NCBI RefSeq assembly: GCF_030145185.1
Contig: NZ_JAQYWB010000003.1
Span: forward strand, 1-64,000
Reading direction: 5' to 3'
DNA length: 64,000 nucleotides
Source of the DNA: Desulfoluna sp.
GTDB taxonomy: Bacteria; Desulfobacterota; Desulfobacteria; Desulfobacterales; Desulfolunaceae
In this document: positions 1-64,000 of the stretch, in pieces
Layout: each line of letters starts with the position of its first letter
Position numbering within the stretch: position 1 is the first letter of the stretch
Translations under genes and position numbers: made by a program
Notes under the pieces: model-generated
Databases searched by the model: none
What the model was told of the DNA's origin: nothing
The model's input: the letters and a program-made list of their open reading frames with translations, nothing else

Positions 1-150
1 TGGCTCACCTCGCCGCCGGAGGCCACCCGCTTTCGAGGTGGCTCACCTCGCCGCCGGAGGCCACCCGCTTTCGAGGTGGCTCACCTCGCCGCCGGAGGCA
101 ACCTGCTTTCGAGGTGGCTCACCTTGCCGCCGGAGGCCGCCAAGTTGAAG
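1..150 (-). repeat. 38-bp tandem repeat array built from family-A ends
   Basis: Three near-identical 38-bp units (1-38, 39-76, 77-114) and a partial fourth (from 115) follow each other with no spacers. Each unit joins the end of family A (CGCCGCCGGAGGC) to its AGGTGGCTCACCT hairpin. The array runs off the left edge of the window, so its full length is unknown. It looks like local amplification of one arm of the dispersed element. It is not CRISPR because there are no unique spacers. Confidence 0.85.
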
Positions 151-222
151 AGGCCTCCGGCAACCCTGCCGGTGGTCAAACTTTTGCCAAGTTTGACCAC
201 CGGGGTTTGGCAAACAGGTTTT
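151..222 (+). repeat. Family-B repeat copy
   Basis: Begins with GCCTCCGG and CCCTGCCGG, then CAAACTTTTGCC, and ends in GTTTGGCAAACAGGTTTTAA. The same arrangement occurs at 57101-57174 and 57317-57390 and, inverted, at 55429-55480. It abuts the tandem family-A array on its left. The arms around 176-200 (GGTGGTCAAACTTTTG and CAAGTTTGACCACC) form a hairpin. Confidence 0.75.
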
Positions 223-271
223 AATCATCAATCGACGTCATGGCACCTTGGGTCACTGGCGACCCCATCAG

Positions 272-352
272 CGAATGTGATCGCCCTGAGGAACGAAGGG
301 TGGGAGCATTCGCCACCCGCTTTCAAGGTGGCCCACCTTGCCGCCGGAGGCT
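272..352 (-). repeat. Family-A repeat arm next to the pepT stop codon
   Basis: On the minus strand this reads GCCTCCGGCGGCAAGGTG, CCACCTTGAAAGC, then GCGAATGC and a stem-loop closed by CACCCTTCG/CCTCAGGG-like arms. The GCCTCC end lies 25 bp from the pepT stop codon at 378, and an A-rich stretch separates them. This placement recurs after about ten genes in the window. Confidence 0.8.
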
Positions 353-377
353 TTTTTTCATCCCTTCATCTTTTCCC

Positions 378-1622
378 CTACTCCGCCCAATACCCCACCA
401 CGCGTGCGCAGATCAGTAAGGCCTTATCCATGTCCTGGAGGCTGACCCATTCCATGGGGCCGTGGGGGTTTTGCATGCCGCAGAAGATGTTGGGGGTGGG
501 GATGCCTTTTTCGGTCATGAGGGAGCCGTCGGTGCCGCCGCGGAAGGCGAGCATATTGGGGATAAAACCCTCATCGAGGTAGGCTTTTTTGGCGAGTTCG
601 ACGGGGCGCATGTCGTTTTCGAGCCAGTAGCGCATGTTGCGGTATTCGGGTCTGATGGAGCAGGTGATGCGGGCGCGGGGCTCGGTTTTGGCGACGAGGG
701 CGCAGGTTTCGTTGAGGAGTTCGGCCTGTTTTTCGAGGCCGATCAGCTCGAAGTCCCGGAGGTTGAGTTTCAAGGTGGCTTCGGCGGCGTTGCCGGAGAT
801 GCTCTCTGTGAAGATAAACCCTTCGCGGCCTTGGGTGGATTCGGGGCTCAGGCGGTGCTTGGGCAGGATCTCGATGATTTTGGAGGCGAGGTAGAGGGCG
901 TTAACCAGGCGGTCTTTGGCGCAGCAGGTGTGGATGGAGACGCCTTTTATGTTGATCTCGGCCTGATCGGCGGAGAAGGTCTCGGCCACGAGGTCGCCGG
1001 GGTTTTCACCGTCCAGGGTGTAGGCAAAATCGGCGTGGATATCTTCCATGAAGGCGTCGGTGACGCCTCTGCCGATCTCTTCGTCGGGGGTGAAGCCGAT
1101 GCGGACATCGCCCCGGGGAATTTCCGGGTTATTGCGTAAATAATCGATGAGGCCCATGACAATGGCGACCCCGGCCTTGTCATCGGCGCCCAGGAGGGTT
1201 GTGCCGCTGGCCGTGACAATGTCTTCGCCTTTTTTGCCTTTCAGGTGCGGGTTCTCCTCGGGATCGATGACCACTGCCGGATCGTCGGGCAGCACCATGG
1301 TGTTTCCGTCCCAGCCATGATGCACAATGGGTTTTACCCCTGCCGCATGAAAGGAGGGGGCGGTGTCCACATGGGCCACAAAGGCGATGGTGGGGATCTT
1401 TCGGTCCGTGACGTTGCCGGGGAGGGTACCGAACACGGCCCCGTAATCCGTGAGGTGGGCGTCTTCAATGCCCACGGCTTTTAACTCTTCCACCATCATG
1501 CGGGACAGGTCCATCTGGCAGGCCGTGCTGGGGGCCGTGGGAGAGGACGCGTCGCTCTGGGTGTCTACTTTGCAGTATCGGACAAATCGTTCTTCAAGTG
1601 TTTTTATGCGTGGGTCAGACAT
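378..1622 (-). CDS. pepT: Peptidase T (tripeptide aminopeptidase, M20B)
   Basis: A 414-residue cytoplasmic zinc aminopeptidase that removes the N-terminal residue of tripeptides; the length fits the roughly 408-residue family. Expected metal and catalytic residues are visible: HVD (H84, D86), GADDKAG (D147/D148), PDEE (E181/E182), LDGE (D204) and the late NPHG histidine. The start chosen is the ATG at 1622, preceded by AAAGGAGACACC; a longer in-frame reading into the upstream spacer has no ribosome site. It is the last gene after dppF, so peptides brought in by the ABC importer can be hydrolysed at once. Confidence 0.95.
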   Translation of the reverse strand: MSDPRIKTLEERFVRYCKVDTQSDASSPTAPSTACQMDLSRMMVEELKAVGIEDAHLTDYGAVFGTLPGNVTDRKIPTIAFVAHVDTAPSFHAAGVKPIVHHGWDGNTMVLPDDPAVVIDPEENPHLKGKKGEDIVTASGTTLLGADDKAGVAIVMGLIDYLRNNPEIPRGDVRIGFTPDEEIGRGVTDAFMEDIHADFAYTLDGENPGDLVAETFSADQAEINIKGVSIHTCCAKDRLVNALYLASKIIEILPKHRLSPESTQGREGFIFTESISGNAAEATLKLNLRDFELIGLEKQAELLNETCALVAKTEPRARITCSIRPEYRNMRYWLENDMRPVELAKKAYLDEGFIPNMLAFRGGTDGSLMTEKGIPTPNIFCGMQNPHGPMEWVSLQDMDKALLICARVVGYWAE

Positions 1623-1664
1623 GGTGTCTCCTTTGATTTGATGCAGAGAGAAAGGGACAAAAAA

Positions 1665-1684
1665 GCGTGCCTCCGGAGGCATGC
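1665..1684. repeat. Minimal fused family-A ends between dppF and pepT
   Basis: GCCTCCGGAGGC (1669-1680) is a perfect 12-bp palindrome flanked by A-rich and T-rich DNA, like the outer ends of the paired elements elsewhere. It looks like a left and a right end joined with the interior missing. It could also be an independent short hairpin. Confidence 0.5.
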
Positions 1685-1689
1685 CCTTT

Positions 1690-2682
1690 TTAACCGGCAT
1701 TCACCGCGTTCGGCATCTCCTTTGCCATGACGGCTTCGGCCAGGTGGCAGGCGACGAAGTGGCCGGGGTTGACCTCTTTGAGTTCGGGGGTTTCGCTGGT
1801 ACAGGCTCCGATTTTTTTATAGTAGCAGCGGCCTGCGAAGCGGCATCCGGGGGGCGGGTTGATGGGGCTGGGGACGTCGCCTTCGAGGATGATGCGTTCT
1901 CTCTCGAGGTTGGGTTTGGGGATGGTGATGGCCGAGAGGAGCGCCCGGGTGTAGGCGTGGACCGGGGCTTTAAAGATGGTTTTATAGTCGGCCATCTCCA
2001 CGATGCGGCCTAAGTACATCACAGCGATACGATCCGACACGTGGTGGACCACGGAGAGGTCGTGGGAGATGAAGAGGTAGGTGAGGCCCATCTCTTTCTG
2101 GAGGTTGTCCAGAAGGTTCAGGACCTGGGCCTGGATGCAGACGTCTAAGGCCGACACGGGTTCGTCCAGGACGAGGAACTCGGGGTTCAGGGCCAGGGCG
2201 CGGGCGATGCCGACGCGCTGGCGTCGTCCGCCGTCGAGCTCGTGGGGGTAGCTGTTGGACAGGCGATTGCCTAAGCCCACGATGTCCATGAGTTCCCGGA
2301 CGCGTTTGGCGCGGTCGTCGCTGGAGCCGATCCCTTTAACGTCCAGGGGCTCGGAGATGAGATCCGAAACGGAGAGGCGGGGGTTCAGGCTGGAGTAGGG
2401 GTCCTGAAAGACCATCTGCATTTTGGAGCGCATGGCCTTCATCTCTTTTTTCGGCAGAGGCAGGATGTCGTTGCCGTTGAAGATCACCTGGCCTGAGGAG
2501 GGCTCCAGGAGCCGGATCACGGCCCGGCCCGTGGTGGACTTTCCGCAGCCGGATTCACCGACCAGCCCTAAGGTCTCGCCTTTTTGGATGTCAAAGCTGA
2601 CATCGTCCACGGCGTGCAGGGGGCCTTTTTTGGTGTCGAAGTATTTTTTCAGGTTCTGAACCTGGATAAAGGGCGCGGTCAT
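1690..2682 (-). CDS. dppF: Peptide ABC transporter ATP-binding protein (DppF/OppF type)
   Basis: 330-residue ATPase that powers peptide import. Walker A is GESGCGKST (residues 42-50), Walker B is LVLDEP (about 170-175), and the C-terminal oligopeptide domain has the CRFAGRC cysteines. The signature motif is LDGGR (149-153) rather than the usual LSGGQ; its partner DppD keeps LSGG-like FSGGM. The ATG at 2682 overlaps the dppD stop by 4 bp (ATGA) and has CCAAGGAGGTGCCGC upstream, showing translational coupling. Substrate (di- or oligopeptide) cannot be told from the ATPase. Confidence 0.92.
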
Positions 2683-3653
2683 GCGGCACCTCCTTGGAGA
2701 AAGCAGGCCACCATGTGACCGTTTTCAAGGGTGACGGGTTGTGGGGTCTCAGTGCTGCAGCGAGGCATGGCGTTCTTGCATCGGGGGTGAAAGGGACAGC
2801 CTTTGGGCATGTCCGTGGGGTCTGGGGGCAGGCCCGGAATAACGGCGAGGCTTTCCCGCTCTTCTTCCACGTTGGGGATGGAGGCGAAGAGGCCCTGGGT
2901 GTATGGGTGTCTGGGCGTTTCAAAGAGGAGCTCGGTGGTGGCCTCTTCCACGATGCGTCCTGCGTACATGATGGCCACGCGGTCGCAGGTTTCGGCCACG
3001 ATGCCGAGGTCGTGGGTGATCATGATCATGGCGGTGTTGAATTTTTTCTTCAGGGCTTTCATGAGCTCCAGCACCTGGGCCTGGATGGTGACGTCCAGGG
3101 CGGTGGTGGGCTCATCGGCGATGAGCAGGGCCGGGTTGCAGGCCAGGGCAATGGCGATGATGACCCGCTGTTTCATGCCCCCGCTGAACTGGTGGGGGTA
3201 TTCGCTGGCGCGTTCCGGCTGAATGCCCACGGTCTCCAGCATGGTGAGGGCCGCTTTCAGGGCCTCTTCCGCGGAGAGCTTGTTGTGCAGGGCGATCATC
3301 TCCGCCACCTGCTCGTCCACGGGCATGATGGGGTTTAAGGAGGTCATGGGATCCTGGAAGATCATGGCGATCTTGCCGCCCCGGATTTTTCGCATCTCCG
3401 CGTCAGAGGCCTGGTTCAGGTCTGTTCCCTCAAAAAGGATCTCTCCGCCGGTGATGCGGCCGGGAGGATCTGCGATGAGCTGCATGACAGAAAGGGCCAT
3501 GGTGGTCTTTCCGGCCCCGGTCTCCCCCACAAGGCCCAGGGTCTCGCCCCGGTCGATGGAGAGATGAAGACCGGCAACCGCCTCGACGGCCCCGTTGTCT
3601 GTTGCGTACCGGACGCTCAAGTCTCGGATGGATAGTAAGGGTGTGTTGGACAT
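2679..3653 (-). CDS. dppD: Peptide ABC transporter ATP-binding protein (DppD/OppD type)
   Basis: 324-residue partner ATPase of the importer. Walker [10 protein letters not shown] (about 43-51), signature FSGGM (156-160), Walker B LLIADEP, and a C-terminal domain with the CPFHPRC cysteines seen in DppD/OppD proteins. Its ATG at 3653 is preceded by GGAGTTAACTATAT. A paired family-A element separates it from dppC, although both genes run the same way and belong to one functional unit. Confidence 0.92.
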
Positions 3654-3687
3654 ATATAGTTAACTCCGGTTAGGGCTGGGTTAAAAA

Positions 3688-4091
3688 AGCAAGCCTCCGG
3701 CGGCGAGGTGTGCCACCTCGAAAGCAGGTTGCCCTTGCGCTTCGCCCGCCATTAAAGCGGGTGGTTGTTCGGGTATTGCCACAAGTTTCGAGAGGCTGTG
3801 TACCCTCTGTCGTGACTCTTTGTGGGGCATCAGCGGCAAGCGTCGCTACGTTGGGAAAAATCATCTTCAAAGCGGGCTATTCTGCTCTTAACTCATGGCT
3901 TCCATCGACCTCACTGACGTGAGGTAAATGCATTCACAACGTCAAGGGTCTTGTGACACAATTTGGGTTACCTCCAGCCTTGGAGGCGGGCGCAGCCCGC
4001 AGGGAATGCGAATGTAATTTGGCCCGAGGAACGAGGGACAAAGTGCATTCGCTATCTGCTTTCAAGGTGGCCCACCTTGCCGCCGGAGGCT
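3688..4091. repeat. Paired inverted family-A element between dppC and dppD
   Basis: Fills the dppC-dppD spacer. The left arm (3688-3760) reads AAGCCTCCGGCGGCGAGGTG, then CCACCTCGAAAGC. The right arm (about 3995-4091) is its inverse, ending TTGCCGCCGGAGGC. The GCCTCC ends face outward: the right end is 11 bp from the dppC stop and the left end 36 bp upstream of the dppD start. The interior has no open frame I would believe. Confidence 0.8.
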
Positions 4092-4102
4092 CGTTTTTCC
4101 CC

Positions 4103-4957
4103 TTAGTTTCTCAATTTAGGATCCAAGGCGTCCCGAAGGCCGTCGCCCAGGAAGTTGAGCCCCAAAATGGTGATCATGATGGCCATGCCGGGGAAGATGG
4201 TCATGTAGGGGTAGTCCCGGATGAACTCGCGTCCGCCGGAGAGCATGGCACCCCATTCCGGTGTGGGGGGTTCCAGGCCGAGGCCGATAAAGCTTAAGCC
4301 TGCGGCGGTCAGGATGGCAAAGGCGACCCCTAAGGTGGCCTGTACGATGATCGGGGCCATGCAGTTGGGCAGGATGTGGCGGAAGATGATCCGCAGGTCG
4401 CTGGATCCCACGGAGACGGCGGCTTCCACAAATTCCTGGTCTCGGATGGAGAGGACCGAGGCCCTGACAAGACGCGCGTATTGGGGAATCGCAGCGATGC
4501 CCACGGCCAGCATCAGGTTCAGGAGTCCGGGTCCCAGGGAGGCGGCCACCGAGATGGCCAGGAGCAGCTGGGGAATGGAGAGCAGGATATCCATCAACCG
4601 CATGAGGATGTTGTCGGTGCGCCCGCCGTAATACCCGGCCACAGCGCCGATAAAGCCGCCGACCATAACGGAGAATCCCACGGCCACAAAGCCCACCTGC
4701 AAGGAGATGCGGCTGCCGTGGATGATGCGGCTTAAGATGTCCCGGCCGAATTCATCGGTGCCGAACCAGTGAAGCTTGGACGGTCCTTCCAGGGTGGCGA
4801 ACAGGTCCTGCTCGTCAAAGGGGAAGGGGGCGATGATGTCTGCCAGGAGGGCGGTGGCAAGCAGGCCGAACAGAATACAGAGGCCTATCATGGCCATGCG
4901 GTTTTTTTTCAGACGGGCAAAGACCTGGCCCCAGAGAGAATTTTTCTTGGTCTGCAC
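4103..4957 (-). CDS. dppC: Peptide ABC transporter permease (DppC/OppC type)
   Basis: 284-residue inner-membrane permease. A cytoplasmic N-terminus rich in Lys/Arg, a first membrane segment (about 20-45), the DppC-type FGTDEFGRDILSRI segment, and the EAA-loop pattern (EAAVSVGSSDLRIIFRHILP) that contacts the ATPases are all present. Translation begins with GTG at 4957, with AAGGAGCCTCC upstream. It starts 9 bp after the dppB stop. Length and motifs are normal for the family. Confidence 0.92.
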   Translation of the reverse strand: MQTKKNSLWGQVFARLKKNRMAMIGLCILFGLLATALLADIIAPFPFDEQDLFATLEGPSKLHWFGTDEFGRDILSRIIHGSRISLQVGFVAVGFSVMVGGFIGAVAGYYGGRTDNILMRLMDILLSIPQLLLAISVAASLGPGLLNLMLAVGIAAIPQYARLVRASVLSIRDQEFVEAAVSVGSSDLRIIFRHILPNCMAPIIVQATLGVAFAILTAAGLSFIGLGLEPPTPEWGAMLSGGREFIRDYPYMTIFPGMAIMITILGLNFLGDGLRDALDPKLRN

Positions 4958-4966
4958 GGAGGCTCC

Positions 4967-5896
4967 TTATGAATATTGGGATTTAATGCGTGGGTCGAGC
5001 CAGGCATAGAGAAGGTCCACACCCAGGTTGACCAGGCAGAAGGCCAGGGCGATGAAGAGCACGCCCCCCTGGACCATGGGATAATCCCGCATCTCAATGG
5101 AACTGACCATGAGGCGTCCCAGTCCCGGAATGGAGAAGATGATCTCGGTGAGCACCGCGCCGCCCAGAAGAATACCGAACTGAATGCCGGCAATGGTGAC
5201 CACAGGGACCAGGGCGTTGGGCAGGGCGTGCTTCCAGATGACCACGCTCTCCTTCTGGCCTTTGGAACGGGCCGTGCGGATGTAGTCCTGACGGACCACC
5301 TCCAGCATACTGGATCGGGTCATGCGGGTGATGATGGCCACGCTCTGGAGCCCTAAGGTGACGGCGGGCATGATCATGGCCTGGACGGAGTCAAAACCGG
5401 ACGGAGGCAGCCAGCCCAGTTTCACCGTAAAAAGCAGGATGAGGAGAAGGCCTAACCAGAAGACCGGCATGGAGATGCCGATAAGGGCAAAGAGCGTGAC
5501 AATGTTGTCGAAGATCGAGTATTGCCTCACCGCCGTCACAATACCGCAGGGAATCCCCACCAGCAGGGCGATGCCCATGGCCAGCGCGGAGAGCTTTAAG
5601 GTAACGGGAAAGGCCGTCATCAGCTCATTCCACACGGGCCGCTTGGTGATGTAGGAGCGGCCGATGTCTGCGTGAACCACGGCTTTGTATACATAGCGGC
5701 CGAACTGAAGAAGAAAGGGGTCGTTAAGGCCCATCTCCGCCCGCAGGTTGTCCACATCCACCTGGGGAGCCTGTTCTCCCAGCACCATGCGGGCCGGGTC
5801 ACCGGGTGTGACGTACATCAGGGCAAAAACAATGAAGACAACGCCGAGAATCACAGGGATTAACATGGCGCATCGTCTCAGAATATAGCCGAGCAA
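4967..5896 (-). CDS. dppB: Peptide ABC transporter permease (DppB/OppB type)
   Basis: 309-residue permease. The N-terminal segment GYILRRCAMLIPVILGVV, the TPGDPA periplasmic motif and the EAA-like loop (RSKGQKESVVIWKHALPNAL) are typical of DppB. I place the start at TTG (5896) because AAGGAGG lies 5 nt upstream and the protein then begins as family members do. The open frame continues upstream to 6103, but that part is translated family-A repeat and should not be annotated as protein. Confidence 0.9.
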   Translation of the reverse strand: MLGYILRRCAMLIPVILGVVFIVFALMYVTPGDPARMVLGEQAPQVDVDNLRAEMGLNDPFLLQFGRYVYKAVVHADIGRSYITKRPVWNELMTAFPVTLKLSALAMGIALLVGIPCGIVTAVRQYSIFDNIVTLFALIGISMPVFWLGLLLILLFTVKLGWLPPSGFDSVQAMIMPAVTLGLQSVAIITRMTRSSMLEVVRQDYIRTARSKGQKESVVIWKHALPNALVPVVTIAGIQFGILLGGAVLTEIIFSIPGLGRLMVSSIEMRDYPMVQGGVLFIALAFCLVNLGVDLLYAWLDPRIKSQYS

Positions 5897-5950
5897 TTCG
5901 ACCTCCTTACTGCAAGAGTTTTGAAAAATGGTGCCGGCAAAGGCTAATAA

Positions 5951-6343
5951 AGCCTGCATCCGGCGGCGAGGTGGGCCACCTCGAAAGCATATGGCGAATG
6001 CGCTTTGTCCTTCGTTTCTCAGGTCAAATCGTATTCGCCTTCGGCTCGGGCGTCGCCCGACTCCAGAGTTTGGAGATGATGCCAAGGGTGTCATACGTTT
6101 CAAAGGGTGTGGGGTTATACGAAAACCCGCTCCCTGGGTTACGACGTCTCATGAGGCAACGAACCAAGCGTCGGACTTATTTGGCCCATACTTCGGATGT
6201 CTCAGGATCGTGTCCACAGCCTTGAAATGATGGGGCTGCCTGTGTTCTCCTCCCGCATGAAAGGCAGTCGGAGGTTGCCCCGAGGGGCAACCTCCGACTG
6301 AGATAAGGGGTGCAGGGGATCGTCCCCTGCACGCCGGAGGCAA
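5951..6343. repeat. Family-A element between dppA and dppB
   Basis: The left arm (5951-6040) has GCATCCGGCGGCGAGGTG, GGCCACCTCGAAAGC, then GCGAATGCG and a CTTCG/TCAGG stem-loop. The right end is reduced to CACGCCGGAGGC (6331-6342), 8 bp from the dppA stop. Between them GGCAACCTCCGACTG (about 6285-6300) and its inverse form another hairpin. No gene is seen in the 454-bp spacer. Confidence 0.65.
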
Positions 6344-6350
6344 TGGTTTA

Positions 6351-7895
6351 CTATTTCTTCATCTTCACGTCATAGAGGGCGTGGAAGCCGTAGGGGCTGG
6401 GCTCGAAGCCTTCCAGGTAGTCCTGGACGCCATAGGCGATTTTTTTGTTGGCCAGGAAGACCCAGGGCGCTTTTTCACGGAGTTGGTCCTGGATTTCAAA
6501 GTACAGGGCCTTCCGGGCATCGCCGTCGGGGGTGATGCGGGCTTTATCGAGGAGGGCATCCACCTCGGGGTCGCCGAAGGCTGCGAAGTTGTTGCCGCCG
6601 ATCTGCGAGGAGTGGAAGGTGGGGTAAACCGCCATGTCAGGGTCGGGAGTCTGGCAGGTCCAGCCCACGATGAAGAGCTCATGCTTGTTGTCTTTCAGGC
6701 CCTGGAGGTAGGCGCCCCACTCCAGTACCTGGATTTTGACGGTGACACCGATTTTTTTAAGCTGGGCCTGGATGATGGTGGCCATGTCCACGCGAACCTT
6801 CTTGGAGTTGGTCCAGAGGATGGTGGTCAGGCCGTCGGGGTAGCCCGCCTCGGCGAGGAGTTTCTTCGCTTTGGTGAGGTCTGTTTTCGAGGGCTCAAGG
6901 TCGGTGTTGGCATATTTGACGTTGGGGGCGATGGGGCCGAAGGCGGGGAAGGCGTTGCCTCTGAACACGGCTTTTACACTGCCCGGGATGTTGATGGCCA
7001 GGGTCAGGGCCTGACGGAGTTTTTCGTTGTCGTAGGGGGCCTTGCTGCAGTTGAAACCCATGTAGGTGGTGGCGGTGTCCACCAGGGTCTGGAGTTTCAG
7101 GTTTTTGTTGGCTTTTACGCGGGAGACGTCGAGGGAAGAGACCTCAAAGGCAATATCGATATCGCCGCTCTCCAGCTCAATGGTGCGGTTGGAGGCTTCG
7201 GGGATGACGCGCAGGACCATCTTGGGGAATTCAGGCTTGTTGCCGTGGTACCCTTCGAAAAGTTCCAGCTCGATGCGGTCGCCTTTTTTCCAGGCGGTGA
7301 GTTTGTAGGGGCCAGTGCCGACGGGGTTAAACCCGTAGTCGTTCCCGGCCGCTTCCACAGCCTTCTGGTTGAGAATGACTCCGCCACCGAAGTGGGTCAG
7401 GGCGGCCAGGAAGGAGCTCATCGCCTCTTTGGTTTTTACCTCAAAGGTGAGGCCGTCGATTTTTTTAAAGCCGTCCGGGTCGATGACCCCGAGGATGTGG
7501 CGGACAGAGGCCCCTTTTTCATAGGCGCGCTTCAAGCTGTAAAGGGCATCATCAGCGGTGAGGGTCTCTCCGTTATGAAATTTTACCCCTTTTTTCAGGG
7601 TGAACCGGTAGGTCTTTCCATCCACGCGATCAATCTTTTCTGCCAGGCTGGGGACGATATTGCCTTGGGCATCGATGGCCACGAGGGTTTCATAGATCTG
7701 GCGCATGGCGTTGGAAGAGGCCACGTCGTTGGTCATATAGGGATCAAGGGTCTTGGCGTCATAGGTGGTGGCAACCACCAGGGTATCCGGGTGTTTGGGC
7801 GTTCGGGCCAGGGCGCTTGGCACGGTGATCATGCTGGCGAGCAGGACCATGAGACCGCCTTTGGCCAGGCGGCTATACGAGATGTTCCAATTCAT
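6351..7895 (-). CDS. dppA: Periplasmic peptide-binding protein of the ABC importer (SBP_bac_5)
   Basis: 514 residues with an N-terminal signal peptide (hydrophobic LMVLLASMITV, cleavage probably after ALA near residue 30). No lipobox cysteine is seen, so it should be a free periplasmic protein. Family hallmarks include LDPYMTND near the N-terminus, the GVKFHNGETLTADDALYSLK segment and VGTGPYKLTAWKKGDRIELE. It captures peptides and delivers them to DppBC. It is first in the operon, with AAAGG 8 nt before the ATG. Other SBP_bac_5 substrates (glutathione, nickel chelates) cannot be excluded, but pepT in the operon favours peptides. Confidence 0.9.
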   Translation of the reverse strand: MNWNISYSRLAKGGLMVLLASMITVPSALARTPKHPDTLVVATTYDAKTLDPYMTNDVASSNAMRQIYETLVAIDAQGNIVPSLAEKIDRVDGKTYRFTLKKGVKFHNGETLTADDALYSLKRAYEKGASVRHILGVIDPDGFKKIDGLTFEVKTKEAMSSFLAALTHFGGGVILNQKAVEAAGNDYGFNPVGTGPYKLTAWKKGDRIELELFEGYHGNKPEFPKMVLRVIPEASNRTIELESGDIDIAFEVSSLDVSRVKANKNLKLQTLVDTATTYMGFNCSKAPYDNEKLRQALTLAINIPGSVKAVFRGNAFPAFGPIAPNVKYANTDLEPSKTDLTKAKKLLAEAGYPDGLTTILWTNSKKVRVDMATIIQAQLKKIGVTVKIQVLEWGAYLQGLKDNKHELFIVGWTCQTPDPDMAVYPTFHSSQIGGNNFAAFGDPEVDALLDKARITPDGDARKALYFEIQDQLREKAPWVFLANKKIAYGVQDYLEGFEPSPYGFHALYDVKMKK

Positions 7896-8448
7896 GGGTA
7901 TACCTTTCCGTGTGATTAGAAATAGTGAGGGTTTTCAGTCGCATTCTTCATTTTTTCTATTCATTTCTTTGTCTTGTTATGAACCGCTTAAAATTTAGAC
8001 AAAACAATAAAATCCTAATTGAAGAATATTTTATTACCATGCCTTTTGTTGTCTGGCACGGTTTTTTCATCGATGGCCTAAGAGGCCTGAAAATAGGGGC
8101 TTTGGGTCTGGGAATCAGAGAGGAACACGCGGTGATGCGGGGGTCTGGGTAAAATCAAGTAAGTTTTTAAGATGGATAGATCGTTTTGCCTATGTGGCGG
8201 GGGGCTTTTGATTTTGCTGATGACGATGGGGCAGGAGCGCTTCTGCGTGAAAACGAGCTGACAGCGTGTCGGCGGGCTGATACAGTCTGTCTGTTATACA
8301 AATGCTGTTTGAGAACAGGATACATGTTCTCTTGCCGCTCGAAGGAAAAGACCTTTATTGATGCCGTTTCCGAGACGTTTTACGGGAGACGGGATAACCG
8401 CATATCTCGCAGTCAAGGCTGCGGGATGACGAGACCAGGGAGGATTAA
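7896..8448. other. Divergent spacer upstream of dppA and the Dabb gene
   Basis: 553 bp, AT-rich near dppA. It must hold the promoters for the minus-strand dpp operon and the plus-strand Dabb gene. On the minus strand TTGTCT followed after 17 nt by TAACAA (near 7970-8000) is a weak candidate. Short open frames here have no credible protein character. No repeat of family A or B is present. Confidence 0.4.
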
Positions 8449-8751
8449 ATGATCAAGCATGTCGTGGCATTTCGTATCAAAAAAGAGTTCAGTGAAAATG
8501 AAAAAACAGAGGCCATGAATAAAATGAAATCCCTTTTGGACGCCCTTCCTCCGAAAATTGCCGAGTTGAAAGCCGCCGAGGTGGGCCTTAATTTCAACCC
8601 CACCGATGCCGCCTTTGACGTGGTGCTGACCACCTCCCACGACAGCGTGGAGGAGCTCAACACCTATGCGGGGCACCCCGACCACCTGGAAGTACTGGCC
8701 TACATCCGTTCCGTGATCTCCGAGCGTGTTGTGGTGGATTACGAGGTGTAA
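8449..8751 (+). CDS. Dabb-domain (stress-responsive alpha/beta-barrel) protein
   Basis: 100 residues. The N-terminal IKHVVAFRIK strand and the HPDHLEVLAYI segment near residues 75-87 match the Dabb dimeric alpha/beta-barrel fold. Proteins of this fold are small cytoplasmic dimers; functions range from polyketide cyclisation to unknown stress roles, so no reaction can be assigned. GGGAGGATTAA sits directly before the ATG. It is a single-gene unit with a strong terminator 56 bp downstream. Confidence 0.85.
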   Translation: MIKHVVAFRIKKEFSENEKTEAMNKMKSLLDALPPKIAELKAAEVGLNFNPTDAAFDVVLTTSHDSVEELNTYAGHPDHLEVLAYIRSVISERVVVDYEV

Positions 8752-8807
8752 CGCAGCAGAACAAATATACTTCTCGGAAGACAATCCCCGGAAATATCCG
8801 GGATAGG

Positions 8808-8846
8808 GCCGTGATTTCATCCTGAATGGATGGATCACGGCTTTTT
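8808..8846 (+). terminator. Rho-independent terminator after the Dabb gene
   Basis: GCCGTGAT (8808-8815) pairs with ATCACGGC (8834-8841), and the inner CATCC pairs with GGATG. The stem is followed by TTTTT (8842-8846). Confidence 0.85.
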
Positions 8847-8887
8847 ATGTTGCGCGGGTGTCCTGATCATCATGACATCCCGGTTCG

Positions 8888-8954
8888 TTCAATTTACTGA
8901 ACAACTCTGCGATTCACCATAGTGAATTTCAGGTATTCACCCAAGATAGTGAAC
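8888..8954. promoter_or_regulatory. Cluster of TTCAC/GTGAA inverted repeats
   Basis: ATTCAC-CATA-GTGAAT (8912-8927) is a perfect palindrome with a 4-nt centre. A second pair, TTCAC (8936-8940) and GTGAA (8949-8953), follows, and TTCA/TGAA arms precede at about 8888-8901. Three similar half-site pairs in 65 bp look like an operator cluster. The nearest downstream gene is the lipoprotein at 9263, about 300 bp away; the rest of that spacer shows nothing else. Confidence 0.35.
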
Positions 8955-9262
8955 GTAAAAAAGTCAATTTCTATAAACAGTATACCTGCCGTTGCGAAAT
9001 GCCGAACATTTTTCGGCTCGTTAAACCAATGATTTTTTTGAGTATTTTAGAGTTTTCTGCATCGTCCCACCCACTTGGAAAAGAGAATCCTGTTTTTTGC
9101 CAACAATGGAACAGAACGTGCAAATCCTAATAAGCAAGACTCCAGGTCACTCCCAAAGGCGCACCAATGGCTGAACCCTCGGCCCTCTCCTCCGACTCTA
9201 TCTGACTGGCGCATGTTGACGACCTGGCGCACCACGTTCCATAAAAAAAACAGGAGTCGGCT

Positions 9263-9640
9263 ATGAAATACCTGATGATTTTTATATGTGCGATGACCTT
9301 GATGGGGTGTGTTTCTTCTTCGGGGTGGAGAGTGGATACACAGGAGGTGGAACGCGAGGTGTCGAAAACCCTTCAGCTTTTTCCCTCCCAAACCAACTAC
9401 CGGATCCTGATTGTGCCGGATACCGTGGCCGTGGCGGCCGAATACACCCGCATCTACGGTGGCTCAACCCAGGCCCCCGCCTTTTATTCGTCCATAGAAA
9501 ACCTGATCGTGATTCCTCGAGAGTGCGAGCTGAATATTCTTCGTCATGAGATCGGACATGCCGTGGTCCAGGCCTACTTCAAAGCTCCCATTCCCACCTG
9601 GCTCCATGAAGAACTGGCCCAGCGGGCAGAACTCCCCTGA
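9263..9640 (+). CDS. Small lipoprotein with HEIGH metalloprotease motif
   Basis: 125 residues. The N-terminus is a lipoprotein signal (MKYLMIFICAM..) ending in the lipobox LMGC with C16 as the lipidated residue. The C-terminal part has RHEIGH (H95, E96, H99) and then WLHEELA (E116/E117) 17-18 residues later, the pattern of gluzincin zinc peptidases of the MA clan. It is much shorter than known full peptidases of this clan, so it may be a minimal enzyme or an inactive relative. AGGAG precedes the ATG. No partner gene is obvious. Confidence 0.75.
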   Translation: MKYLMIFICAMTLMGCVSSSGWRVDTQEVEREVSKTLQLFPSQTNYRILIVPDTVAVAAEYTRIYGGSTQAPAFYSSIENLIVIPRECELNILRHEIGHAVVQAYFKAPIPTWLHEELAQRAELP

Positions 9641-9730
9641 ATCGGCTATTTCATTGAAAGCATCCCATGCCGTGGGCTGTTCCTGAAACAACGACTGTCG
9701 AGTGATGTCGTGGGTCGATGGCTTCAGCCT

Positions 9731-10390
9731 CTATGGCTTGAGAAACCGTTCCACCCCTGCCACCAGAAAGGTCACGGCGTCATCCCCCACTTTGAGAATA
9801 TCCGCCTTGTCATCGTTCCAGAAGAGGTAGTTGTAGGCCACCCGTTCGTAGATCCCGACGATGCTGACGGCCAGCACCTCGGCGGATTCCGGCGTGGTTA
9901 ACGGGCGGTTCATGTTTTCAGCCATGAAAAGGATCGCTTTTCGGACGTCCTCGGTGAGCTGGGTGAAGCCTCTTTTACGTGCTTTTTCCACCTCTTCGCT
10001 GTGGCCCACCGCTTCCCGGAAAAGAAGGGTGACTTTTTCAGGGTGAGGGATGCAAAAATCTTTGAAGAAGGAGATCCCGGCCCGCCTGAAACCATCCAGG
10101 GACCCGTCAGACTGGCTGAATTCAGATCCCACCAGCTTTCGCAGCTCATAGGCGATCTCCTCGGTGAGGCGGATGAGGAGGGTCTCCTTGTTTTTAAAAT
10201 AGAAGTAGACCGTGCCCACGGAGACTTCCGCTGCGTTGGCGATCTCACTGGCGCTGGTCTGGTGAAACCCTTTTTCCACGAAGAGCGAGAGCGCCGCATC
10301 CAAAATGGTGCGTTCTCTGTAGGCTTTTTCCCGTTTACGCCGGGTGGTGGAGGGTTTCTCTTCTATGGGGGCTTGCGTGTTTTCCTGCAT
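9731..10390 (-). CDS. TetR-family transcriptional regulator
   Basis: 219 residues. The N-terminal helix-turn-helix is clear: ILDAALSLFVEKGFHQTSAS, EIANAAEVSVGTVYFYFKNK, then a helical ligand-binding domain. Chosen start is the ATG at 10390 with GGAG 6 nt upstream; an upstream in-frame TTG has no better site. It is the promoter-distal gene of the acyl-CoA operon and is the best candidate regulator of it, sensing an acyl-CoA or its free acid (inference). A palindrome over the predicted start point upstream of the first gene (20798-20810) is a possible target. Confidence 0.9.
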   Translation of the reverse strand: MQENTQAPIEEKPSTTRRKREKAYRERTILDAALSLFVEKGFHQTSASEIANAAEVSVGTVYFYFKNKETLLIRLTEEIAYELRKLVGSEFSQSDGSLDGFRRAGISFFKDFCIPHPEKVTLLFREAVGHSEEVEKARKRGFTQLTEDVRKAILFMAENMNRPLTTPESAEVLAVSIVGIYERVAYNYLFWNDDKADILKVGDDAVTFLVAGVERFLKP

Positions 10391-10500
10391 GCATCTCTCC
10401 AAAATCTGCAATTATATTTTGACTCGTCCACATTCCATAGCAAAATCCACAACGCGGGCCAACCCAAAGAGGCGCGTTGTTGGTTCTTTAGACGGCATGC

Positions 10501-10586
10501 GGTGCGCACGGCGCACCCTGCCAGCTGATTCGTGAAGTTGTGGGCCTCCCGGGGCCTGTAGGGTGCGGCTCCCGCACCTTCTGGCG
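10501..10586 (+). repeat. Family-D GC-hairpin pair between atuA-like gene and tetR
   Basis: GGTGCGC-ACG-GCGCACC (10501-10517) and GGTGCGG-CTC-CCGCACC (10562-10578) are two 7-bp stems with 3-nt loops. Their reverse complements occur at 63759-63775 and 63870-63886, the second again next to a CTACGGTAGAA / TTCTGGCGTAG flank. The elements are therefore dispersed repeats, not a gene-specific terminator. Confidence 0.65.
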
Positions 10587-10603
10587 TAGCGCAAATCAAC
10601 GGC

Positions 10604-12385
10604 CTATGTTTTGACACTTTTTATAAGTGACGTCGGGACCTCGATGGTTTGGCACCGGAGGTATTCGCCTAAGGTCTTGGCCTGGGCATCGATGCGGGAG
10701 GAGGCGGCCACGCCATCGCCTAAGAGCCCCCGGATATAGAAGTTTACGGCCTTCAGATTGGGGAGGGTCCAGCGGTCGATGGGGTAGGGGGCCAGGTCCG
10801 GGAGGAGCTCTTTAAGGCGCGCCGGGGTGAGGGCCTCCTCCAGGAAGTGAAAGGCCTCCGGGGTTTTGGCCCAGACGCCTAAGTTGGCGTTGCCGCCTTT
10901 GTCTCCGGAGCGGGTGGCAAAGAGGCGGCCGAAGGGAAGGGCAACGGGGTCGGAGAGTTGGAGGGCCGGACTTTGGGGGTTGTCCGGCTGCAAGGTTCCG
11001 GCACCGTTGCCCTGAATGGGGTCGATGAGGAGGGTCTGGTGGTTGATGTGAACGGCTTCACAGAGGTTGCCCTTGTCGATGAGGGTCGGCCAGTGGATGA
11101 TCTCGGGCACGGCCGGGGCCGGGGGGGCGGTGAGGTTGAAGCCGGGGATGGAGGAGAGGGCGAGCTCCACCACCTTGGCGGTGAAGGCGCGGCCCACTTT
11201 TTTTTCGTCCGGGTCCCGGACGGTGATGCGAAGAAGGCTCATGGCCTCCTCCATGCGGTGGGGGGAGGCATGACCGCTGCGCAGGAGCTGAGTCTCTACT
11301 GAGGCGAATCGCTCTCGCCCGCCCAGGCTGGTAAAGAGCATCTCTGTAACGATGCGGGCTTTTTCGTCCAGATCCAGCCCGGTGAGAAGAACCGAGACCG
11401 AGTTTCGGTATCCGCCGAGGGTGTTGATGCACACCTTGGCCGTGGCAGGGGGGGGTGTCCCCTTGCAGCCGGAGAGTCGGACCTGGTCTTTTCCGGCGGC
11501 CTGGATTTGAAGGGTGTCGAAGCGGGCGGTGACGTCCGGGTTGAGATAGGCCGGGGATTCGATCTCATAAAGAAGCTGGGCCGTGACCGTCCCCACGGAG
11601 ACCAGACCTCCGGTGCCCCTGTGTTTGGTGATGACAGAGGAGCCGTCCGCTTCCATGATGGCCAGGGGGAACCCCATCTTCTTCCAGGAGGGGATCTCCT
11701 CAAAATGGGAGTAGTTGCCGCCCGTGGCCTGGGTGCCGCATTCAATGATATGACCGGCTGCCACCGCCCCGGCCAATGCGTCCCAGTCGTTTCGTTTCCA
11801 CCCGAAATGCCAGGCGCTGGGGCCGGAGACCAGGGCCGCGTCGGCCAACCGGCCACCGATGACGATGTCTGCGCCCTGGCCAAGGGCTTCGGCCACTCCC
11901 CAGCCCCCTAAGTAGGCATTGGCCGTGATGGGAAAGACCCTGCCCTCGGAGAGAGCCGTGCCTCGGTCCAGGTGAATAAACTCCTCCCCGCCTTTCTGGA
12001 GACCCGCCAGGTTCGGCATGAGATCGTCCCCTTCAATGCAGGCGATTACCGGGGAGAGCCCCAATTCCCTGGCCAGCGCCTCAAGGGCGGCACAGAGTCC
12101 CTTCGGGTTCAATCCCCCTGCGTTGGCCACCACACGAATACCTCGATCCAGACAGGTCCCCATCACCTGCTCCATCTGCTTTAAAAAGGTTCCCGCATAC
12201 CCCTGCGACGGGTCCTTGCGTCGGGACTTGAAAAGAAGGGCCATGGTCAGCTCCGCCAGGTAATCCCCGGTGAGCACATGGATCTCCCCCCCCTCCACCA
12301 TCTCCTTCATGGCCGAAAAACGATCCCCGAAAAATCCGCTGCAGTTGGCAATGATTAACCTGTCGCTGGCCTGTTCGTGTGGCAT
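10604..12385 (-). CDS. AtuA-type acyclic terpene utilisation protein (DUF1446 plus ferredoxin-fold domain)
   Basis: 593 residues. The N-terminal two thirds is the DUF1446/AtuA domain (LIIANCSGFFGDRFSAMKEM, GDYLAELTMALL, ANAGGLNPKGL). The C-terminal about 110 residues form the AtuA-like domain (RSGDKGGNANLGVW, NFYIRGLLGDG). In Pseudomonas atuA lies in the citronellol/geraniol cluster, but its reaction is unresolved. The start at 12385 has ACAGGAGAGATC; the longer frame to 12511 encodes repeat DNA. Its place after the carboxylase and hydratase genes argues for a step on a branched or terpenoid glutaryl/glutaconyl-CoA. Confidence 0.85.
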   Translation of the reverse strand: MPHEQASDRLIIANCSGFFGDRFSAMKEMVEGGEIHVLTGDYLAELTMALLFKSRRKDPSQGYAGTFLKQMEQVMGTCLDRGIRVVANAGGLNPKGLCAALEALARELGLSPVIACIEGDDLMPNLAGLQKGGEEFIHLDRGTALSEGRVFPITANAYLGGWGVAEALGQGADIVIGGRLADAALVSGPSAWHFGWKRNDWDALAGAVAAGHIIECGTQATGGNYSHFEEIPSWKKMGFPLAIMEADGSSVITKHRGTGGLVSVGTVTAQLLYEIESPAYLNPDVTARFDTLQIQAAGKDQVRLSGCKGTPPPATAKVCINTLGGYRNSVSVLLTGLDLDEKARIVTEMLFTSLGGRERFASVETQLLRSGHASPHRMEEAMSLLRITVRDPDEKKVGRAFTAKVVELALSSIPGFNLTAPPAPAVPEIIHWPTLIDKGNLCEAVHINHQTLLIDPIQGNGAGTLQPDNPQSPALQLSDPVALPFGRLFATRSGDKGGNANLGVWAKTPEAFHFLEEALTPARLKELLPDLAPYPIDRWTLPNLKAVNFYIRGLLGDGVAASSRIDAQAKTLGEYLRCQTIEVPTSLIKSVKT

Positions 12386-12435
12386 GATCTCTCCTGTTGT
12401 CGGTAAAGGGGTGCGGTGGAAAGGCAAAAAAAACG

Positions 12436-12669
12436 TGCCTCCGGCGGCGAGGTGAGCCACCTCGAAAGCTGATTGCCGAAACGCTTTGTCCCTCGTTGCC
12501 ATGCCCATCATGGGCGGTGATACCCGCCCCTGCCGGGAGTCGATGGCGTCGTGCCGATATGTTGGTCAATTGCCTGGGTAGAGGCTCATCAACCCATGAT
12601 GGTTGCCACGGGCGCAGCCCGTCAGCGAATGAGATGGCCTGAGGAACGAAGGCCAGGAGCATTCGCGAT
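12436..12669. repeat. Paired family-A element between the hydratase and atuA-like genes
   Basis: The left arm (12436-12510) has GCCTCCGGCGGCGAGGTG, CCACCTCGAAAGC and a CTTTGTCCCTCG module, 50 bp upstream of the AtuA start. The right part (about 12600-12669) retains the CAGCGAATG, CCTGAGGAACGAAGG and GCATTCGC stem-loop but has lost the GCCGCCGGAGGC end; it stops within 2 bp of the hydratase stop codon. Confidence 0.75.
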
Positions 12670-12670
12670 C

Positions 12671-13450
12671 CTATGTTCCTGTAAACTCTGGAGCCCTTTT
12701 TTCCCTGAAGGCTTGAATCCCTTCGGCTGCGTCTCGGGTGCCGATGACACGGGTGAGGGCTTCGGCGAGGTGGTCGACGGCTTTGTCAAAGGGCAGGGTC
12801 TCCACGGCGGAGAAGGCCTCCTTGCCCAGACGCAGACCAATGGGGCTTTTGCCGGCCAGGAGGGTGAGGAGGGCGACGGTCTCTTCCGGCAGTTTTTCAG
12901 ACGGGTGCACGGCCGTGACCAGGCCCATGGAGAGCGCTTCGTCGGCTTCGATCATCCGGCCGGTGAGGATCATCTCCATGGCTTTTTTTCTGGGAACGTT
13001 CCGAAAGATGAGGGCGCCGATCATCATGGGAAAAAGGCCCACGTTGACCTCCGGGGTTCCGAATCGGCTTTTTTCATCGGCCAGCACCATGTCGCAGGCG
13101 AGCATGAGCCCCATGCCGCCTGCCAGACAATACCCCTGGACCATGGCCACGGTGGGCTTGGAAAAGGCGTAGATCCGGTTGAGGAGCCGGGCGTAGGACA
13201 GGGCCGCGGGCAGGGCGTCTCCGGCAGCCTTCATGGCTGCGCCCAGGTCGGCCCCGGTGCAGAAGGCCCGCGTTCCAGCCCCCTTGATCATCACACATCG
13301 CACAGCGGCGTCTTTCTCCGCCGCATCCAGGCAGTCGTGGAAGAGGTCAATGGCCTCAGGACTCAAGGCGTTTCGCTGGGCCTCCCGGTTGATGACGATG
13401 CAGGCGACAGAATCGGTGACTTGATAAATCAGGTGGGGTGCGTCTGACAT
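12671..13450 (-). CDS. Enoyl-CoA hydratase/isomerase family protein
   Basis: 259 residues of the crotonase fold. The oxyanion-hole segments FCTGADL (around 66-72) and VQGYCLAGGMGLMLACD (around 107-123) are present, as is the FGTPEVNVGLFP segment. Within the operon it probably hydrates the glutaconyl-CoA-type product of the carboxylase, as AtuE or LiuC do; this is inferred from context. ATG at 13450 with AAAGGAGACTCTC upstream. The 30-codon upstream extension is repeat DNA. Confidence 0.9.
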   Translation of the reverse strand: MSDAPHLIYQVTDSVACIVINREAQRNALSPEAIDLFHDCLDAAEKDAAVRCVMIKGAGTRAFCTGADLGAAMKAAGDALPAALSYARLLNRIYAFSKPTVAMVQGYCLAGGMGLMLACDMVLADEKSRFGTPEVNVGLFPMMIGALIFRNVPRKKAMEMILTGRMIEADEALSMGLVTAVHPSEKLPEETVALLTLLAGKSPIGLRLGKEAFSAVETLPFDKAVDHLAEALTRVIGTRDAAEGIQAFREKRAPEFTGT

Positions 13451-13478
13451 GAGAGTCTCCTTTATTGTGAAAAAGCGA

Positions 13479-13580
13479 TGCCTCCGGCGGCAAGGTGTGC
13501 CACCTTGAAAGCGGGTTTGCGAATGCGCATCGGGTGACATAATTCTGGGATGAAAAGCGTCCGCATTCGCGTGAAGGGTG
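13479..13580 (+). repeat. Single family-A arm between BCCP and hydratase genes
   Basis: GCCTCCGGCGGCAAGGTG, TGCCACCTTGAAAGC, GGGTTTGCGAATGCGCAT and then GCGTCCGCATTCGCGTG: the A1 subtype, with a GCGAATGC/GCATTCGC stem. The outer end is 30 bp upstream of the hydratase start. No inverse partner is found; the BCCP stop follows immediately. Confidence 0.8.
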
Positions 13581-13593
13581 AGGGGGTGCCTCC

Positions 13594-14118
13594 TTATCCC
13601 CCGGTCCCCGTTTTTTCTTCCTCCGGGGTGATGGGTTCCAGATTGACGAGAATCTCGCCGGGCATCACCTGGTCGCCGGGGGCGGTGTTGATGGACGAGA
13701 TTCTGGCGTCAAAGGGAGCGGTCAGGGTGGTCTCCATCTTCATGGCGGAGACGGTGACCAGGGGGGTGCCTTTATCCACCTGATCTCCAAGGGAAACGAG
13801 GATGGCCAGGACCACCGAGGGCATGGGGGGCGTGACGTCGCCGGGCATGTCGTCTTTTGCACTGCTGGTGTCGGGGAGCCGGTCGGCATCCAGGACCTCC
13901 ACGGGGACGCCGTCTATGGTGATCCGCTTTCCGCCTTCGATCACTTCCACACAGGCCAGCCGGCTGCGCCCGTTTATAAAAAGGTGCATTTGCTTCTCAC
14001 CCACGGGCATGGCAGAGACGATGAAGGGGGTGCCGTCTATTTCTGTGGAGAACCCCTTTTTGCGGGTGGTGCAGGAGAGGGTGGTTTCGATCATTCCTGT
14101 TTTGCATCGATAGTCCAT
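13594..14118 (-). CDS. Biotin carboxyl carrier protein of acyl-CoA carboxylase
   Basis: 174 residues. The C-terminal about 75 residues form a biotinyl domain with the SAMKMETT motif (biotinylated Lys) and the DQVMPGEILV hammerhead end. The N-terminal about 95 residues are a beta-rich linker of the kind found between BC and BCCP domains in methylcrotonyl- and geranyl-CoA carboxylase alpha chains. Here that region is a separate protein, so the alpha chain is split into BC and BCCP genes. ATG at 14118 with GGAGG 5 nt upstream is preferred over upstream in-frame ATGs. Confidence 0.88.
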   Translation of the reverse strand: MDYRCKTGMIETTLSCTTRKKGFSTEIDGTPFIVSAMPVGEKQMHLFINGRSRLACVEVIEGGKRITIDGVPVEVLDADRLPDTSSAKDDMPGDVTPPMPSVVLAILVSLGDQVDKGTPLVTVSAMKMETTLTAPFDARISSINTAPGDQVMPGEILVNLEPITPEEEKTGTGG

Positions 14119-14540
14119 GGAGGCCTCCATGCTGCATAAAAAGGTGTTTGGTTCCTGGTTCTTCGTTATGGAGTCGCTACGCTCTGTCAGTGAGAAAAAA
14201 CGTTCTTGTTTGTGGAATCGCAAACCGCTTACGAAGCGGTTCACCTCGGCGGTGTGAGTCAAAACGACGCGGTGATGTGCATATAAGAGCTGGTGCCATT
14301 GCGTTCTTTCTGGGCGCGCCGTGCTCCGCCGCGGCTTTTTTTGTCGGGGGTTGGCCCCCGGTATGAACTGTCTCAACAGTCAAAACGTGCCATGCCCATG
14401 GTCTCTCATCCCCAACGAGTGATTAACCCGGCGGTTAAAGGCATGAATGTCGAGGGGCACGATCACCCCGACAACGCTGACATCTCTTCCACTGATGCCT
14501 TGCATATGAGCGCACCCAACTCGTGAAATATCCGGGTTAG

Positions 14541-14735
14541 GCCTCCGGCGGAGTTATTACGGTTAAACTCAACGGATGAGTTGAATTGTACCCACCTGCA
14601 GCATACGAACTTGCGACGCATTGTGCGTTCCCTTGCACTCCATGCGAATGCGGACGTATTTCAGCCCGGAGTTACGACACCCGAAGCGCATTCGCAAACC
14701 CGCTTTCAAGGTGGCACACCTTGCCGCCGGAGGCT
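14541..14735. repeat. Paired family-A element between BC and BCCP genes
   Basis: The right arm (14590-14735) is an inverted A1 copy: GCGAATGCGGACG, GCGCATTCGCAAACC, GCTTTCAAGGTGGCACACC, CCGCCGGAGGC, ending 32 bp from the BC stop. The left end is a short GGCCTCCGGCGGAG (14541-14554). The rest of the 648-bp spacer (14119-14540) contains a GGGCGCGCCGTGCTCCG segment (about 14309) also found near 57727, a CTCAAC/GTTGAG hairpin, and no gene. Confidence 0.75.
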
Positions 14736-14766
14736 GCTTTTCATGCGCTGAAGAGTTGCCCCTGCT

Positions 14767-16254
14767 TTATATCCGAAACGCTCCCAGCTGGGTCCATGGG
14801 GACGGTTGTTCTGTGGGGCCTGCCATGGAGGGTGCTTTTTGGCCGAAGAGGTCGTGGGCCACGTAGGCGAGCAGGGCCTCGGTGAGGGGAAGGGTTGGTT
14901 TCCAGTCGGAGAGCTCCTGGTCGATGGTATCGGTGGTGACCTCTCCCTTTTCGAAGGTCTCTGATTCCAAAAGTTCGATGAGAAAGGGGACCGGGCTTGC
15001 GATTCCCGTGATGACGGTTTGTTTGAGGGCCTGGATCATGCGCTGGGTGGCGGCTTTGCGGTCCGATCCGAAGGTGATGATCTTGGACAGGATGGGATCG
15101 TATTCCATGGGCACGGTCCATCCTTCGTAGACGCCGCTGTCCACGCGGACCCCGGGCCCTGAGGGCTCCACCAGGGTTTCCAGAGTGCCGGGGGAGGGCA
15201 TGAAGCCGTTGGCCGGATCTTCGGCGTAGATGCGGCACTCCACGGCGTGGCCCCGGGGGATGATTTCATCCTGGGAGAGGGCAAGGGGGGCTCCGGCGGC
15301 GATGCGGATCTGTTCCCGGACCAGATCGACGCCGGTGACGAGTTCCGTGACGGGATGTTCCACCTGGAGGCGGGTGTTGACCTCCAGGAAGTAGAAATTC
15401 ATCTCGGCGTCCACCAGGAACTCGAAGGTTCCCGCATTGGTGTAGCCGACGGCTTTTGCCGCTTTTACCGCAGCCGCGCCCATTTTTTCGCGCATGGCCT
15501 TGTCCACCACCGGCGAGGGGCACTCCTCCACGATTTTCTGGTGACGTCTCTGGGCTGAGCACTCCCGTTCGATGAGGTGAATCACGGTGCCGTGGGTATC
15601 CGCCAGAATCTGCACCTCGATGTGGCGGGGTGCTACCAGATATTTTTCAATATAGACCTTGCCGTTTCCGAAGGCGGCCTTTGCCTCTCCCGCTGCCGAG
15701 GCCAGGGCGGCTTCCAGCTCTGCCGGTCTTGCCACCGTGCGCATCCCCTTGCCCCCGCCGCCTGCCGCGGCCTTTACCACCACGGGATACCCCATGGAGA
15801 GCGTCGCCGCCTCCAGCTCTTTCAGAGTGTTTTCACCCCCCAGGGTTCCGGGGATGATGGGAAGCCCCTCCTCCGACAGCCGCTTCCGCGCCGCAATTTT
15901 GTCTCCCAACAGGCGAATCACCTCGGCCGACGGGCCGATAAAGATCAATCCGTGAGCCTCGCATTGCTCCGAAAAATCGGCGTTTTCCGCCAGAAACCCG
16001 TACCCCGGATGAACCGCCCCGCACCCCGTGGCACGGGCTGCCTGGATGATGGCCTCCATATTGAGATAACTTAAAGCCGCCTCGGCCGGACCGATGCATA
16101 CCGCCTCATCAGCCATCATCACATGGGCCGCTTTGCGATCCACCTCCGAATAGACCGCCACCGTCCCGATCCCCATCTCACGGCAGGTCCGCATAATCCG
16201 AACCGCAATCTCCCCTCGATTGGCAATCAATATCTTATCAATGGTCTGGGTCAT
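14767..16254 (-). CDS. Acyl-CoA carboxylase biotin carboxylase subunit
   Basis: 495 residues of the ATP-grasp biotin carboxylase family, which carboxylates the biotin of BCCP with bicarbonate and ATP. Seen in order: KILIANRGEIAVRI (8-21), VHPGYGFLAEN (81-91), the glycine-rich ATP loop KAAAGGGGKGM (161-171) and the catalytic EVNTRLQVEHPVTE segment. The C-terminal tail beyond about 450 is longer than in AccC and lacks a biotin motif. ATG at 16254 follows GAGGCAAAAAA. It is a carboxylase dedicated to this catabolic operon rather than the fatty-acid AccC (context inference). Confidence 0.9.
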   Translation of the reverse strand: MTQTIDKILIANRGEIAVRIMRTCREMGIGTVAVYSEVDRKAAHVMMADEAVCIGPAEAALSYLNMEAIIQAARATGCGAVHPGYGFLAENADFSEQCEAHGLIFIGPSAEVIRLLGDKIAARKRLSEEGLPIIPGTLGGENTLKELEAATLSMGYPVVVKAAAGGGGKGMRTVARPAELEAALASAAGEAKAAFGNGKVYIEKYLVAPRHIEVQILADTHGTVIHLIERECSAQRRHQKIVEECPSPVVDKAMREKMGAAAVKAAKAVGYTNAGTFEFLVDAEMNFYFLEVNTRLQVEHPVTELVTGVDLVREQIRIAAGAPLALSQDEIIPRGHAVECRIYAEDPANGFMPSPGTLETLVEPSGPGVRVDSGVYEGWTVPMEYDPILSKIITFGSDRKAATQRMIQALKQTVITGIASPVPFLIELLESETFEKGEVTTDTIDQELSDWKPTLPLTEALLAYVAHDLFGQKAPSMAGPTEQPSPWTQLGAFRI

Positions 16255-16290
16255 TTTTTTGCCTCGTATGGTCAACATCGGGTTAAAAAA

Positions 16291-16611
16291 CATGCCTCCG
16301 GCGGCGAGGTGAGCCACCTCGAAAGCTGATTGCCATTGCGTTTCGCCCTTCGTTCCTCAGGGCAAATCGCAATGGCGTTCGCCGCGGGCTGCGCCCGCCT
16401 TGAAAGCTGATGACTATGCGGGTATTTTCACAAGCTCCGTAAGGGTAGGGGGACGGTGTTGTCACGTTGCCGTAAATCGGCTTTAATCTGGGTGGCTCCT
16501 CGTGCCCAAAAGCCGGTCATCGCATCAGCGAATGTGATCACCCTGAGGAACGAAGGGTGAGAGCATTCGCAACCCGCTTTCAAGGTGGCACACCTTGCCG
16601 CCGGAGGCTTT
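16291..16611. repeat. Paired family-A element between CT and BC genes
   Basis: The left arm (16291-16400) has ATGCCTCCGGCGGCGAGG, CCACCTCGAAAGC and an A2 stem-loop (CGCCCTTCGTTCCTCAGGG; GCGGGCTGCGCCCGC). The right arm (16525-16611) is the inverse A2 form (CCTGAGGAACGAAGG, GCATTCGC, CAAGGTGGCACACCTTG, CCGCCGGAGGC). The ends are 36 bp from the BC start and 17 bp from the CT stop. Confidence 0.8.
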
Positions 16612-16627
16612 TTTTCTCTTCCCCTTT

Positions 16628-18244
16628 TTACATCCGAAACACCCCAAACCCCTCTTTGTCGTCGCGTAAGGGGGCATTGAGCGCGGCGGAGATAGAGAGG
16701 GCCAGGACGGTGCGGGTGTCTTTGGGGTCGATGATGCCGTCGTCCCAGAGGTGGGAGGTGCTGTAGTAGGCGTCTCCCTCCTTTCGGGCGGCGTCCATGA
16801 CCGGGACTTTGATCGCATCGACCATCTCATCGGTTAAGGGGGGTTGGGCTTCCCGGGCGAGCTGGTCATTTTTAACGGTGACGAGGACGCCAGCGGCCTG
16901 TTCTCCGCCCATGACGCCGATCTCGTGGCTGGGCCAGCTCCAGAGGAGTCGGGGGCTGTAAGCTCTGCCGCACATGCCATAGTTCCCGGCACCGAAGGAG
17001 GCGCCGACCATGATGGTGAATTTGGGGACGGAGGCGGTGGCCACGGCGTTGACCATTTTGTGGCCGTCTTTGGTGATGCCCTGGGCTTCGTAGGCCTTGC
17101 CGATGATGTAGCCGTTGATGTTTTGAAGAAAGACCAGGGGAATGCCGCGTCGGTCACAGAGCTGGATGAACTGGGTGGCTTTGAGGGCGCTTTCGGAAAA
17201 GAGGATGCCGTTGTTACCGAGGATGCCTACGGGGTAGCCGTGGACGCGGGCGAAGCCGCAGACCAGGGTGGGGCCGTAGAGGGGTTTGAATTCGTGGAAG
17301 TCGCTGCCGTCCACGAGGCGGGCGATGATCTCCCGGACGTCGTAGGGGATCTTCAAGGCGTGGCTGGTGATGCCGTAGATCTCTTCGGGATCGTAGAGGG
17401 GATCCTTGGGGGGCTCCATGGAGAGGGCGCTTTTGCCGTTGCCGGGCAGGTGCCGGATCGATTCCCGCACCATGGCCAGGGCCTGGGCGTCGTTGTCCGC
17501 CTGGTAGTCTGAGACCCCGGATTCCCGGCAGTGAAGGTCGGAGCCGCCAAGCTCTTCGGCGGTGACCACCTCGCCGGTGGCGGCTTTGACCAGGGGTGGC
17601 CCTCCCAGGAAGATAGCGCCGGTGCCTTTGACGTGGATCACCTCGTCGCTCATGGCCGGAATATAGGCGGCCCCGGCCGTGCAGAGGCCCATGACCGCCG
17701 TGATCTGCGGGATGCTTTTTTTGGACATCATGGCCTGGTTATAGAAAACCCGGCCCCCGTCGTCGATGTCGGGAAAAACCTCGGACTGCAGGGGGAGAAA
17801 GGCGCCACCCGAGTCGATGAGGTAGACGGTGGGCAGGCGGTTTTCCATGGCGATGGCCTGGCATCGGAGGGTTTTTTTCACCCCCATGGGGTAGACGGTG
17901 CCCCCTTTGATGGTGGGGTCGTTGGCGTGGACCATCACCTCGCGGCCATGCACCACCCCGATGCCCATGACACTGCCCGCTCCGTGTACCTTGCCGTCAT
18001 ATTGCCCGTAAGCCGCCAGAGCCCCAATCTCCAGAAAAGGCGTGTTGCGATCCAACAGAAGGTCCAGGCGTTCTCGCACCGAGAGCTTGTTTTGCTGGGC
18101 CAGCCGAGACCTCGCCTTTTCCGATCGGGTCTCCCGTGCCTCATGGAGCCGCTCCTTTAACAACCCCACCCGCTCAGTCATCGTCTCAAAATTCTTTCGA
18201 TAGGCGTCAGACTTCGTATCAACCCTGGATTTGATGACAGCCAT
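16628..18244 (-). CDS. Acyl-CoA carboxylase carboxyltransferase subunit (methylcrotonyl/geranyl-CoA type)
   Basis: 538 residues, the size of MccB/AtuC/LiuD beta chains, which move the carboxyl group from biotin to a 3-methyl-branched enoyl-CoA or a related acyl-CoA. The N-terminal half contains LIDSGGAFLPLQ and the C-terminal half GNYGMCGRAYSPR and WPSHEIGVMGGEQAA, all typical of this group rather than of propionyl-CoA carboxylase. ATG at 18244 with AAAAGGAGAATCT. The upstream frame to 18478 is repeat DNA. Substrate choice needs structure or assay. Confidence 0.9.
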   Translation of the reverse strand: MAVIKSRVDTKSDAYRKNFETMTERVGLLKERLHEARETRSEKARSRLAQQNKLSVRERLDLLLDRNTPFLEIGALAAYGQYDGKVHGAGSVMGIGVVHGREVMVHANDPTIKGGTVYPMGVKKTLRCQAIAMENRLPTVYLIDSGGAFLPLQSEVFPDIDDGGRVFYNQAMMSKKSIPQITAVMGLCTAGAAYIPAMSDEVIHVKGTGAIFLGGPPLVKAATGEVVTAEELGGSDLHCRESGVSDYQADNDAQALAMVRESIRHLPGNGKSALSMEPPKDPLYDPEEIYGITSHALKIPYDVREIIARLVDGSDFHEFKPLYGPTLVCGFARVHGYPVGILGNNGILFSESALKATQFIQLCDRRGIPLVFLQNINGYIIGKAYEAQGITKDGHKMVNAVATASVPKFTIMVGASFGAGNYGMCGRAYSPRLLWSWPSHEIGVMGGEQAAGVLVTVKNDQLAREAQPPLTDEMVDAIKVPVMDAARKEGDAYYSTSHLWDDGIIDPKDTRTVLALSISAALNAPLRDDKEGFGVFRM

Positions 18245-18265
18245 AGATTCTCCTTTTAAAAAGAA

Positions 18266-18385
18266 CGCCTCCGGCGGCAAGGTGGGGCCACCTTGAAAGC
18301 AGGTTTGCGAATGCGAGTCGGGGGGCGTCACTTTGGGCTGAAATGCGTCCGCATTCGCGCAGAGTGTGACGGACGGCATCGTCCG
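18266..18385 (+). repeat. Family-A arm upstream of the CT gene
   Basis: A1-type copy: GCCTCCGGCGGCAAGGTG, GGGCCACCTTGAAAGC, GGTTTGCGAATGCGAG, then GCGTCCGCATTCGCGC. The outer end is only 22 bp upstream of the CT start codon, so the repeat abuts the ribosome-binding region. Together with the palindrome at 18455-18497 it fills the acd1-CT spacer. Confidence 0.82.
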
Positions 18386-18454
18386 CCACGTGTGCCTGAG
18401 CTGTTGGTTTCCATTGCCCCGGAAAAGCGTGCCTTCTATGGTTAAAGATCGGGG

Positions 18455-18497
18455 AAGCCTCCGGCGGCAAGGTGGCACACCTTGCCGCCGGAGGCTT
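18455..18497. repeat. Perfect 20-bp palindrome made of two fused family-A ends
   Basis: AAGCCTCCGGCGGCAAGGTG (18455-18474) is followed by a 3-nt loop and its exact reverse complement (18478-18497), with TTTTT next on the plus strand. It is the whole terminal module of family A joined back to back. It lies 23 bp from the stop of the upstream acyl-CoA dehydrogenase gene and could act as a strong transcript-stabilising or terminating hairpin. Confidence 0.9.
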
Positions 18498-18520
18498 TTT
18501 CTTTCTTCCTTCCCTACCCC

Positions 18521-19558
18521 CTAATATTTCAGCAGCATGTTCCCAATGGCCTCTTTGGTCTGGCCCACGGAGGGGCCTTCCACGCGCAGGGCCTGGATGG
18601 CGGCGAGGCGATCGGCGGGGCCTCCTTTTTTAAAACCGTTTTCGCCCATGACCTCCAGGGCCGAGGAGATGATTTCATTGGCGGCATCGCTGCAGAAGAC
18701 CCGGGCACAGCTGGAGGCCATGGCGGCGTCGCTTGCGTTTGCGTCAATAAGGCCTGAGGCGTTGGCCGACATGAGGCGGCTGGTTTGGAGCAGGGTGTAC
18801 ATGGTGGCCAGTTTGAAGCCGATCTCTTGTTTTGCGATGGGGGGCTTTCCGCCTTCGGGGCAGGTTTTAGCGGCGGTTTTGGCCTGGTCAAAGAGGGCGG
18901 CGGCGTGGCCGGTGGCCTCGGCGATCTGGATTCTGTTTTTCAGGAGGTCCAGGAAGGGGGCCAGGGGTGTTTTTTTGCTCAGAATGGCCACCTGGGTATC
19001 GGGAAGAAAGGTTTCATGGGCCGTGAGGGTGTACAGGCCGGTGGCTCCCTGGGTGAGGGAGACGTCTCCGGTCTCTTTTTGGAAAAGAAAAAGGGCCGGG
19101 GACTCCTCGACGGTCCCGGAGGCGAGGATCACGTCGGCGCTTATGGCTCCGGGAATGGCTGTTTTGGTTCCGTTGATGAGATACCCCTTGTCGTGGGGTT
19201 TACCGGTGAGGTCGGGTTCTCCTTCGGCTTGATCCAGGGCGGCGGTGGCCAGTATTTTTCCCTGTTGGATGGGCGTGACCCAGGTGGCGTGCCAGGCCTC
19301 GGGTCCAAATCGGCGCAGGGTGGTGGCTGCGATGCGCAGGCCGTATTCCATGGTGCGGTAGGCCGCGGGTTTCCATTGGGCCAGGCGCTCCTGGGCCCCG
19401 GGGAGTGCCCCTGCGAGACCGTTTTCGCCAAGGGTGGCGTATCCGGTCCAGGCGAGCTTTGAGATGAGATTTTTGGGTCGTACTTCGGTGGTTTTGCCAA
19501 GGATGGTTTCCAGGGAGTGAAACAGGTCGAGTTCGTCCTGGCTGTAGTCGAAATTCAT
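18521..19558 (-). CDS. Acyl-CoA dehydrogenase-like flavoprotein (divergent, short)
   Basis: 345 residues, shorter than the usual about 380. It opens with MNFDYSQDELDLFHSLE like acyl-CoA dehydrogenases and has the middle beta-domain (ILATAALDQAEGEPDLTG, KGYLINGTKTAIPGA) and C-terminal helices. The RVEGPSVGQ segment near the end places E327 where MCAD-type enzymes have the catalytic Glu. It probably acts as, or pairs with, a dehydrogenase of the operon. AAGGGGGGACCGCCC precedes the ATG, and it begins 13 bp after the stop of the second dehydrogenase gene. Confidence 0.82.
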   Translation of the reverse strand: MNFDYSQDELDLFHSLETILGKTTEVRPKNLISKLAWTGYATLGENGLAGALPGAQERLAQWKPAAYRTMEYGLRIAATTLRRFGPEAWHATWVTPIQQGKILATAALDQAEGEPDLTGKPHDKGYLINGTKTAIPGAISADVILASGTVEESPALFLFQKETGDVSLTQGATGLYTLTAHETFLPDTQVAILSKKTPLAPFLDLLKNRIQIAEATGHAAALFDQAKTAAKTCPEGGKPPIAKQEIGFKLATMYTLLQTSRLMSANASGLIDANASDAAMASSCARVFCSDAANEIISSALEVMGENGFKKGGPADRLAAIQALRVEGPSVGQTKEAIGNMLLKY

Positions 19559-19571
19559 GGGCGGTCCCCCC

Positions 19572-20714
19572 TTATATCATTTTAGAGATGATCATCTTTT
19601 GAACATCGGAGGTGCCGCCGCCGATGGGGGCCAGGCGGCCATCCCGGAAGATGCGCTCCATGCCGTATTCATGACAGTAGCCGTACCCTCCGTGGAGAAG
19701 GACGGCGTCGTTGCTGGGGCCGAGGAGCCAGTCCCCCACAAAGAGTTTGGCCACGGCCGCTTCCAGGTGATTGAGGGGTTTGCCCTGGCCTTTGCACCAG
19801 GCGATGCGATAGACGAGGAGTTTCGCCGCTTCGGCAAAGATCTTCATGGCGGCGAGTTTCTCTTTGGTGGCGTAGAATTTGCCGATGGGGCGACCGAATT
19901 GTTTGCGCCCTTTGGCGTAGGTCACCGACCGGGCCAGGGCGTGGTTCATGCCGCCCACCATGGGGGAGAGCAGGGCGCTTCGGTCCCACTCCACGGTTTG
20001 CATGGCCATGAGAAAGCCCAACCCCTCCATGCCGACCAGGTTCTCTGCCGGGATGACGCAGTTGGAGAAGAAGAGCTCGGATGTCTGGGAGCTGCGGCAG
20101 CCCAGTTTGTCCATGGGCGGACCCGCTTCGAATCCGGGGGTGCCTTTCTCTACGATAAAGGCGGAGATGCCGTCGTGGGCTTTTTCGGGGTCGGTTTTGG
20201 CATAGATCAGGGCCACATCGGCGATGGGTCCGTTGGTGATAAAGGTTTTGCTGCCATTTAAGACATAGGTGTCGCCCTTTTTGAGTGCCGTCGTCTTCAT
20301 GGCTGAGACGTCGGAGCCTGCGTTGGGTTCGGTGAGTCCCATGCAGCCGATCTTGTCTCCAGAGATAAGGGGGGGGAGAAAGCGCGTTTTCTGGGCGTCG
20401 GTGCCGTGGCAGTAGAGGGTGTCGGCACAAAGGAAGGAGTGGGCGCCGTAGGAGAGGGTGAGCCCGCCGTCGACTCCGGCTTCCCCCAGGGCCTCTCCGG
20501 CCAGTACGGTGGTGACCACATCGGCGCCACCGCCTCCGTACTCTTCCGGAAAGTGGAGCCCGAGGAGGCCGAATTCGCCCATTTTATGGAAGGCTTCAAA
20601 GTCAAAGGTGTGGTTGCGGTCGTGTTCTGCCACCCGGGGGACGATTTTTTCCCGGGCGAAGCGAATGACCTCTTTTTTGAACATGAGCTGTTCTTTGGTA
20701 AACGCGAATTCCAT
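19572..20714 (-). CDS. Acyl-CoA dehydrogenase
   Basis: 380 residues, full length. It oxidises an acyl-CoA to the 2-enoyl-CoA with FAD, passing electrons to ETF. Clear motifs: GLLGLHFPEEYGGGG (about 49-63), GCMGLTEPNAGSDVSAMKT (about 123-141), LNGSKTFITNG, and GGYGYCHEYGMERIFRD. Where MCAD has the YEGT catalytic Glu this protein reads IGGGTSDVQ, as in isovaleryl-CoA dehydrogenases, whose base sits elsewhere. GGAGGCCCT lies before the ATG. It is the first gene of the operon. Confidence 0.92.
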   Translation of the reverse strand: MEFAFTKEQLMFKKEVIRFAREKIVPRVAEHDRNHTFDFEAFHKMGEFGLLGLHFPEEYGGGGADVVTTVLAGEALGEAGVDGGLTLSYGAHSFLCADTLYCHGTDAQKTRFLPPLISGDKIGCMGLTEPNAGSDVSAMKTTALKKGDTYVLNGSKTFITNGPIADVALIYAKTDPEKAHDGISAFIVEKGTPGFEAGPPMDKLGCRSSQTSELFFSNCVIPAENLVGMEGLGFLMAMQTVEWDRSALLSPMVGGMNHALARSVTYAKGRKQFGRPIGKFYATKEKLAAMKIFAEAAKLLVYRIAWCKGQGKPLNHLEAAVAKLFVGDWLLGPSNDAVLLHGGYGYCHEYGMERIFRDGRLAPIGGGTSDVQKMIISKMI

Positions 20715-20797
20715 AGGGCCTCCAGCGGTGTGTTGGATAAGTCCCGGCGATCAGGCGGGGCCGGGTGGGAAGCTTGGGTGAAACGCAATTCCAAAAT

Positions 20798-20841
20798 TGA
20801 ATGATGTTCAGAATAAAAATACAATTCATTTAAAATGTCAA
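20798..20841 (-). promoter_or_regulatory. Predicted promoter and operator of the acyl-CoA operon
   Basis: On the minus strand TTGACA (20841-20836) is followed after 17 nt by TTTTAT (20818-20813), a sigma70-type pair. TGAATGATGTTCA (20798-20810), an imperfect palindrome, would overlap the transcription start, a good place for a TetR-type repressor. The leader to the first gene is about 90 nt. Prediction only. Confidence 0.5.
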
Positions 20842-21531
20842 GAGAAGAGTGATTTAAATAGGGGCGGGCAAGGGAATTAAGGCCCGATTATTATTGTTAA
20901 TGGATCGGGCTCTCTGTCTGGCGGGACCCGGAGAGGTCCTTTCCCACTTAAATTAGGAAAAGGTGGTTTTTGAATAGCCTGTTGTGCGAAAAATATATTT
21001 TTAAAAACAGAAGGCTATGGCCATGATGGATGGCGCTCTGCCGAGAGATTGGCTGTGCTGATTGGGTATGTGTGGCCGTTAGCATTATAATAACAGGGGT
21101 TTTAAACCGGGGGAATATATGTTAGCCTGTTCACGTTAATGCGAGATGACTGATTTTGATGCATGTTTTGATATCTCATTTGTTTTACCTTTTTCAATAA
21201 AAGCAAATTGTTGTATTATGACTTGTGTAGTTCTTTTACCGCCGGACATTGTTTGTTGGTTTAAGGTATAAAATAAGGAATCATCCCGCACGCATATTCG
21301 TCCCCTGGGAAAATGCGGAAGACCCCACCCGTTGGAGGCTTCAGCCTTTGTGCAGGGGATTGGAATCCGGTTGTCCCGGAGAGATGCAAGAGCCTAGTGA
21401 ATGAAGGTCCGGGGAGGGAATCCCACCGGGTGACCCAGGTTCTTGGGATGGAAAATGAGCCCGGCGGTAATGTGCAGTGGCTGTGCATAAAATTCAGAAC
21501 ATGGTTTCGGAAGGCAAGACGCATTCCGGCC
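20842..21531. other. Non-coding region upstream of the BCCT gene
   Basis: About 690 bp. It is AT-rich to 21290 and then GC-rich with many short complementary segments (for example GGGAATCCC near 21418 and GGGTGACCC near 21429). No open frame here has believable composition. It may hold the BCCT promoter and a long structured leader. Confidence 0.3.
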
Positions 21532-21596
21532 GCCTGATTTTTTTGCATGGGTTCTGCGTGGCCGTTTTTCGGCAAGAGCACCCGAGGAAATCAGGC
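21532..21596 (+). ncRNA. Candidate structured RNA element upstream of the BCCT gene
   Basis: GCCTGATTT (21532-21540) pairs exactly with AAATCAGGC (21588-21596). Inside, GGGT pairs with ACCC, then GC/GC, and GCCG-TTTTT-CGGC forms an apical hairpin. The element ends 131 bp before the transporter start codon. It does not match a riboswitch class I can recall, so this is only a structural observation. Confidence 0.3.
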
Positions 21597-21727
21597 CATG
21601 AGGCTGTGGTTTCTTGGGGTGTACGGCCGGGTTTCATGATGTACCAAAGGCTTTTTAATTCGGCCTACGTTCAGGTATCGCCATCGCCTCTTCGGGTTTA
21701 CATATTACACTCAGAAGAGGTTTTTTT

Positions 21728-23377
21728 ATGGCTAACAGTGATTTGCACCTGCAGGACCCGCCCGGTCCCTCACCCGAGTCCTCAGACTCCGCCCCCCTTT
21801 TTGATGTTCACCCCCAGGTTTTTTTCTCCTCAGCGGCCATTATCGTAGGCTTTGTGATTTTCACCATTTTTTTTCATAAGAAAGTGGGTGACTTTTTTGG
21901 GCCTCTCCAGGCTGCGATCTCCACGAACGCCGGCTGGTTTTTTATCTGGACCATGAACATCATCTTGTTTTTTGCCCTTTATCTCATGTTCAGCCGGTAT
22001 GGAGATATCCGTCTGGGGGGAGATGACGCCGAACCTGATTTCAGTACCAAGAGCTGGTTTGCCATGCTCTTTTCCGCGGGCATGGGAATCGGGCTTCTTT
22101 TCTACGGGGTGGCAGAGCCCATGTTTCATTTTGGTGCCGGTCCATTTCCCACCTCGACGCCGACGGAAGCGGCTCGCAATGCCATGGCCATCACCTTTCT
22201 TCACTGGGGGTTTCACCCCTGGGCGGTCTACTCCATCGTGGGCCTGGCGCTGGCCTTTTTCAGCTTCAACAAAGGGTTGCCTCTCTCCATTCGTGCGGTG
22301 TTTTATCCCCTTCTGGGAGAGCGGATCCATGGCTTCTGGGGAAACCTTATCGATATTCTCGCCACCGTGGCCACTCTCTTTGGCGTGGCTTCTTCTCTGG
22401 GGTTCGGGGTGCAGCAGATCAACGCGGGGCTTGCCCACCTTTTTGGCTGGGAACAAAGCGCCACCGTTCAGCTTCTGCTGATCGCAGGCATTACGGCCAT
22501 TGCGACGACCTCGGTGGTGAAAGGCCTGGATGCGGGAATTCGAAGGCTTTCTGAGCTTAATGTCTGGTTGGCCTCGGGGCTGTTGCTCTTCGTCCTCGTG
22601 TGCGGACCGACTCTCTTTATTTTTAACGGGCTCCTTGAAAACATCGGGTCGTATGTTCAGAATTTTGCGAAACTGGCCACCTGGAGTGAGACCTTTGAGA
22701 ACACGAGCTGGCAGAATGGCTGGACGGTGTTTTACTGGGGCTGGTGGATTGCCTGGTCTCCCTTTGTGGGGATGTTTATCGCCCGTGTGTCCAGGGGACG
22801 TACCATTCGAGAGTTCATTATGGGGGTTCTTTGTGTGCCCGCCTTCGTGACCTTTGTGTGGATGACGGTTTTCGGAAACACCGCGTTGTATATTGAGATG
22901 TTCGGTGGCGGCGGCATCGCCAAGGCCGTGGCCGAGAACGTTCCGGTTTCACTTTTTGTGCTTCTTGAGAACTTTCCCTTTTCAAACGTCTCCTGCATGC
23001 TGGGGATTCTTGTGGTGGTGAGTTTTTTCGTTACCTCCTCGGACTCCGGTTCCATGGTGATCGACATCATCACCGCCGGCGGAAATCCAGATCCACCCGT
23101 TCCCCAGCGTCTTTTCTGGGCGATCCTCGAGGGGGTGGTTGCCGCGACGCTTCTTCTCTGTGGTGGCCTGGCGGCCCTGCAGTCTGCGGTTATTGCCACG
23201 GGGCTTCCCTTTGCCGTTGTGCTGATCATCATGTGTGTGAGCCTTAAAAAGGGGTTGAATGAATACCTTGGGGTTCAGACCTTCAGTGTGAAAACCGGGA
23301 AAAAGAAGGGCGACGAGTTTGAAATTGAAGGGGCCGAGGCGCCCCATGTGATTTTTGGCCGTAAGAAAAGCGCCTGA
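21728..23377 (+). CDS. BCCT-family betaine/carnitine/choline transporter
   Basis: 549 residues with about 12 membrane segments. The family hallmarks GMGIGLLFYGVAEP (about 117-130) and WGWWIAWSPFVGMFIARVSR (about 341-360) are intact. GMGIGL is the form in Na+-coupled BetP-type carriers, whereas Na+-independent antiporters differ there, so Na+-coupled import of glycine betaine or a similar solute is likely. The acidic, charged N- and C-terminal tails may be osmosensory (inference). It starts 20 bp before the next gene in what looks like a two-gene unit, with a weak AGAAGAGG site. Confidence 0.93.
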   Translation: MANSDLHLQDPPGPSPESSDSAPLFDVHPQVFFSSAAIIVGFVIFTIFFHKKVGDFFGPLQAAISTNAGWFFIWTMNIILFFALYLMFSRYGDIRLGGDDAEPDFSTKSWFAMLFSAGMGIGLLFYGVAEPMFHFGAGPFPTSTPTEAARNAMAITFLHWGFHPWAVYSIVGLALAFFSFNKGLPLSIRAVFYPLLGERIHGFWGNLIDILATVATLFGVASSLGFGVQQINAGLAHLFGWEQSATVQLLLIAGITAIATTSVVKGLDAGIRRLSELNVWLASGLLLFVLVCGPTLFIFNGLLENIGSYVQNFAKLATWSETFENTSWQNGWTVFYWGWWIAWSPFVGMFIARVSRGRTIREFIMGVLCVPAFVTFVWMTVFGNTALYIEMFGGGGIAKAVAENVPVSLFVLLENFPFSNVSCMLGILVVVSFFVTSSDSGSMVIDIITAGGNPDPPVPQRLFWAILEGVVAATLLLCGGLAALQSAVIATGLPFAVVLIIMCVSLKKGLNEYLGVQTFSVKTGKKKGDEFEIEGAEAPHVIFGRKKSA

Positions 23378-23397
23378 TCTGCAAAGGAGAAAATGAG

Positions 23398-24081
23398 ATG
23401 CTACAAGATGTGAGTCAGAAATTTGCAGGTGGGTGCATGATGCTGGTGCGCAAGAAAGAGAGTGCGGTGGTTTTTCTGGGCACCGCCTTTCTCATGCACG
23501 AAGACGGTTATCTTTTGACGGCGGCTCATTTGCTGGAAGAGGACTCGGAAGGGCTGATGGTGGTTCCGACCTCCAATCCGGACGATTTTATGCCGATCAG
23601 CCTGGACAAGGTGTCCGCCATGAGTGTTTCTGTGCCGGCCGTGGACAAGATTCATAACGTCGCGGTCCTCGAAATTGACCGAAACCTGCGCATCAAGACC
23701 CCGGATCATCTGGGGGGGACCACCGAAAATTTTAGCATGGGGACCAGTGTCCTCAGCCTTGGGTTTCCTTTTGGTCATGATGAGATGCACAATCTGGTGG
23801 TGCAAAGTGCCATCTTGAGTTCCAAGGTGTGCTCCAGAAATGGGAACCGTCTGCTTCTTTTTGACGCCATGGTGTACGATGGCGTGGCCGGAGGTCCCCT
23901 GGTCAGTGGCGACAGCGGTCGTGTGGTCGGGGTGGTGATCGGGCGTTTTTCCCCTGTGGAAGATGGGGGCGATTTTGCCCGGGGCAGTCGTCCTTCCGGG
24001 TACGATACCCAGCTCAGCTATGCCGTTTCTATTGAGTATGGTCTCGCCCTGATGGAGAACATGGGGCTTGATGTGGTCTGA
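23398..24081 (+). CDS. Trypsin-fold serine protease-like protein lacking the catalytic serine
   Basis: 227 residues of the chymotrypsin/DegP-type fold without a signal peptide, so probably cytoplasmic. The TAAHLL histidine (H44) is present. The segment that should carry the Asp reads KIHNVAVLEI (N87), and the nucleophile motif GNSGGP is GVAGGP (A164 for Ser; codon GCC at about 23887). It is therefore probably catalytically dead and may bind peptides or partners. It is 20 bp behind the BCCT gene with AAAGGAG upstream, so the two are likely co-expressed. Confidence 0.8.
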   Translation: MLQDVSQKFAGGCMMLVRKKESAVVFLGTAFLMHEDGYLLTAAHLLEEDSEGLMVVPTSNPDDFMPISLDKVSAMSVSVPAVDKIHNVAVLEIDRNLRIKTPDHLGGTTENFSMGTSVLSLGFPFGHDEMHNLVVQSAILSSKVCSRNGNRLLLFDAMVYDGVAGGPLVSGDSGRVVGVVIGRFSPVEDGGDFARGSRPSGYDTQLSYAVSIEYGLALMENMGLDVV

Positions 24082-24118
24082 TAAAGCCTCTTTGCATTGA
24101 GTGACGTGATAAAAAAAA

Positions 24119-24150
24119 ACGCCTTCGGAGAATCCGAAGGCGTTTTTTTT
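24119..24150. terminator. Bidirectional terminator between protease-like gene and rsh
   Basis: ACGCCTTCGGA (24119-24129) and TCCGAAGGCGT (24133-24143) form an 11-bp stem with a GAA loop. T-runs follow on both strands (24143-24150 on plus; the A-run 24111-24119 on minus), so it can end both converging transcripts. Confidence 0.93.
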
Positions 24151-24223
24151 ATGAAATTTTCGGGGTGTTAAAGGGCTCTGGCTTCACTGTCAGGGGCTCG
24201 GAAGAGCTCCCGGGCGGGGCGTC

Positions 24224-26374
24224 TTAGTCCCCGATACGCCGTGCTTCCCGGACGGAGCGGAGGCGTTTGATGTTTTGAATGACCTTTTTGATCTGGTCGG
24301 TGTTGCTGACGTTCAGGGTAAAGGTGCATTCGTACCCGCCTTGTTCCTGGCGGCTCATGACGAGGTCCACGATGTTGGCGTCGCTGTCGCTGATGGCCGA
24401 GGTGATTTTGGCCAGGAGCCCCACCTGGTCTTGGGAGCGTACGAGGATGCTGACGGGAAGGCTTTCCTGGGTTTCACTGGCCCAGCTGACGTCCACGCAG
24501 CGTTCCGGGTTCATGGTCAGGGCGTTGATGCAGTTGCTGCGGTGGATGGTAATGCCCTGGCCTTGGGTCACGTAACCGCTGATGTCATCGCCTGGCACGG
24601 GGTTGCAGCATTTCCCAAGGCGGATGAGGATGTTGTCGATGCCTTTAACGATGATGGCATCGTTCTCCTTTTTCTTCTTGGACCGCCCCATGAGGCGGTC
24701 CAGGAGAGAGGGCTCCGAACGGGCGGATTTGGGATCCTGGGGGAGAAATTTATTGGCCACCTGCCGGGGGGTGACTTTGCCGTAGCCCACATTTTCGATG
24801 AGGGAGCTGATCCCTTTGTACCCGAAGGTGGTGGAGGCCTCTTCCATTTCCGGGGTGGCGGAGAGTTTGTTGAAGTTGAGGCTGTGCTTTCGGAACTCTT
24901 TTTCCAGAAGGTCTTTGCCAAGGGCCACGCTGTGCTCTTTTTCTTCGGATCGGATGAAGTGGCGGACACGGGACCGGGCTTTCACGGTTTTTACGAAACC
25001 AAGCCAGTCCTTGCTGGGGGTGTTCCCCTTGGTGAGGATGACCTCTACGGCATCGCCGGTCTGCAGCTCGTAGGTCAGAGAGACCAGGCGGCCGTTGACT
25101 TTGGCCCCGGTACACTGGTTGCCCACCTCGGTGTGGATGGCGTAGGCGAAGTCGATGGGGGTGGCGCCCTTGGGCAGGGTTTTTATGTCCCCTTTGGGGC
25201 TGAAGACGTACACCTCGTCCTGGAAAAGGTCGATGCGGACGTTTTCCATGAACTCCCCGGGGTTATTCACATTTTCCTGGTTCTCCACCAGGTCCTGAAC
25301 CCAGGCGTAGGCTTCTCCCAGCTTGTCGTCGGCCACCTTCCCTTCTTTATACGACCAGTGTGCGGCGATGCCGGATTTGGCGACCTTGTCCATCTCCTTG
25401 GTCCGAATCTGCACCTCAATGCGCCGGCCTCCCGGCCCCACCACCGTGGTGTGAAGGGATTGGTACATGTTGGGTTTGGGGACGCCGATGTAATCTTTGA
25501 ATTTGCCGGCGATGGGGCTCCAGATGCTGTGGATGATGCCCAGGGCGGTGTAGCACTCCGGGATGGTATCGAGGATGATGCGGAAGGCCACGATGTCGTA
25601 GATCTCATCAAAGGTGAGCTGCTGGGTGACCATTTTGTGATAGATGCTGTAGAACTGCTTGTATCGGCCCATGACCAGGCCTTGTAGGCCGGTCTCTTCC
25701 ATGAGCTTCCGGATGCGGTTTTTGGTGGAGGTGACCATCTCTTCCCGCGCCAGCTGGTCGTCCTTCACCTGCTCTCGGATGTGCCGGTACTCTTCAGGCA
25801 GGAGGGTGTCAAAGGCCATGTCCTCCAGTTCCTGCTTGAGCCAGTAGATCCCCAGCCGTGAGGCGATGGGAACGTAGAGTTCCATCGTCTCTTTGGCGAT
25901 CTGGCGTTTTTTTTCTTCCCGTTTATGAAACTTAAGGGTCCGCATGTTGTGGAGGCGGTCGGCCAGTTTGATCAAGATCACGCGGATGTCATTGGCCATG
26001 GCCAGGATCATCTTGCGGATGCTTTCGGCCTGGCGCTGCTGGGAGGTGGCAAAGCTGAGTTTGCTGAGTTTGGTGACACCGGCCACGATGTGGCAGACAC
26101 CGGTCCCAAAGTACTGGGCGATCTCCTCTTCGGTGGCGTGGGTGTCTTCCACGACGTCGTGGAGCAGGGCGGCGGCCACGCTCTCCACGTCGAGTCTCAT
26201 GTCGGCCAGGATGTAGGCCACTTCCAGGGGGTGGGTGAGGTAGGGTTCTCCGGACAGTCGTGTCTGGCCGTCGTGGACGCGTGCAGAAAAGATGTACGCT
26301 CTCTCCACAATGTCCAGATCGGCATCGGGATGGATTTCAATAATTCTGTCCAGAATATCGTTAATACGGATCAT
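24224..26374 (-). CDS. relA: Bifunctional (p)ppGpp synthetase/hydrolase (RelA/SpoT homolog)
   Basis: 716 residues, full-length Rsh protein, which makes and degrades the alarmone (p)ppGpp. Domains: HD hydrolase (about 25-190; TH48, H72-D73, ED77), synthetase (about 230-350; YKQFYSIYHKM, KPNMYQSLHTTV), TGS (about 385-450), helical/zinc-finger region and C-terminal ACT domain. The intact HD motif HDVVEDT shows hydrolase activity is likely, and the KFKD motif is the basic form seen in bifunctional enzymes. The ATG at 26374 has only a weak ribosome site. It stands alone between two terminators. Confidence 0.95.
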   Translation of the reverse strand: MIRINDILDRIIEIHPDADLDIVERAYIFSARVHDGQTRLSGEPYLTHPLEVAYILADMRLDVESVAAALLHDVVEDTHATEEEIAQYFGTGVCHIVAGVTKLSKLSFATSQQRQAESIRKMILAMANDIRVILIKLADRLHNMRTLKFHKREEKKRQIAKETMELYVPIASRLGIYWLKQELEDMAFDTLLPEEYRHIREQVKDDQLAREEMVTSTKNRIRKLMEETGLQGLVMGRYKQFYSIYHKMVTQQLTFDEIYDIVAFRIILDTIPECYTALGIIHSIWSPIAGKFKDYIGVPKPNMYQSLHTTVVGPGGRRIEVQIRTKEMDKVAKSGIAAHWSYKEGKVADDKLGEAYAWVQDLVENQENVNNPGEFMENVRIDLFQDEVYVFSPKGDIKTLPKGATPIDFAYAIHTEVGNQCTGAKVNGRLVSLTYELQTGDAVEVILTKGNTPSKDWLGFVKTVKARSRVRHFIRSEEKEHSVALGKDLLEKEFRKHSLNFNKLSATPEMEEASTTFGYKGISSLIENVGYGKVTPRQVANKFLPQDPKSARSEPSLLDRLMGRSKKKKENDAIIVKGIDNILIRLGKCCNPVPGDDISGYVTQGQGITIHRSNCINALTMNPERCVDVSWASETQESLPVSILVRSQDQVGLLAKITSAISDSDANIVDLVMSRQEQGGYECTFTLNVSNTDQIKKVIQNIKRLRSVREARRIGD

Positions 26375-26456
26375 CGTTGTACTGCTGCCTCACCACATGG
26401 CCGACGAAGGCCGTTTCGGGGTTGGTGACGCACAGGCTTGGCCTGTGGGTCGGGGG

Positions 26457-26497
26457 CCAAAAAAGAACGGGGCCTTCACACAAGGCGAAGGCCCCGT
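26457..26497 (-). terminator. Rho-independent terminator after proS
   Basis: On the minus strand ACGGGGCCTTC, a 9-nt loop, GAAGGCCCCGT and then TTCTTTTTT. It lies 7 bp after the proS stop. Confidence 0.9.
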
Positions 26498-26503
26498 GGG
26501 GTA

Positions 26504-28024
26504 TCAATAGGCTTTGGCAAAGACCACGCGTTTTCTGCTGGGTTTTCCGCAGCAGATACAGGTGCCGTCCTCTTCTTCCCCTTCAAAGGGGATGCAGCGG
26601 ATGGTGACCTTCAGGTCGTTTTTAATGCGCTCTTCACAGGCGGCATCGCCGCACCAGTGGGAGAGGGCAAAGCCGCCATGGATTTCCGGCTTCTCTTCGC
26701 TCGTGGGGGTGAACCAGGCGTAGAAGGCCTCCTTGTCATCCATGCGGGTGGTGTTCTCCTTGCGGTATGCAAGGGCCCGGTCGTAAAGAGTGGCCTGGAT
26801 TTCGTCCAGAATGTCGGGGAGGGTGGCCAGGAGTTCTTCCCGCGTTACGCCGCGTTTCTCTTTGGGGGAGAGGTCGCGACGGGCCATGAAGACGGAGTCT
26901 GAGGCCATGTCCCGAGGGCCGATCTCGGCTCGCACAGGGATTCCTTTTTTAATCCAGTCCCAGCCCCGGGCACCGCCGATCTCGCGTTCGTCCACCTCCA
27001 CCTCGATGTTTCGGCCGTGGTAGCTCACCTGGGAGAGCTCTTCGGCCAGGTTGCGGGTGTAGGCCAGGACCGCCTCTTTCTCTTCGGGTTTCCGGAAGAT
27101 GGGGAGAAGCACCACATGGGCAGGAGCGATACGGGGGGGCATGATCACGCCGTCGTCATCGCCGTGGGTCATGATCATTCCACCGATGAGGCGGGTGGAG
27201 GTGCCCCAGGAGGTGGTCCAGGCATGCTCTTCTTTTTCGTCGGCGCTCTGGAAGGTGATGCCGGAGCTCTTGGCGAAGTTCTGACCGAGGAAGTGGGAGG
27301 TTCCGGCCTGAAGGGCTTTTCGGTCCTGCATCATGGCTTCGATGCAGAGGGTGTCCACCGCGCCGGGGAAGCGTTCGGAATCGGATTTTCGACCGCGGAT
27401 CACGGGGATGGCCAGGAACTCTTCGGCAAAGCGGGCGTACACTTCAAGCATCTGTTCGGTGCGGGCGAAGGCCTCTTCGGAGGTGGCGTGGGCGGTGTGG
27501 CCCTCCTGCCAGAGGAATTCGCTGGTCCGGAGGAAGGTTCGGGTGCGCATTTCCCATCGGACGACGTTGGCCCACTGGTTGATGAGGACGGGGAGGTCTC
27601 GGTAGCTGGAGATCCACTTGGAAAAGGAGTCGCCGATGATGGTCTCGGAGGTGGGCCGTACGATGAGGGGTTCGGCGAGTTTGCCGGCCGGAACCAGGCC
27701 GCCGTCAGGCCCCGCTTCGAGGCGGTGGTGGGTCACCACGGCGCACTCTTTGGCAAATCCTTCGACGTGTTCCGCCTCTTTTTCAAGGAAGCTCAAAGGA
27801 ATAAAGAGGGGGAAATAGGCGTTTTTCACCCCGGTCTTTTTGAACAGGCCGTTCATGGCTTGCTGGATGTTTTCCCAGAGCGCGTAGCCCCAGGGTTTGA
27901 TCACCATGCAACCGCGTACGGGGGAACTCTCGGCCATGTCGGAGGCCTTGACCACCTGCTGGTACCATTGGGGGTAGTCTTCGGTTCGGGTGGGGGTGAT
28001 AGCTGTCTGCACCTGTTTTGCCAT
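26504..28024 (-). CDS. proS: Prolyl-tRNA synthetase, archaeal/eukaryotic-like type (ProS3)
   Basis: 506 residues of the class II type without the bacterial insertion domain and with the C-terminal zinc-binding extension (CGDAAC.., GTCICCG) ending in FAKAY. Motif 2 is visible as RWEMRTRTFLRTSEFLWQEGHTAH and motif 3 as MMTHGDDDGVIMPPR-like (IMTHGDDDGVIMPP). It charges tRNA-Pro. ATG at 28024 with AGAGGACAACA. It follows ispG by 55 bp, an arrangement also reported for several deltaproteobacteria. Confidence 0.95.
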   Translation of the reverse strand: MAKQVQTAITPTRTEDYPQWYQQVVKASDMAESSPVRGCMVIKPWGYALWENIQQAMNGLFKKTGVKNAYFPLFIPLSFLEKEAEHVEGFAKECAVVTHHRLEAGPDGGLVPAGKLAEPLIVRPTSETIIGDSFSKWISSYRDLPVLINQWANVVRWEMRTRTFLRTSEFLWQEGHTAHATSEEAFARTEQMLEVYARFAEEFLAIPVIRGRKSDSERFPGAVDTLCIEAMMQDRKALQAGTSHFLGQNFAKSSGITFQSADEKEEHAWTTSWGTSTRLIGGMIMTHGDDDGVIMPPRIAPAHVVLLPIFRKPEEKEAVLAYTRNLAEELSQVSYHGRNIEVEVDEREIGGARGWDWIKKGIPVRAEIGPRDMASDSVFMARRDLSPKEKRGVTREELLATLPDILDEIQATLYDRALAYRKENTTRMDDKEAFYAWFTPTSEEKPEIHGGFALSHWCGDAACEERIKNDLKVTIRCIPFEGEEEDGTCICCGKPSRKRVVFAKAY

Positions 28025-28079
28025 TGTTGTCCTCTTGCGTAGAGCGGCCGGCGCTGTGAGCGGGCCGTCAGTGTTTAAG

Positions 28080-29153
28080 TCAGATTTTCTTTTCAAAGGT
28101 GTCGATGGCGGCCAGGAGCACCTCCACCAACTGGTCTTCGGGAAATTTTTTGACCAATTTCCCCTTTTCAAACAAAATGCCGATGCCGTTGCCGCCTGCA
28201 ATGCCGATGTCGGCTTCTTTGGCTTCACCGGGGCCGTTGACCACACAGCCCATGATGGCAATCTTCACCGGTGTTTTTCTTCCCAGCAGAGCCTTGTCTA
28301 CCTTTTCTACGATGGAAAAGAGATCGATGTTGCAGCGGCCACAGGTGGGGCAGGAGACAATCTCCGGCCCGAAGCGCCGGAGCTCCAGTGATTTTAAGAT
28401 CTCCTGGCCCACGCGGATCTCCTCCACGGGGTCCCGGGTCAGGGAGACGCGCAAGGTGTCACCGATCCCCTCGGCGAGGAGCATGCCGATGCCAAGGGAA
28501 GACTTCACCACCCCCGGGAAAAGAGATCCCGCCTCGGTGACCCCGACATGCAGGGGGTAGTCCACCTGACGGGAGAGGAGGCGGTAGGCCTCCACGGTTC
28601 GGGTGACGTCGGAGGCTTTGAGGGAGATCTTGATATCGGAAAAATCCAGATCCTCCAGAATACGAATATTCTCCAGGGCGCTGGCCACCATCGCTTCCGG
28701 GGTGACCCCGTTAAAACGATCCAGGATTTCCTGGGAGAGGGAGCCGGCGTTGACCCCGATGCGAATGGGCAGCCCGCGTTCTTTGGCGCAGGAGACCACC
28801 GAGACAACCTTGTCACGGCTACCGATGTTGCCGGGGTTGATCCGCAGGGCATCGGCCCCGTGTTCCGCCGCAGCCACGGCCAGTCGGTGGTCGAAGTGGA
28901 TATCGGCCACCAGGGGAATGGAGATCTGTTTTTTGATGGCGGAAATGGCTACGGCCGCTTCCATGCCGGGGACGGCCACCCGAATGATTTCACATCCCAC
29001 CTCTTCAAGGCGGTGGATCTGTGCCACGGTCGCCGTGATGTCTTCGGTATGGGTGTTGGTCATGGATTGAACCGATACCGGGGCGTCACCTCCCACGGCC
29101 ACGTCACCCACATGGAGGGTTCGGGTCTTTCTTCGTGTCTGAACCAAGGGCAT
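28080..29153 (-). CDS. ispG: 4-hydroxy-3-methylbut-2-enyl diphosphate synthase (IspG/GcpE)
   Basis: 357 residues, bacterial short form. It converts MEcPP to HMBPP in the MEP isoprenoid pathway. The 4Fe-4S cysteines are visible as SCPTCGRC and GCVVNGPGE, and the TIM-barrel part has SVQSMTNT near the N-terminus. It is the first gene of ispG-proS. The ATG is preceded only by a weak GGAAGAG. Reductant could be ferredoxin or flavodoxin; neither is encoded here. Confidence 0.95.
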   Translation of the reverse strand: MPLVQTRRKTRTLHVGDVAVGGDAPVSVQSMTNTHTEDITATVAQIHRLEEVGCEIIRVAVPGMEAAVAISAIKKQISIPLVADIHFDHRLAVAAAEHGADALRINPGNIGSRDKVVSVVSCAKERGLPIRIGVNAGSLSQEILDRFNGVTPEAMVASALENIRILEDLDFSDIKISLKASDVTRTVEAYRLLSRQVDYPLHVGVTEAGSLFPGVVKSSLGIGMLLAEGIGDTLRVSLTRDPVEEIRVGQEILKSLELRRFGPEIVSCPTCGRCNIDLFSIVEKVDKALLGRKTPVKIAIMGCVVNGPGEAKEADIGIAGGNGIGILFEKGKLVKKFPEDQLVEVLLAAIDTFEKKI

Positions 29154-29626
29154 GGGTCTTGTCTCTTCCGCCGGAAGGGCCTGTCGGGATGCGAGTAGGG
29201 CAGGCCAGAGTGGGCCTTGGGGGGGTCACCCCCGGCGATTCACTGCGGGCTTCCGAAAGCGCCTTTCAGCTGGTATTGTATCAGACGGGAGCGACGTGAA
29301 CCAGATGGTTCTCCAAAATCCCGTCACGATGGGTGTTTGGGAATGATCATCGCAATGCGTCGGTCAACCCGACCGCCTTTTCCGAAAACCATGGGAGAGG
29401 CCCCTGTCCCTGGGGCGCGGTGTGCCCCTCCGATGTATCGAAATCACCGGCCGGTTAAGAGGATGGGGGGGCCTTGCTGCTGGCGGAAACCATCACGATA
29501 AATGTTGGAAAAGAGTATCAGAACAGCCCAGCCCATGGCAAGGGAAATGAAGCTGGGCAAAGGCCCGTCACATGGGCGCTTGACGCAAACACCAGACCAG
29601 AGATCAGATTATGAGGAGGACGCGGC
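29154..29626. other. Divergent spacer between ispG and the duplicated-Cys protein gene
   Basis: 473 bp holding the promoters of both flanking genes. I see no convincing hexamers, repeats or open frames here. Confidence 0.3.
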
Positions 29627-30025
29627 ATGGGGTTGATAAATGAAGCGGTGGAACAAGGCCTGGCAGCGGTTGCCAGGGAGGGTCGCATCAGCTGTGCAGC
29701 GGCCCTGGCGACGGCCTTTCGTTGCGGTATTACGCCAGGGGAAGTCGGGGACTGTATCGATGCGATGGGGCTTCGCATTCATTCCTGCCAGTTGGGCCTG
29801 TTCGGCTACGGACCTGGAAAGCAGAAACGAATCCTGATGCCAGAGGTTATTTCTGACGAGGTGGCGGCTTGGGTGTCGCGTTGCGCCGAGGCGAAAGGCC
29901 ACGTTACCTGTGAAGAAATTTTTACCCGGGCCAAGGGAGAGGGGCTCTCTCGCGCGCTCCTGGCCGGGGCCTGTGAAAAGACGGGCGTCAAGATTCGAGA
30001 GTGTCAGCTGGGGGCCTTTGGTTAA
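29627..30025 (+). CDS. Internally duplicated Cys-containing protein of unknown function
   Basis: 132 residues made of two similar halves (about 10-60 and 80-132). Each half has an initial ISC/VTC cysteine (C23, C95), a mid cysteine (C43, C116) and the closing motif CQLGLFG / CQLGAFG (C54, C126), with nearly identical spacings (20/21 and 11/10). The helices between resemble a winged-helix or DNA/metal-binding fold, but I do not recognise a named family. GAGGAGG lies before the ATG. A rubredoxin gene follows 159 bp later, so a redox or metal link is possible (inference). Confidence 0.75.
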   Translation: MGLINEAVEQGLAAVAREGRISCAAALATAFRCGITPGEVGDCIDAMGLRIHSCQLGLFGYGPGKQKRILMPEVISDEVAAWVSRCAEAKGHVTCEEIFTRAKGEGLSRALLAGACEKTGVKIRECQLGAFG

Positions 30026-30184
30026 CAGGCACGGAGCTCCGTTCCTGCCGCGGTAAAACAGGTTGGAATATTAATGAAAAACTTGATATTCTTATTCCGT
30101 ATTCCCATTCCGTCTGATCGTTTGACCGCAAGACCTGCCCATTTCCCGTTTTAGATTTTTTAACCTATCGAAGGAGGTGTTTTC

Positions 30185-30394
30185 ATGGCCTTACCCAAAG
30201 ACATGTATCAATGCCAGGTTCACAACTGTGGGTATGTTTACGACCCGGATCAAGGGGAGCCGAAGACAAGCACGCCTCCCGGAACAGCTTTCAAGGATTT
30301 GCCTGAGGACTGGGCCTGCCCCTTCTGTCAGGCGTCTAAGAAAAGCTTTCGGCCCCTGGCCGGACCGGGGTCGGTGATGGAGGAGGGGGTTTGA
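30185..30394 (+). CDS. rub: Rubredoxin with CX4C first knuckle
   Basis: 69 residues. The iron ligands are C10, C15, C45 and C48, with the GYVYDP and [11 protein letters not shown] signatures. The first pair is CX4C instead of the usual CX2C, as described for the second rubredoxin of Desulfovibrio desulfuricans. It is a one-electron carrier in the cytoplasm, typically serving oxygen or peroxide reductases. AAGGAGGTGTTTTC precedes the ATG. The C-terminal tail (about 15 residues) is longer than in minimal rubredoxins. Confidence 0.93.
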
Positions 30395-30607
30395 GAGTGC
30401 CGTAAGGTACCCGATATCCTGGGGTGCCGAATGAGAATGGGCCGTGCCTGATCCGGAAAAGGGTTGGGTACGGCTTTTCTTGTCGGGGAAAAGGGGTGAG
30501 CGGAGACTTTAAAAAGGGCGATGGTGGCGGGGCCTGTGAGAAGGGGGGGTGCCGTGATAGGCCAGGGGGCTGCCGAATGGGCGGATCCCCTGGCCGTCGG
30601 AGGCGTC

Positions 30608-31234
30608 TTACTTCAGAAAGGGGTTGTACTGCTTTTCGGTGCCGATGGATGTTTTCGGGCCGTGTCCGGTGTAGATGACGGTGGCATCGGGGAGAGAAAA
30701 CAGCTGATTTTTAATGCTGGAGATGAGGGTCGCGTAGTTTCCGCCAGGCAGGTCGGTGCGCCCAATGGAGCCATAGAAGAGGGTGTCCCCTGCGAAGGCG
30801 ACATTGTCCTCTTTGCAGTACAAGGTGATGCCGCCGGGCGTGTGGCCCGGAGTGTGCAGGACAGTCAGGCTCTTCTCACCAAAGGTGATGGTGTCTCCGT
30901 CCGCTATGAAGCGGTCGGCGGGGGGAGAGTTTTCCGCCTGCAGTCCGAAGGCCATGGCTGTGACGGAGAGCTCCTGAAGCATGCCGGCGTCGGCTTCATG
31001 GATCAGGATGTCAGCGCCCGTGGCCTCTTTGAGGCGTTTGTTGGCACCCACATGGTCAAAATGGCCGTGGGTGTTGATGATGGCGGTGACTGTGAGGTGC
31101 TCGTCGGCCAGGGCTTTTAAGATACGGTCGGCGTCGTCACCGGGGTCGATGACGGCGGCCTGGCGTGTGGCTTCACATCCGAGGATGATGCAGTTCGCGC
31201 CGATGGGGCCTACAACAAGATCTTTGATCAGCAA
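30608..31234 (-). CDS. Metallo-beta-lactamase-fold hydrolase (glyoxalase II-like)
   Basis: 208 residues. The THGHFDH motif (about 55-61), HTPGHTPGG and AGDTLF give the metal ligands of the glyoxalase II/YcbL group; there is no C-terminal GloB helical domain. A thioester hydrolase is the likely activity, substrate unknown. Start is TTG at 31234 with AAGGAGG 8 nt upstream. It lies 172 bp downstream of nusB in the same direction. Confidence 0.9.
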   Translation of the reverse strand: MLIKDLVVGPIGANCIILGCEATRQAAVIDPGDDADRILKALADEHLTVTAIINTHGHFDHVGANKRLKEATGADILIHEADAGMLQELSVTAMAFGLQAENSPPADRFIADGDTITFGEKSLTVLHTPGHTPGGITLYCKEDNVAFAGDTLFYGSIGRTDLPGGNYATLISSIKNQLFSLPDATVIYTGHGPKTSIGTEKQYNPFLK

Positions 31235-31406
31235 GGTCGGATCCTCCTTGACTCTCTGCAGCGAGAGGATGGTTGGTCCAGACCTGTTATGGCCTCAGAG
31301 AGGGCCTCTGGGGCGTCATGTCGGTCCGGGATCGGATTCCACTTGGGTGGCGAAGGCCCGGGAGGGGTCAAACGGGGTTGGACACCCTCCCGGCGTTATC
31401 GGTGTT

Positions 31407-31811
31407 TCATTTGTTGTCAGCGGATATGGCGTCTAAAATACCGTTGATAAAAGCGCCTGACTCTGCGGTTCCAAAGTGTTTGCCGATTTCAATGGCTTCG
31501 TTGATAGCCACCTTGTCCGGCACGTCGTCCAGGAACAGGATCTCAAACACCCCCACGCGCAACGCGTTTCGATCCACGGAAGACATGCGGTAGACCTTCC
31601 AGTTCTTGGATCGGTTTGCGATGGTGGCGTCAATCTCCTCCCGGTGAGTCATCACACCTTCTGTCAGCGTATCGAAAAAGGGAAGAAACGCTTCTCTGGT
31701 GATAAAATGCTCGCGAAAGAGTGCCACCGCCTCGTGGCGGTCATTGGTCTGTATGTCCGCAAAAAAGAGAGCCTGTAGTGCAAGCTCCCGTGCGCCTCGT
31801 CTTACTCCCAT
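31407..31811 (-). CDS. nusB: Transcription antitermination factor NusB
   Basis: 134 residues, all-helical. The RRGARELALQALF N-terminal RNA-binding segment and the VAINEAIEIGKHFG segment define the family. It binds boxA RNA with NusE (S10) for rRNA antitermination. Its ATG directly abuts the ribH stop (TAAATG), so it is translationally coupled to ribH, the last step of the rib cluster. Confidence 0.95.
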   Translation of the reverse strand: MGVRRGARELALQALFFADIQTNDRHEAVALFREHFITREAFLPFFDTLTEGVMTHREEIDATIANRSKNWKVYRMSSVDRNALRVGVFEILFLDDVPDKVAINEAIEIGKHFGTAESGAFINGILDAISADNK

Positions 31812-32291
31812 TTACTTCTGTCCTTCATCCATGACGGTCATGAGGTTGGCCATCTCAATGGCAGCCAGGGCGCAGTCAAAGCCTTTGTTCCCTGATTTGG
31901 TGCCGGCCCGTTCGATGGCCTGCTCGATGGTATCGGTGGTAATGACTCCGAAAATGACGGGGATGGACGCATCCAGGCTGACCTGGGCGACGCCTTTGGA
32001 GACTTCGGCGCACACATAGTCAAAGTGGGGTGTAGCGCCTCGGATGACGGCTCCCAGGCAGATCACGGCGTCATATTTTTGAGTCTGCACGGCTTTTTTG
32101 GCCAACAGGGGAATTTCATAGGCGCCGGGGACTTTGATGATGTCGATGTCGGCGTCGTTTGTCCCGCTTCGTGTCAACCCATCCACGGCACCGCCCACAA
32201 GGCGTTCGGTGATAAAGTCGTTGAAGCGGCTCACGACGATGGCAAATTTTTTGCCTTCGGAAATCAGGTTGGATTGAATAATATTGGGCAT
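31812..32291 (-). CDS. ribH: 6,7-dimethyl-8-ribityllumazine synthase
   Basis: 159-residue-class protein (ATG at 32291). It joins 5-amino-6-ribitylaminouracil with dihydroxybutanone phosphate. Visible: SRFNDFIT near the N-terminus, [23 protein letters not shown] with the catalytic His, and [24 protein letters not shown] precedes the start; an 11-codon upstream extension has no advantage. It follows ribBA by 101 bp. Confidence 0.95.
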
Positions 32292-32392
32292 GGTGAGTCC
32301 CTTTTCCTCTATGGTGTCTGTCAAAATGTGAAAACAGGAGCGACGATGGGGCCAATCGCTCCGGGTTCATTTTTGGGCGCTTGTCCCTCTCC

Positions 32393-33622
32393 CTACATGT
32401 TGTGGGAGTCTTTTTTTGTCTCAATTTTCAGGGTGTGACCCATCTTAAGCTTTTTGCACGACAGGTAGCCCTGATTGTGGATGTTGGTGTGCACTTCAAT
32501 GGGCACCTGCTCTACCACGGAGAGCCCATAGCCCTGAAGGCCAACCATTTTCTTCGGGTTGTTGGTCATCAGGCGCATCTTGCGGACCCCGATATCGGCG
32601 AGCATTTGAGCCCCGATGCCGTAGTCCCGGAGGTCGGCCTTGAATCCGAGTTTTTCGTTGGCCTCCACCGTATCGTATCCCTGGCGCTGGAGCTCATAGG
32701 CCTTCAGCTTGTTGACCAGGCCGATGCCGCGTCCTTCCTGGCGCAGGTAGAGAATGACCCCGGCCCCTTCATCGTTGATGCGGGCCATGGCGCGTTGGAG
32801 CTGGTCGCCACAGTCGCACTTCAAGGAGCCGAAGATGTCGCCGGTCATGCATTCGGAGTGAACGCGGACGAGGACGGGGTTTTCCGGATCGATCTCCCCT
32901 TTGACCATGGCGATGTGGGTGAGGTTGTCCAGATCGTTCTCGTAGGCGATGATGCGGAAATCCCCTCCAAAGGAGGTGGGGATGACGGTTTCCGCAGCCC
33001 TTCGAACAAAGGACTCTTTTTTCATGCGGTATTCGACCAGATCCGCCACGGTACAGATGCCGATGCCATGCTCTTTGCTGAACGCCTCCAGGGAGGGCAT
33101 GCGGGCCATGGTGCCATCGTCGTCCATGATCTCACAGATCACGGCCGCGGGTTTCAGGCCGGCCAGGCGCGAGAGGTCGACGGACCCTTCGGTTTGCCCC
33201 ACGCGGACCATGACTCCACCGTCGCGTGCACGCAAGGGGAAGATGTGGCCTGGGCGGGCGATGTCGGCGGCCGTGGTTTTGTCGGCCACCGCCGTGAGGA
33301 TGGTGGTGGCGCGGTCTGCCGCAGAGATGCCAGTGGTGACGCCCTCCTTGGCTTCGATGGAGACGGTAAAACCGGTACCGAACTGGCTGGTGTTGTCATC
33401 CACCATCATGGGCAGATCCAGATGATCACACATCTGGGAGGACATGGGCAGGCAGATGAGACCCCGTCCGTATTTGGCCATGAAGTTGATGGCTTCGGGG
33501 GTGACCGCCTCAGCGGCCATGGTGAGATCTCCTTCGTTTTCCCGGTCTTCATCATCGGCAAGGATGACCATGCGACCGGCGCGAATCTCTTCAATGGCTT
33601 CTTCAATGGAAATAACGGGCAT
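32393..33622 (-). CDS. ribBA: Bifunctional DHBP synthase/GTP cyclohydrolase II
   Basis: 409 residues. The N-terminal RibB domain (1 to about 200) has [11 protein letters not shown] and the C-terminal RibA domain (about 205-409) has [10 protein letters not shown], the zinc cysteines of LKCDCGDQL and RQEGRGIGL. It makes both precursors of riboflavin, from ribulose 5-phosphate and GTP. Both active sites look intact. GAGGAG upstream of ATG 33622; 59 bp from ribE. No FMN riboswitch lies in front of any rib gene here. Confidence 0.96.
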
Positions 33623-33681
33623 AGCAGACTCCTCATTACACTCTATATGAAAGAGGCCAGGGAGCGGCCCCTTTTTCTCAC

Positions 33682-34338
33682 TTATAAAAACCCTTTTTCG
33701 GCCAGAAAGGCGACGTCGATGGACGAGGGTTTCGTGTCTGGGTCACCTTTTGGGGTCATGAGAAATTTTTCGATGTACTTTCCCACCATATCCGTCTCAA
33801 TGTTGACTATGGAGCCCGGTTGTTTGAAGCCGATGCTGGTGATGTCGGCGGTGTGGGGGATGATGCTCAAGGTGAAGGTGGTGTCCGTGACCTCGTTGAT
33901 GGTGAGGCTGATGCCGTCCACGGCAACGGACCCTTTTTCGATCATGTAGCGGGAGAGATGTTTGTCAACGGCGATGGTTATGATGACGGCATTGGAGAGG
34001 CGCTCTTTGCTGACGATGGTGCCGACGCCGTCCACATGGCCAGAGACGATGTGGCCGTCCAGCCGGTCGGAGAGGCGCAAGGCTCGCTCCAGGTTGACCC
34101 GGGAGCCGGGGCGGATGGAGGAAAAGACAGTGCGGCGGATGGTTTCGGGGGCGACGTCCACTTCAAAGCGCTGGCCGTCAAGGACCACAGCTGTGAGGCA
34201 GCTGCCGTTGACGGCGATGCTGTCCCCGAGCTTGACACGGTCGAGGGAAAAGTCGGCCTCAATGGTGAACCGGGACCCCTGGCCTGTGGGGCGAATGTCC
34301 CTGATGGTTCCGAATCCTTCAATAATACCGGTGAACAT
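33682..34338 (-). CDS. ribE: Riboflavin synthase alpha chain
   Basis: 218 residues with two tandem lumazine-binding domains: MFTGIIEG start, VNGSCLTAV and SRVNLERAL in the first, DGVGTI, VAVDGISLTIN and GSIVNIETD in the second. It dismutates two lumazines to riboflavin. The MFTGIIEG N-terminus fixes the start. 79 bp after ribD. Confidence 0.95.
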   Translation of the reverse strand: MFTGIIEGFGTIRDIRPTGQGSRFTIEADFSLDRVKLGDSIAVNGSCLTAVVLDGQRFEVDVAPETIRRTVFSSIRPGSRVNLERALRLSDRLDGHIVSGHVDGVGTIVSKERLSNAVIITIAVDKHLSRYMIEKGSVAVDGISLTINEVTDTTFTLSIIPHTADITSIGFKQPGSIVNIETDMVGKYIEKFLMTPKGDPDTKPSSIDVAFLAEKGFL

Positions 34339-34417
34339 ACCTCATCGCCTCTTTCAAGAAAGCCTTTTCTGTGGGGACTCACATCCAGCATGCCCCAAGC
34401 GGGGAGCCGTGGAATCT

Positions 34418-35518
34418 CTACAGGTAGCCCTCGATCATTACGTCATTGTCAAAGTGTCGAACGGCAACACGGGAAAGGGTCAGTGCCTCATTCATGGAGA
34501 GGGGTCCTTTTCCTGCCGTGATGGGAAATCCGTCGTCTCCGGTGAGGAGTTTGGGCGCGAGGTAGATGCGGAATTTGTCCACGATCTTCGCGTCCAGGGC
34601 GGATTTGAGAAGGGTGGCCCCCCCCTCGATGAGGAGACTCTGAATCTTCTCTTTTCCCAGAATGGCCATCAGAGAGGCGAGATCCACACGCTGATCCTTC
34701 AAAGGAACCTCCAAAACGCGCGCGCCGGCGGCCTCTAATCGGGCCTTCTTTTGCCTGGCTTCACAGGGTTCCTCGGGGATCTTGCCGCAAACAACGATTG
34801 TATCAGAATCGGATTTGAGCTGCAATACCCTCGCGTCTTCATCCATGGAGAGGCGGCTGTCCAGAACGATGCGGATGGGATCTTTCCCGCCAGTCTCCAG
34901 GCGACAGGTGAGGGAGGGGTTGTCGGCTTTTACCGTCCCGATCCCCACCATAATAGCGTCCACCGCATGTCTCAGCTCGTGGACATGGCGCCTCGATTTT
35001 TCTCCGGTAATCCACTGGGAGTGGCCGGTGGAGGCGGCCGTCCGTCCGTCTAAGGTCGCGGCGCTCTTGGCGATGACAAAGGGGCGGCCTGTCTGGACAT
35101 GTTTGATGAATCCCTCATTGATCGCCTCGGCCTTCTCCCGGAGAAGGCCACAGGTCACCTCAACGCCTTGGGCCCTGAGGCGGTCGATGCCGCCTGCGGC
35201 CACCGGGTTGGGGTCTTCCATGGCGATGAAGACGCGCCGTATGCCGGCGGCGAGAATCTTTTCCGTGCAGGGCGGGGTTTTGCCGGTGTGGTTGCAGGGC
35301 TCCAGGGTGACGTAGATGTCGGCTCCCCTGGCTTCCTCGCCCGCTTCGTCCAGGGCAAAGACCTCGGCATGGGGGCCGCCGCAGACTTTGTGCCGCCCGC
35401 GTCCCACGACCTGTCCGTTTTTGACCACCACCGCTCCAACGGCGGGGTTGGGGGAGGTCCACCCGATGCTCCGTGTTGCCAGAGCCAGGGCCATCTCCAT
35501 ATATTCATGAGCCTCCAT
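34418..35518 (-). CDS. ribD: Bifunctional pyrimidine deaminase/reductase RibD
   Basis: 366 residues. The deaminase domain has PHAEVFAL and the zinc cysteines PCNHTGKTPPC; the reductase domain has SAATLDGRTA, GIGTVKADNP and EGGATLL. It performs steps two and three of riboflavin synthesis. The start at 35518 (AAAGGGGGAGCC) gives the usual MEAHEYM.. beginning; the open frame to 35659 overlaps nrdR and is not used. 49 bp after nrdR. Confidence 0.95.
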   Translation of the reverse strand: MEAHEYMEMALALATRSIGWTSPNPAVGAVVVKNGQVVGRGRHKVCGGPHAEVFALDEAGEEARGADIYVTLEPCNHTGKTPPCTEKILAAGIRRVFIAMEDPNPVAAGGIDRLRAQGVEVTCGLLREKAEAINEGFIKHVQTGRPFVIAKSAATLDGRTAASTGHSQWITGEKSRRHVHELRHAVDAIMVGIGTVKADNPSLTCRLETGGKDPIRIVLDSRLSMDEDARVLQLKSDSDTIVVCGKIPEEPCEARQKKARLEAAGARVLEVPLKDQRVDLASLMAILGKEKIQSLLIEGGATLLKSALDAKIVDKFRIYLAPKLLTGDDGFPITAGKGPLSMNEALTLSRVAVRHFDNDVMIEGYL

Positions 35519-35567
35519 GGCTCCCCCTTTCTGTGTCGCTTGTCTCCTGCCGTGCCGGCAGGGGGTG

Positions 35568-36029
35568 TTACTGCTCCTCTTTGGAGAGGAGGCCTTTGAG
35601 TTCCATGACGAAGTCGTTGACGTCTTTGAACTCTCGATAGACCGAGGCAAACCGGACATAGGCGATGTCGTTTTTGCCGTGGAGCCAGACCATCACCTTC
35701 TCGCCGATTTTCTGGGAGGGGATCTCTTTCTCCCCGGTTTCCCGTAAGTCCCGCTCCAGCTCATCTAAATACGCGTCGATGGCGTTGACGCTGATGTCCA
35801 GCTTTTCGCAGGCCCGGTAGAGGCCGGAGGCGACCTTGTCTCTATTAAATTCTTCTCGACGGCCATCTTTTTTTACGATCATGACCGGCAGTTTTTCCAC
35901 ATGCTCATAGGTGGTGAAGCGTCGGTTACAGGCGAGGCACTCCCGGCGCCTCCGGATTTCATTTTTGTCCTTTGTGTCCCGCGAGTCCACGACTTTGGTA
36001 TTGTCTTCTGCGCAGTAGGGGCATTTCAT
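35568..36029 (-). CDS. nrdR: Transcriptional repressor NrdR
   Basis: 153 residues. Zinc ribbon CPYC (3-6) with CLAC (31-34) followed by RRFTTYE, then the ATP-cone domain (VKKDGRREEFNRDKV). It represses ribonucleotide reductase genes by binding NrdR boxes in response to dATP. No nrd gene lies in the window. AAGGAGAATGCC precedes the ATG. Confidence 0.96.
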   Translation of the reverse strand: MKCPYCAEDNTKVVDSRDTKDKNEIRRRRECLACNRRFTTYEHVEKLPVMIVKKDGRREEFNRDKVASGLYRACEKLDISVNAIDAYLDELERDLRETGEKEIPSQKIGEKVMVWLHGKNDIAYVRFASVYREFKDVNDFVMELKGLLSKEEQ

Positions 36030-36072
36030 GGCATTCTCCTTGTCACAGTGGTCAGACGGTTGAAACTCCGGT

Positions 36073-36528
36073 TCAGGGGACCTGAATCACTTCGATATCG
36101 GCTTCATTGAGCATCTCTTTGGACATGGCATCGGCGTAACCTGACTTGTAATAAATCCGGCGAACGCCTGCGTTGATCAGCAGCTTGGCGCAGATAGAGC
36201 AGGGCAGGTTGGTGCAGAAGAGGGTCGAGCCATTGATGGAGACTCCGTGGTAGGCGGCTTGCACAATGGCGTTCTGCTCGGCGTGGACACCGCGGCAGAG
36301 TTCATGGCGCTCTCCGGATGGGACGCCCAGTTGTTCTCTTATGCATCCGGTTTCGGAGCAGTGGCGAACGCCGCTGGGGGCTCCGTTGTATCCTGTGGCC
36401 AGAACACGTTTGTCTTTGACAAGCACGGCCCCCACCGCACGGCGTGTGCAGGTAGATCGTTTGGCCACCAGTTCGGTGATGTCCATGAAGTACTGAGTCC
36501 ATGAGGGGCGCTTGAGTTCTGGTTCCAT
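36073..36528 (-). CDS. comEB: dCMP deaminase (ComEB-like)
   Basis: 151 residues. Zinc site HAEQNA (about 81-86) and PCSICAK; the extra [10 protein letters not shown] segment is typical of dCMP deaminase. It makes dUMP for thymidylate synthesis, which fits its place between glyA (folate one-carbon units) and nrdR. ATG at 36528 with AAGGAGCCACCC; the 26-codon extension upstream crosses a hairpin and is not used. Confidence 0.93.
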
Positions 36529-36547
36529 GTGGGTGGCTCCTTGGCGG

Positions 36548-36582
36548 CCAGAAGGCCCGGATTCTGAGTCCGGGCCTTCTGG
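36548..36582 (-). terminator. 14-bp perfect hairpin between glyA and comEB
   Basis: CCAGAAGGCCCGGA and TCCGGGCCTTCTGG enclose a 7-nt loop. No T-run follows on the minus strand, and the comEB ribosome site begins about 8 nt later. It may be an attenuating or mRNA-processing hairpin rather than a full terminator. Confidence 0.6.
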
Positions 36583-36609
36583 GCAGGTAACGATACGGGC
36601 AATCAACCC

Positions 36610-37854
36610 TTAGTCTGTGAACAGAGGGAAGGTGTTACAAAGGGCCTTCACCTCGAGACGGATGGTTTCGATGACGGACGCGTCGTCCCTGTTTTCAAGG
36701 GCTTTCGCCATGAACTCCGCCACCTGCTTCATTTCAGCTTCCTTCATGCCGCGGGTGGTGAGCACCGGGGTGCCGATGCGAATGCCGCTGGTGACGAAGG
36801 GGCTGCGGGTGTCAAAGGGGACCACATTTTTGTTGGCGGTGATGCCCGCACGGTCCAGGGTCTCTTCGGCGTTTTTTCCCGTGATGTTCATGCGGGTGAG
36901 GTCCAGGAGCATGAGGTGGTTGTCGGTACCGCCTGAGACGAGATCAAATCCCCGGGCCATGAGCTCATCGGCCAGGGTGGCGGCATTCTTGACAATCTGG
37001 GCCTGGTAGCTCTTGAACGCATCGGTGGACGCCTCTTTAAAGGCGATGGCCTTGGCCGCGATGACGTGCATGAGGGGGCCGCCCTGGATGCCGGGGAAGA
37101 TCTGCTTGTTCATGATGCCGGTGAGATCGGTGCCGGAGAGGATCAGTCCTCCACGGGGACCCCTGAGGGTCTTGTGGGTAGTGGAGGTGACCACGTCCGC
37201 GTAGGGGATCGGGTTGGGGTGCACGCCGCCGGCGACTAGGCCTGCAATGTGCGCCATGTCCACCATCAGGGACGCGCCGGTGCGCTTGGCGATCTCGGAA
37301 AAAGCCTTAAAATCAAGGGTTCGTGGGTAGGCGCTGGCACCCACAATGATCATCTTGGGCTTGCAGTCGCGCGCCATGGACTCCACATGATCAAGATCGA
37401 TCATGCCGGTCTCTTTTTCCACGCCGTAATGAACGAAGTTGAAAAGTTTTCCGGAGAAGCTGGCAGGGCTGCCGTGGGTGAGGTGTCCGCCGTGGGCGAG
37501 GTCCATGCCCATGACGGTATCGCCGGGCGCAAGGAAGCCGAAAAGGGCCGCCATGTTGGCCTGGGAACCGGAGTGGGGTTGGACGTTGGCGTAGGTCGCG
37601 CCAAAGAGCTCTTTGGCACGGTCGATTGCAATGGCCTCGGCGGTGTCTACGTGGGTGCATCCGCCGTAGTAGCGTTTGCCGGGGTAGCCTTCGGCGTACT
37701 TGTTGGTCAACGGAGAGCCCATGGCCTCCATGACCGGCGCGCTGACGGCATTTTCCGATGCAATGAGTTCAAGGTTATTTTGCTGCCGTGAGATTTCATT
37801 CTCAATGGCAAGGGCAATATCCGGATCCACATCTCTGATACACTTCAGGTTCAC
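36610..37854 (-). CDS. glyA: Serine hydroxymethyltransferase
   Basis: 414 residues. PLP-dependent serine-glycine interconversion feeding tetrahydrofolate one-carbon units. The lysine motif [12 protein letters not shown] and the N-terminal [16 protein letters not shown] are intact. Start is GTG at 37854 (GTG AAC CTG..), preceded by GAGGAAGCAAAG. A 453-bp gap separates it from rpiB. Confidence 0.96.
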
Positions 37855-38307
37855 CTTTGCTTCCTCTTCAGCCGTGTGTTCGGCTTGTCAGCCGGGATTG
37901 GGCTTGTCCGCCGGGTTTTCGGTTGGTGAAGGACACCGCGTCTCATGGATCAGGATACCTTAAGCCGGTGACTTATGGTCCGGTTCGGTTTAATCGGCCA
38001 TCCGGCGTGTGCGGAAAGGCCATGCCCGAGGCCGGGTTCAGTCCCAGGGTATCCATATTGTTCCTTCAAAGAACGATCGCTGACTGTCGACACGGGTCAC
38101 AGCTTTTGGGTTCACCGCCTGCGTTCCCAGTCTCAGGGGGCCTGCCGGGCAGGCCTTGGTTCCGGGGTCGCTCCCCATAGAAAAGCGGTGTTGTCGGACA
38201 GCCTCCGTTGAAGGGCGCTGCCGACGGCTTGTGTTGCCTCTGCCTCCTGTCCCGCGCCCTGTTGAGCCGTAAGGGCTGGCGGGGTCAGGTCAGGAGGATT
38301 GGAACGT
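37855..38307. other. rpiB-glyA spacer without genes
   Basis: 453 bp with several GC-rich complementary segments (CAGCCGGGATTGGGC near 37890; GGGGCCTGCCGGGCAGGCC near 38137-38157). No family-A or B repeat and no credible reading frame. Long for an otherwise tight cluster, so an internal promoter for glyA is possible. Confidence 0.35.
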
Positions 38308-38769
38308 TTACTTAAATGAATCGAACATCTGGAGGCGGTCCAGGTGACGGCCCCCTTCAAAAGGGGTCTCCATCCAGGTCTGGACCAGATCCAGGGCCAG
38401 GGACTCGCCAATGACTCGGGCGCCCATGACCAGGATGTTGCTGTCGTTGTGCATGCGGCTCATGCGCGCGGAAAAACCGTCGCTCACCAGGGCCGCCCGG
38501 ATTCCCTTGAAACGGTTGGCGGCCATGGACATGCCAAGGCCGGTACCGCAAAGAAGAATGCCCCTGGGGTAGGTCCCGTCAGAAACTTTCCCCGCCACTT
38601 CTTTCGCAAAGTCGGGGTAGTTGACGGACTCCAGCCCGTGACATCCGGCATCCACAACGTCCACGCCTTTTTCCTGTAGAAAGGCTTTTATCGCCTCTTT
38701 CAGGGGGTAGGCGGCGTGGTCACAGCCAATGACAACCGGGGATTCGTACGGGGTCTTGTCTTTACTCAT
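38308..38769 (-). CDS. rpiB: Ribose-5-phosphate isomerase B
   Basis: 153 residues. GCDHAAYPLKEAI near the N-terminus and the CGTGLGMSMAANR segment with the active Cys identify RpiB. It interconverts ribose 5-phosphate and ribulose 5-phosphate, the latter being the RibB substrate. ATG at 38769 after AAAGGACGATGAGTTC; a 15-codon upstream extension is not favoured. Confidence 0.93.
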   Translation of the reverse strand: MSKDKTPYESPVVIGCDHAAYPLKEAIKAFLQEKGVDVVDAGCHGLESVNYPDFAKEVAGKVSDGTYPRGILLCGTGLGMSMAANRFKGIRAALVSDGFSARMSRMHNDSNILVMGARVIGESLALDLVQTWMETPFEGGRHLDRLQMFDSFK

Positions 38770-38891
38770 GAACTCATCGTCCTTTAAATGCAAGGAAGGG
38801 TGGGAATAGCCCACCCTGTCAACCTGATCGTCATGGTTTTTAGTGTCTCACTCCCCGGAGGGGGATCTTCCTGTCGGCCGTGGCCGGCAAG

Positions 38892-39122
38892 TTACATGCG
38901 TGCTTCGATGTACGCGATGGCGTCTTTGACGCGGACGAGTTTTTCGGCCTCGTCGTCAGAGATCTCGATATCGAACACTTCTTCCATGGACATGATCAGC
39001 TCTACGAGGTCCAGGGAATCGGCCCCCAGGTCGTTGACGAAGTGGGCGTCGGGAACCACGTCACCCGCCTCGACTTTCAGTTTTTCAGAGACTACTTTTT
39101 TGATTTTATCTTCTACAGACAT
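38892..39122 (-). CDS. acpP: Acyl carrier protein
   Basis: 76 residues, acidic. GADSLDLVELIM carries the serine that receives the phosphopantetheine arm (about residue 36). It carries acyl chains in fatty-acid synthesis. AGAGGTAGCG precedes the ATG; it is 17 bp behind fabG. fabF, usually the next gene, is absent here. Confidence 0.97.
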   Translation of the reverse strand: MSVEDKIKKVVSEKLKVEAGDVVPDAHFVNDLGADSLDLVELIMSMEEVFDIEISDDEAEKLVRVKDAIAYIEARM

Positions 39123-39139
39123 CGCTACCTCTTGTTTCT

Positions 39140-39889
39140 TTAGGATGTAAACATGCCCCCACTGACGTGAAGAACCTGCCCGGTGATGTAGGCGGCCTTG
39201 TCGGAGGCAAGAAACGATACAACTCCGGCTACCTCGGAAGGCGAGCCGGAACGTTGCATGGGAATCTGGTCAACGATGGACCGGATGGCGTCCTCCGAGA
39301 GGGTGGCGGTCATGTCGGTGTCGATGAAACCCGGTGCCACGGCATTGACGGTAATTTGTCTGGATGCCAGTTCACGGGCTGCTGAGCGGGTCAGGCCGAT
39401 AAGCCCTGCCTTGGAGGCGCAGTAGTTGGCCTGGCCAGCATTGCCCGTCACCCCCACCAGGGAGGTGATGTTGATGATGCGGCCGGAACGCTGCTTCATC
39501 ATCGGGCGTGCTGCGGCTTTTAGGCAGAAAAAGGCCCCTTTGAGATTGGTGTCACACACCGTATCCCAATCGGCCTCTTTCATGCGAACAAGCAGCCCAT
39601 CCCGAGTGACTCCCGCATTATTTACAAGGACATCAATTCGCCCGGTGTCGTCTACGACCTTTTTAATAAAGGCGGAGACCTCCACTTCGGAGGTGACGTC
39701 CACACGGACGCCAACCGCCGTTCCGCCCTTTTCAGCAACAAGGGCTTCGGTAAGCCTTGCCGCCTCTTCGGACGACGCATAATTAAAAAAAATGCGGGTA
39801 TCGGGCCCGGCAAATTCGAGGCAGACCGCGCGGCCAATGCCCCGGGAACCTCCGGTGACGACGATGCAGCGTGCGTTGGTGTCAGACAT
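39140..39889 (-). CDS. fabG: 3-oxoacyl-[ACP] reductase
   Basis: 249 residues, SDR family. TGGSRGIG (NADPH loop), NNAG, and the catalytic S-Y-K with YCASK are present; the end HVSGGMF is typical of FabG. It reduces 3-oxoacyl-ACP in fatty-acid elongation. ATG at 39889 is chosen over an upstream TTG at 39913. It lies 77 bp after rpmF, where other genomes have plsX, fabH and fabD. Confidence 0.95.
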   Translation of the reverse strand: MSDTNARCIVVTGGSRGIGRAVCLEFAGPDTRIFFNYASSEEAARLTEALVAEKGGTAVGVRVDVTSEVEVSAFIKKVVDDTGRIDVLVNNAGVTRDGLLVRMKEADWDTVCDTNLKGAFFCLKAAARPMMKQRSGRIINITSLVGVTGNAGQANYCASKAGLIGLTRSAARELASRQITVNAVAPGFIDTDMTATLSEDAIRSIVDQIPMQRSGSPSEVAGVVSFLASDKAAYITGQVLHVSGGMFTS

Positions 39890-39966
39890 GGACCCTACAC
39901 TCCAGGGAATCAACGTGGCCCTTACACGTTAAACAAAACGTGTGGGTTCGACACATTGTGTGATCG

Positions 39967-40149
39967 CTACTCTTCGTCTTTAGCCAGAACATTGCGGCCT
40001 TTGTAGCTTCCGCAACCGGGGCACGCCTGGTGCATCATTTTGGCTTCGCCACATTCGGGGCAGACAGAGACATTGGGAGCCTCAGTTTTGTAATGGGTGC
40101 GGCGTTTTTTCGCTACGGACTTGGAGGTCTTATGCTTGGGTACAGCCAT
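39967..40149 (-). CDS. rpmF: 50S ribosomal protein L32
   Basis: 60 residues. N-terminal MAVPKHKTSKS and a C4 zinc motif (CPEC, CPGC) identify the zinc-binding form of L32. TTAGGAGATAACC precedes the ATG. First gene of the supercluster, directly behind a strong predicted promoter. Confidence 0.97.
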   Translation of the reverse strand: MAVPKHKTSKSVAKKRRTHYKTEAPNVSVCPECGEAKMMHQACPGCGSYKGRNVLAKDEE

Positions 40150-40217
40150 GGTTATCTCCTAACTCATTCATTTCTTTAAAAAATTATGTATAATGACGGA
40201 ACAGTCTTAACCGCCTT

Positions 40218-40246
40218 TATTTATTTTATTTAAAAGCGATTGTCAA
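40218..40246 (-). promoter_or_regulatory. Predicted sigma70 promoter of the rpmF-fabG-acpP cluster
   Basis: On the minus strand TTGACA (40246-40241), a 17-nt spacer and TAAATA (40223-40218), about 70 bp upstream of rpmF. The rest of the 344-bp divergent spacer toward gltX (40247-40493) shows nothing further that I can name. Confidence 0.65.
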
Positions 40247-40493
40247 GAATATTCACGTGCTTAGATTTTGGACACTTGTGCTGCTATACCAACTGTGGTA
40301 ATTGGCCATGAGCCGTAGATACCGCAGATCCCTATCTATTCACAATGTTTTTTTTATGTGAATGCGGACCTCGGGCGGTAAAAAAAAGTTGATTGCAGCC
40401 GTCTGCAGCCAGTGGCTGCCGTGTCCTGCAAGCGATTGTCGGGTCAACCAAACTAATTACCATTCTTTTTTAATACATACCACAGGAGATGCT

Positions 40494-41897
40494 ATGGGTG
40501 AGATTATAACGCGGTTTCCTCCGAGCCCTACGGGCTACCTTCACGTCGGAGGGGCTCGAACCGCTCTGTTCAACTGGCTCTACGCGAGAAAAACCGGCGG
40601 GACCTTCATCCTCCGCATCGAAGACACCGACCTGGAACGCTCCACCGAAGCGTCCGTTCAGGCCATCTTCGATGGGCTGGAGTGGCTGGGGATCGACTGG
40701 GATCAAGGCCCCTTTTATCAGACCCAGCGTTTTGACCTTTATAAAGAGGTGATCGCCAAGCTTCTCGAGGAGGGCCACGCCTACTGGTGTACCTGCACCC
40801 CCGAAGAGATTGAAGAGATGCGGGAGACGGCCCGGGCCAACGGCGAAAAACCCAAATACAACGGGAAATGCCGTGAGAGGCACCTCGGTCCCACCGAGGG
40901 TGCCGTGGTGCGTTTCAAGGTGCCCCTGGCCGGTGCGACGGCCTTCGAAGATATGGTGAAGGGACGCATCTCCATCCCCAACGCCGAACTCGATGATTTT
41001 ATCATCCAGCGAAGCGACGGCTCTCCCACCTACAACCTGGCGGTGGCCGTGGATGACCTCACCATGAAGGTGAACACCATCTTGCGGGGCGATGACCACG
41101 TGAACAACACCCCCAAGCAGATTTTGATTCTTCAGGCCATGGGGGAGACGGTGCCCACCTACGGCCACGTTCCCATGGTTCTGGGGAGCGACAAAGCCCG
41201 TTTGAGCAAGCGCCACGGGGCCACCAGCGTCACCGAGTACCGGGACATGGGAATTCTGCCCGATGCCATGATCAACTATCTGGCACGCCTGGGCTGGTCC
41301 TGCGGGGACCAGGAGTTCTTTACCCGGGAAGACCTGATCGAAAAATTCAACCCGGACCACATTGGCCGTTCTCCCGGCGTCTTTGACCAGGAAAAGCTTC
41401 TGGCCATCAACCATGATCATATCCAGCAGAAACCTGCGGAAGAGATCACCGAAGCTCTCCTTCCCTATCTGGAGAAAGCCGGTATTCAGGTGGCGGATCG
41501 AGATCAACTCGTCAAGGCCGTGAAGACCCTGGCCCCTCGAAGCCATACCCTGGTGGAGATGGCCGAGAACGCCCGCTTCTACTTTGAGGGGATTAAAGAG
41601 TACGACCCCAAAATGGCCAAAAAGGCTTTTAAGCCCGCAGCGGTTGATGCCCTTCTTGCGATGAAAGAGGCCCTGGCTGCCGTGGACGAGTTTACCGAGT
41701 CCCATCTTGAGGCCCCTTTTCATGCCGTGATGGAAAAGCTTGAGGTGGGCTTTGGCAAGGTGGCTCAGCCCCTGCGCCTGGCTGTCTCCGGTACCGGCGC
41801 CAGTCCCGGTATGTACGAGATGCTTGAGGTCCTCGGCAAAGAGGAGACCTTAAAGCGTATTGATGACGCCGTGGCGCATATCCGCGCTCTCGGGTAA
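40494..41897 (+). CDS. gltX: Glutamyl-tRNA synthetase
   Basis: 467 residues, class I. HIGH-type motif PTGYLHVGGARTALFNW near the N-terminus and KMSKS-type ARLSKRHGA around 240 are present, plus the CTCTPEE/C..C zinc-like segment. It charges tRNA-Glu; because gatB is in this genome it may also mischarge tRNA-Gln (inference). ACAGGAGATGCT precedes ATG 40494; the longer frame from 40362 has no ribosome site. Confidence 0.95.
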   Translation: MGEIITRFPPSPTGYLHVGGARTALFNWLYARKTGGTFILRIEDTDLERSTEASVQAIFDGLEWLGIDWDQGPFYQTQRFDLYKEVIAKLLEEGHAYWCTCTPEEIEEMRETARANGEKPKYNGKCRERHLGPTEGAVVRFKVPLAGATAFEDMVKGRISIPNAELDDFIIQRSDGSPTYNLAVAVDDLTMKVNTILRGDDHVNNTPKQILILQAMGETVPTYGHVPMVLGSDKARLSKRHGATSVTEYRDMGILPDAMINYLARLGWSCGDQEFFTREDLIEKFNPDHIGRSPGVFDQEKLLAINHDHIQQKPAEEITEALLPYLEKAGIQVADRDQLVKAVKTLAPRSHTLVEMAENARFYFEGIKEYDPKMAKKAFKPAAVDALLAMKEALAAVDEFTESHLEAPFHAVMEKLEVGFGKVAQPLRLAVSGTGASPGMYEMLEVLGKEETLKRIDDAVAHIRALG

Positions 41898-42111
41898 GGC
41901 CAAGAAAGGGTGGCGACGCCACGTGGGCTAAAATATCGTGAAAGCGTGTTGCCGTTGGGCGTTGCCCCTCGTTCCTCGGGGTGACGTCCTGCGGCATTCA
42001 TTCTGGATATCCGGGCCATTTTTTTGAGGTTGGGCGGGTGGGAAATTTATTTTATTAAAGGGCGGTTGCGTTCCGACGTGAGAAAAGGCAATTAAGCGAT
42101 GCTTTTTTTTC

Positions 42112-42141
42112 TTGACTCGCGGGGGGCCCCTGGCCTATAAA
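42112..42141 (+). promoter_or_regulatory. Promoter of tRNA-Gln
   Basis: TTGACT (42112-42117), an 18-nt spacer including a GC-rich stretch, and TATAAA (42136-42141), ending 27 bp before the tRNA. The GC-rich run after the -10 resembles a stringent discriminator, fitting a stable RNA gene. Confidence 0.7.
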
Positions 42142-42168
42142 CCCACTCGCAACCCATGCGTTGCCTGC

Positions 42169-42242
42169 TGGGATATCGTCCAATGGTAAGACTACGGTTT
42201 CTGATGCCGTCTATCGGGGTTCGAATCCCTGTATCCCAGCCA
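42169..42242 (+). tRNA. tRNA-Gln, anticodon CTG
   Basis: 74 nt including an encoded CCA. The acceptor stem is TGGGATA/TATCCCA, the anticodon stem ACGGT/GCCGT with loop TTCTGAT (anticodon CTG), and the T arm GGGGTTCGAATCCC. It has its own promoter and terminator and reads CAG codons. Confidence 0.97.
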
Positions 42243-42250
42243 CAATTTTT

Positions 42251-42287
42251 AAAGGCCCCTTCGATTTACGTCGAAGGGGCCTTTTTT
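42251..42287. terminator. Terminator after tRNA-Gln (also faces the MEMO1-like gene)
   Basis: AAAGGCCCCTTCGA, loop TTTACG, TCGAAGGGGCCTTTTTTAT: a 14-bp stem with T-run on plus; on minus the A-run gives a weaker T-run after the MEMO1-like gene. Confidence 0.92.
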
Positions 42288-42365
42288 ATTTCTGGCTGAG
42301 GTGATTTTGTCTCATCGAAGCGTATGATTCTCATCTCAGCCCCAAACCTATCGAGTCCTTTTCTT

Positions 42366-43220
42366 TTAAAACACCACCCCCGTGTACCCAACGAAGCTGT
42401 CCGACGGGCTTTTTGCGTAGCTGGTGGTGTGGGCGATTTCAACGCCGCCCGGGCTGCCGAGGGCTTTGGCGGCGGCGAGGGTGGCGGTGACGGCACCGGC
42501 GCAGCAGGCGTTTTGGCGCAGGAGGGCCTCATGGGTGAAGTAGGGGGCATCCAGGGCGGTCATGTGGTCGATGGCCTCACGGTCGTTGCATTCGTTGACC
42601 CAGGTCCGCGATGCTTCTCCTTTGCCCTGGGGGGTAAAGGAGAAATTGGGGCCGTAGTGGGTCAGGTCGGTGGAACCGATGACTTTTATCGTGAGGCCCA
42701 ACTGATTGGCGGTGTTGACCACGGCCAGGCCGGTGAGGGCAGCCTGTTTGTTGGGGGCGACTCCCAGGAGGCAGACGGCGGTCTCGCCAAAGAAGAGCCG
42801 GACAAAGGGAAGCTGGAGTTCCAGGGTGTTTTCCGGGGCCATGAAGGGCCCCATCTCACGCCGGATAAAGGGGGTTTTGCTTAAGGCCTCGGAGAATTCG
42901 GTGTGGACGGTGAGGTCTCCAAAGGGGGTTTCCAGAATGCCTTCGGTCATGACGTTGGTGGGGGCGGAGGGACCCAGGTGGTGTCCGAAAAGGACCACGA
43001 GGTCTGGTTTCTCTCCTTTGGCCAGGGTTTCGATCACCCGGCAGGCGAGGCTCCCTGAAAAAAACCACCCCGCATGGGGGACGATCCCCGCTCGGTAGTG
43101 ATCCCCCTGGGGCCGAGTCATCCACCCCTCCTTTTGAAACCCCTCGATCTCTTTGAGGCAGGCCTCCCTGCTCTCCGGATACCATTGCCCGCGAAGGGCT
43201 GCCCGCTTTCTTGCACCCAT
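42366..43220 (-). CDS. amrB: MEMO1-family protein (AmmeMemoRadiSam system protein B)
   Basis: 284 residues. AGIVPHAGWFFSGSLACRVI and ENTLELQLPFVR are hallmarks of the MEMO1 family, related to nonheme-iron dioxygenases, and CCAGAV/TSYAKS occur near the end. In many prokaryotes it is encoded with AMMECR1 and a radical-SAM partner; neither is seen in this window, so its role is open. ATG at 43220 with GGGAGATAAAATC is preferred to an upstream ATG at 43253. Confidence 0.85.
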   Translation of the reverse strand: MGARKRAALRGQWYPESREACLKEIEGFQKEGWMTRPQGDHYRAGIVPHAGWFFSGSLACRVIETLAKGEKPDLVVLFGHHLGPSAPTNVMTEGILETPFGDLTVHTEFSEALSKTPFIRREMGPFMAPENTLELQLPFVRLFFGETAVCLLGVAPNKQAALTGLAVVNTANQLGLTIKVIGSTDLTHYGPNFSFTPQGKGEASRTWVNECNDREAIDHMTALDAPYFTHEALLRQNACCAGAVTATLAAAKALGSPGGVEIAHTTSYAKSPSDSFVGYTGVVF

Positions 43221-43373
43221 GATTTTATCTCCCGAATGGTTATAATAAAACAATACAATATCACAGGGTTTTCAGGAAGAAAAAGCGGGCCTTGATCATC
43301 GTTTCGGCCACCTTCGTGTATACGTTACTATCCGTATCATAAAATACCGGCGGTATCCTATATCCACCATGGG

Positions 43374-43458
43374 TTCCCGCCTTCGCGGGAAAGACGGGAA
43401 AGACGGGAAAGACGGGAAAGACGGGAAAGACGGGAAAGACGGGAAAGACGGGAAAGAC
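43374..43458 (+). repeat. 9-bp tandem repeat (8 copies) next to a CGCGGG palindrome
   Basis: GGGAAAGAC is repeated exactly eight times (43387-43458) with a degenerate ninth. It grows out of the palindrome TTCCCGC-CTTC-GCGGGAA (43374-43391). A related palindrome plus CGTCTTTCCCGC flank is at 63672-63696, so the 9-mer appears to be an expansion of the flank of a dispersed repeat. No coding role. Confidence 0.85.
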
Positions 43459-43514
43459 GGGAAGACGCGGTAAGCCACTTTTGGATCGACGGTGGAGCAC
43501 CGGTAACTCACGCA

Positions 43515-43641
43515 CTTGCGACGCACGGTGCCGTACCTTACACGTCGCGCGAATGCGGACGCATTGCAGCCTCAAAAGACGAGAACCGATGCGCATTCGC
43601 AAACCAGCTTTCGAGGTGGCACACCTCGCCGCCGGAGGCAC
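43515..43641 (-). repeat. Family-A arm after the mmdA-like gene
   Basis: Inverted A1 copy: GCGAATGCGGACGCATT, GCGCATTCGCAAACC, GCTTTCGAGGTGGCACACC, CGCCGCCGGAGGC. The end is about 23 bp from the mmdA-like stop at 43664. No opposite arm is seen on the side of the MEMO1-like gene. Confidence 0.8.
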
Positions 43642-43663
43642 GCTTTTGTCCTTTCCTCTGTCC

Positions 43664-45217
43664 CTATAACGGGATGTTTCCGTGTTTTTTAGCGGGGCGG
43701 GTTTCGCGTTTCGAGCACATGATATCCAGGGCGTCGATGAGATGATTTCGGGTCTCCGACGGGAGGATGACGGCATCGATATAGCCCCTGGCCGCGGCGA
43801 TATAAGGGGTGAGAAAGAGGTCGTTGTATTCGCTAATTTTTTCGTCTCGCATGGAGGCAGGGTTGTCGGCGCTGTTGATCTCTTTGCGGTGGATGACGTT
43901 GGCGGCTCCCTGGGCTCCCATGACGGCAATCTCCGCTGTGGGCCAGGCAAAGGCCATGTCGGCGCCTAAGTGGCGCGAGCTCATGGCGAGGTAGGCCCCG
44001 CCGTAATCCTTTTTGGTGATCAAGAGGAGCTTGGGCACGGTGGCTTCGGAGTAGCTCCAGAGAAGTTTGGCTCCGTGCCGGATGATGCCTCCCCACTCCT
44101 GCTGGATGCCGGGAAGAAAGCCGGGCACGTCGGCAATGGTTAAAAGGGGGATGTTGAAGGCGTCGCAGAAGCGGATAAAGCGGCTGGCTTTGTCCGAGGT
44201 GTTGATGTCGAGGCAGCCGGCCAGCACCTTGGGCTGGTTGGCGATGACGCCCACCGTCCGGCCTTCCAGGCGGATGAAGCAGGTGATGATGTTCGGGGCA
44301 TAAAGGCTGTGAGGTTCAAAATAGGTCCCGTGATCGGCGATGGCCCGGATCAGGTCGAACATGTCGTAGGGCTTCATCGGGTTTTCCGGGATCAGGCTGT
44401 CGAGTTCGGGGCAGAGGCGATGGATCGGGTCTTCGGGGAGGATTCGAGGCGGTTCTTCCGTGTTGTTGGCGGGAAGGTACGAAAGAAGAGTTTTTATGCG
44501 GGTGATGCACTCCCCGTCGTCTTCGCAGGCGAAGTGGGCCACCCCGCTTTTGGTGCAGTGCGTCACGGCCCCGCCGAGTTTATCAAAGTCTACATCTTCC
44601 CCGGTGACGGACCGGATGACATCCGGGCCGGTGATGAACATGTGGCTGGTTTTTTTGACCATAAAGACAAAATCGGTCATGGCCGGGGAGTAGACGGCGC
44701 CGCCGGCTGTGGCCCCCATAATGGCAGAGATTTGGGGGATCACACCGGAAGCACCCGCGTTTCGGAAGAAGATCTCTCCGTATCCGGCCAGGGCATCCAC
44801 CCCCTCCTGGATCCGGGCGCCGCCGGAGTCGTTCATGCCGATGATGGGGACCCCGGCTTTCATGGCCATGTCCATCACCTTGCAGATTTTTTTGGCATGC
44901 ATCTCCCCCAGGCTTCCCGCTCGCGAGGTAACGTCTTGGGCATAGGCGAAGACGGGGCGGCCGTCCACCAGGCCGTGGCCGGTCACGACGCCGTCGGCAG
45001 GGATCTCCACCTGCTCCATGCCGAAGTTGGTGCAGCGGTGGGTGACAAAGCGGTCGATTTCCCGAAAGGAGTCCCTGTCAAAGAGGCGATCGAGACGTTC
45101 CCTTGCGGTGAGCTTGCCTTTGGCCGTGTGCTTTGCAACGGCCGAGGTGCCCCCCATGGATAGCGTCTTTGCGTCTTTCTCCTTCAGGTTGTGGATCATT
45201 TTCTGGACGCGATTCAT
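43664..45217 (-). CDS. mmdA: Carboxyltransferase subunit of methylmalonyl-CoA decarboxylase/transcarboxylase type
   Basis: 517 residues, matching MmdA/PccB and the 12S transcarboxylase subunit. GVPIIGMNDSGGARIQEGV and, in the C-terminal half, the GGAYLAMSSRHLGAD and AEIAVMGAQGAANVI segments are diagnostic of propionyl/methylmalonyl-CoA enzymes. It exchanges carboxyl between biotin and propionyl-CoA/methylmalonyl-CoA. AAGGAGAACGC before ATG. A strong terminator separates it from oadB, so it may have its own promoter even though it belongs functionally to the oad genes. Confidence 0.92.
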   Translation of the reverse strand: MNRVQKMIHNLKEKDAKTLSMGGTSAVAKHTAKGKLTARERLDRLFDRDSFREIDRFVTHRCTNFGMEQVEIPADGVVTGHGLVDGRPVFAYAQDVTSRAGSLGEMHAKKICKVMDMAMKAGVPIIGMNDSGGARIQEGVDALAGYGEIFFRNAGASGVIPQISAIMGATAGGAVYSPAMTDFVFMVKKTSHMFITGPDVIRSVTGEDVDFDKLGGAVTHCTKSGVAHFACEDDGECITRIKTLLSYLPANNTEEPPRILPEDPIHRLCPELDSLIPENPMKPYDMFDLIRAIADHGTYFEPHSLYAPNIITCFIRLEGRTVGVIANQPKVLAGCLDINTSDKASRFIRFCDAFNIPLLTIADVPGFLPGIQQEWGGIIRHGAKLLWSYSEATVPKLLLITKKDYGGAYLAMSSRHLGADMAFAWPTAEIAVMGAQGAANVIHRKEINSADNPASMRDEKISEYNDLFLTPYIAAARGYIDAVILPSETRNHLIDALDIMCSKRETRPAKKHGNIPL

Positions 45218-45361
45218 GCGTTCTCCTTCAGGTTCCCAGTTGATGAGGATGATGCGCCTGGTGTACGGGCGACAATCGAGGTGAACATTATTATCATGAA
45301 AGTCGGGTCAGGGGAATGGTTCCCCCTATTTTATGGTGCTCCGGTCGCAGGGGATGGAAAA

Positions 45362-45396
45362 AAAAAGGCCCCGTTCACTGTGAACGGGGCCTTTTT
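45362..45396. terminator. Terminator between oadB and mmdA-like genes
   Basis: GGCCCCGTTCA (45367-45377), 3-nt loop, TGAACGGGGCC (45381-45391), with TTTTT on plus and a run of nine or more Ts on minus. It ends the oadG-oadA-oadB transcript. Confidence 0.93.
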
Positions 45397-45418
45397 ATTT
45401 TTTATTTCGGTGCAGGGA

Positions 45419-46771
45419 TTACCCGCAGAGTGCGAGGAGAACACCTGCGGCCACAGCGGAGCCGATGACACCGGCGACGTTGGGACCCATGGCGTGCATC
45501 AGCAGGAAGTTGTGGGGGTTCTCTTCAACACCCACGCCGTTGACCACACGGGCTGCCATGGGAACGGCAGAGACGCCCGCAGCGCCGATGAGGGGGTTGA
45601 TCTTCTCTTTGCTCATGCGGTTCATCAACTTGGCCAGAAGGACCCCTGCCGCGGTTCCGATGCAAAAGGCAACGAGACCCAGAAGGAGAATCCCGAGGGT
45701 TTCAAGCTGTAAAAATTTTTCTGCGGCCAGCTTGGAGCCTACGGCGATACCCAGCAGGATGGTGACGATGTTGATGAGTTCGTTGGCCGCGGTCTTGGAG
45801 AGTCGCTCCGTCACACCGCACTCCTTGAGCAGGTTGCCGAACATCAGCATTCCGATCAGGGGGGTGGCGTCCGGCAGCAGCACGATACAGATCCCGAGCA
45901 CCATGAGAGGGAAGACAATCTTCTCCACTTTATTGACGTGGCGAAGCTGTTTCATCTCAATGGCCCGTTCCTCCTTGGTGGTGAAGGCCCTCATAATAGG
46001 GGGCTGAATGATGGGCACCAGGGCCATGTAGGAGTATGCGGCAACGGCGATGGCTCCCAGAAGATCCGGCGAGAGCCGTCCCGCCAGGAAGATGGCCGTG
46101 GGGCCGTCCGCGCCTCCAATAATCCCGATGGCTGCGGCGTCCTGCAGGGAGAAGTGGATCCCGGGTACCACCTGGGTCAGCACCAGGGCGCCGATCAGGG
46201 TGGTAAAGATGCCGAACTGAGCCGCGGCTCCGAGGAGCGCGGTTTTCGGGTTGGCGATGAGGGGGCCAAAATCCGTCATGGCACCGACCCCCATGAAGAT
46301 CAACAGGGGAAAGAGCCCTGTCTTGATCCCAAAGGCATAGATCAGCCCCAGAAATCCTTCCGGACCGGCGATGGCTGCCACCGGAATGTTGGCCAGAATG
46401 CCGCCGAAGCCGATGGGGATCAAAAGAAGGGGTTCAAAGCCCTTGCTGATCGCAAGCCAGATGAGGATCCCGCCCACGATGATCATGATGAGCTGGCCGA
46501 TGCCCAGGGGAATCAGCTGGTGATCGCCGCTTTTTTTGTCGGCAAAAATCTCTTTGGCACCATTGACAAAGGCGTTCAGGCCCGTGCTTTTCCAGAGTTT
46601 TTCCACCTTTCCCATGGAGGCGTCCGAGGCATCCGAGGCGGGCGCCGGGGCCGGTGCGCTGGCTGCGCTCGCCATGGAGATCCCGGTGAAGAGGCAGAGA
46701 GCGAGAATCGCTGCCACAATCGCCAGGGGCCGGGTGGAGAACTTTTTTGTGTATCTCATATCTCGAGTCAT
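45419..46771 (-). CDS. oadB: Na+-translocating decarboxylase beta subunit (OadB/MmdB/GcdB family)
   Basis: 450 residues. The membrane core (about 75-450) has the conserved [17 protein letters not shown] segment (essential Asp) and [11 protein letters not shown] / [14 protein letters not shown] near the end. This subunit decarboxylates carboxybiotin and pumps Na+ outward. It carries an extra N-terminal part: a hydrophobic signal-like helix (15-37), an Ala/Pro linker and a short soluble region, lengthening it beyond the usual 375-435 residues. A second ATG at residue 5 is possible. Confidence 0.93.
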
Positions 46772-46828
46772 GGTTCTATCCTGTCCATTCAGTCGTTGAA
46801 GGCATAAAGAGTGCGTGGGTCAATTACC

Positions 46829-48892
46829 TCAGGCAATGGTGACCAGGCTCTGGCCGGAGGCCACCTGATCGCCGGCAGAAACCGATACACAGGTCACGGT
46901 GCCGTCCACAGGTGCCTTGACCTCCACTTCCATCTTCATGGCTTCCTGAACGAGCAGGGTATCCCCGGCTTTTACGGCAGACCCATTGTCAACCAGGACT
47001 TTTATGACGGCACCGGGCATCTGGGCTGTCACCTCTTCCCCGGGGCCTGTGGGAGCCGCAGGGGCTGCCACGACAACGCCGGGAGCGCCTTCGGTTTGAA
47101 TCTGGATGAGGAGCTGGTCAGCGTTCACCTGATCGCCGGTGGCGACAAGGAGCTCAACAACGGTGCCACCCATGGGGGCTTTCACCTCCACTTCCATCTT
47201 CATGGCTTCCTGAACAAGCAGGGTGTCTCCGGCGTTGACCTTCGTGCCTTTGGCAACCAGGATACGAACGACGGCGCCGGGCATCTGGGCCTTGACGGCT
47301 TCGATGGCGCCGGGGGTCGTGGTGACCGCCGCAGGCGCTGCGGCCAGTCCTTCAGCGACGTTGACGTTGTATGCCTTGCCGTTGACCACGGCGGTGTCGC
47401 CGTCGAGTTTGACGGTGTAGGTGCTGCCGCCTACCGTGACGGTGTAGCCTTCAGGGGCTGCTTTGGTTTCGGCTTTTGCCGCTTCAGGGACATTTTTGCG
47501 GACCCCGAGGGTGGCTTTGCCGAGGAGATAATTGATGCCCTTGTCACCGCAGGAGGCGGTGATGAAGAGGTTCTCATCGGTAACGGGCAGCCCGCTTTCT
47601 TCGAGTTTCTTCTGCGCACAGCCGAGTCCCTTGGTGGGGTCTTCTTCGTTGATATCTAAGGGGCTGCGTGTGGTGGGCTCAAGGCCCAGCTGCTCGGAGG
47701 CGATCTTGATGATCTCGGGATCGGGGGCGACCGGGGTCTTGCCGAAGTAGCCGAGGACCATTTTTCCGTAGCCTTCGGCGACTTTGTTCCATTTGCCCAT
47801 CATGACGTTGTTAAACGCCTGCTGGAAATAGAACTGGCTGACCGGGGTCACGGAGGTGCCGAAGCCGCCGCGACGGACCACTTCGTCCATGGCTCCGATC
47901 ACTTCGGGGAAGCGGTCCATGATGTTGTTGTCGCGCATCATCTGAGAGTTCGCCGTCAGGGCGCCGCCCGGCATGGGAGACCAGGGAATGATGGGCTCGA
48001 CCGCTTTGGCTTCGGGAGGCAGGAAGTAGTCTTTCATGCACTCCTTGAACACTTCTTCGGCTTCGCGGATCTTGTCGATGTCCACGTCAAGCTCGTAGTC
48101 GGTGCCTCTCAAGGCATGCCACATCGTCATGATGTCTGGCTGGCAGGTTCCGCCGGAGCAGGGGGCCATGGAGAGGTCAATCACGTCGACGCCTGCCTCG
48201 ATAGCGGCCTTGTAGCCGATGACACCGATTCCGGCGGTGTCGTGTGTGTGGAACTGAACGGGGATATCCGCAGGGATAATCTCCTTGGCCCTTTTGATGG
48301 TCTCGTACACAGTGGCCGGAAAGCTGGTGCCAGAGGCGTCTTTAAAGCAGATAGAGTGGTAAGGAATGTCTGCATCCATGATCTGCTTGAGCATGTTGAC
48401 GTAGAAGTCTGCGTCGTGTGCGCCGGTGCAGCCGGGAGGCAGGGCCATCATGGAGATGACCACCTGGTGCTTGAGACCGGCTTCGGCGATGCACTGCCCG
48501 CTGTAGATGAGGTTGTTGACGTCGTTTAATGCATCAAAGTTACGGATGGAGCTGATTCCGTGCTTTTTGAACATTTCGGCGTGCAGCTTGATGACGTCCT
48601 TGGGCTGTGAGTCCAGCGCCACCACGTTGATGCCGCGGGCCAGGGTCTGCAGGTCTGCGTCGGGACCGGCCGTCGCGCGGAAACGGTCCATCATGTCAAA
48701 GGCGCACTCGTTGCTGTAAAAGTAGAGTGACTGAAAACGAGCGCCACCGCCTGCTTCAAAGTAGTTGCAGCCCGCAGCCGTTGCGGCTTCCACGGCGGGC
48801 ATAAAATCGTCAGTAAAAACGCGCGCTCCGTAGACCGACTGAAAACCATCACGAAACGCTGTATTCATAAAACGAACTAATTTCTTAGCCAT
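46829..48892 (-). CDS. oadA: OadA/5S-type carboxyltransferase with two tandem biotinyl domains
   Basis: 687 residues. Residues 1 to about 460 form a pyruvate/oxaloacetate carboxyltransferase TIM barrel (CFKDASG, HTHDTAG); the usual LRDAHQS near the N-terminus reads FRDGFQS. After an Ala/Pro linker there are two complete biotinyl domains, each with VQEAMKMEVEVKAP: predicted biotin lysines K565 and K653. Such enzymes normally carry one. ATG 48892 follows AAGGGGATAAAAGATT, 17 bp after oadG. With oadB and an mmdA-like gene next door, it could pass carboxyl between oxaloacetate/pyruvate and methylmalonyl/propionyl-CoA or to the Na+ pump. Confidence 0.92.
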   Translation of the reverse strand: MAKKLVRFMNTAFRDGFQSVYGARVFTDDFMPAVEAATAAGCNYFEAGGGARFQSLYFYSNECAFDMMDRFRATAGPDADLQTLARGINVVALDSQPKDVIKLHAEMFKKHGISSIRNFDALNDVNNLIYSGQCIAEAGLKHQVVISMMALPPGCTGAHDADFYVNMLKQIMDADIPYHSICFKDASGTSFPATVYETIKRAKEIIPADIPVQFHTHDTAGIGVIGYKAAIEAGVDVIDLSMAPCSGGTCQPDIMTMWHALRGTDYELDVDIDKIREAEEVFKECMKDYFLPPEAKAVEPIIPWSPMPGGALTANSQMMRDNNIMDRFPEVIGAMDEVVRRGGFGTSVTPVSQFYFQQAFNNVMMGKWNKVAEGYGKMVLGYFGKTPVAPDPEIIKIASEQLGLEPTTRSPLDINEEDPTKGLGCAQKKLEESGLPVTDENLFITASCGDKGINYLLGKATLGVRKNVPEAAKAETKAAPEGYTVTVGGSTYTVKLDGDTAVVNGKAYNVNVAEGLAAAPAAVTTTPGAIEAVKAQMPGAVVRILVAKGTKVNAGDTLLVQEAMKMEVEVKAPMGGTVVELLVATGDQVNADQLLIQIQTEGAPGVVVAAPAAPTGPGEEVTAQMPGAVIKVLVDNGSAVKAGDTLLVQEAMKMEVEVKAPVDGTVTCVSVSAGDQVASGQSLVTIA

Positions 48893-48909
48893 AATCTTTT
48901 ATCCCCTTA

Positions 48910-49146
48910 TTAGCTGCGCGCGCAGGCTTTAACAGCCGCAATGGCCACCGCGATCTCCGCCAGGTCATCTCCCGCCTGTTGGAATGTTGCGGCTCTTGGT
49001 TTTCCCAAAGGTCTACCCGTCACATCGGCATCGGTAAAACGCTTCAGTACCTTTGCCGAGATCATCATGGCAAAGACCAAGAGAGTCAGAAACGCGAAGA
49101 CCACTCCCATGCCTGCAACCATCAATCCCAGACCTTCAACAATCAT
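48910..49146 (-). CDS. oadG: Na+-translocating decarboxylase gamma subunit (OadG-like)
   Basis: 78 residues with one membrane helix (LMVAGMGVVFAFLTLLVFAMM), the usual N-terminal feature of OadG, then a short hydrophilic tail with an Ala-rich end (AEIAVAIAAVKA). It anchors the carboxyltransferase to the beta subunit. TGGAGGGGATAGAGT precedes the ATG. First gene of oadG-A-B. Confidence 0.88.
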   Translation of the reverse strand: MIVEGLGLMVAGMGVVFAFLTLLVFAMMISAKVLKRFTDADVTGRPLGKPRAATFQQAGDDLAEIAVAIAAVKACARS

Positions 49147-49824
49147 ACTCTATCCCCTCCACATAATAATCGATGTCTTTCATCTTCGGCGCTTCATCTC
49201 AGTGTGATGAATACGTGGGGTCGACGGTGCGGCCGATACATCCCACGGAAGGCAAAGCCACGCCCGGTGCGAAAGCATCTTTTCTCATGATGATGCCTTA
49301 AAAAAGGGGCATCAATGTATGCCGAATGGCACCTGCCCGTATCCCATCGGGCAGGAGGCACTCACGCATCAATTTCTATATCAATAAGGAGAAATCATTC
49401 CCCTTAAAAAAGACAGCAGATAATGGATCCATGGAGGCAGTACTCCCTTATGGTGAAAATCATCACCTTGGAAGAGGCGCCCGTTTCTTTTTTTATCGTC
49501 AGACGTAGGCTGAATATGTCGTCCAGATCGAGGCTACGGCCATCGTGGCACTTAAAGTATATTACTAGAATCGAATAATTTGATATATTCTCAGGGTAAT
49601 GTCAAGTAAAAAAATACTGTGCTATTGTAAGATGATACCTTGGAAATCACCTGGGACGAGGGGGGCGGTAACTTGGCAAGCCTCGGGAATCATGACCCCT
49701 TATCGGCTCGAAAACTCTGTTTTCGGTGGGCTGCGGGTGATGTGGATGTCGTCGCAGGGAGGAGGATAATGAATATGATATAGGTTAGTTATTTTTTTGC
49801 GAGGGGTGTGGCGAATTGATGAAA
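49147..49824. other. Spacer upstream of oadG
   Basis: About 680 bp, must contain the oad promoter. A TTGACA (minus strand, around 49608-49603) is present but no good -10 lies at 16-18 nt. No family repeats or open frames of note. Confidence 0.35.
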
Positions 49825-49860
49825 AAGCGGAAAGATATACGAGTAAACATCTTTCCGCTT
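49825..49860 (-). terminator. Terminator after the aminotransferase gene
   Basis: AAGCGGAAAGAT and ATCTTTCCGCTT (12-bp stem, 12-nt loop) followed on minus by TTTTTC. It lies 56 bp past the stop codon. Confidence 0.85.
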
Positions 49861-49915
49861 GATAATCATCCGAAGACAGCCTGAAAGTTGTTGACGAGCC
49901 TCCATAAAATGCATT

Positions 49916-51097
49916 TTATTTGTACTTTTTCATGACCTTGGCAAATCCAGGGAGGGCTCCTGTGATCGTTTTTTCATCGACGCAGAAGGAGATTCGGAAA
50001 TGGCCCGGGCCGACAAAGCCGCTGCCGGGGACGACAAGGATCAGCTCTTCTTGAAGTTCGCTCACAAAGGCGACATCATCGTCGATGGGGGCTTTGGGGA
50101 AGAGGTAGAAGGCGCCCTTGGGGGCTGTGAACTCGTAACCGGCGTCGGTGAGGCCGTCAACAAGCAGCTGGCGGTTTTTTTCATAAGGCGTCATGTCTAC
50201 GTTGACGCCCTGAAGCTCTGCAATCACCCGCTGCATGATGGCCGGGGCGTTGACATACCCCAGGATACGGTTGCACAGGGCCAGTCCGCCCACGAAAATG
50301 CCCTTTCCTTCAAACCCAGGATGCATGGCGATGTAACCGATGCGCTCGCCGGGAATGGAAATATCCTTGGAGTAGGAGGTCACCACCACGCTGTTGACAT
50401 AACTCGTCATGATTGAGGGCACGGAGATGCCGTCGTAGGTGATTTTTCGGTACGGTTCGTCGGAGATAAGAACAATGGGGTGGCCGATGTCCTGGCTTTT
50501 GCGTGCGAGCATTTCCCCTAAGGCATCAAGGCTGGCCTTGTCATACACCTGGCCGGTGGGGTTGTTGGGGGTGTTGATCAGGACCGCTTTGGTCTTTTTG
50601 CAGACGGCCTCCTCAAGGGTGGCCAGATTCAGGGTGAAGTCCGGATTGGTTTTGACAGCTTTTACCACGCCGCCGTGGTTGTCGGCGTAGAAGTTGTACT
50701 CCACAAAATAAGGCGCCGGGCAGATTACCTCATCCCCGGGGTCAAGGAGGGTCTTGAGGACCACATTCAAGGCACCGGCCGCTCCGCAGGTCATGATGAT
50801 GTCGTTTTCATCTAAGGTGACCTCCTGCTGGGCTGAGACAAACTCAGCCACCGAGGCGCGGACAAAGGGGTACCCGGTGTTGGGCATGTAGGAGTGGATG
50901 CCTTCGCCCGACGACGCGGCCACCTTCATGAGGGTCTCTTTAAACGCCGCAGGGGGGGCCAGGTAGGGGTTGCCGAGGCTGAAGTCGTACACCTTGTCTG
51001 CGCCGTGCTCTGCCTTGAGGCGGGCCCCCTCCTCAAACATCTTGCGGATGAATGATGATTTCTCGATGGCACCCTTGATCTTTGTCGAAATGGTCAT
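49916..51097 (-). CDS. Class I/II (aspartate-type) aminotransferase
   Basis: 393 residues, PLP-dependent fold type I. GNPYLAPP near the N-terminus, NTPNNPTGQVYDK, SDEPYRKITYDG and the lysine motif SYSKDISIPGERIGY are clear. It transfers amino groups between an amino acid and a 2-oxo acid; the exact substrate cannot be read from sequence. ATG at 51097 with ACCGGAGGATTCC is chosen over the frame start at 51160. It stands alone with its own terminator. Confidence 0.9.
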   Translation of the reverse strand: MTISTKIKGAIEKSSFIRKMFEEGARLKAEHGADKVYDFSLGNPYLAPPAAFKETLMKVAASSGEGIHSYMPNTGYPFVRASVAEFVSAQQEVTLDENDIIMTCGAAGALNVVLKTLLDPGDEVICPAPYFVEYNFYADNHGGVVKAVKTNPDFTLNLATLEEAVCKKTKAVLINTPNNPTGQVYDKASLDALGEMLARKSQDIGHPIVLISDEPYRKITYDGISVPSIMTSYVNSVVVTSYSKDISIPGERIGYIAMHPGFEGKGIFVGGLALCNRILGYVNAPAIMQRVIAELQGVNVDMTPYEKNRQLLVDGLTDAGYEFTAPKGAFYLFPKAPIDDDVAFVSELQEELILVVPGSGFVGPGHFRISFCVDEKTITGALPGFAKVMKKYK

Positions 51098-51837
51098 GGA
51101 ATCCTCCGGTCCGTGGAATTTGAATGAAGCCTGATGAACCACGAAGCCCAAGAAGGACATGAAAATAACAGGGGGGTTCCTCGGGCGTGTGCTTCGTGGC
51201 GCAATGTTTTTTGCTGTCCAGCCGATCTGTTTGCAGCAAACCGAACGGGATGTTTGATGAGATCGACTGAAGTACTTTTATTTCACAGGATGCGGAAAGA
51301 AATCAAAGAAATTTATCCATGAAGCGGAATGGGGGAGGACAAATCGGGGAGGGGGCAGGGTAAATTTCTGAGAGTGTTGGGTCGGATCGTACGCGTGCGA
51401 ACCGTCTTCGCGGGATAAGCCACCTTGATTCGAGACACATGGTGAGTAAGCATACCCTGCGCCTCGTAAAAGCATGATGAATACGAAGCGGTCCTCCGGG
51501 ATACACGAAGGACGCTGCGTGTTCTTCACCGCTGCAACCCGTTCTCAAGGTGATTCTATTGGCAGTGGCGTCGCCACCCTTGCCACCAGAGGTCTTCTGG
51601 TTAAGGTCGTCAACAGCCAGCGTGAATCCAAATGAGTGTTGGAGTGCGCACAGGGTTCCCCCAATCAATGGGTCGTACAAAGGGTGTTCTGTTTTATAAT
51701 GATAAAGCAGCACATCGGTCCCCACGTCTCCTGCAGTGGGGGAAGATGATACGGATCATGGCCTGTTAACCTGTTTTTGATCTGGCACATCTCGCCGGAG
51801 TCACCCAGGTTAAAGATACCTTTGGCCACAGGCTAGG
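51098..51837. other. Spacer upstream of the aminotransferase without genes
   Basis: 740 bp holding the aminotransferase promoter. Short open frames here have no protein character. A GCCGGAG fragment near 51795 may be a decayed family-A end that once paired with the arm at 51838-51927. Confidence 0.35.
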
Positions 51838-51927
51838 TCATCAGCGAATGTGAACACCCTGAGGAACGAAGGGTGAGAGCATTCGCAACCTGCTTTCAAG
51901 GTGGCACACCTTGCCGCCGGAGGCTTG
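51838..51927 (-). repeat. Family-A arm directly after the tgt stop codon
   Basis: Inverse A2 form: CAGCGAATGTGA, CCCTGAGGAACGAAGGGTG, GCATTCGCAACC, GCTTTCAAGGTGGCACACC, TTGCCGCCGGAGGC. The end is 4-5 bp from the tgt stop codon, so the tgt mRNA continues straight into the hairpin. Confidence 0.85.
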
Positions 51928-51930
51928 CTT

Positions 51931-53521
<1,591 letters not shown>

Positions 53522-53525
53522 GCCT

Positions 53526-54578
53526 TTAGTCAATAAACATCGCGTCGCCGTAGCTGAAGAAGCGGTATTTTTGCTTAACGGCTTCTTCGTAGGCTCGGAA
53601 GATGGTGTCCCGTCCGGCGAAGGCAGAGACGAGCATGAGCAGGGTCGACTCCGGGGTATGGAAGTTGGTGACCATGGCGTCCACACATTTGAACTGATAG
53701 CCGGGGTAGATGAAGATGTTGCAGGGGCCAGCGTCGGGGGCGAGGGTACCGTCTTCGGCGGTGGCGAACTCCAGGGTGCGCACGGAGGTGGTGCCCACGG
53801 CGACCACGCGGCGGCCTTCGGCTTTGGCTTTGTTGACGGCGTCGGCCGTCTCTTGCGGGACTTCGTACCACTCGGTGTGGATGGCGTGGTCCCGGATATC
53901 GTCCACCCGGACGGGTTCGAAGGTGCCATAGCCCACATGGAGGGTGAGCTCGGCAATCTCCACCCCTTTTTCACGAAGGGTCTGCATGAGCGCGTCCGTG
54001 AAGTGGAGCCCTGCGGTGGGCGCGGCCACGGCGCCTCGGTTTTTGGCGTAGACCGTCTGGTAGGTCTTTTTGTCAAAGGCGTCGGCGTCCCGCTTGATGT
54101 AAGGGGGCAGGGGCATTTTTCCGTAGGCTTCGAGCTGGGCGTCGAAGTCGCCCTCGGTGAGAAACCGGAGGCGGTAGATACCCTGGTCAAAGTGCTCCAC
54201 CACGGCCGAGAACCCGTCTCCAAAAGAGATGAGGGTGCCGGGTTTGACGCGCTTGGAGGCTTTGAGGAGGCATCGGCAGGAGAAGTCCCCGCTCGCATTT
54301 TTTGCAGCCATGCCTTCCCGGTAGTCCAGGATCAAGACCTCTACTTTTCCGCCGCTTGCTTTGTGGCCGATGAGCCGGGCGGGGATGACGCTGGTATTGT
54401 TCACCACCAGAAGATCCCCTTGATTAAGGAGGCCTTTGATGTCGGTAAAATGGCTGTGGTGAAGTGCACCGGTTTTGCGCTCCAGATGGAGGAGCCGTGA
54501 GTCGGTGCGGGTTTTTTCCGGGTGACGGGCAATGAGCGCCTCCGGAAGATCAAATTGGTAATCACTGAGTTGGTACAT
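53526..54578 (-). CDS. queA: S-adenosylmethionine:tRNA ribosyltransferase-isomerase
   Basis: 350 residues. FDLPEALIARHP near the N-terminus, AAPTAGLHFT, HVGYGTFEPV and VTNFHTPESTLLMLVSAF are classic QueA segments. It converts preQ1 to epoxyqueuosine on tRNA. Its ATG lies 3 bp after the stop of the DUF2065 gene with GTAAGAG upstream, indicating coupling. Confidence 0.96.
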   Translation of the reverse strand: MYQLSDYQFDLPEALIARHPEKTRTDSRLLHLERKTGALHHSHFTDIKGLLNQGDLLVVNNTSVIPARLIGHKASGGKVEVLILDYREGMAAKNASGDFSCRCLLKASKRVKPGTLISFGDGFSAVVEHFDQGIYRLRFLTEGDFDAQLEAYGKMPLPPYIKRDADAFDKKTYQTVYAKNRGAVAAPTAGLHFTDALMQTLREKGVEIAELTLHVGYGTFEPVRVDDIRDHAIHTEWYEVPQETADAVNKAKAEGRRVVAVGTTSVRTLEFATAEDGTLAPDAGPCNIFIYPGYQFKCVDAMVTNFHTPESTLLMLVSAFAGRDTIFRAYEEAVKQKYRFFSYGDAMFID

Positions 54579-54581
54579 CTC

Positions 54582-54767
54582 TTACATATTCCCCAGGTAG
54601 ACGAGGGCAAGCCCTCCAAGCATCATAAACAGTCCCATCCTTCGCAGGAGGTTTTCCGGCTGCGTGGCCAGGGTCAGAATGATCTGGCGTGCCTTGTTTG
54701 GGAATCCGAACCAGGGAAGTCCCTCGATGATCATCACCATTCCGATAACGCAGAGAAAATATTTCAT
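54582..54767 (-). CDS. DUF2065-family small membrane protein (YjeT-like)
   Basis: 61 residues with two membrane helices (about 2-14 and 43-58) around a short loop containing EGLPWFGFPNKAR; this matches the small DUF2065 inner-membrane proteins, whose function is unknown. ATG 54767 has a weak AGG site. It leads the DUF2065-queA-tgt unit. Confidence 0.8.
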   Translation of the reverse strand: MKYFLCVIGMVMIIEGLPWFGFPNKARQIILTLATQPENLLRRMGLFMMLGGLALVYLGNM

Positions 54768-55103
54768 AAGGCCTGTGTTGCGTTTGCTGGCATCCCGGTC
54801 AGGGTGGGCCACATGCGTGGGGTAGCCTGGACGGGATGACGGTTTCTGTATCCTTCATTAGGATGCCTCTGGACCCTGTTTCTACTGCGACGGGCCTGGC
54901 ATGAACCGGCATCAAAACAGTTTGAAAACCTATATTTATAGTATGGGGTGCGGGGTTTGTCAAAATCAATATAAGCGGTGGGGCCGGAAGGGGCATTCAG
55001 AGGTGGGGCTTAAGGGGGGTATGCACCTGGAAAAGACGCCGAAGCACCCGTTTTCAAAGGGACTCCTTTGGCTGCTGGTCGGGTGTTTTTTGTTATCAAA
55101 AAG

Positions 55104-55497
55104 GTAACTGTTCAACCCATGAAAAGCAGCCTCCGGCGGCAAGGTGGCGCCACCTTGAAAGCGGGTTTGCGAATGCTCTATCGGTGTCGGAACTCTCAGT
55201 GCCTCGCATCCGCATTCGCGTGAAGTGCGAGGAAACGCACAGTGCGTAACAAACGCGTGGGCTGTAGGTGTTCAGAATCCAATTCAACCGTTGACTATAA
55301 CCGGAATAACTCCGGCGGCAAGGTGGCGCCATCTTGAAAGCGGGTTTGCGAATGCTCTATCATTGTCGAAATTCTCAGGACCTCGCATCCACATTTTGTT
55401 CGACGTGAATCTGAGATAGGTATGAAGACCTGTTTATCAAACTTTTCAAAAGTTTGGTCCCCGGCAGGGCCGCCGGAGGCGTCAGCTCAATAGTGAC
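55104..55497. mobile_element. MITE-like element with IS66-type ends carrying family-A and B repeats
   Basis: Left end GTAACTGTTCAAC (55104-55116) and right end GCTCAATAGTGAC (55485-55497) are imperfect inverted repeats, each 11/13 to the perfect ends of the element at 63612-63978. TCAAAAAG occurs exactly on both outer sides (55096-55103 and 55498-55505), an 8-bp target duplication. IS66-family elements have GTAA ends and 8-bp duplications. Inside are two direct family-A copies (55127-55230, 55308-55400) and an inverted family-B copy (55429-55480), and no gene. The flanking spacer (54768-55103) holds nothing else. Confidence 0.8.
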
Positions 55498-55638
55498 TCA
55501 AAAAGAGCGGTATGGGCGAATAAGGGTTTGTCATGAAACCTTAAATCCATTATAATCCATACTTTTAAATATTCACCGGCCTCTTTTTGTGAGGGGCCGG
55601 TTCTTTATGATGGTACCGTCCCTGAAGTGGAGTCAGAT

Positions 55639-57084
55639 ATGGAATATGAAGTCGTCATTGGCCTTGAAATACACGCCCAGCTGAAAACCAACACGAAAAT
55701 CTTCTGCGGCTGTTCCACCGCCTTTGGGGCGGAGCCCAACAGCCAGACCTGTCCGGTCTGTACCGGGATGCCTGGTGTGCTGCCGGTGTTGAACAAAACG
55801 GCGGTGGCCTATGCGGCCCGGGCCGGGGTGGCCACGAACTGCACCATCAATCGGGTGAACCGGTTTGCCCGGAAGAACTATTTTTACCCGGATCTGCCCC
55901 TGGGCTATCAGATCACCCAGTTTGCACTGCCCATTGCCGAGCACGGTCATCTGGATATCGAGCTGCCGGACGGCGGTACCAAGCGTATCGGCATCACCCG
56001 GATTCATATGGAGAATGACGCTGGCAAGCTTAACCACGATCCCATGCGTCCCATCAGCCTGGTGAACCTCAACCGGGCCGGGGTTCCCTTGATCGAGATT
56101 GTCTCCGAGCCAGACATGCGCTCCGCCGCAGAGGCCGGCGTTCTCGTGCGGAAGATGCATCAGCTCGTGCGGCATATCGGGGTGTGCGACGGCAACATGG
56201 AAGAGGGGAGCCTGCGCTGTGACGCCAACGTCTCCCTGCGTCCCAAAGGCCAGGAAGAGTTCGGGACCCGCACCGAGATGAAAAACTTAAACTCCTTCCG
56301 AAACATCGAGCGGGCCATTCGCTACGAGATCAGCCGCCAGACCGATATCCTGGATAACGGGGGCGAGGTGATCCAGGAAACCCGCCTCTGGAACGCCGAC
56401 AAGGAGATCTCCACCTCCATGCGCAGCAAAGAGGATGCCCACGATTACCGGTATTTCCCCGATCCCGACCTCCTGCCCGTGGTGATCGATGATGCCTGGT
56501 ACGATGAGATCGTGAAGAGCCTGCCCGAACTGCCCGATGCCATGAAGGCGCGTTACGTGGAAACCTTAGGTCTTCCCGTGGGCGATGCCGAGGTGCTGAC
56601 CTCCACCCTCGAACTGGCCACCTATTTTGATGCCTGCCTGGCCGCACTGGGGACCCCAACGCCCAAACAGGCCAAGCTGGCAGCCAACTGGGTCATGGGC
56701 TCGGTGCTCGCCCTGCTGCACACCGAAGGCATGAGCCTGGCGACGGTCCCGGTTTCAGCCGACATGCTGGCCGGACTCCTCACCCTGGTGGAAAAAGACG
56801 TCATCAGCGGCACCATGGCCAAGACCGTCTTCGAAGAGATGGCGGCAACTGGCAAAGAGGCCAAAATCATTGTCGAGGAGAAGGGCCTCGCCCAGGTCTC
56901 CGATACCTCCGAGATCGAAGGCATCGTCGATACCATCCTCGCCAATAACCCCAGCGAAGTGGAAGCCTTCCGCGGCGGCAAGAAAAAGCTCATGGGCTTC
57001 TTCGTGGGCCAGGTCATGAAAGCCACCAAAGGCAAAGGCAACCCCAAGGTGGTGAATCAGCTCCTGGGCGAAAAGCTGAAATAG
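55639..57084 (+). CDS. gatB: Aspartyl/glutamyl-tRNA(Asn/Gln) amidotransferase subunit B
   Basis: 481 residues. [13 protein letters not shown] start, the zinc cysteines CGCS/CPVC (about 25-43), [14 protein letters not shown] and the C-terminal YqeY-like tail are typical. With GatA and GatC (not in the window) it converts misacylated Glu-tRNA-Gln to Gln-tRNA-Gln. The ATG at 55639 has GGAG 6 nt upstream; an in-frame GTG at 55627 is less likely. Its last 12 codons appear again, degenerate, at 57280-57315. Confidence 0.95.
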
Positions 57085-57100
57085 CGAAAAGATAAAAAAA

Positions 57101-57390
57101 AGCCTCCGGCGGCCCTGCCGGGGGCCAACCTTTTGCCTGATTTTATAAAGACGGGTTTGCCAAACAGGTTTTAAGGGATCCGTCGGTGGTGGGTGCCTTT
57201 CGGGTGATACTTTAAAGCCCCTGCTCTTCAAAGAGAGCAGGGGCTTTTTTTGTTGGCTATGGGGGGCTTTAAGGGGGCCGGTGGTGAATCAGCGCTTAGG
57301 CGAAAAGCTAAAAAAGTGCCTCCGGCGGCCCTGCCGGGGGCTAAACTTTTGCCTGATTTTATAAAGACGAGTTTAACAAACAGGTCTTAA
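57101..57390 (+). repeat. Two direct family-B copies with a duplicated gatB 3' end
   Basis: Family-B copies at 57101-57174 and 57317-57390 share GCCTCCGGCGGCCCTGCCGG, TTTTGCCTGATTTTATAAAG and AAACAGGT..TTAA. In front of the second copy, 57280-57310 repeats the gatB 3' end (GGTGGTGAATCAG then GGCGAAAAGCT) with drift and no stop in place. So a segment of about 220-230 bp spanning the gene end and the repeat was duplicated in tandem. Confidence 0.85.
57214..57250 (+). terminator. Terminator after gatB
   Basis: AAAGCCCCTGCTC, 8-nt loop, GAGCAGGGGCTTTTTTT: 13-bp stem with T-run. It lies 130 bp after the stop, between the two family-B copies. Confidence 0.9.
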
Positions 57391-57414
57391 ATACATGTTT
57401 CTGATTTACGTCGA

Positions 57415-57600
57415 CTCAGGCGCGTATGTGATTTGACCCGAGGCATCCGCCTTCGCCCGTATCTGTGTGTCATCACTCAATCCGCATCGGTGGGCTACGG
57501 CGCGACAAGGGATCCGTCTTCGCCTTCGGCTACGCCGTGACATGGGGGGAAAACGCATTCGCAAATCAGCTTTCAAGGTGGCCCACCTTGCCGCCGGAGG
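57415..57600 (-). repeat. Family-A arm with insertion, downstream of gatB
   Basis: Inverse copy ending GCATTCGCAAATCAGC, TTTCAAGGTGGCCCACCTTG, CCGCCGGAGG; the inner part carries the same CGCCTTCGCCCGTATCTG-type insertion as the queA-tgt element. The following 57601-58398 has no gene: it holds GGGCGCGCCGTGCTCCG (about 57727, also at 14309) and, at 58325-58371, a GTAACGATTTAGC end like the MITE termini followed by a 10-bp hairpin (AGCTTGTGCC/GGCACAAGCT). Confidence 0.7.
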
Positions 57601-58398
57601 TTTTTTTTGCTGAACACGGCGCACCCAAGAGGGTGCTGTGGTGCATCGACTCCAATGCCAAAGCCCTGTCAGTGTTTCCGTTCGGCGGGAGCCATCTCTC
57701 TTCAATTTCTCAACGGTGTTGTTTTTCGGGCGCGCCGTGCTCCGTCGCGGCATTTACGTGATACCGGTGGGAGGGAGTCGTTCGTTGGGATGTGATAACG
57801 GATGCGAGGCAAGTTTTGGCTGTTACTGTGGTTCGGGCCGGGGCCAAGCCCTCAGCAAAAAAGCCGCGGCGAAACACCCGATACCCCTCGTCCCTCCACG
57901 TCTTCCCCGGCTGCACGGGAAAACGGATCCGATTGTGCCGTTTCTCAGTCCGATACTTGCCACCTTTTGTATCGCCAAGTGACCGGGGATCCATGCCTGG
58001 GTTTACGCCACACATCAACATGATGGAGGCCTTGGTCATCGTTTGGGCCGCGACCTTTAAAAAACCGAGAAAGACGAACCGAATCGGAGCGCCGCACTCC
58101 TGTGCGGCTTTTTAGTTCGTCGTTGTCCATGCTGCACCGGAGTGCGGCGTGCAAGGGGGATGCGAGGGAGAGTGCGCCTGCGCACCGCGAAGAATCGTAA
58201 TGTTCATGAAAGCCCATCTACGGATGACCCGGACGCAGCATATAAATGGCGAGAGGTGTTGGTTTTCAGGACAAAGGAGGGGGTCGCCTGAGGTGGATTG
58301 GGCGGAAAGGGTGACAACGATGAAGTAACGATTTAGCTTGTGCCTCCGGCAGGACTGCGGGGGCACAAGCTCACCCGTTAAGAAAAATCAGCAAAAAA

Positions 58399-58424
58399 AA
58401 AGGCCCGCCAAATGGCGGGCCTTT
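58399..58424 (-). terminator. Terminator of the porin gene
   Basis: AAAGGCCCGCC-AAAT-GGCGGGCCTTT; on minus a run of nine Ts follows. It lies 35 bp past the porin stop. Confidence 0.93.
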
Positions 58425-58458
58425 CTTAATCAACTCAGCCGATCAGGGTTGCTTTAAA

Positions 58459-59610
58459 TTAGAAAGCAACGTTGATTTTGGCGTAACCGTCGATTCGAGC
58501 ATCTTTCATGTAGTCGAGATCCAGGGTAGCGATTCCGCAAGAGAGAGTTACAGCATCAGACGCTTTGAAATAAGCGTTGAGATCTGCTTCGTAGCCATCC
58601 TGGTTATTGCCAGCTGCGTTGTCGTCCAGATTGTCGAGGATTGCGGCAACAGCACCGTCAACGGAGATCTTTTCAGTCAGGCTTTTGGAAACGCCCACTT
58701 TGAAGAGGTTAGCACCGTCGATTTCAACGTTATCAGTTGCGATGTCCATGATGGCAAGCTCATCACCAGTTTTGAAGGCTTTGTTATCGTCTTCGGAGCT
58801 GTAGATACCGGCAACGGTAACACCAAGAGCTGCAACAGTGGTGTCAGCCTGTACGTAAAGACCATAGGTTTTCGCATCACGTGCTTCGTCATCTTCGTAA
58901 ACTACTTCAGCGGTCAGGTCGACGTTGGCGATTTTACCGGTAGTGTAGACCATCATCTTGGTGTTGGTTTTGTCAGCCAGCTGCTTGTCCAGGTAGTAGA
59001 AGGCAGGTGTGATCTCGAAACCGCCAGCCTTAAGAGTAAGGGCAAGCTGATACGCATCGGTATCTTTGTCAACAGCATCGGTTTCGTCAATTTTTTGTGT
59101 CTTGGCAGTTACGGAACCGAAGGGGAGGTCCATGGTACCCTGGAGGAAGTATTCTTTGTCGGCATCATCGTTGAAAGCAGTACCAAAGCTGTTACCGTTT
59201 CCATCGATACCACCGGAGAAGGCGAAGCCGTTCCCGAAGTTGTGATCCATCTTGGCCGTGGTGACCTGGAGGTGGTTCTGAGCTTCACCTGAAACAGCAG
59301 AGCCTTCTTTTGTTGTATCGAAAGCTCCATCATCATCAGAATCTACAAGAACCTTTACAGGAACTGAATCAGTACCAACGCCTTTATCCCAGTTGTTGTC
59401 GAAGGCTTCAACAACGATAGTGGCTGAGGTGTTTTCATCAACGATGAACTGAGTTTTTACTTCAAAGTCAGATTCGTAAGTACTAACATCTTTCCCAGTA
59501 TCAACGTAGTTACCTTTGATGAAAAAAGAACCGTTCATCTTTACTTCTGCGAAGGCAGGAGCAGCGATGAAAAGACCAGCGAGCATTGCAGCGAACACTT
59601 TCTTGAACAT
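58459..59610 (-). CDS. Outer-membrane porin-like beta-barrel protein
   Basis: 383 residues. A clean signal peptide (MFKKVFAAMLAGLFIAAPAFA, cleaved before EVKM) and a C-terminal aromatic residue (..KINVAF) mark an outer-membrane beta-barrel. The body alternates short hydrophobic strands with very acidic loops (Asp/Glu-rich, e.g. DSDDDGAFD), perhaps cation-selective or salt-adapted. Ribosome site AAGGAGATTTTAA. DNA here is less GC-rich than neighbours, as often seen in highly expressed porin genes. Family not resolvable by eye. Confidence 0.82.
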   Translation of the reverse strand: MFKKVFAAMLAGLFIAAPAFAEVKMNGSFFIKGNYVDTGKDVSTYESDFEVKTQFIVDENTSATIVVEAFDNNWDKGVGTDSVPVKVLVDSDDDGAFDTTKEGSAVSGEAQNHLQVTTAKMDHNFGNGFAFSGGIDGNGNSFGTAFNDDADKEYFLQGTMDLPFGSVTAKTQKIDETDAVDKDTDAYQLALTLKAGGFEITPAFYYLDKQLADKTNTKMMVYTTGKIANVDLTAEVVYEDDEARDAKTYGLYVQADTTVAALGVTVAGIYSSEDDNKAFKTGDELAIMDIATDNVEIDGANLFKVGVSKSLTEKISVDGAVAAILDNLDDNAAGNNQDGYEADLNAYFKASDAVTLSCGIATLDLDYMKDARIDGYAKINVAF

Positions 59611-59763
59611 TTAAAATCTCCTTATCGTTCAGGTTTCGAGTCGTCCCCCGGCGCGTTGGCCTTGAAGCTTTTGGACAGGTCCCTTGAAGGCGCGTCAGAC
59701 CGATCGTAGGCAGCAAGCACGAGAGTGCCGGATTTGACCATGTCTCCGATTTCACAGGAAAGG

Positions 59764-59886
59764 TGTCACATGTCTATTGAGGAAGATGCTCATAAAAATC
59801 AACGATTAACCTTCCGGCATGTGACAACAAAGCTGCTTGGCGGATCTTACAAAGTAACATTTCAATCATTGTTACCTTAATTAAGG
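59764..59886. promoter_or_regulatory. Inverted repeats upstream of the porin gene
   Basis: TGTCACATG (59764-59772) and CATGTGACA (59818-59826) are exact inverted 9-mers 45 bp apart. GTAACA (59854-59859) and TGTTAC (59870-59875) form another pair, and CCTTAATTAAGG (59875-59886) is a perfect palindrome. These AT-rich sites suggest regulated porin transcription; no single promoter stands out. The remaining spacer to the next gene (59887-60246) is AT-rich without genes. Confidence 0.4.
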
Positions 59887-60246
59887 TTATGTTTTTAAAA
59901 AATTTAATGGTGAATGTCAATATAATTTTATGATTTTTGAGGGGATTTCTGCTTGATGATCATCCATAAAAACAAAGGGATATACATAACATGTTCACTG
60001 ATTAGAAAAAACTTCACCCCACGGGAATATGGTGATAGTCTCAAAAAATCGAAAAATTTTCATGTTGACACCCGAAATTATTAACCCTGCGGGTAAAGCA
60101 GCGATAGCTGATGAATGCAATCATTTTAATTAAACTGATATTTTCACCGCCTGATCTGCCATGCGTTAAATGGCCGGGTTGATACATTAAAATTGTATTT
60201 TTTATTTCAGGCTGGATGCGGTGTTTCTACCGAAGAGAGGATGGTT

Positions 60247-61689
60247 ATGAATGTGTCTATAAAGAAGCGGGTTGTCGGCTTGATGACAACGATGGTGTTC
60301 CTGTTTGCCGGCGTGGCCATGGGGGCTCAGCCCTGTCTGTCCATTCATGAGGTGTCCTATAACGGACCCGAGTCGAGTCGGTATTTGAAAACTGGGGTTT
60401 CTCAGATGGTGGAAAACCATCTGGGAGAGGCCGGGGTCTCTGTTCAGGACACCTGCGAGGGCGGAGCCCTGGCGATCAGTGTCACCCTGTTCGGAGGGAC
60501 GGCCAACCTGGGGGCGAGCATTGAGAAGACCGGGTATCACTTCTCCCGTTCGGGGACGGAAGCGGAGTTGATCGGCTTTGTTCAGGAGCTCGCCAGCGAG
60601 GTGGCCGGAAACATCACCGGAACGGTTCCCCCGTCTTCTGTCCCGGCCTCTGATAAAAAGGCAATACGACCCACGGCTCCTGTGCCAGTGCCCTCGGTCG
60701 AAGCCTATCGAAGTGATGTGTTTCCCTTGCAGATCCAGAGTGTGGCCATGGGGGACCTTGACGGGGACGGCGTCATGGAGGCCGTGGCCGCTTCTCAGGG
60801 AACCCTGCAGCTCCTGTCGGTTTCCCCTGATGCCATTGCCGAGACGGCGCGCGTGAGCTTGCCCCATTACCTGAAGCCCGTGCGCCTGGATCTCCTCGAT
60901 TTTGATGGGGACGGAAAACCCGAGGTGATTTTGTCCACCCTGCATGCCGCGAGTCAGGCTCCGTTGTCTTTGGTGTATCGGCATGATGGGACCACCCTGG
61001 TTCAGGTCGGGAAAGCTGCCCCATTTATGACCGCTGTGGTCAATCTTCCTGAAGGGCACGGGCGCGGTTGTATCGCTCAGAGGCTTCAGGGAATCGATTT
61101 CTGGGGTGATATCTATCAGGTGACTCTCGAGGCCCAGGGCTTGGCGTTGGGGCAGCCACTGGACATGGGGGATGACTTTACCCTTTTGGGCTGGGGCCGG
61201 GCACCGGTTCAAAAAAGTGAGGAACAGGGTCTGTACCGGCTCTCCGAGGAAGGACGCCTTGGGTTTTGGAACGACACCAAGACCAGTGTCTACCGAAGCG
61301 ATGAAAACTTTGGCGGGTCCCAGATTTTTCTCTCCAAAACAGAAGGGTCGAATGAGCAGGAGGAGCGTCGGTACCTTGTGTCCCGGGTGCAGGCCGTGGA
61401 GACGGACCTTATTAAAGGGGTGGGGGTCTCGCAGAACAAAGACGCCCTGGGGCATTTATTCCAGGGTATGAGGCGATACAAAGACGGCCGCGTGGTGGTC
61501 ATGGGCTGGAATGGGTATGAGCTGGCCCCCCTGGCGACCACGCCTTCATTCAAAGGCTTTATTTCCGACTTTAGCGTTGTGGACCGTAACGGAGACGGCG
61601 AGCTGGAGGCTTTCTTCTCTGTCGTGAACAAAAAGGGGGGGCTTTCCGGAAAAGCGCGTTCCTATTTTGTTTTGTCTCCTCTGAAGTAA
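60247..61689 (+). CDS. Exported FG-GAP/VCBS-type repeat protein of unknown function
   Basis: 480 residues. Signal peptide (KKRVVGLMTTMVFLFAGVAMG, cleaved near residue 27). The N-terminal about 120 residues are a small alpha/beta domain; then three calcium-type motifs, GDLDGDGVMEAV, LDFDGDGKPEVI and VDRNGDGELEAFF, spread over an incomplete beta-propeller. Likely periplasmic or surface. The first methionines of the frame (60193-) lack a ribosome site; AGAGG lies before ATG 60247. A terminator follows 50 bp downstream, so it is a single-gene unit. Confidence 0.75.
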   Translation: MNVSIKKRVVGLMTTMVFLFAGVAMGAQPCLSIHEVSYNGPESSRYLKTGVSQMVENHLGEAGVSVQDTCEGGALAISVTLFGGTANLGASIEKTGYHFSRSGTEAELIGFVQELASEVAGNITGTVPPSSVPASDKKAIRPTAPVPVPSVEAYRSDVFPLQIQSVAMGDLDGDGVMEAVAASQGTLQLLSVSPDAIAETARVSLPHYLKPVRLDLLDFDGDGKPEVILSTLHAASQAPLSLVYRHDGTTLVQVGKAAPFMTAVVNLPEGHGRGCIAQRLQGIDFWGDIYQVTLEAQGLALGQPLDMGDDFTLLGWGRAPVQKSEEQGLYRLSEEGRLGFWNDTKTSVYRSDENFGGSQIFLSKTEGSNEQEERRYLVSRVQAVETDLIKGVGVSQNKDALGHLFQGMRRYKDGRVVVMGWNGYELAPLATTPSFKGFISDFSVVDRNGDGELEAFFSVVNKKGGLSGKARSYFVLSPLK

Positions 61690-61739
61690 TGTTCTGAAGG
61701 ACGTTCTTTCGGGAACACCTGATTTGACGTGGAAAGATG

Positions 61740-61774
61740 GCGTCACCCCAAACGGGGGGTGACGCTATTTTTTT
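61740..61774 (+). terminator. Terminator after the FG-GAP protein gene
   Basis: GCGTCACCCC (61740-61749) and GGGGTGACGC (61756-61765) followed by TATTTTTTTT. Confidence 0.9.
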
Positions 61775-61950
61775 TGTGCGCGGAGGGGCCGGGCATTTTT
61801 GAGGCGCACCCCTTGCGTTGCGTGGGATGCTTGTCGGATAAATGTGAGCGACTGGGGCTTAAATAAGATAAAACTCTGGAAATAAAGGGTAAGCGGTGCT
61901 TTTTGCCGTGGCGAATGATCATCTGCGTTGATGAAGGTCCTAAATTCAAC

Positions 61951-62031
61951 TTGACAAATGGGGTCGTCTTTCCTATTCATCTACTTTAATAATATTCACC
62001 TCGCACATGAAGTAAATGTGAAGCACATTTA
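61951..62031 (+). promoter_or_regulatory. sat promoter with downstream palindrome
   Basis: TTGACA (61951-61956), 17-nt spacer, TATTCA (61974-61979): a strong sigma70-type promoter about 95 bp upstream of sat. TAAATGTG-AAG-CACATTTA (62013-62031) is a perfect palindrome within the transcribed leader, a candidate operator. Rex is known to repress sat in Desulfovibrio vulgaris, but this palindrome is not a standard Rex site, so the regulator is open. Confidence 0.65.
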
Positions 62032-62082
62032 TTCAATTATATTTCCAAGTCATTTTTTTCTCTAACGAAAGGAGACGTGCAC

Positions 62083-63354
62083 ATGTCCAATTTAGTTGCT
62101 CCCCATGGCGGAAAAGGTCTTACTATTTGCCTTCTTGAAGGGTCTGAGAAGGAAGCGGAACTGAAAAAAGCGGAAGGTCTCAAAAAGATTACCATCAGCC
62201 CCCGTGCTGAAGGCGACCTTATTATGATGGGTATCGGCGGCTTCAGCCCCCTGACAGGTTTTATGGGTAAGGCTGACTGGAAAAGCGTTTGCGATAACTT
62301 TCTGATGGCTGATGGTACCTTCTGGCCCATCCCCGTAACCCTCGACGCTTCCAAAGAAGACGCAGCCGCCATCACCGCGGGTGACGAGGTTGCACTGGTA
62401 ACTGCTGCCGGCGAGATTATGGCCACCATGAAGGTCTCCGAGAAATTTGAGATGACCGAAGCGGACAAGCGTTACGAGTGCGAGAAAGTCTTCATGGGCG
62501 AAGGCACTCCGACTGCTGAAGAGTTCTGGAAAATTGCCGAAGAAGATCACCCCGGCGTTCAGATGGTCATGAACCAGAAAGAGTTCAACCTGGCCGGTAC
62601 GGTTAAGGTTCTCTCCGAAGGCGAATACCCCGAGAAGTACAAAGGGGTTTACCTCACTCCCGCAGAGTCCCGTGCTATCTTTGACGAGCGTGGATGGAGC
62701 ACCGTTGCAGCCCTTCAGCTTCGTAACCCCATGCATCGTTCCCATGAATATCTGGCAAAGCTTGCCGCTGAGGTGTGTGATGGCGTGTTCATCCACTCTC
62801 TCGTGGGTAACCTCAAGCCCGGGGATATTCCTGCGGAAGTTCGCGTTAAGTGCATTGATACCCTCGTAGACAAGTATTTCGTTAAAGAGAACGTTCTGCA
62901 GGGTGGATACCCCTTGGATATGCGTTATGCCGGTCCCCGTGAAGGACTCCTCCACGCCACCTTCCGTCAGAACTACGGTGTCTCCAAGATGATCATCGGC
63001 CGTGACCATGCAGGTGTTGGCGATTTCTACGGCATGTTCGAAGCTCAGGATCTTTTTGATAAGATTCCCCAGCCCGAAGAAGCCGGCAAGCGTCTCCTCT
63101 GCGAGCCCCTGAAAATCGACTGGACCTTCTACTGCAAGAAGTGCGACGGTATGGCTTCTCTGCGTACCTGCCCCCACGGCAAAGAAGACCGCGTGATTCT
63201 TTCCGGCACCATGCTTCGTAAAGGCCTCTCCGAAGGGACCGTGATTCCTGATCACTTCGGTCGTGAAGAAGTTCTCGTTATTCTTCGCGCCTACTATGCC
63301 GGTCTGACTGAAAAAGTTGAGATCAAAACCCACGCTGCCGCTCTCGGCAAATAG
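62083..63354 (+). CDS. sat: Sulfate adenylyltransferase (ATP sulfurylase), dissimilatory type
   Basis: 423 residues. It activates sulfate with ATP to APS, the first step of dissimilatory sulfate reduction. Active-site [11 protein letters not shown], the GRDHAGVG segment and the C-terminal zinc cysteines (CKKCDG..TCPHG) are present; there is no APS-kinase domain. AAAGGAG lies 8 nt before ATG 62083; an in-frame GTG 6 bp upstream is less likely. Codon use is biased as in highly expressed genes. Single-gene unit with strong promoter and terminator. Confidence 0.96.
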
Positions 63355-63394
63355 CATGGGCTTTCACCCCTGACAGGGTGATATCGTTTGTTTG

Positions 63395-63428
63395 AAAAAG
63401 GGCGGTGCAGCAATGCACCGCCCTTTTT
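63395..63428 (+). terminator. Terminator after sat
   Basis: AAAAAGGGCGGTGCA, loop GCAA, TGCACCGCCCTTTTT: a 15-bp stem including A/T flanks. Confidence 0.95.
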
Positions 63429-63603
63429 GTATTTATCGGAGAAGTAAGGGTCATTCTGGGGTCCTGGTCATTAACCTGAGAAAGGGTCTGGATTCAGACG
63501 TTTCATCCTTCCTCCGGGTGACCGCAATCTTTTTAAAATTCGCTTGTCAAACCTATCGAAAAAAATGGGCTAAAGTCCGCTGGAGGCACAAGCTGAATAG
63601 GAA

Positions 63604-63986
63604 CTGTTATTGTAACTATTCAGCGATCCATTTTTTCTTTATGGCCCCCGGTCTGACATCACCCTACGCTTTTCGTCTTTCCCGCGCAGGCGGGAATCCA
63701 TGTATGAAAATCCGTATCGTCCTCATTTTTACAATGACGTACCGGGTGGATGCATAGGGGTGCGCCGTGCGCACCGTCAGGCGTATCGTAAACCGGAAAC
63801 ACCGCATTTTGAAATAAGACTCGTGGTCATCGTTAACTTGCGAGGCTGAGGGTCCTCTCTACGGTAGAAGGTGCGGGAGCCGCACCCTAGGCGGTGATGA
63901 AAAGACGCGACGTATTGGCATTTGAATCTTTCTGTCATTTGCCTCGAACGACCTGGCGAAGGCAAGCTGAATAGTTACCTGTTATT
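63604..63986. mobile_element. MITE-like element with perfect IS66-type ends and 8-bp target duplication
   Basis: GTAACTATTCAGC (63612-63624) and its exact reverse complement GCTGAATAGTTAC (63966-63978) bound a 367-bp element. CTGTTATT lies directly outside both ends (63604-63611 and 63979-63986). The interior has no gene; it holds a TTCCCGC..GCGGGAA palindrome (63679-63696) and two family-D hairpins (63759-63775, 63870-63886). Just upstream, GGAGGCACAAGCTGAATAG (63582-63600) is a decayed right end of a related element. GTAA ends and 8-bp duplications are IS66-family features, so it is probably mobilised by an IS66 transposase elsewhere. Confidence 0.85.
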
Positions 63987-64000
63987 TAATGTTTGGTCTT

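What the first reader, a model, noticed from the sequence alone, without database searches (positions are those of the whole stretch)
55096..55505. Spacer repeats ride inside an IS66-type MITE with exact 8-bp target duplication
GTAACTGTTCAAC and GCTCAATAGTGAC are inverted ends, and TCAAAAAG is repeated exactly on the outside of both. Inside are two family-A copies and one inverted family-B copy. This is direct evidence that the GCCTCCGG repeats can travel as cargo of a non-autonomous transposon, which links the repeats scattered through the window to a mobilisation mechanism.
Basis: partly seen in the sequence, partly recalled or inferred. Interest (0 to 1): 0.7.

Follow-up and report, generated by a model that had tools for sequence, protein, structure and literature searches.

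The report
IS66-type mini-transposon carrying intergenic repeats
A short piece of DNA upstream of gatB in a Desulfoluna bacterium is an old copy of a small jumping element that has no enzyme of its own and carries intergenic repeat sequences inside it; the family is real and has dozens of copies per genome in several species, but it is a known kind of thing and explains only a minority of the repeats in the window.

Summary
At 55104-55497, 394 bp are bounded by inverted ends GTAACTGTTCAAC / GTCACTATTGAGC (9 of 13 identical) and by an exact 8-bp duplication, TCAAAAAG. Inside are two tandem family-A copies (period 179 bp) and one inverted family-B copy. It is a member of a multi-copy MITE family. 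In 76 inverted end pairs from Desulfoluna and order relatives, 33 have an exact 8-bp duplication; none match exactly at 7 or 9 bp. The IS66 call holds: a genome of the same order has 1.76-kb elements with perfect GTAACTATTCAGC ends and 8-bp duplications that encode a one-ORF IS66 (ISBst12-type) transposase. A sister MITE in another Desulfoluna has a MITE-free orthologous site in D. spongiiphila.

Two corrections. First, the repeats are not incidental cargo: end + linker + A + inverted B + linker + end is the standard ~190-245-bp layout of this MITE in at least three genomes. The window copy is a divergent ~215-bp member plus one extra 179-bp A unit. Second, the MITE does not explain the scattered repeats. 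Only 3 of 26 repeat heads in the window sit next to an IS66 end, the others show no decayed ends, and related genera have the repeats without these ends. No cognate transposase was found in six Desulfoluna genomes.

The parts
55096..55103 (.). left target-site duplication TCAAAAAG
   Evidence: exact match to 55498-55505
55104..55116 (+). left terminal inverted repeat GTAACTGTTCAAC
   Evidence: matches genome-wide end GTAACTNTTCANC
55117..55128 (+). A-rich linker CCATGAAAAGCA, of the type seen at the A end of other MITE copies (TCATGAAAAGCA, TCAAAAAAACA)
55129..55307 (+). first family-A repeat (GCCTCCGGCGGC head, 179-bp tandem unit); the extra unit relative to the ~215-bp standard MITE
55308..55425 (+). 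second family-A copy, running into the MITE middle; position of the A half of a standard member
   Evidence: end of A portion approximate
55426..55480 (-). inverted family-B copy (GCCTCCGGCGGCCCTGCCGGGGACCAAAC...)
55481..55484 (+). right linker
55485..55497 (-). right terminal inverted repeat GTCACTATTGAGC (diverged)
55498..55505 (.). right target-site duplication TCAAAAAG
63612..63978 (.). second IS66-ended MITE in the window (367 bp, perfect ends, exact TSD CTGTTATT), of a subfamily without GCCTCCGG repeats; 92-94% identical to four other copies in the genome
14541..14759 (-). one-ended relic: IS66-like end GCAACTCTTCAGC + linker GCATGAAAAGCA + one family-A unit; no second end found
55528..55556 (+). 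promoter-like site TTGTCA-17-TATAAT for gatB, starting 22 bp after the right TSD; the MITE lies just upstream of it
   Evidence: sequence largely conserved in three relatives

Best explanation
55104-55497 is a non-autonomous IS66-type element (MITE) that inserted upstream of gatB and duplicated 8 bp of target. Its ends are those of one-ORF IS66 elements (ISBst12 group), so a transposase of that type supplied in trans most likely moved it by binding the GTAACTATTCAGC ends (shown: ends, TSD, a same-end element with an IS66 transposase in another genus; inferred: that this transposase type moved it, and that it was once present in Desulfoluna). The family's usual body is one family-A repeat and one inverted family-B repeat facing outward a few bases inside the ends, so the repeats are copied each time the MITE moves. 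The window copy later gained a second 179-bp A unit, probably by recombination with other A copies (inferred), and its ends have decayed, so it is probably no longer mobile. Most GCCTCCGG repeats in the genome lie outside IS66 ends and spread in some other way; the MITE most likely arose when IS66 ends came to enclose a pre-existing A...B' repeat pair (inferred).
For: TSD and ends; 191 ends vs 4 control; 33/76 exact 8-bp TSDs and none at 7 or 9; MITEs with repeats at both ends: 20 exact + 12 one-mismatch TSD of 41; the pattern GTAACNNTTCANC-(2-25)-CCTCCGGC occurs 90, 156, 131 and 122 times in G000, G001, G002 and G005, with 0 control matches; window element minus one 179-bp unit = 215 bp and aligns end to end with MITEs of own genome, G005 and G001, 69-76% identical; IS66 elements of 1758 bp with identical 13-bp ends, 8-bp TSD and a 471-aa PF03050 protein in G017, and a 1718-bp one in G027 with a 63% identical protein; MITE-free orthologous site in D. 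spongiiphila for a G005 copy; published ISBst12-group ISDge4 has ends GTAACTGCTCAGCA / GTGACTACTCAGCA, one ORF and an 8-bp duplication (PMC12898284).
Against: No IS66 transposase with these ends in the six Desulfoluna genomes: own genome has two full-length IS66 copies with different ends, GTAAGCGTTCACG, whose transposase is only 21% identical to the cognate type. No precise empty site for the window copy: relatives lack it, but about 120 bp to its left and about 12 bp to its right do not align. No other copy of the 394-bp arrangement with two A units was found in this genome, so it was not shown to have moved in that form.
Confidence: 0.9

Rival explanations
1. Repeats inserted later: a short IS66 MITE landed first, and GCCTCCGG repeats, which favour intergenic sites, inserted into it afterwards.
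For: Repeats are abundant outside MITEs and intergenic; a repeat-free MITE subfamily exists; no other copy of the 394-bp form.
Against: The same end-linker-A...B'-linker-end layout recurs at dozens of sites in at least three genomes, with each head a few bases inside the TIR and recurring linkers; G005 copies are up to 99% identical over the whole element, repeats included, at sites with different TSDs.
Confidence: 0.07
2. The scattered GCCTCCGG repeats are themselves decayed IS66 MITEs, so the MITE explains all of them (strong form of the reader's claim).
For: Repeat-linked IS66 ends are 10-18% as numerous as exact GCCTCCGGCGGC heads in G000, G001, G002 and G005; one-ended relics exist (14747-14759).
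Against: Upstream of 60 repeat heads there is no excess of ends with 3-5 mismatches over control positions; several heads in the window lie within about 10 bp of the stop codon of a gene on the same strand; G006 and G007 have 95 and 66 heads with no exact ends.
Confidence: 0.07
3. Chance flank identity around a recombination-made cluster of repeats; no transposition at this site.
For: The right end has diverged and no precise empty site is available.
Against: 8 of 8 flank match next to ends shared by a family in which 48/76 pairs have a (near-)exact 8-bp TSD against 0.4% expected.
Confidence: 0.02

Closest known systems
ISBst12 group of the IS66 family (e.g. ISDge4 of Deinococcus geothermalis, PMC12898284)
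   Same: End sequence (GTAACTGCTCAGCA vs GTAACTATTCAGC), 8-bp target duplication, single-ORF DDE transposase in the full-length relatives with these ends (G017, G027)
   Different: The window element is 394 bp, encodes no transposase, and its body is intergenic repeats
Bacterial MITEs such as MITECca01 (PMC9769881) and MITEPsy1 (PMC3189936)
   Same: Short, TIR-bounded, non-coding, multi-copy, presumed moved in trans by a parental IS
   Different: IS66 ends; the body is an independent repeat family rather than a recognisable remnant of a parental IS; no parental IS found in the genus
REP/REPIN-type intergenic repeats
   Same: GCCTCCGGCGGC repeats are short, intergenic, partly palindromic and sometimes head-to-head (18457-18495)
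   Different: No consistent association with Y1/RAYT-type genes seen; tested only as neighbourhood within about 1.5 kb in the loci returned

Membership tests
IS66-derived MITE | 8-bp target-site duplication | tested here: met
   TCAAAAAG exact at this locus; family-wide 33/76 exact, 48/76 within one mismatch
IS66-derived MITE | Terminal inverted repeats starting GTAA and matching an IS66 element | tested here: met
   Family consensus GTAACTATTCAGC is identical to both ends of 1758-bp IS66 elements in G017; the window copy differs from it at 2 positions on each side, so its right end no longer reads GTAA; ISDge4 ends similar
IS66-derived MITE | No transposase gene of its own, short | tested here: met
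   394 bp; only short ORFs inside, none over 78 aa; typical members 190-245 bp
IS66-derived MITE | Multiple dispersed copies | tested here: met
IS66-derived MITE | Insertion shown by an empty site in a relative | tested here: inconclusive
   For the window copy the flanks cannot be aligned at the junction; met for a sister copy, G005 vs D. spongiiphila
IS66-derived MITE | Parental IS66 element in the same genome | tested here: not met
   Only IS66 copies with GTAAGCGTTCACG ends; none cognate in six genus genomes. Draft assemblies can lose repeats, but G001 is a single contig. Not a strictly required feature, since a MITE can outlive its parent
ISBst12 group (full-length relatives) | Single-ORF IS66 transposase (TnpC-like), no tnpA/tnpB | tested here: met
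   1758-bp elements carry one 471-aa PF03050 ORF as the only large ORF
REPIN/RAYT system | Repeats flank a RAYT (Y1) transposase gene | tested here: inconclusive
   Y1 hits exist in all six genomes, but most fetched loci have no nearby GCCTCCGG heads; many hits are partial and were not classified as RAYT

The most novel reading that the evidence does not exclude
An independent intergenic repeat family (GCCTCCGG A/B) was enclosed by IS66 ends and became a successful MITE in Desulfoluna, amplified to dozens of copies per genome by a transposase that has since been lost or comes from outside, so that two unrelated repeat-spreading routes now feed each other.
Probability: 0.4. Interest if true: 0.5.

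Novelty: new member of a known kind. Interest (0 to 1): 0.35.

Why it matters
It gives a clean, testable case of how intergenic repeats become part of a MITE and are spread by a transposase supplied in trans, and it supplies defined ends and a candidate transposase type (ISBst12-group IS66, little studied experimentally). The paper searches made here found no described IS66-derived MITE, but most subscription papers are not in that library.

Tried and rejected
Precise empty site for the window copy: not resolvable. RAYT association of the repeats: no clear link. Rfam: nothing in 54900-55700 beyond one hit far below its gathering score. The own-genome IS66 copies as parent: rejected, different ends. 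The IS66 transposase fragment on contig C98 (L204) matched the cognate transposase only at 54% over 50 residues and is preceded by a GTAAGCGTTCAGG sequence, so it is not the missing parent. Literature on GCCTCCGGCGGC as a bacterial repeat: nothing found. The element folds strongly as RNA (z -5.6), as expected for inverted repeats; no function is claimed.

Full report
The window lies in a Desulfoluna genome: its GatB is 92% identical to that of D. spongiiphila AA1, and five further genomes of the genus are held. G002 is taken to be D. spongiiphila because its gatB locus (L187) gives the same alignment coordinates and identities as L068 and both contigs are 233,096 bases long.

Observation. At 55104-55497 the ends GTAACTGTTCAAC and GTCACTATTGAGC (minus strand) face each other, with TCAAAAAG exactly repeated outside. 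Inside are two direct family-A copies 179 bp apart and a GCCTCCGGCGGC head on each flank pointing outward, the right one being the inverted family-B copy.

Is it a transposon? The genome has 191 exact GTAACTNTTCANC sites against 4 for the reversed control, nearly all GTAACTATTCAGC; four of the five other genus genomes also hold 49-133 exact GTAACTATTCAGC sites, the fifth (G003) none. Pairing inverted ends in the fetched loci (own genome, genus, and a few from order relatives) gives 76 distinct pairs: 33 have an exact 8-bp repeat on the flanks, none have an exact 7-, 9- or 10-bp repeat, and 48 match within one base, against 0.4% for re-paired flanks. The sample is not random (many loci were fetched because two ends lay close together), but that does not create 8-bp identity. 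For a G005 copy (192 bp, TSD ACGGATTT) the orthologous site in D. spongiiphila is continuous across the junction without the MITE, although the 8-mer itself has diverged.

Is it IS66? In G017 (same order) elements of 1758 bp have perfect GTAACTATTCAGC ends and an IS66 transposase of 471 aa (PF03050, E 1.1e-45) as the only large ORF; two have exact 8-bp duplications, and a third lies within a 1833-bp span that has one. G027 has a 1718-bp element with an 8-bp duplication and a 63% identical protein. Published ISDge4, ISBst12 group of IS66, has very similar ends, a single ORF and an 8-bp duplication (PMC12898284). The two full IS66 copies in the own genome are also one-ORF with 8-bp duplications, but their ends are GTAAGCGTTCACG and their protein is 21% identical. 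No cognate transposase was found in the genus; that the MITEs were moved in trans by a lost or external ISBst12-type transposase is inference.

Are the repeats cargo? The pattern end-(2-25 bp)-CCTCCGGC occurs 90, 156, 131, 122, 16 and 10 times in G000, G001, G002, G005, G004 and G003, controls 0. Linkers recur: A-rich (TCAAAAAAACA, TCATGAAAAGCA) at the A end, short (TTATG, TTGTG, TTG) at the B end. Removing one 179-bp unit from the window element leaves 215 bp that align end to end with 206-230-bp MITEs of the own genome, G005 and G001, at 69-76% identity in the five measured; G005 copies reach 99% identity to each other. The repeats are therefore a standing part of this MITE family. The window copy is an old member with decayed ends and an extra A unit that most likely came from the tandem A arrays seen elsewhere (inferred).

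Does it explain the scattered repeats? Mostly not. Of 26 non-coding repeat heads in the window, 3 adjoin an IS66 end. Over 60 heads in the window and own-genome loci, 5 have an end with at most 2 mismatches and there is no excess of weaker ends over control positions. Genera G006 and G007 of the same family have 95 and 66 exact heads but no exact GTAACTATTCAGC end. Several isolated heads begin within about 10 bp of the stop codon of a gene on the same strand, e.g. after tgt, queA and, about 20 bp on, gatB (gene names by my reading of the translations). The repeats thus look older and wider than the MITE, which would have enclosed a pair of them; that order of events is inferred.

Context. The MITE sits between a small minus-strand ORF and gatB. 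A promoter-like TTGTCA-17-TATAAT starts 22 bp beyond the right TSD and is largely conserved in three relatives, so the insertion left it intact. Relatives lack the window MITE, but the bases next to the junction do not align, so its own empty site is not shown; G001 has a different repeat plus an IS66 end close by (L186).

Noticed in passing
window 63588-63978: A repeat-free 367-bp IS66-ended MITE (TSD CTGTTATT) lies directly against what looks like the decayed right end of a GCCTCCGG-type MITE (GGAGGCACAAGCTGAATAGGAAC).
   Followed up: partly
L184 451-4536: In G017 a 4086-bp element with the same ends and TSD TAAAAATG holds a second IS66-like ORF (506 aa) and a 292-aa ORF besides its own transposase: a passenger-carrying or nested IS66 element.
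   Followed up: no
L044 1039-2496: Two MITEs about 1 kb apart share the same 8-bp flank CGCCAGCC on all four sides, with another MITE between them; suggests a local duplication or recombination product.
   Followed up: no
L153 503-567: A 65-bp mini-MITE: two perfect IS66 ends around a 24-bp GCCTCCGG near-palindrome, TSD with one mismatch.
   Followed up: no
window 12-137: Array of four family-A heads with a 38-bp period at the window's left edge; the 39-bp palindrome GCCTCCGGCGGCAAGGTGGCACACCTTGCCGCCGGAGGC at 18457-18495 is a related head-to-head form.
   Followed up: no
window 51922, 53517, 57104 and others: Isolated GCCTCCGG repeats start close behind the stop codons of tgt, queA and gatB, on the gene's strand; how these spread is unexplained.
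   Followed up: partly
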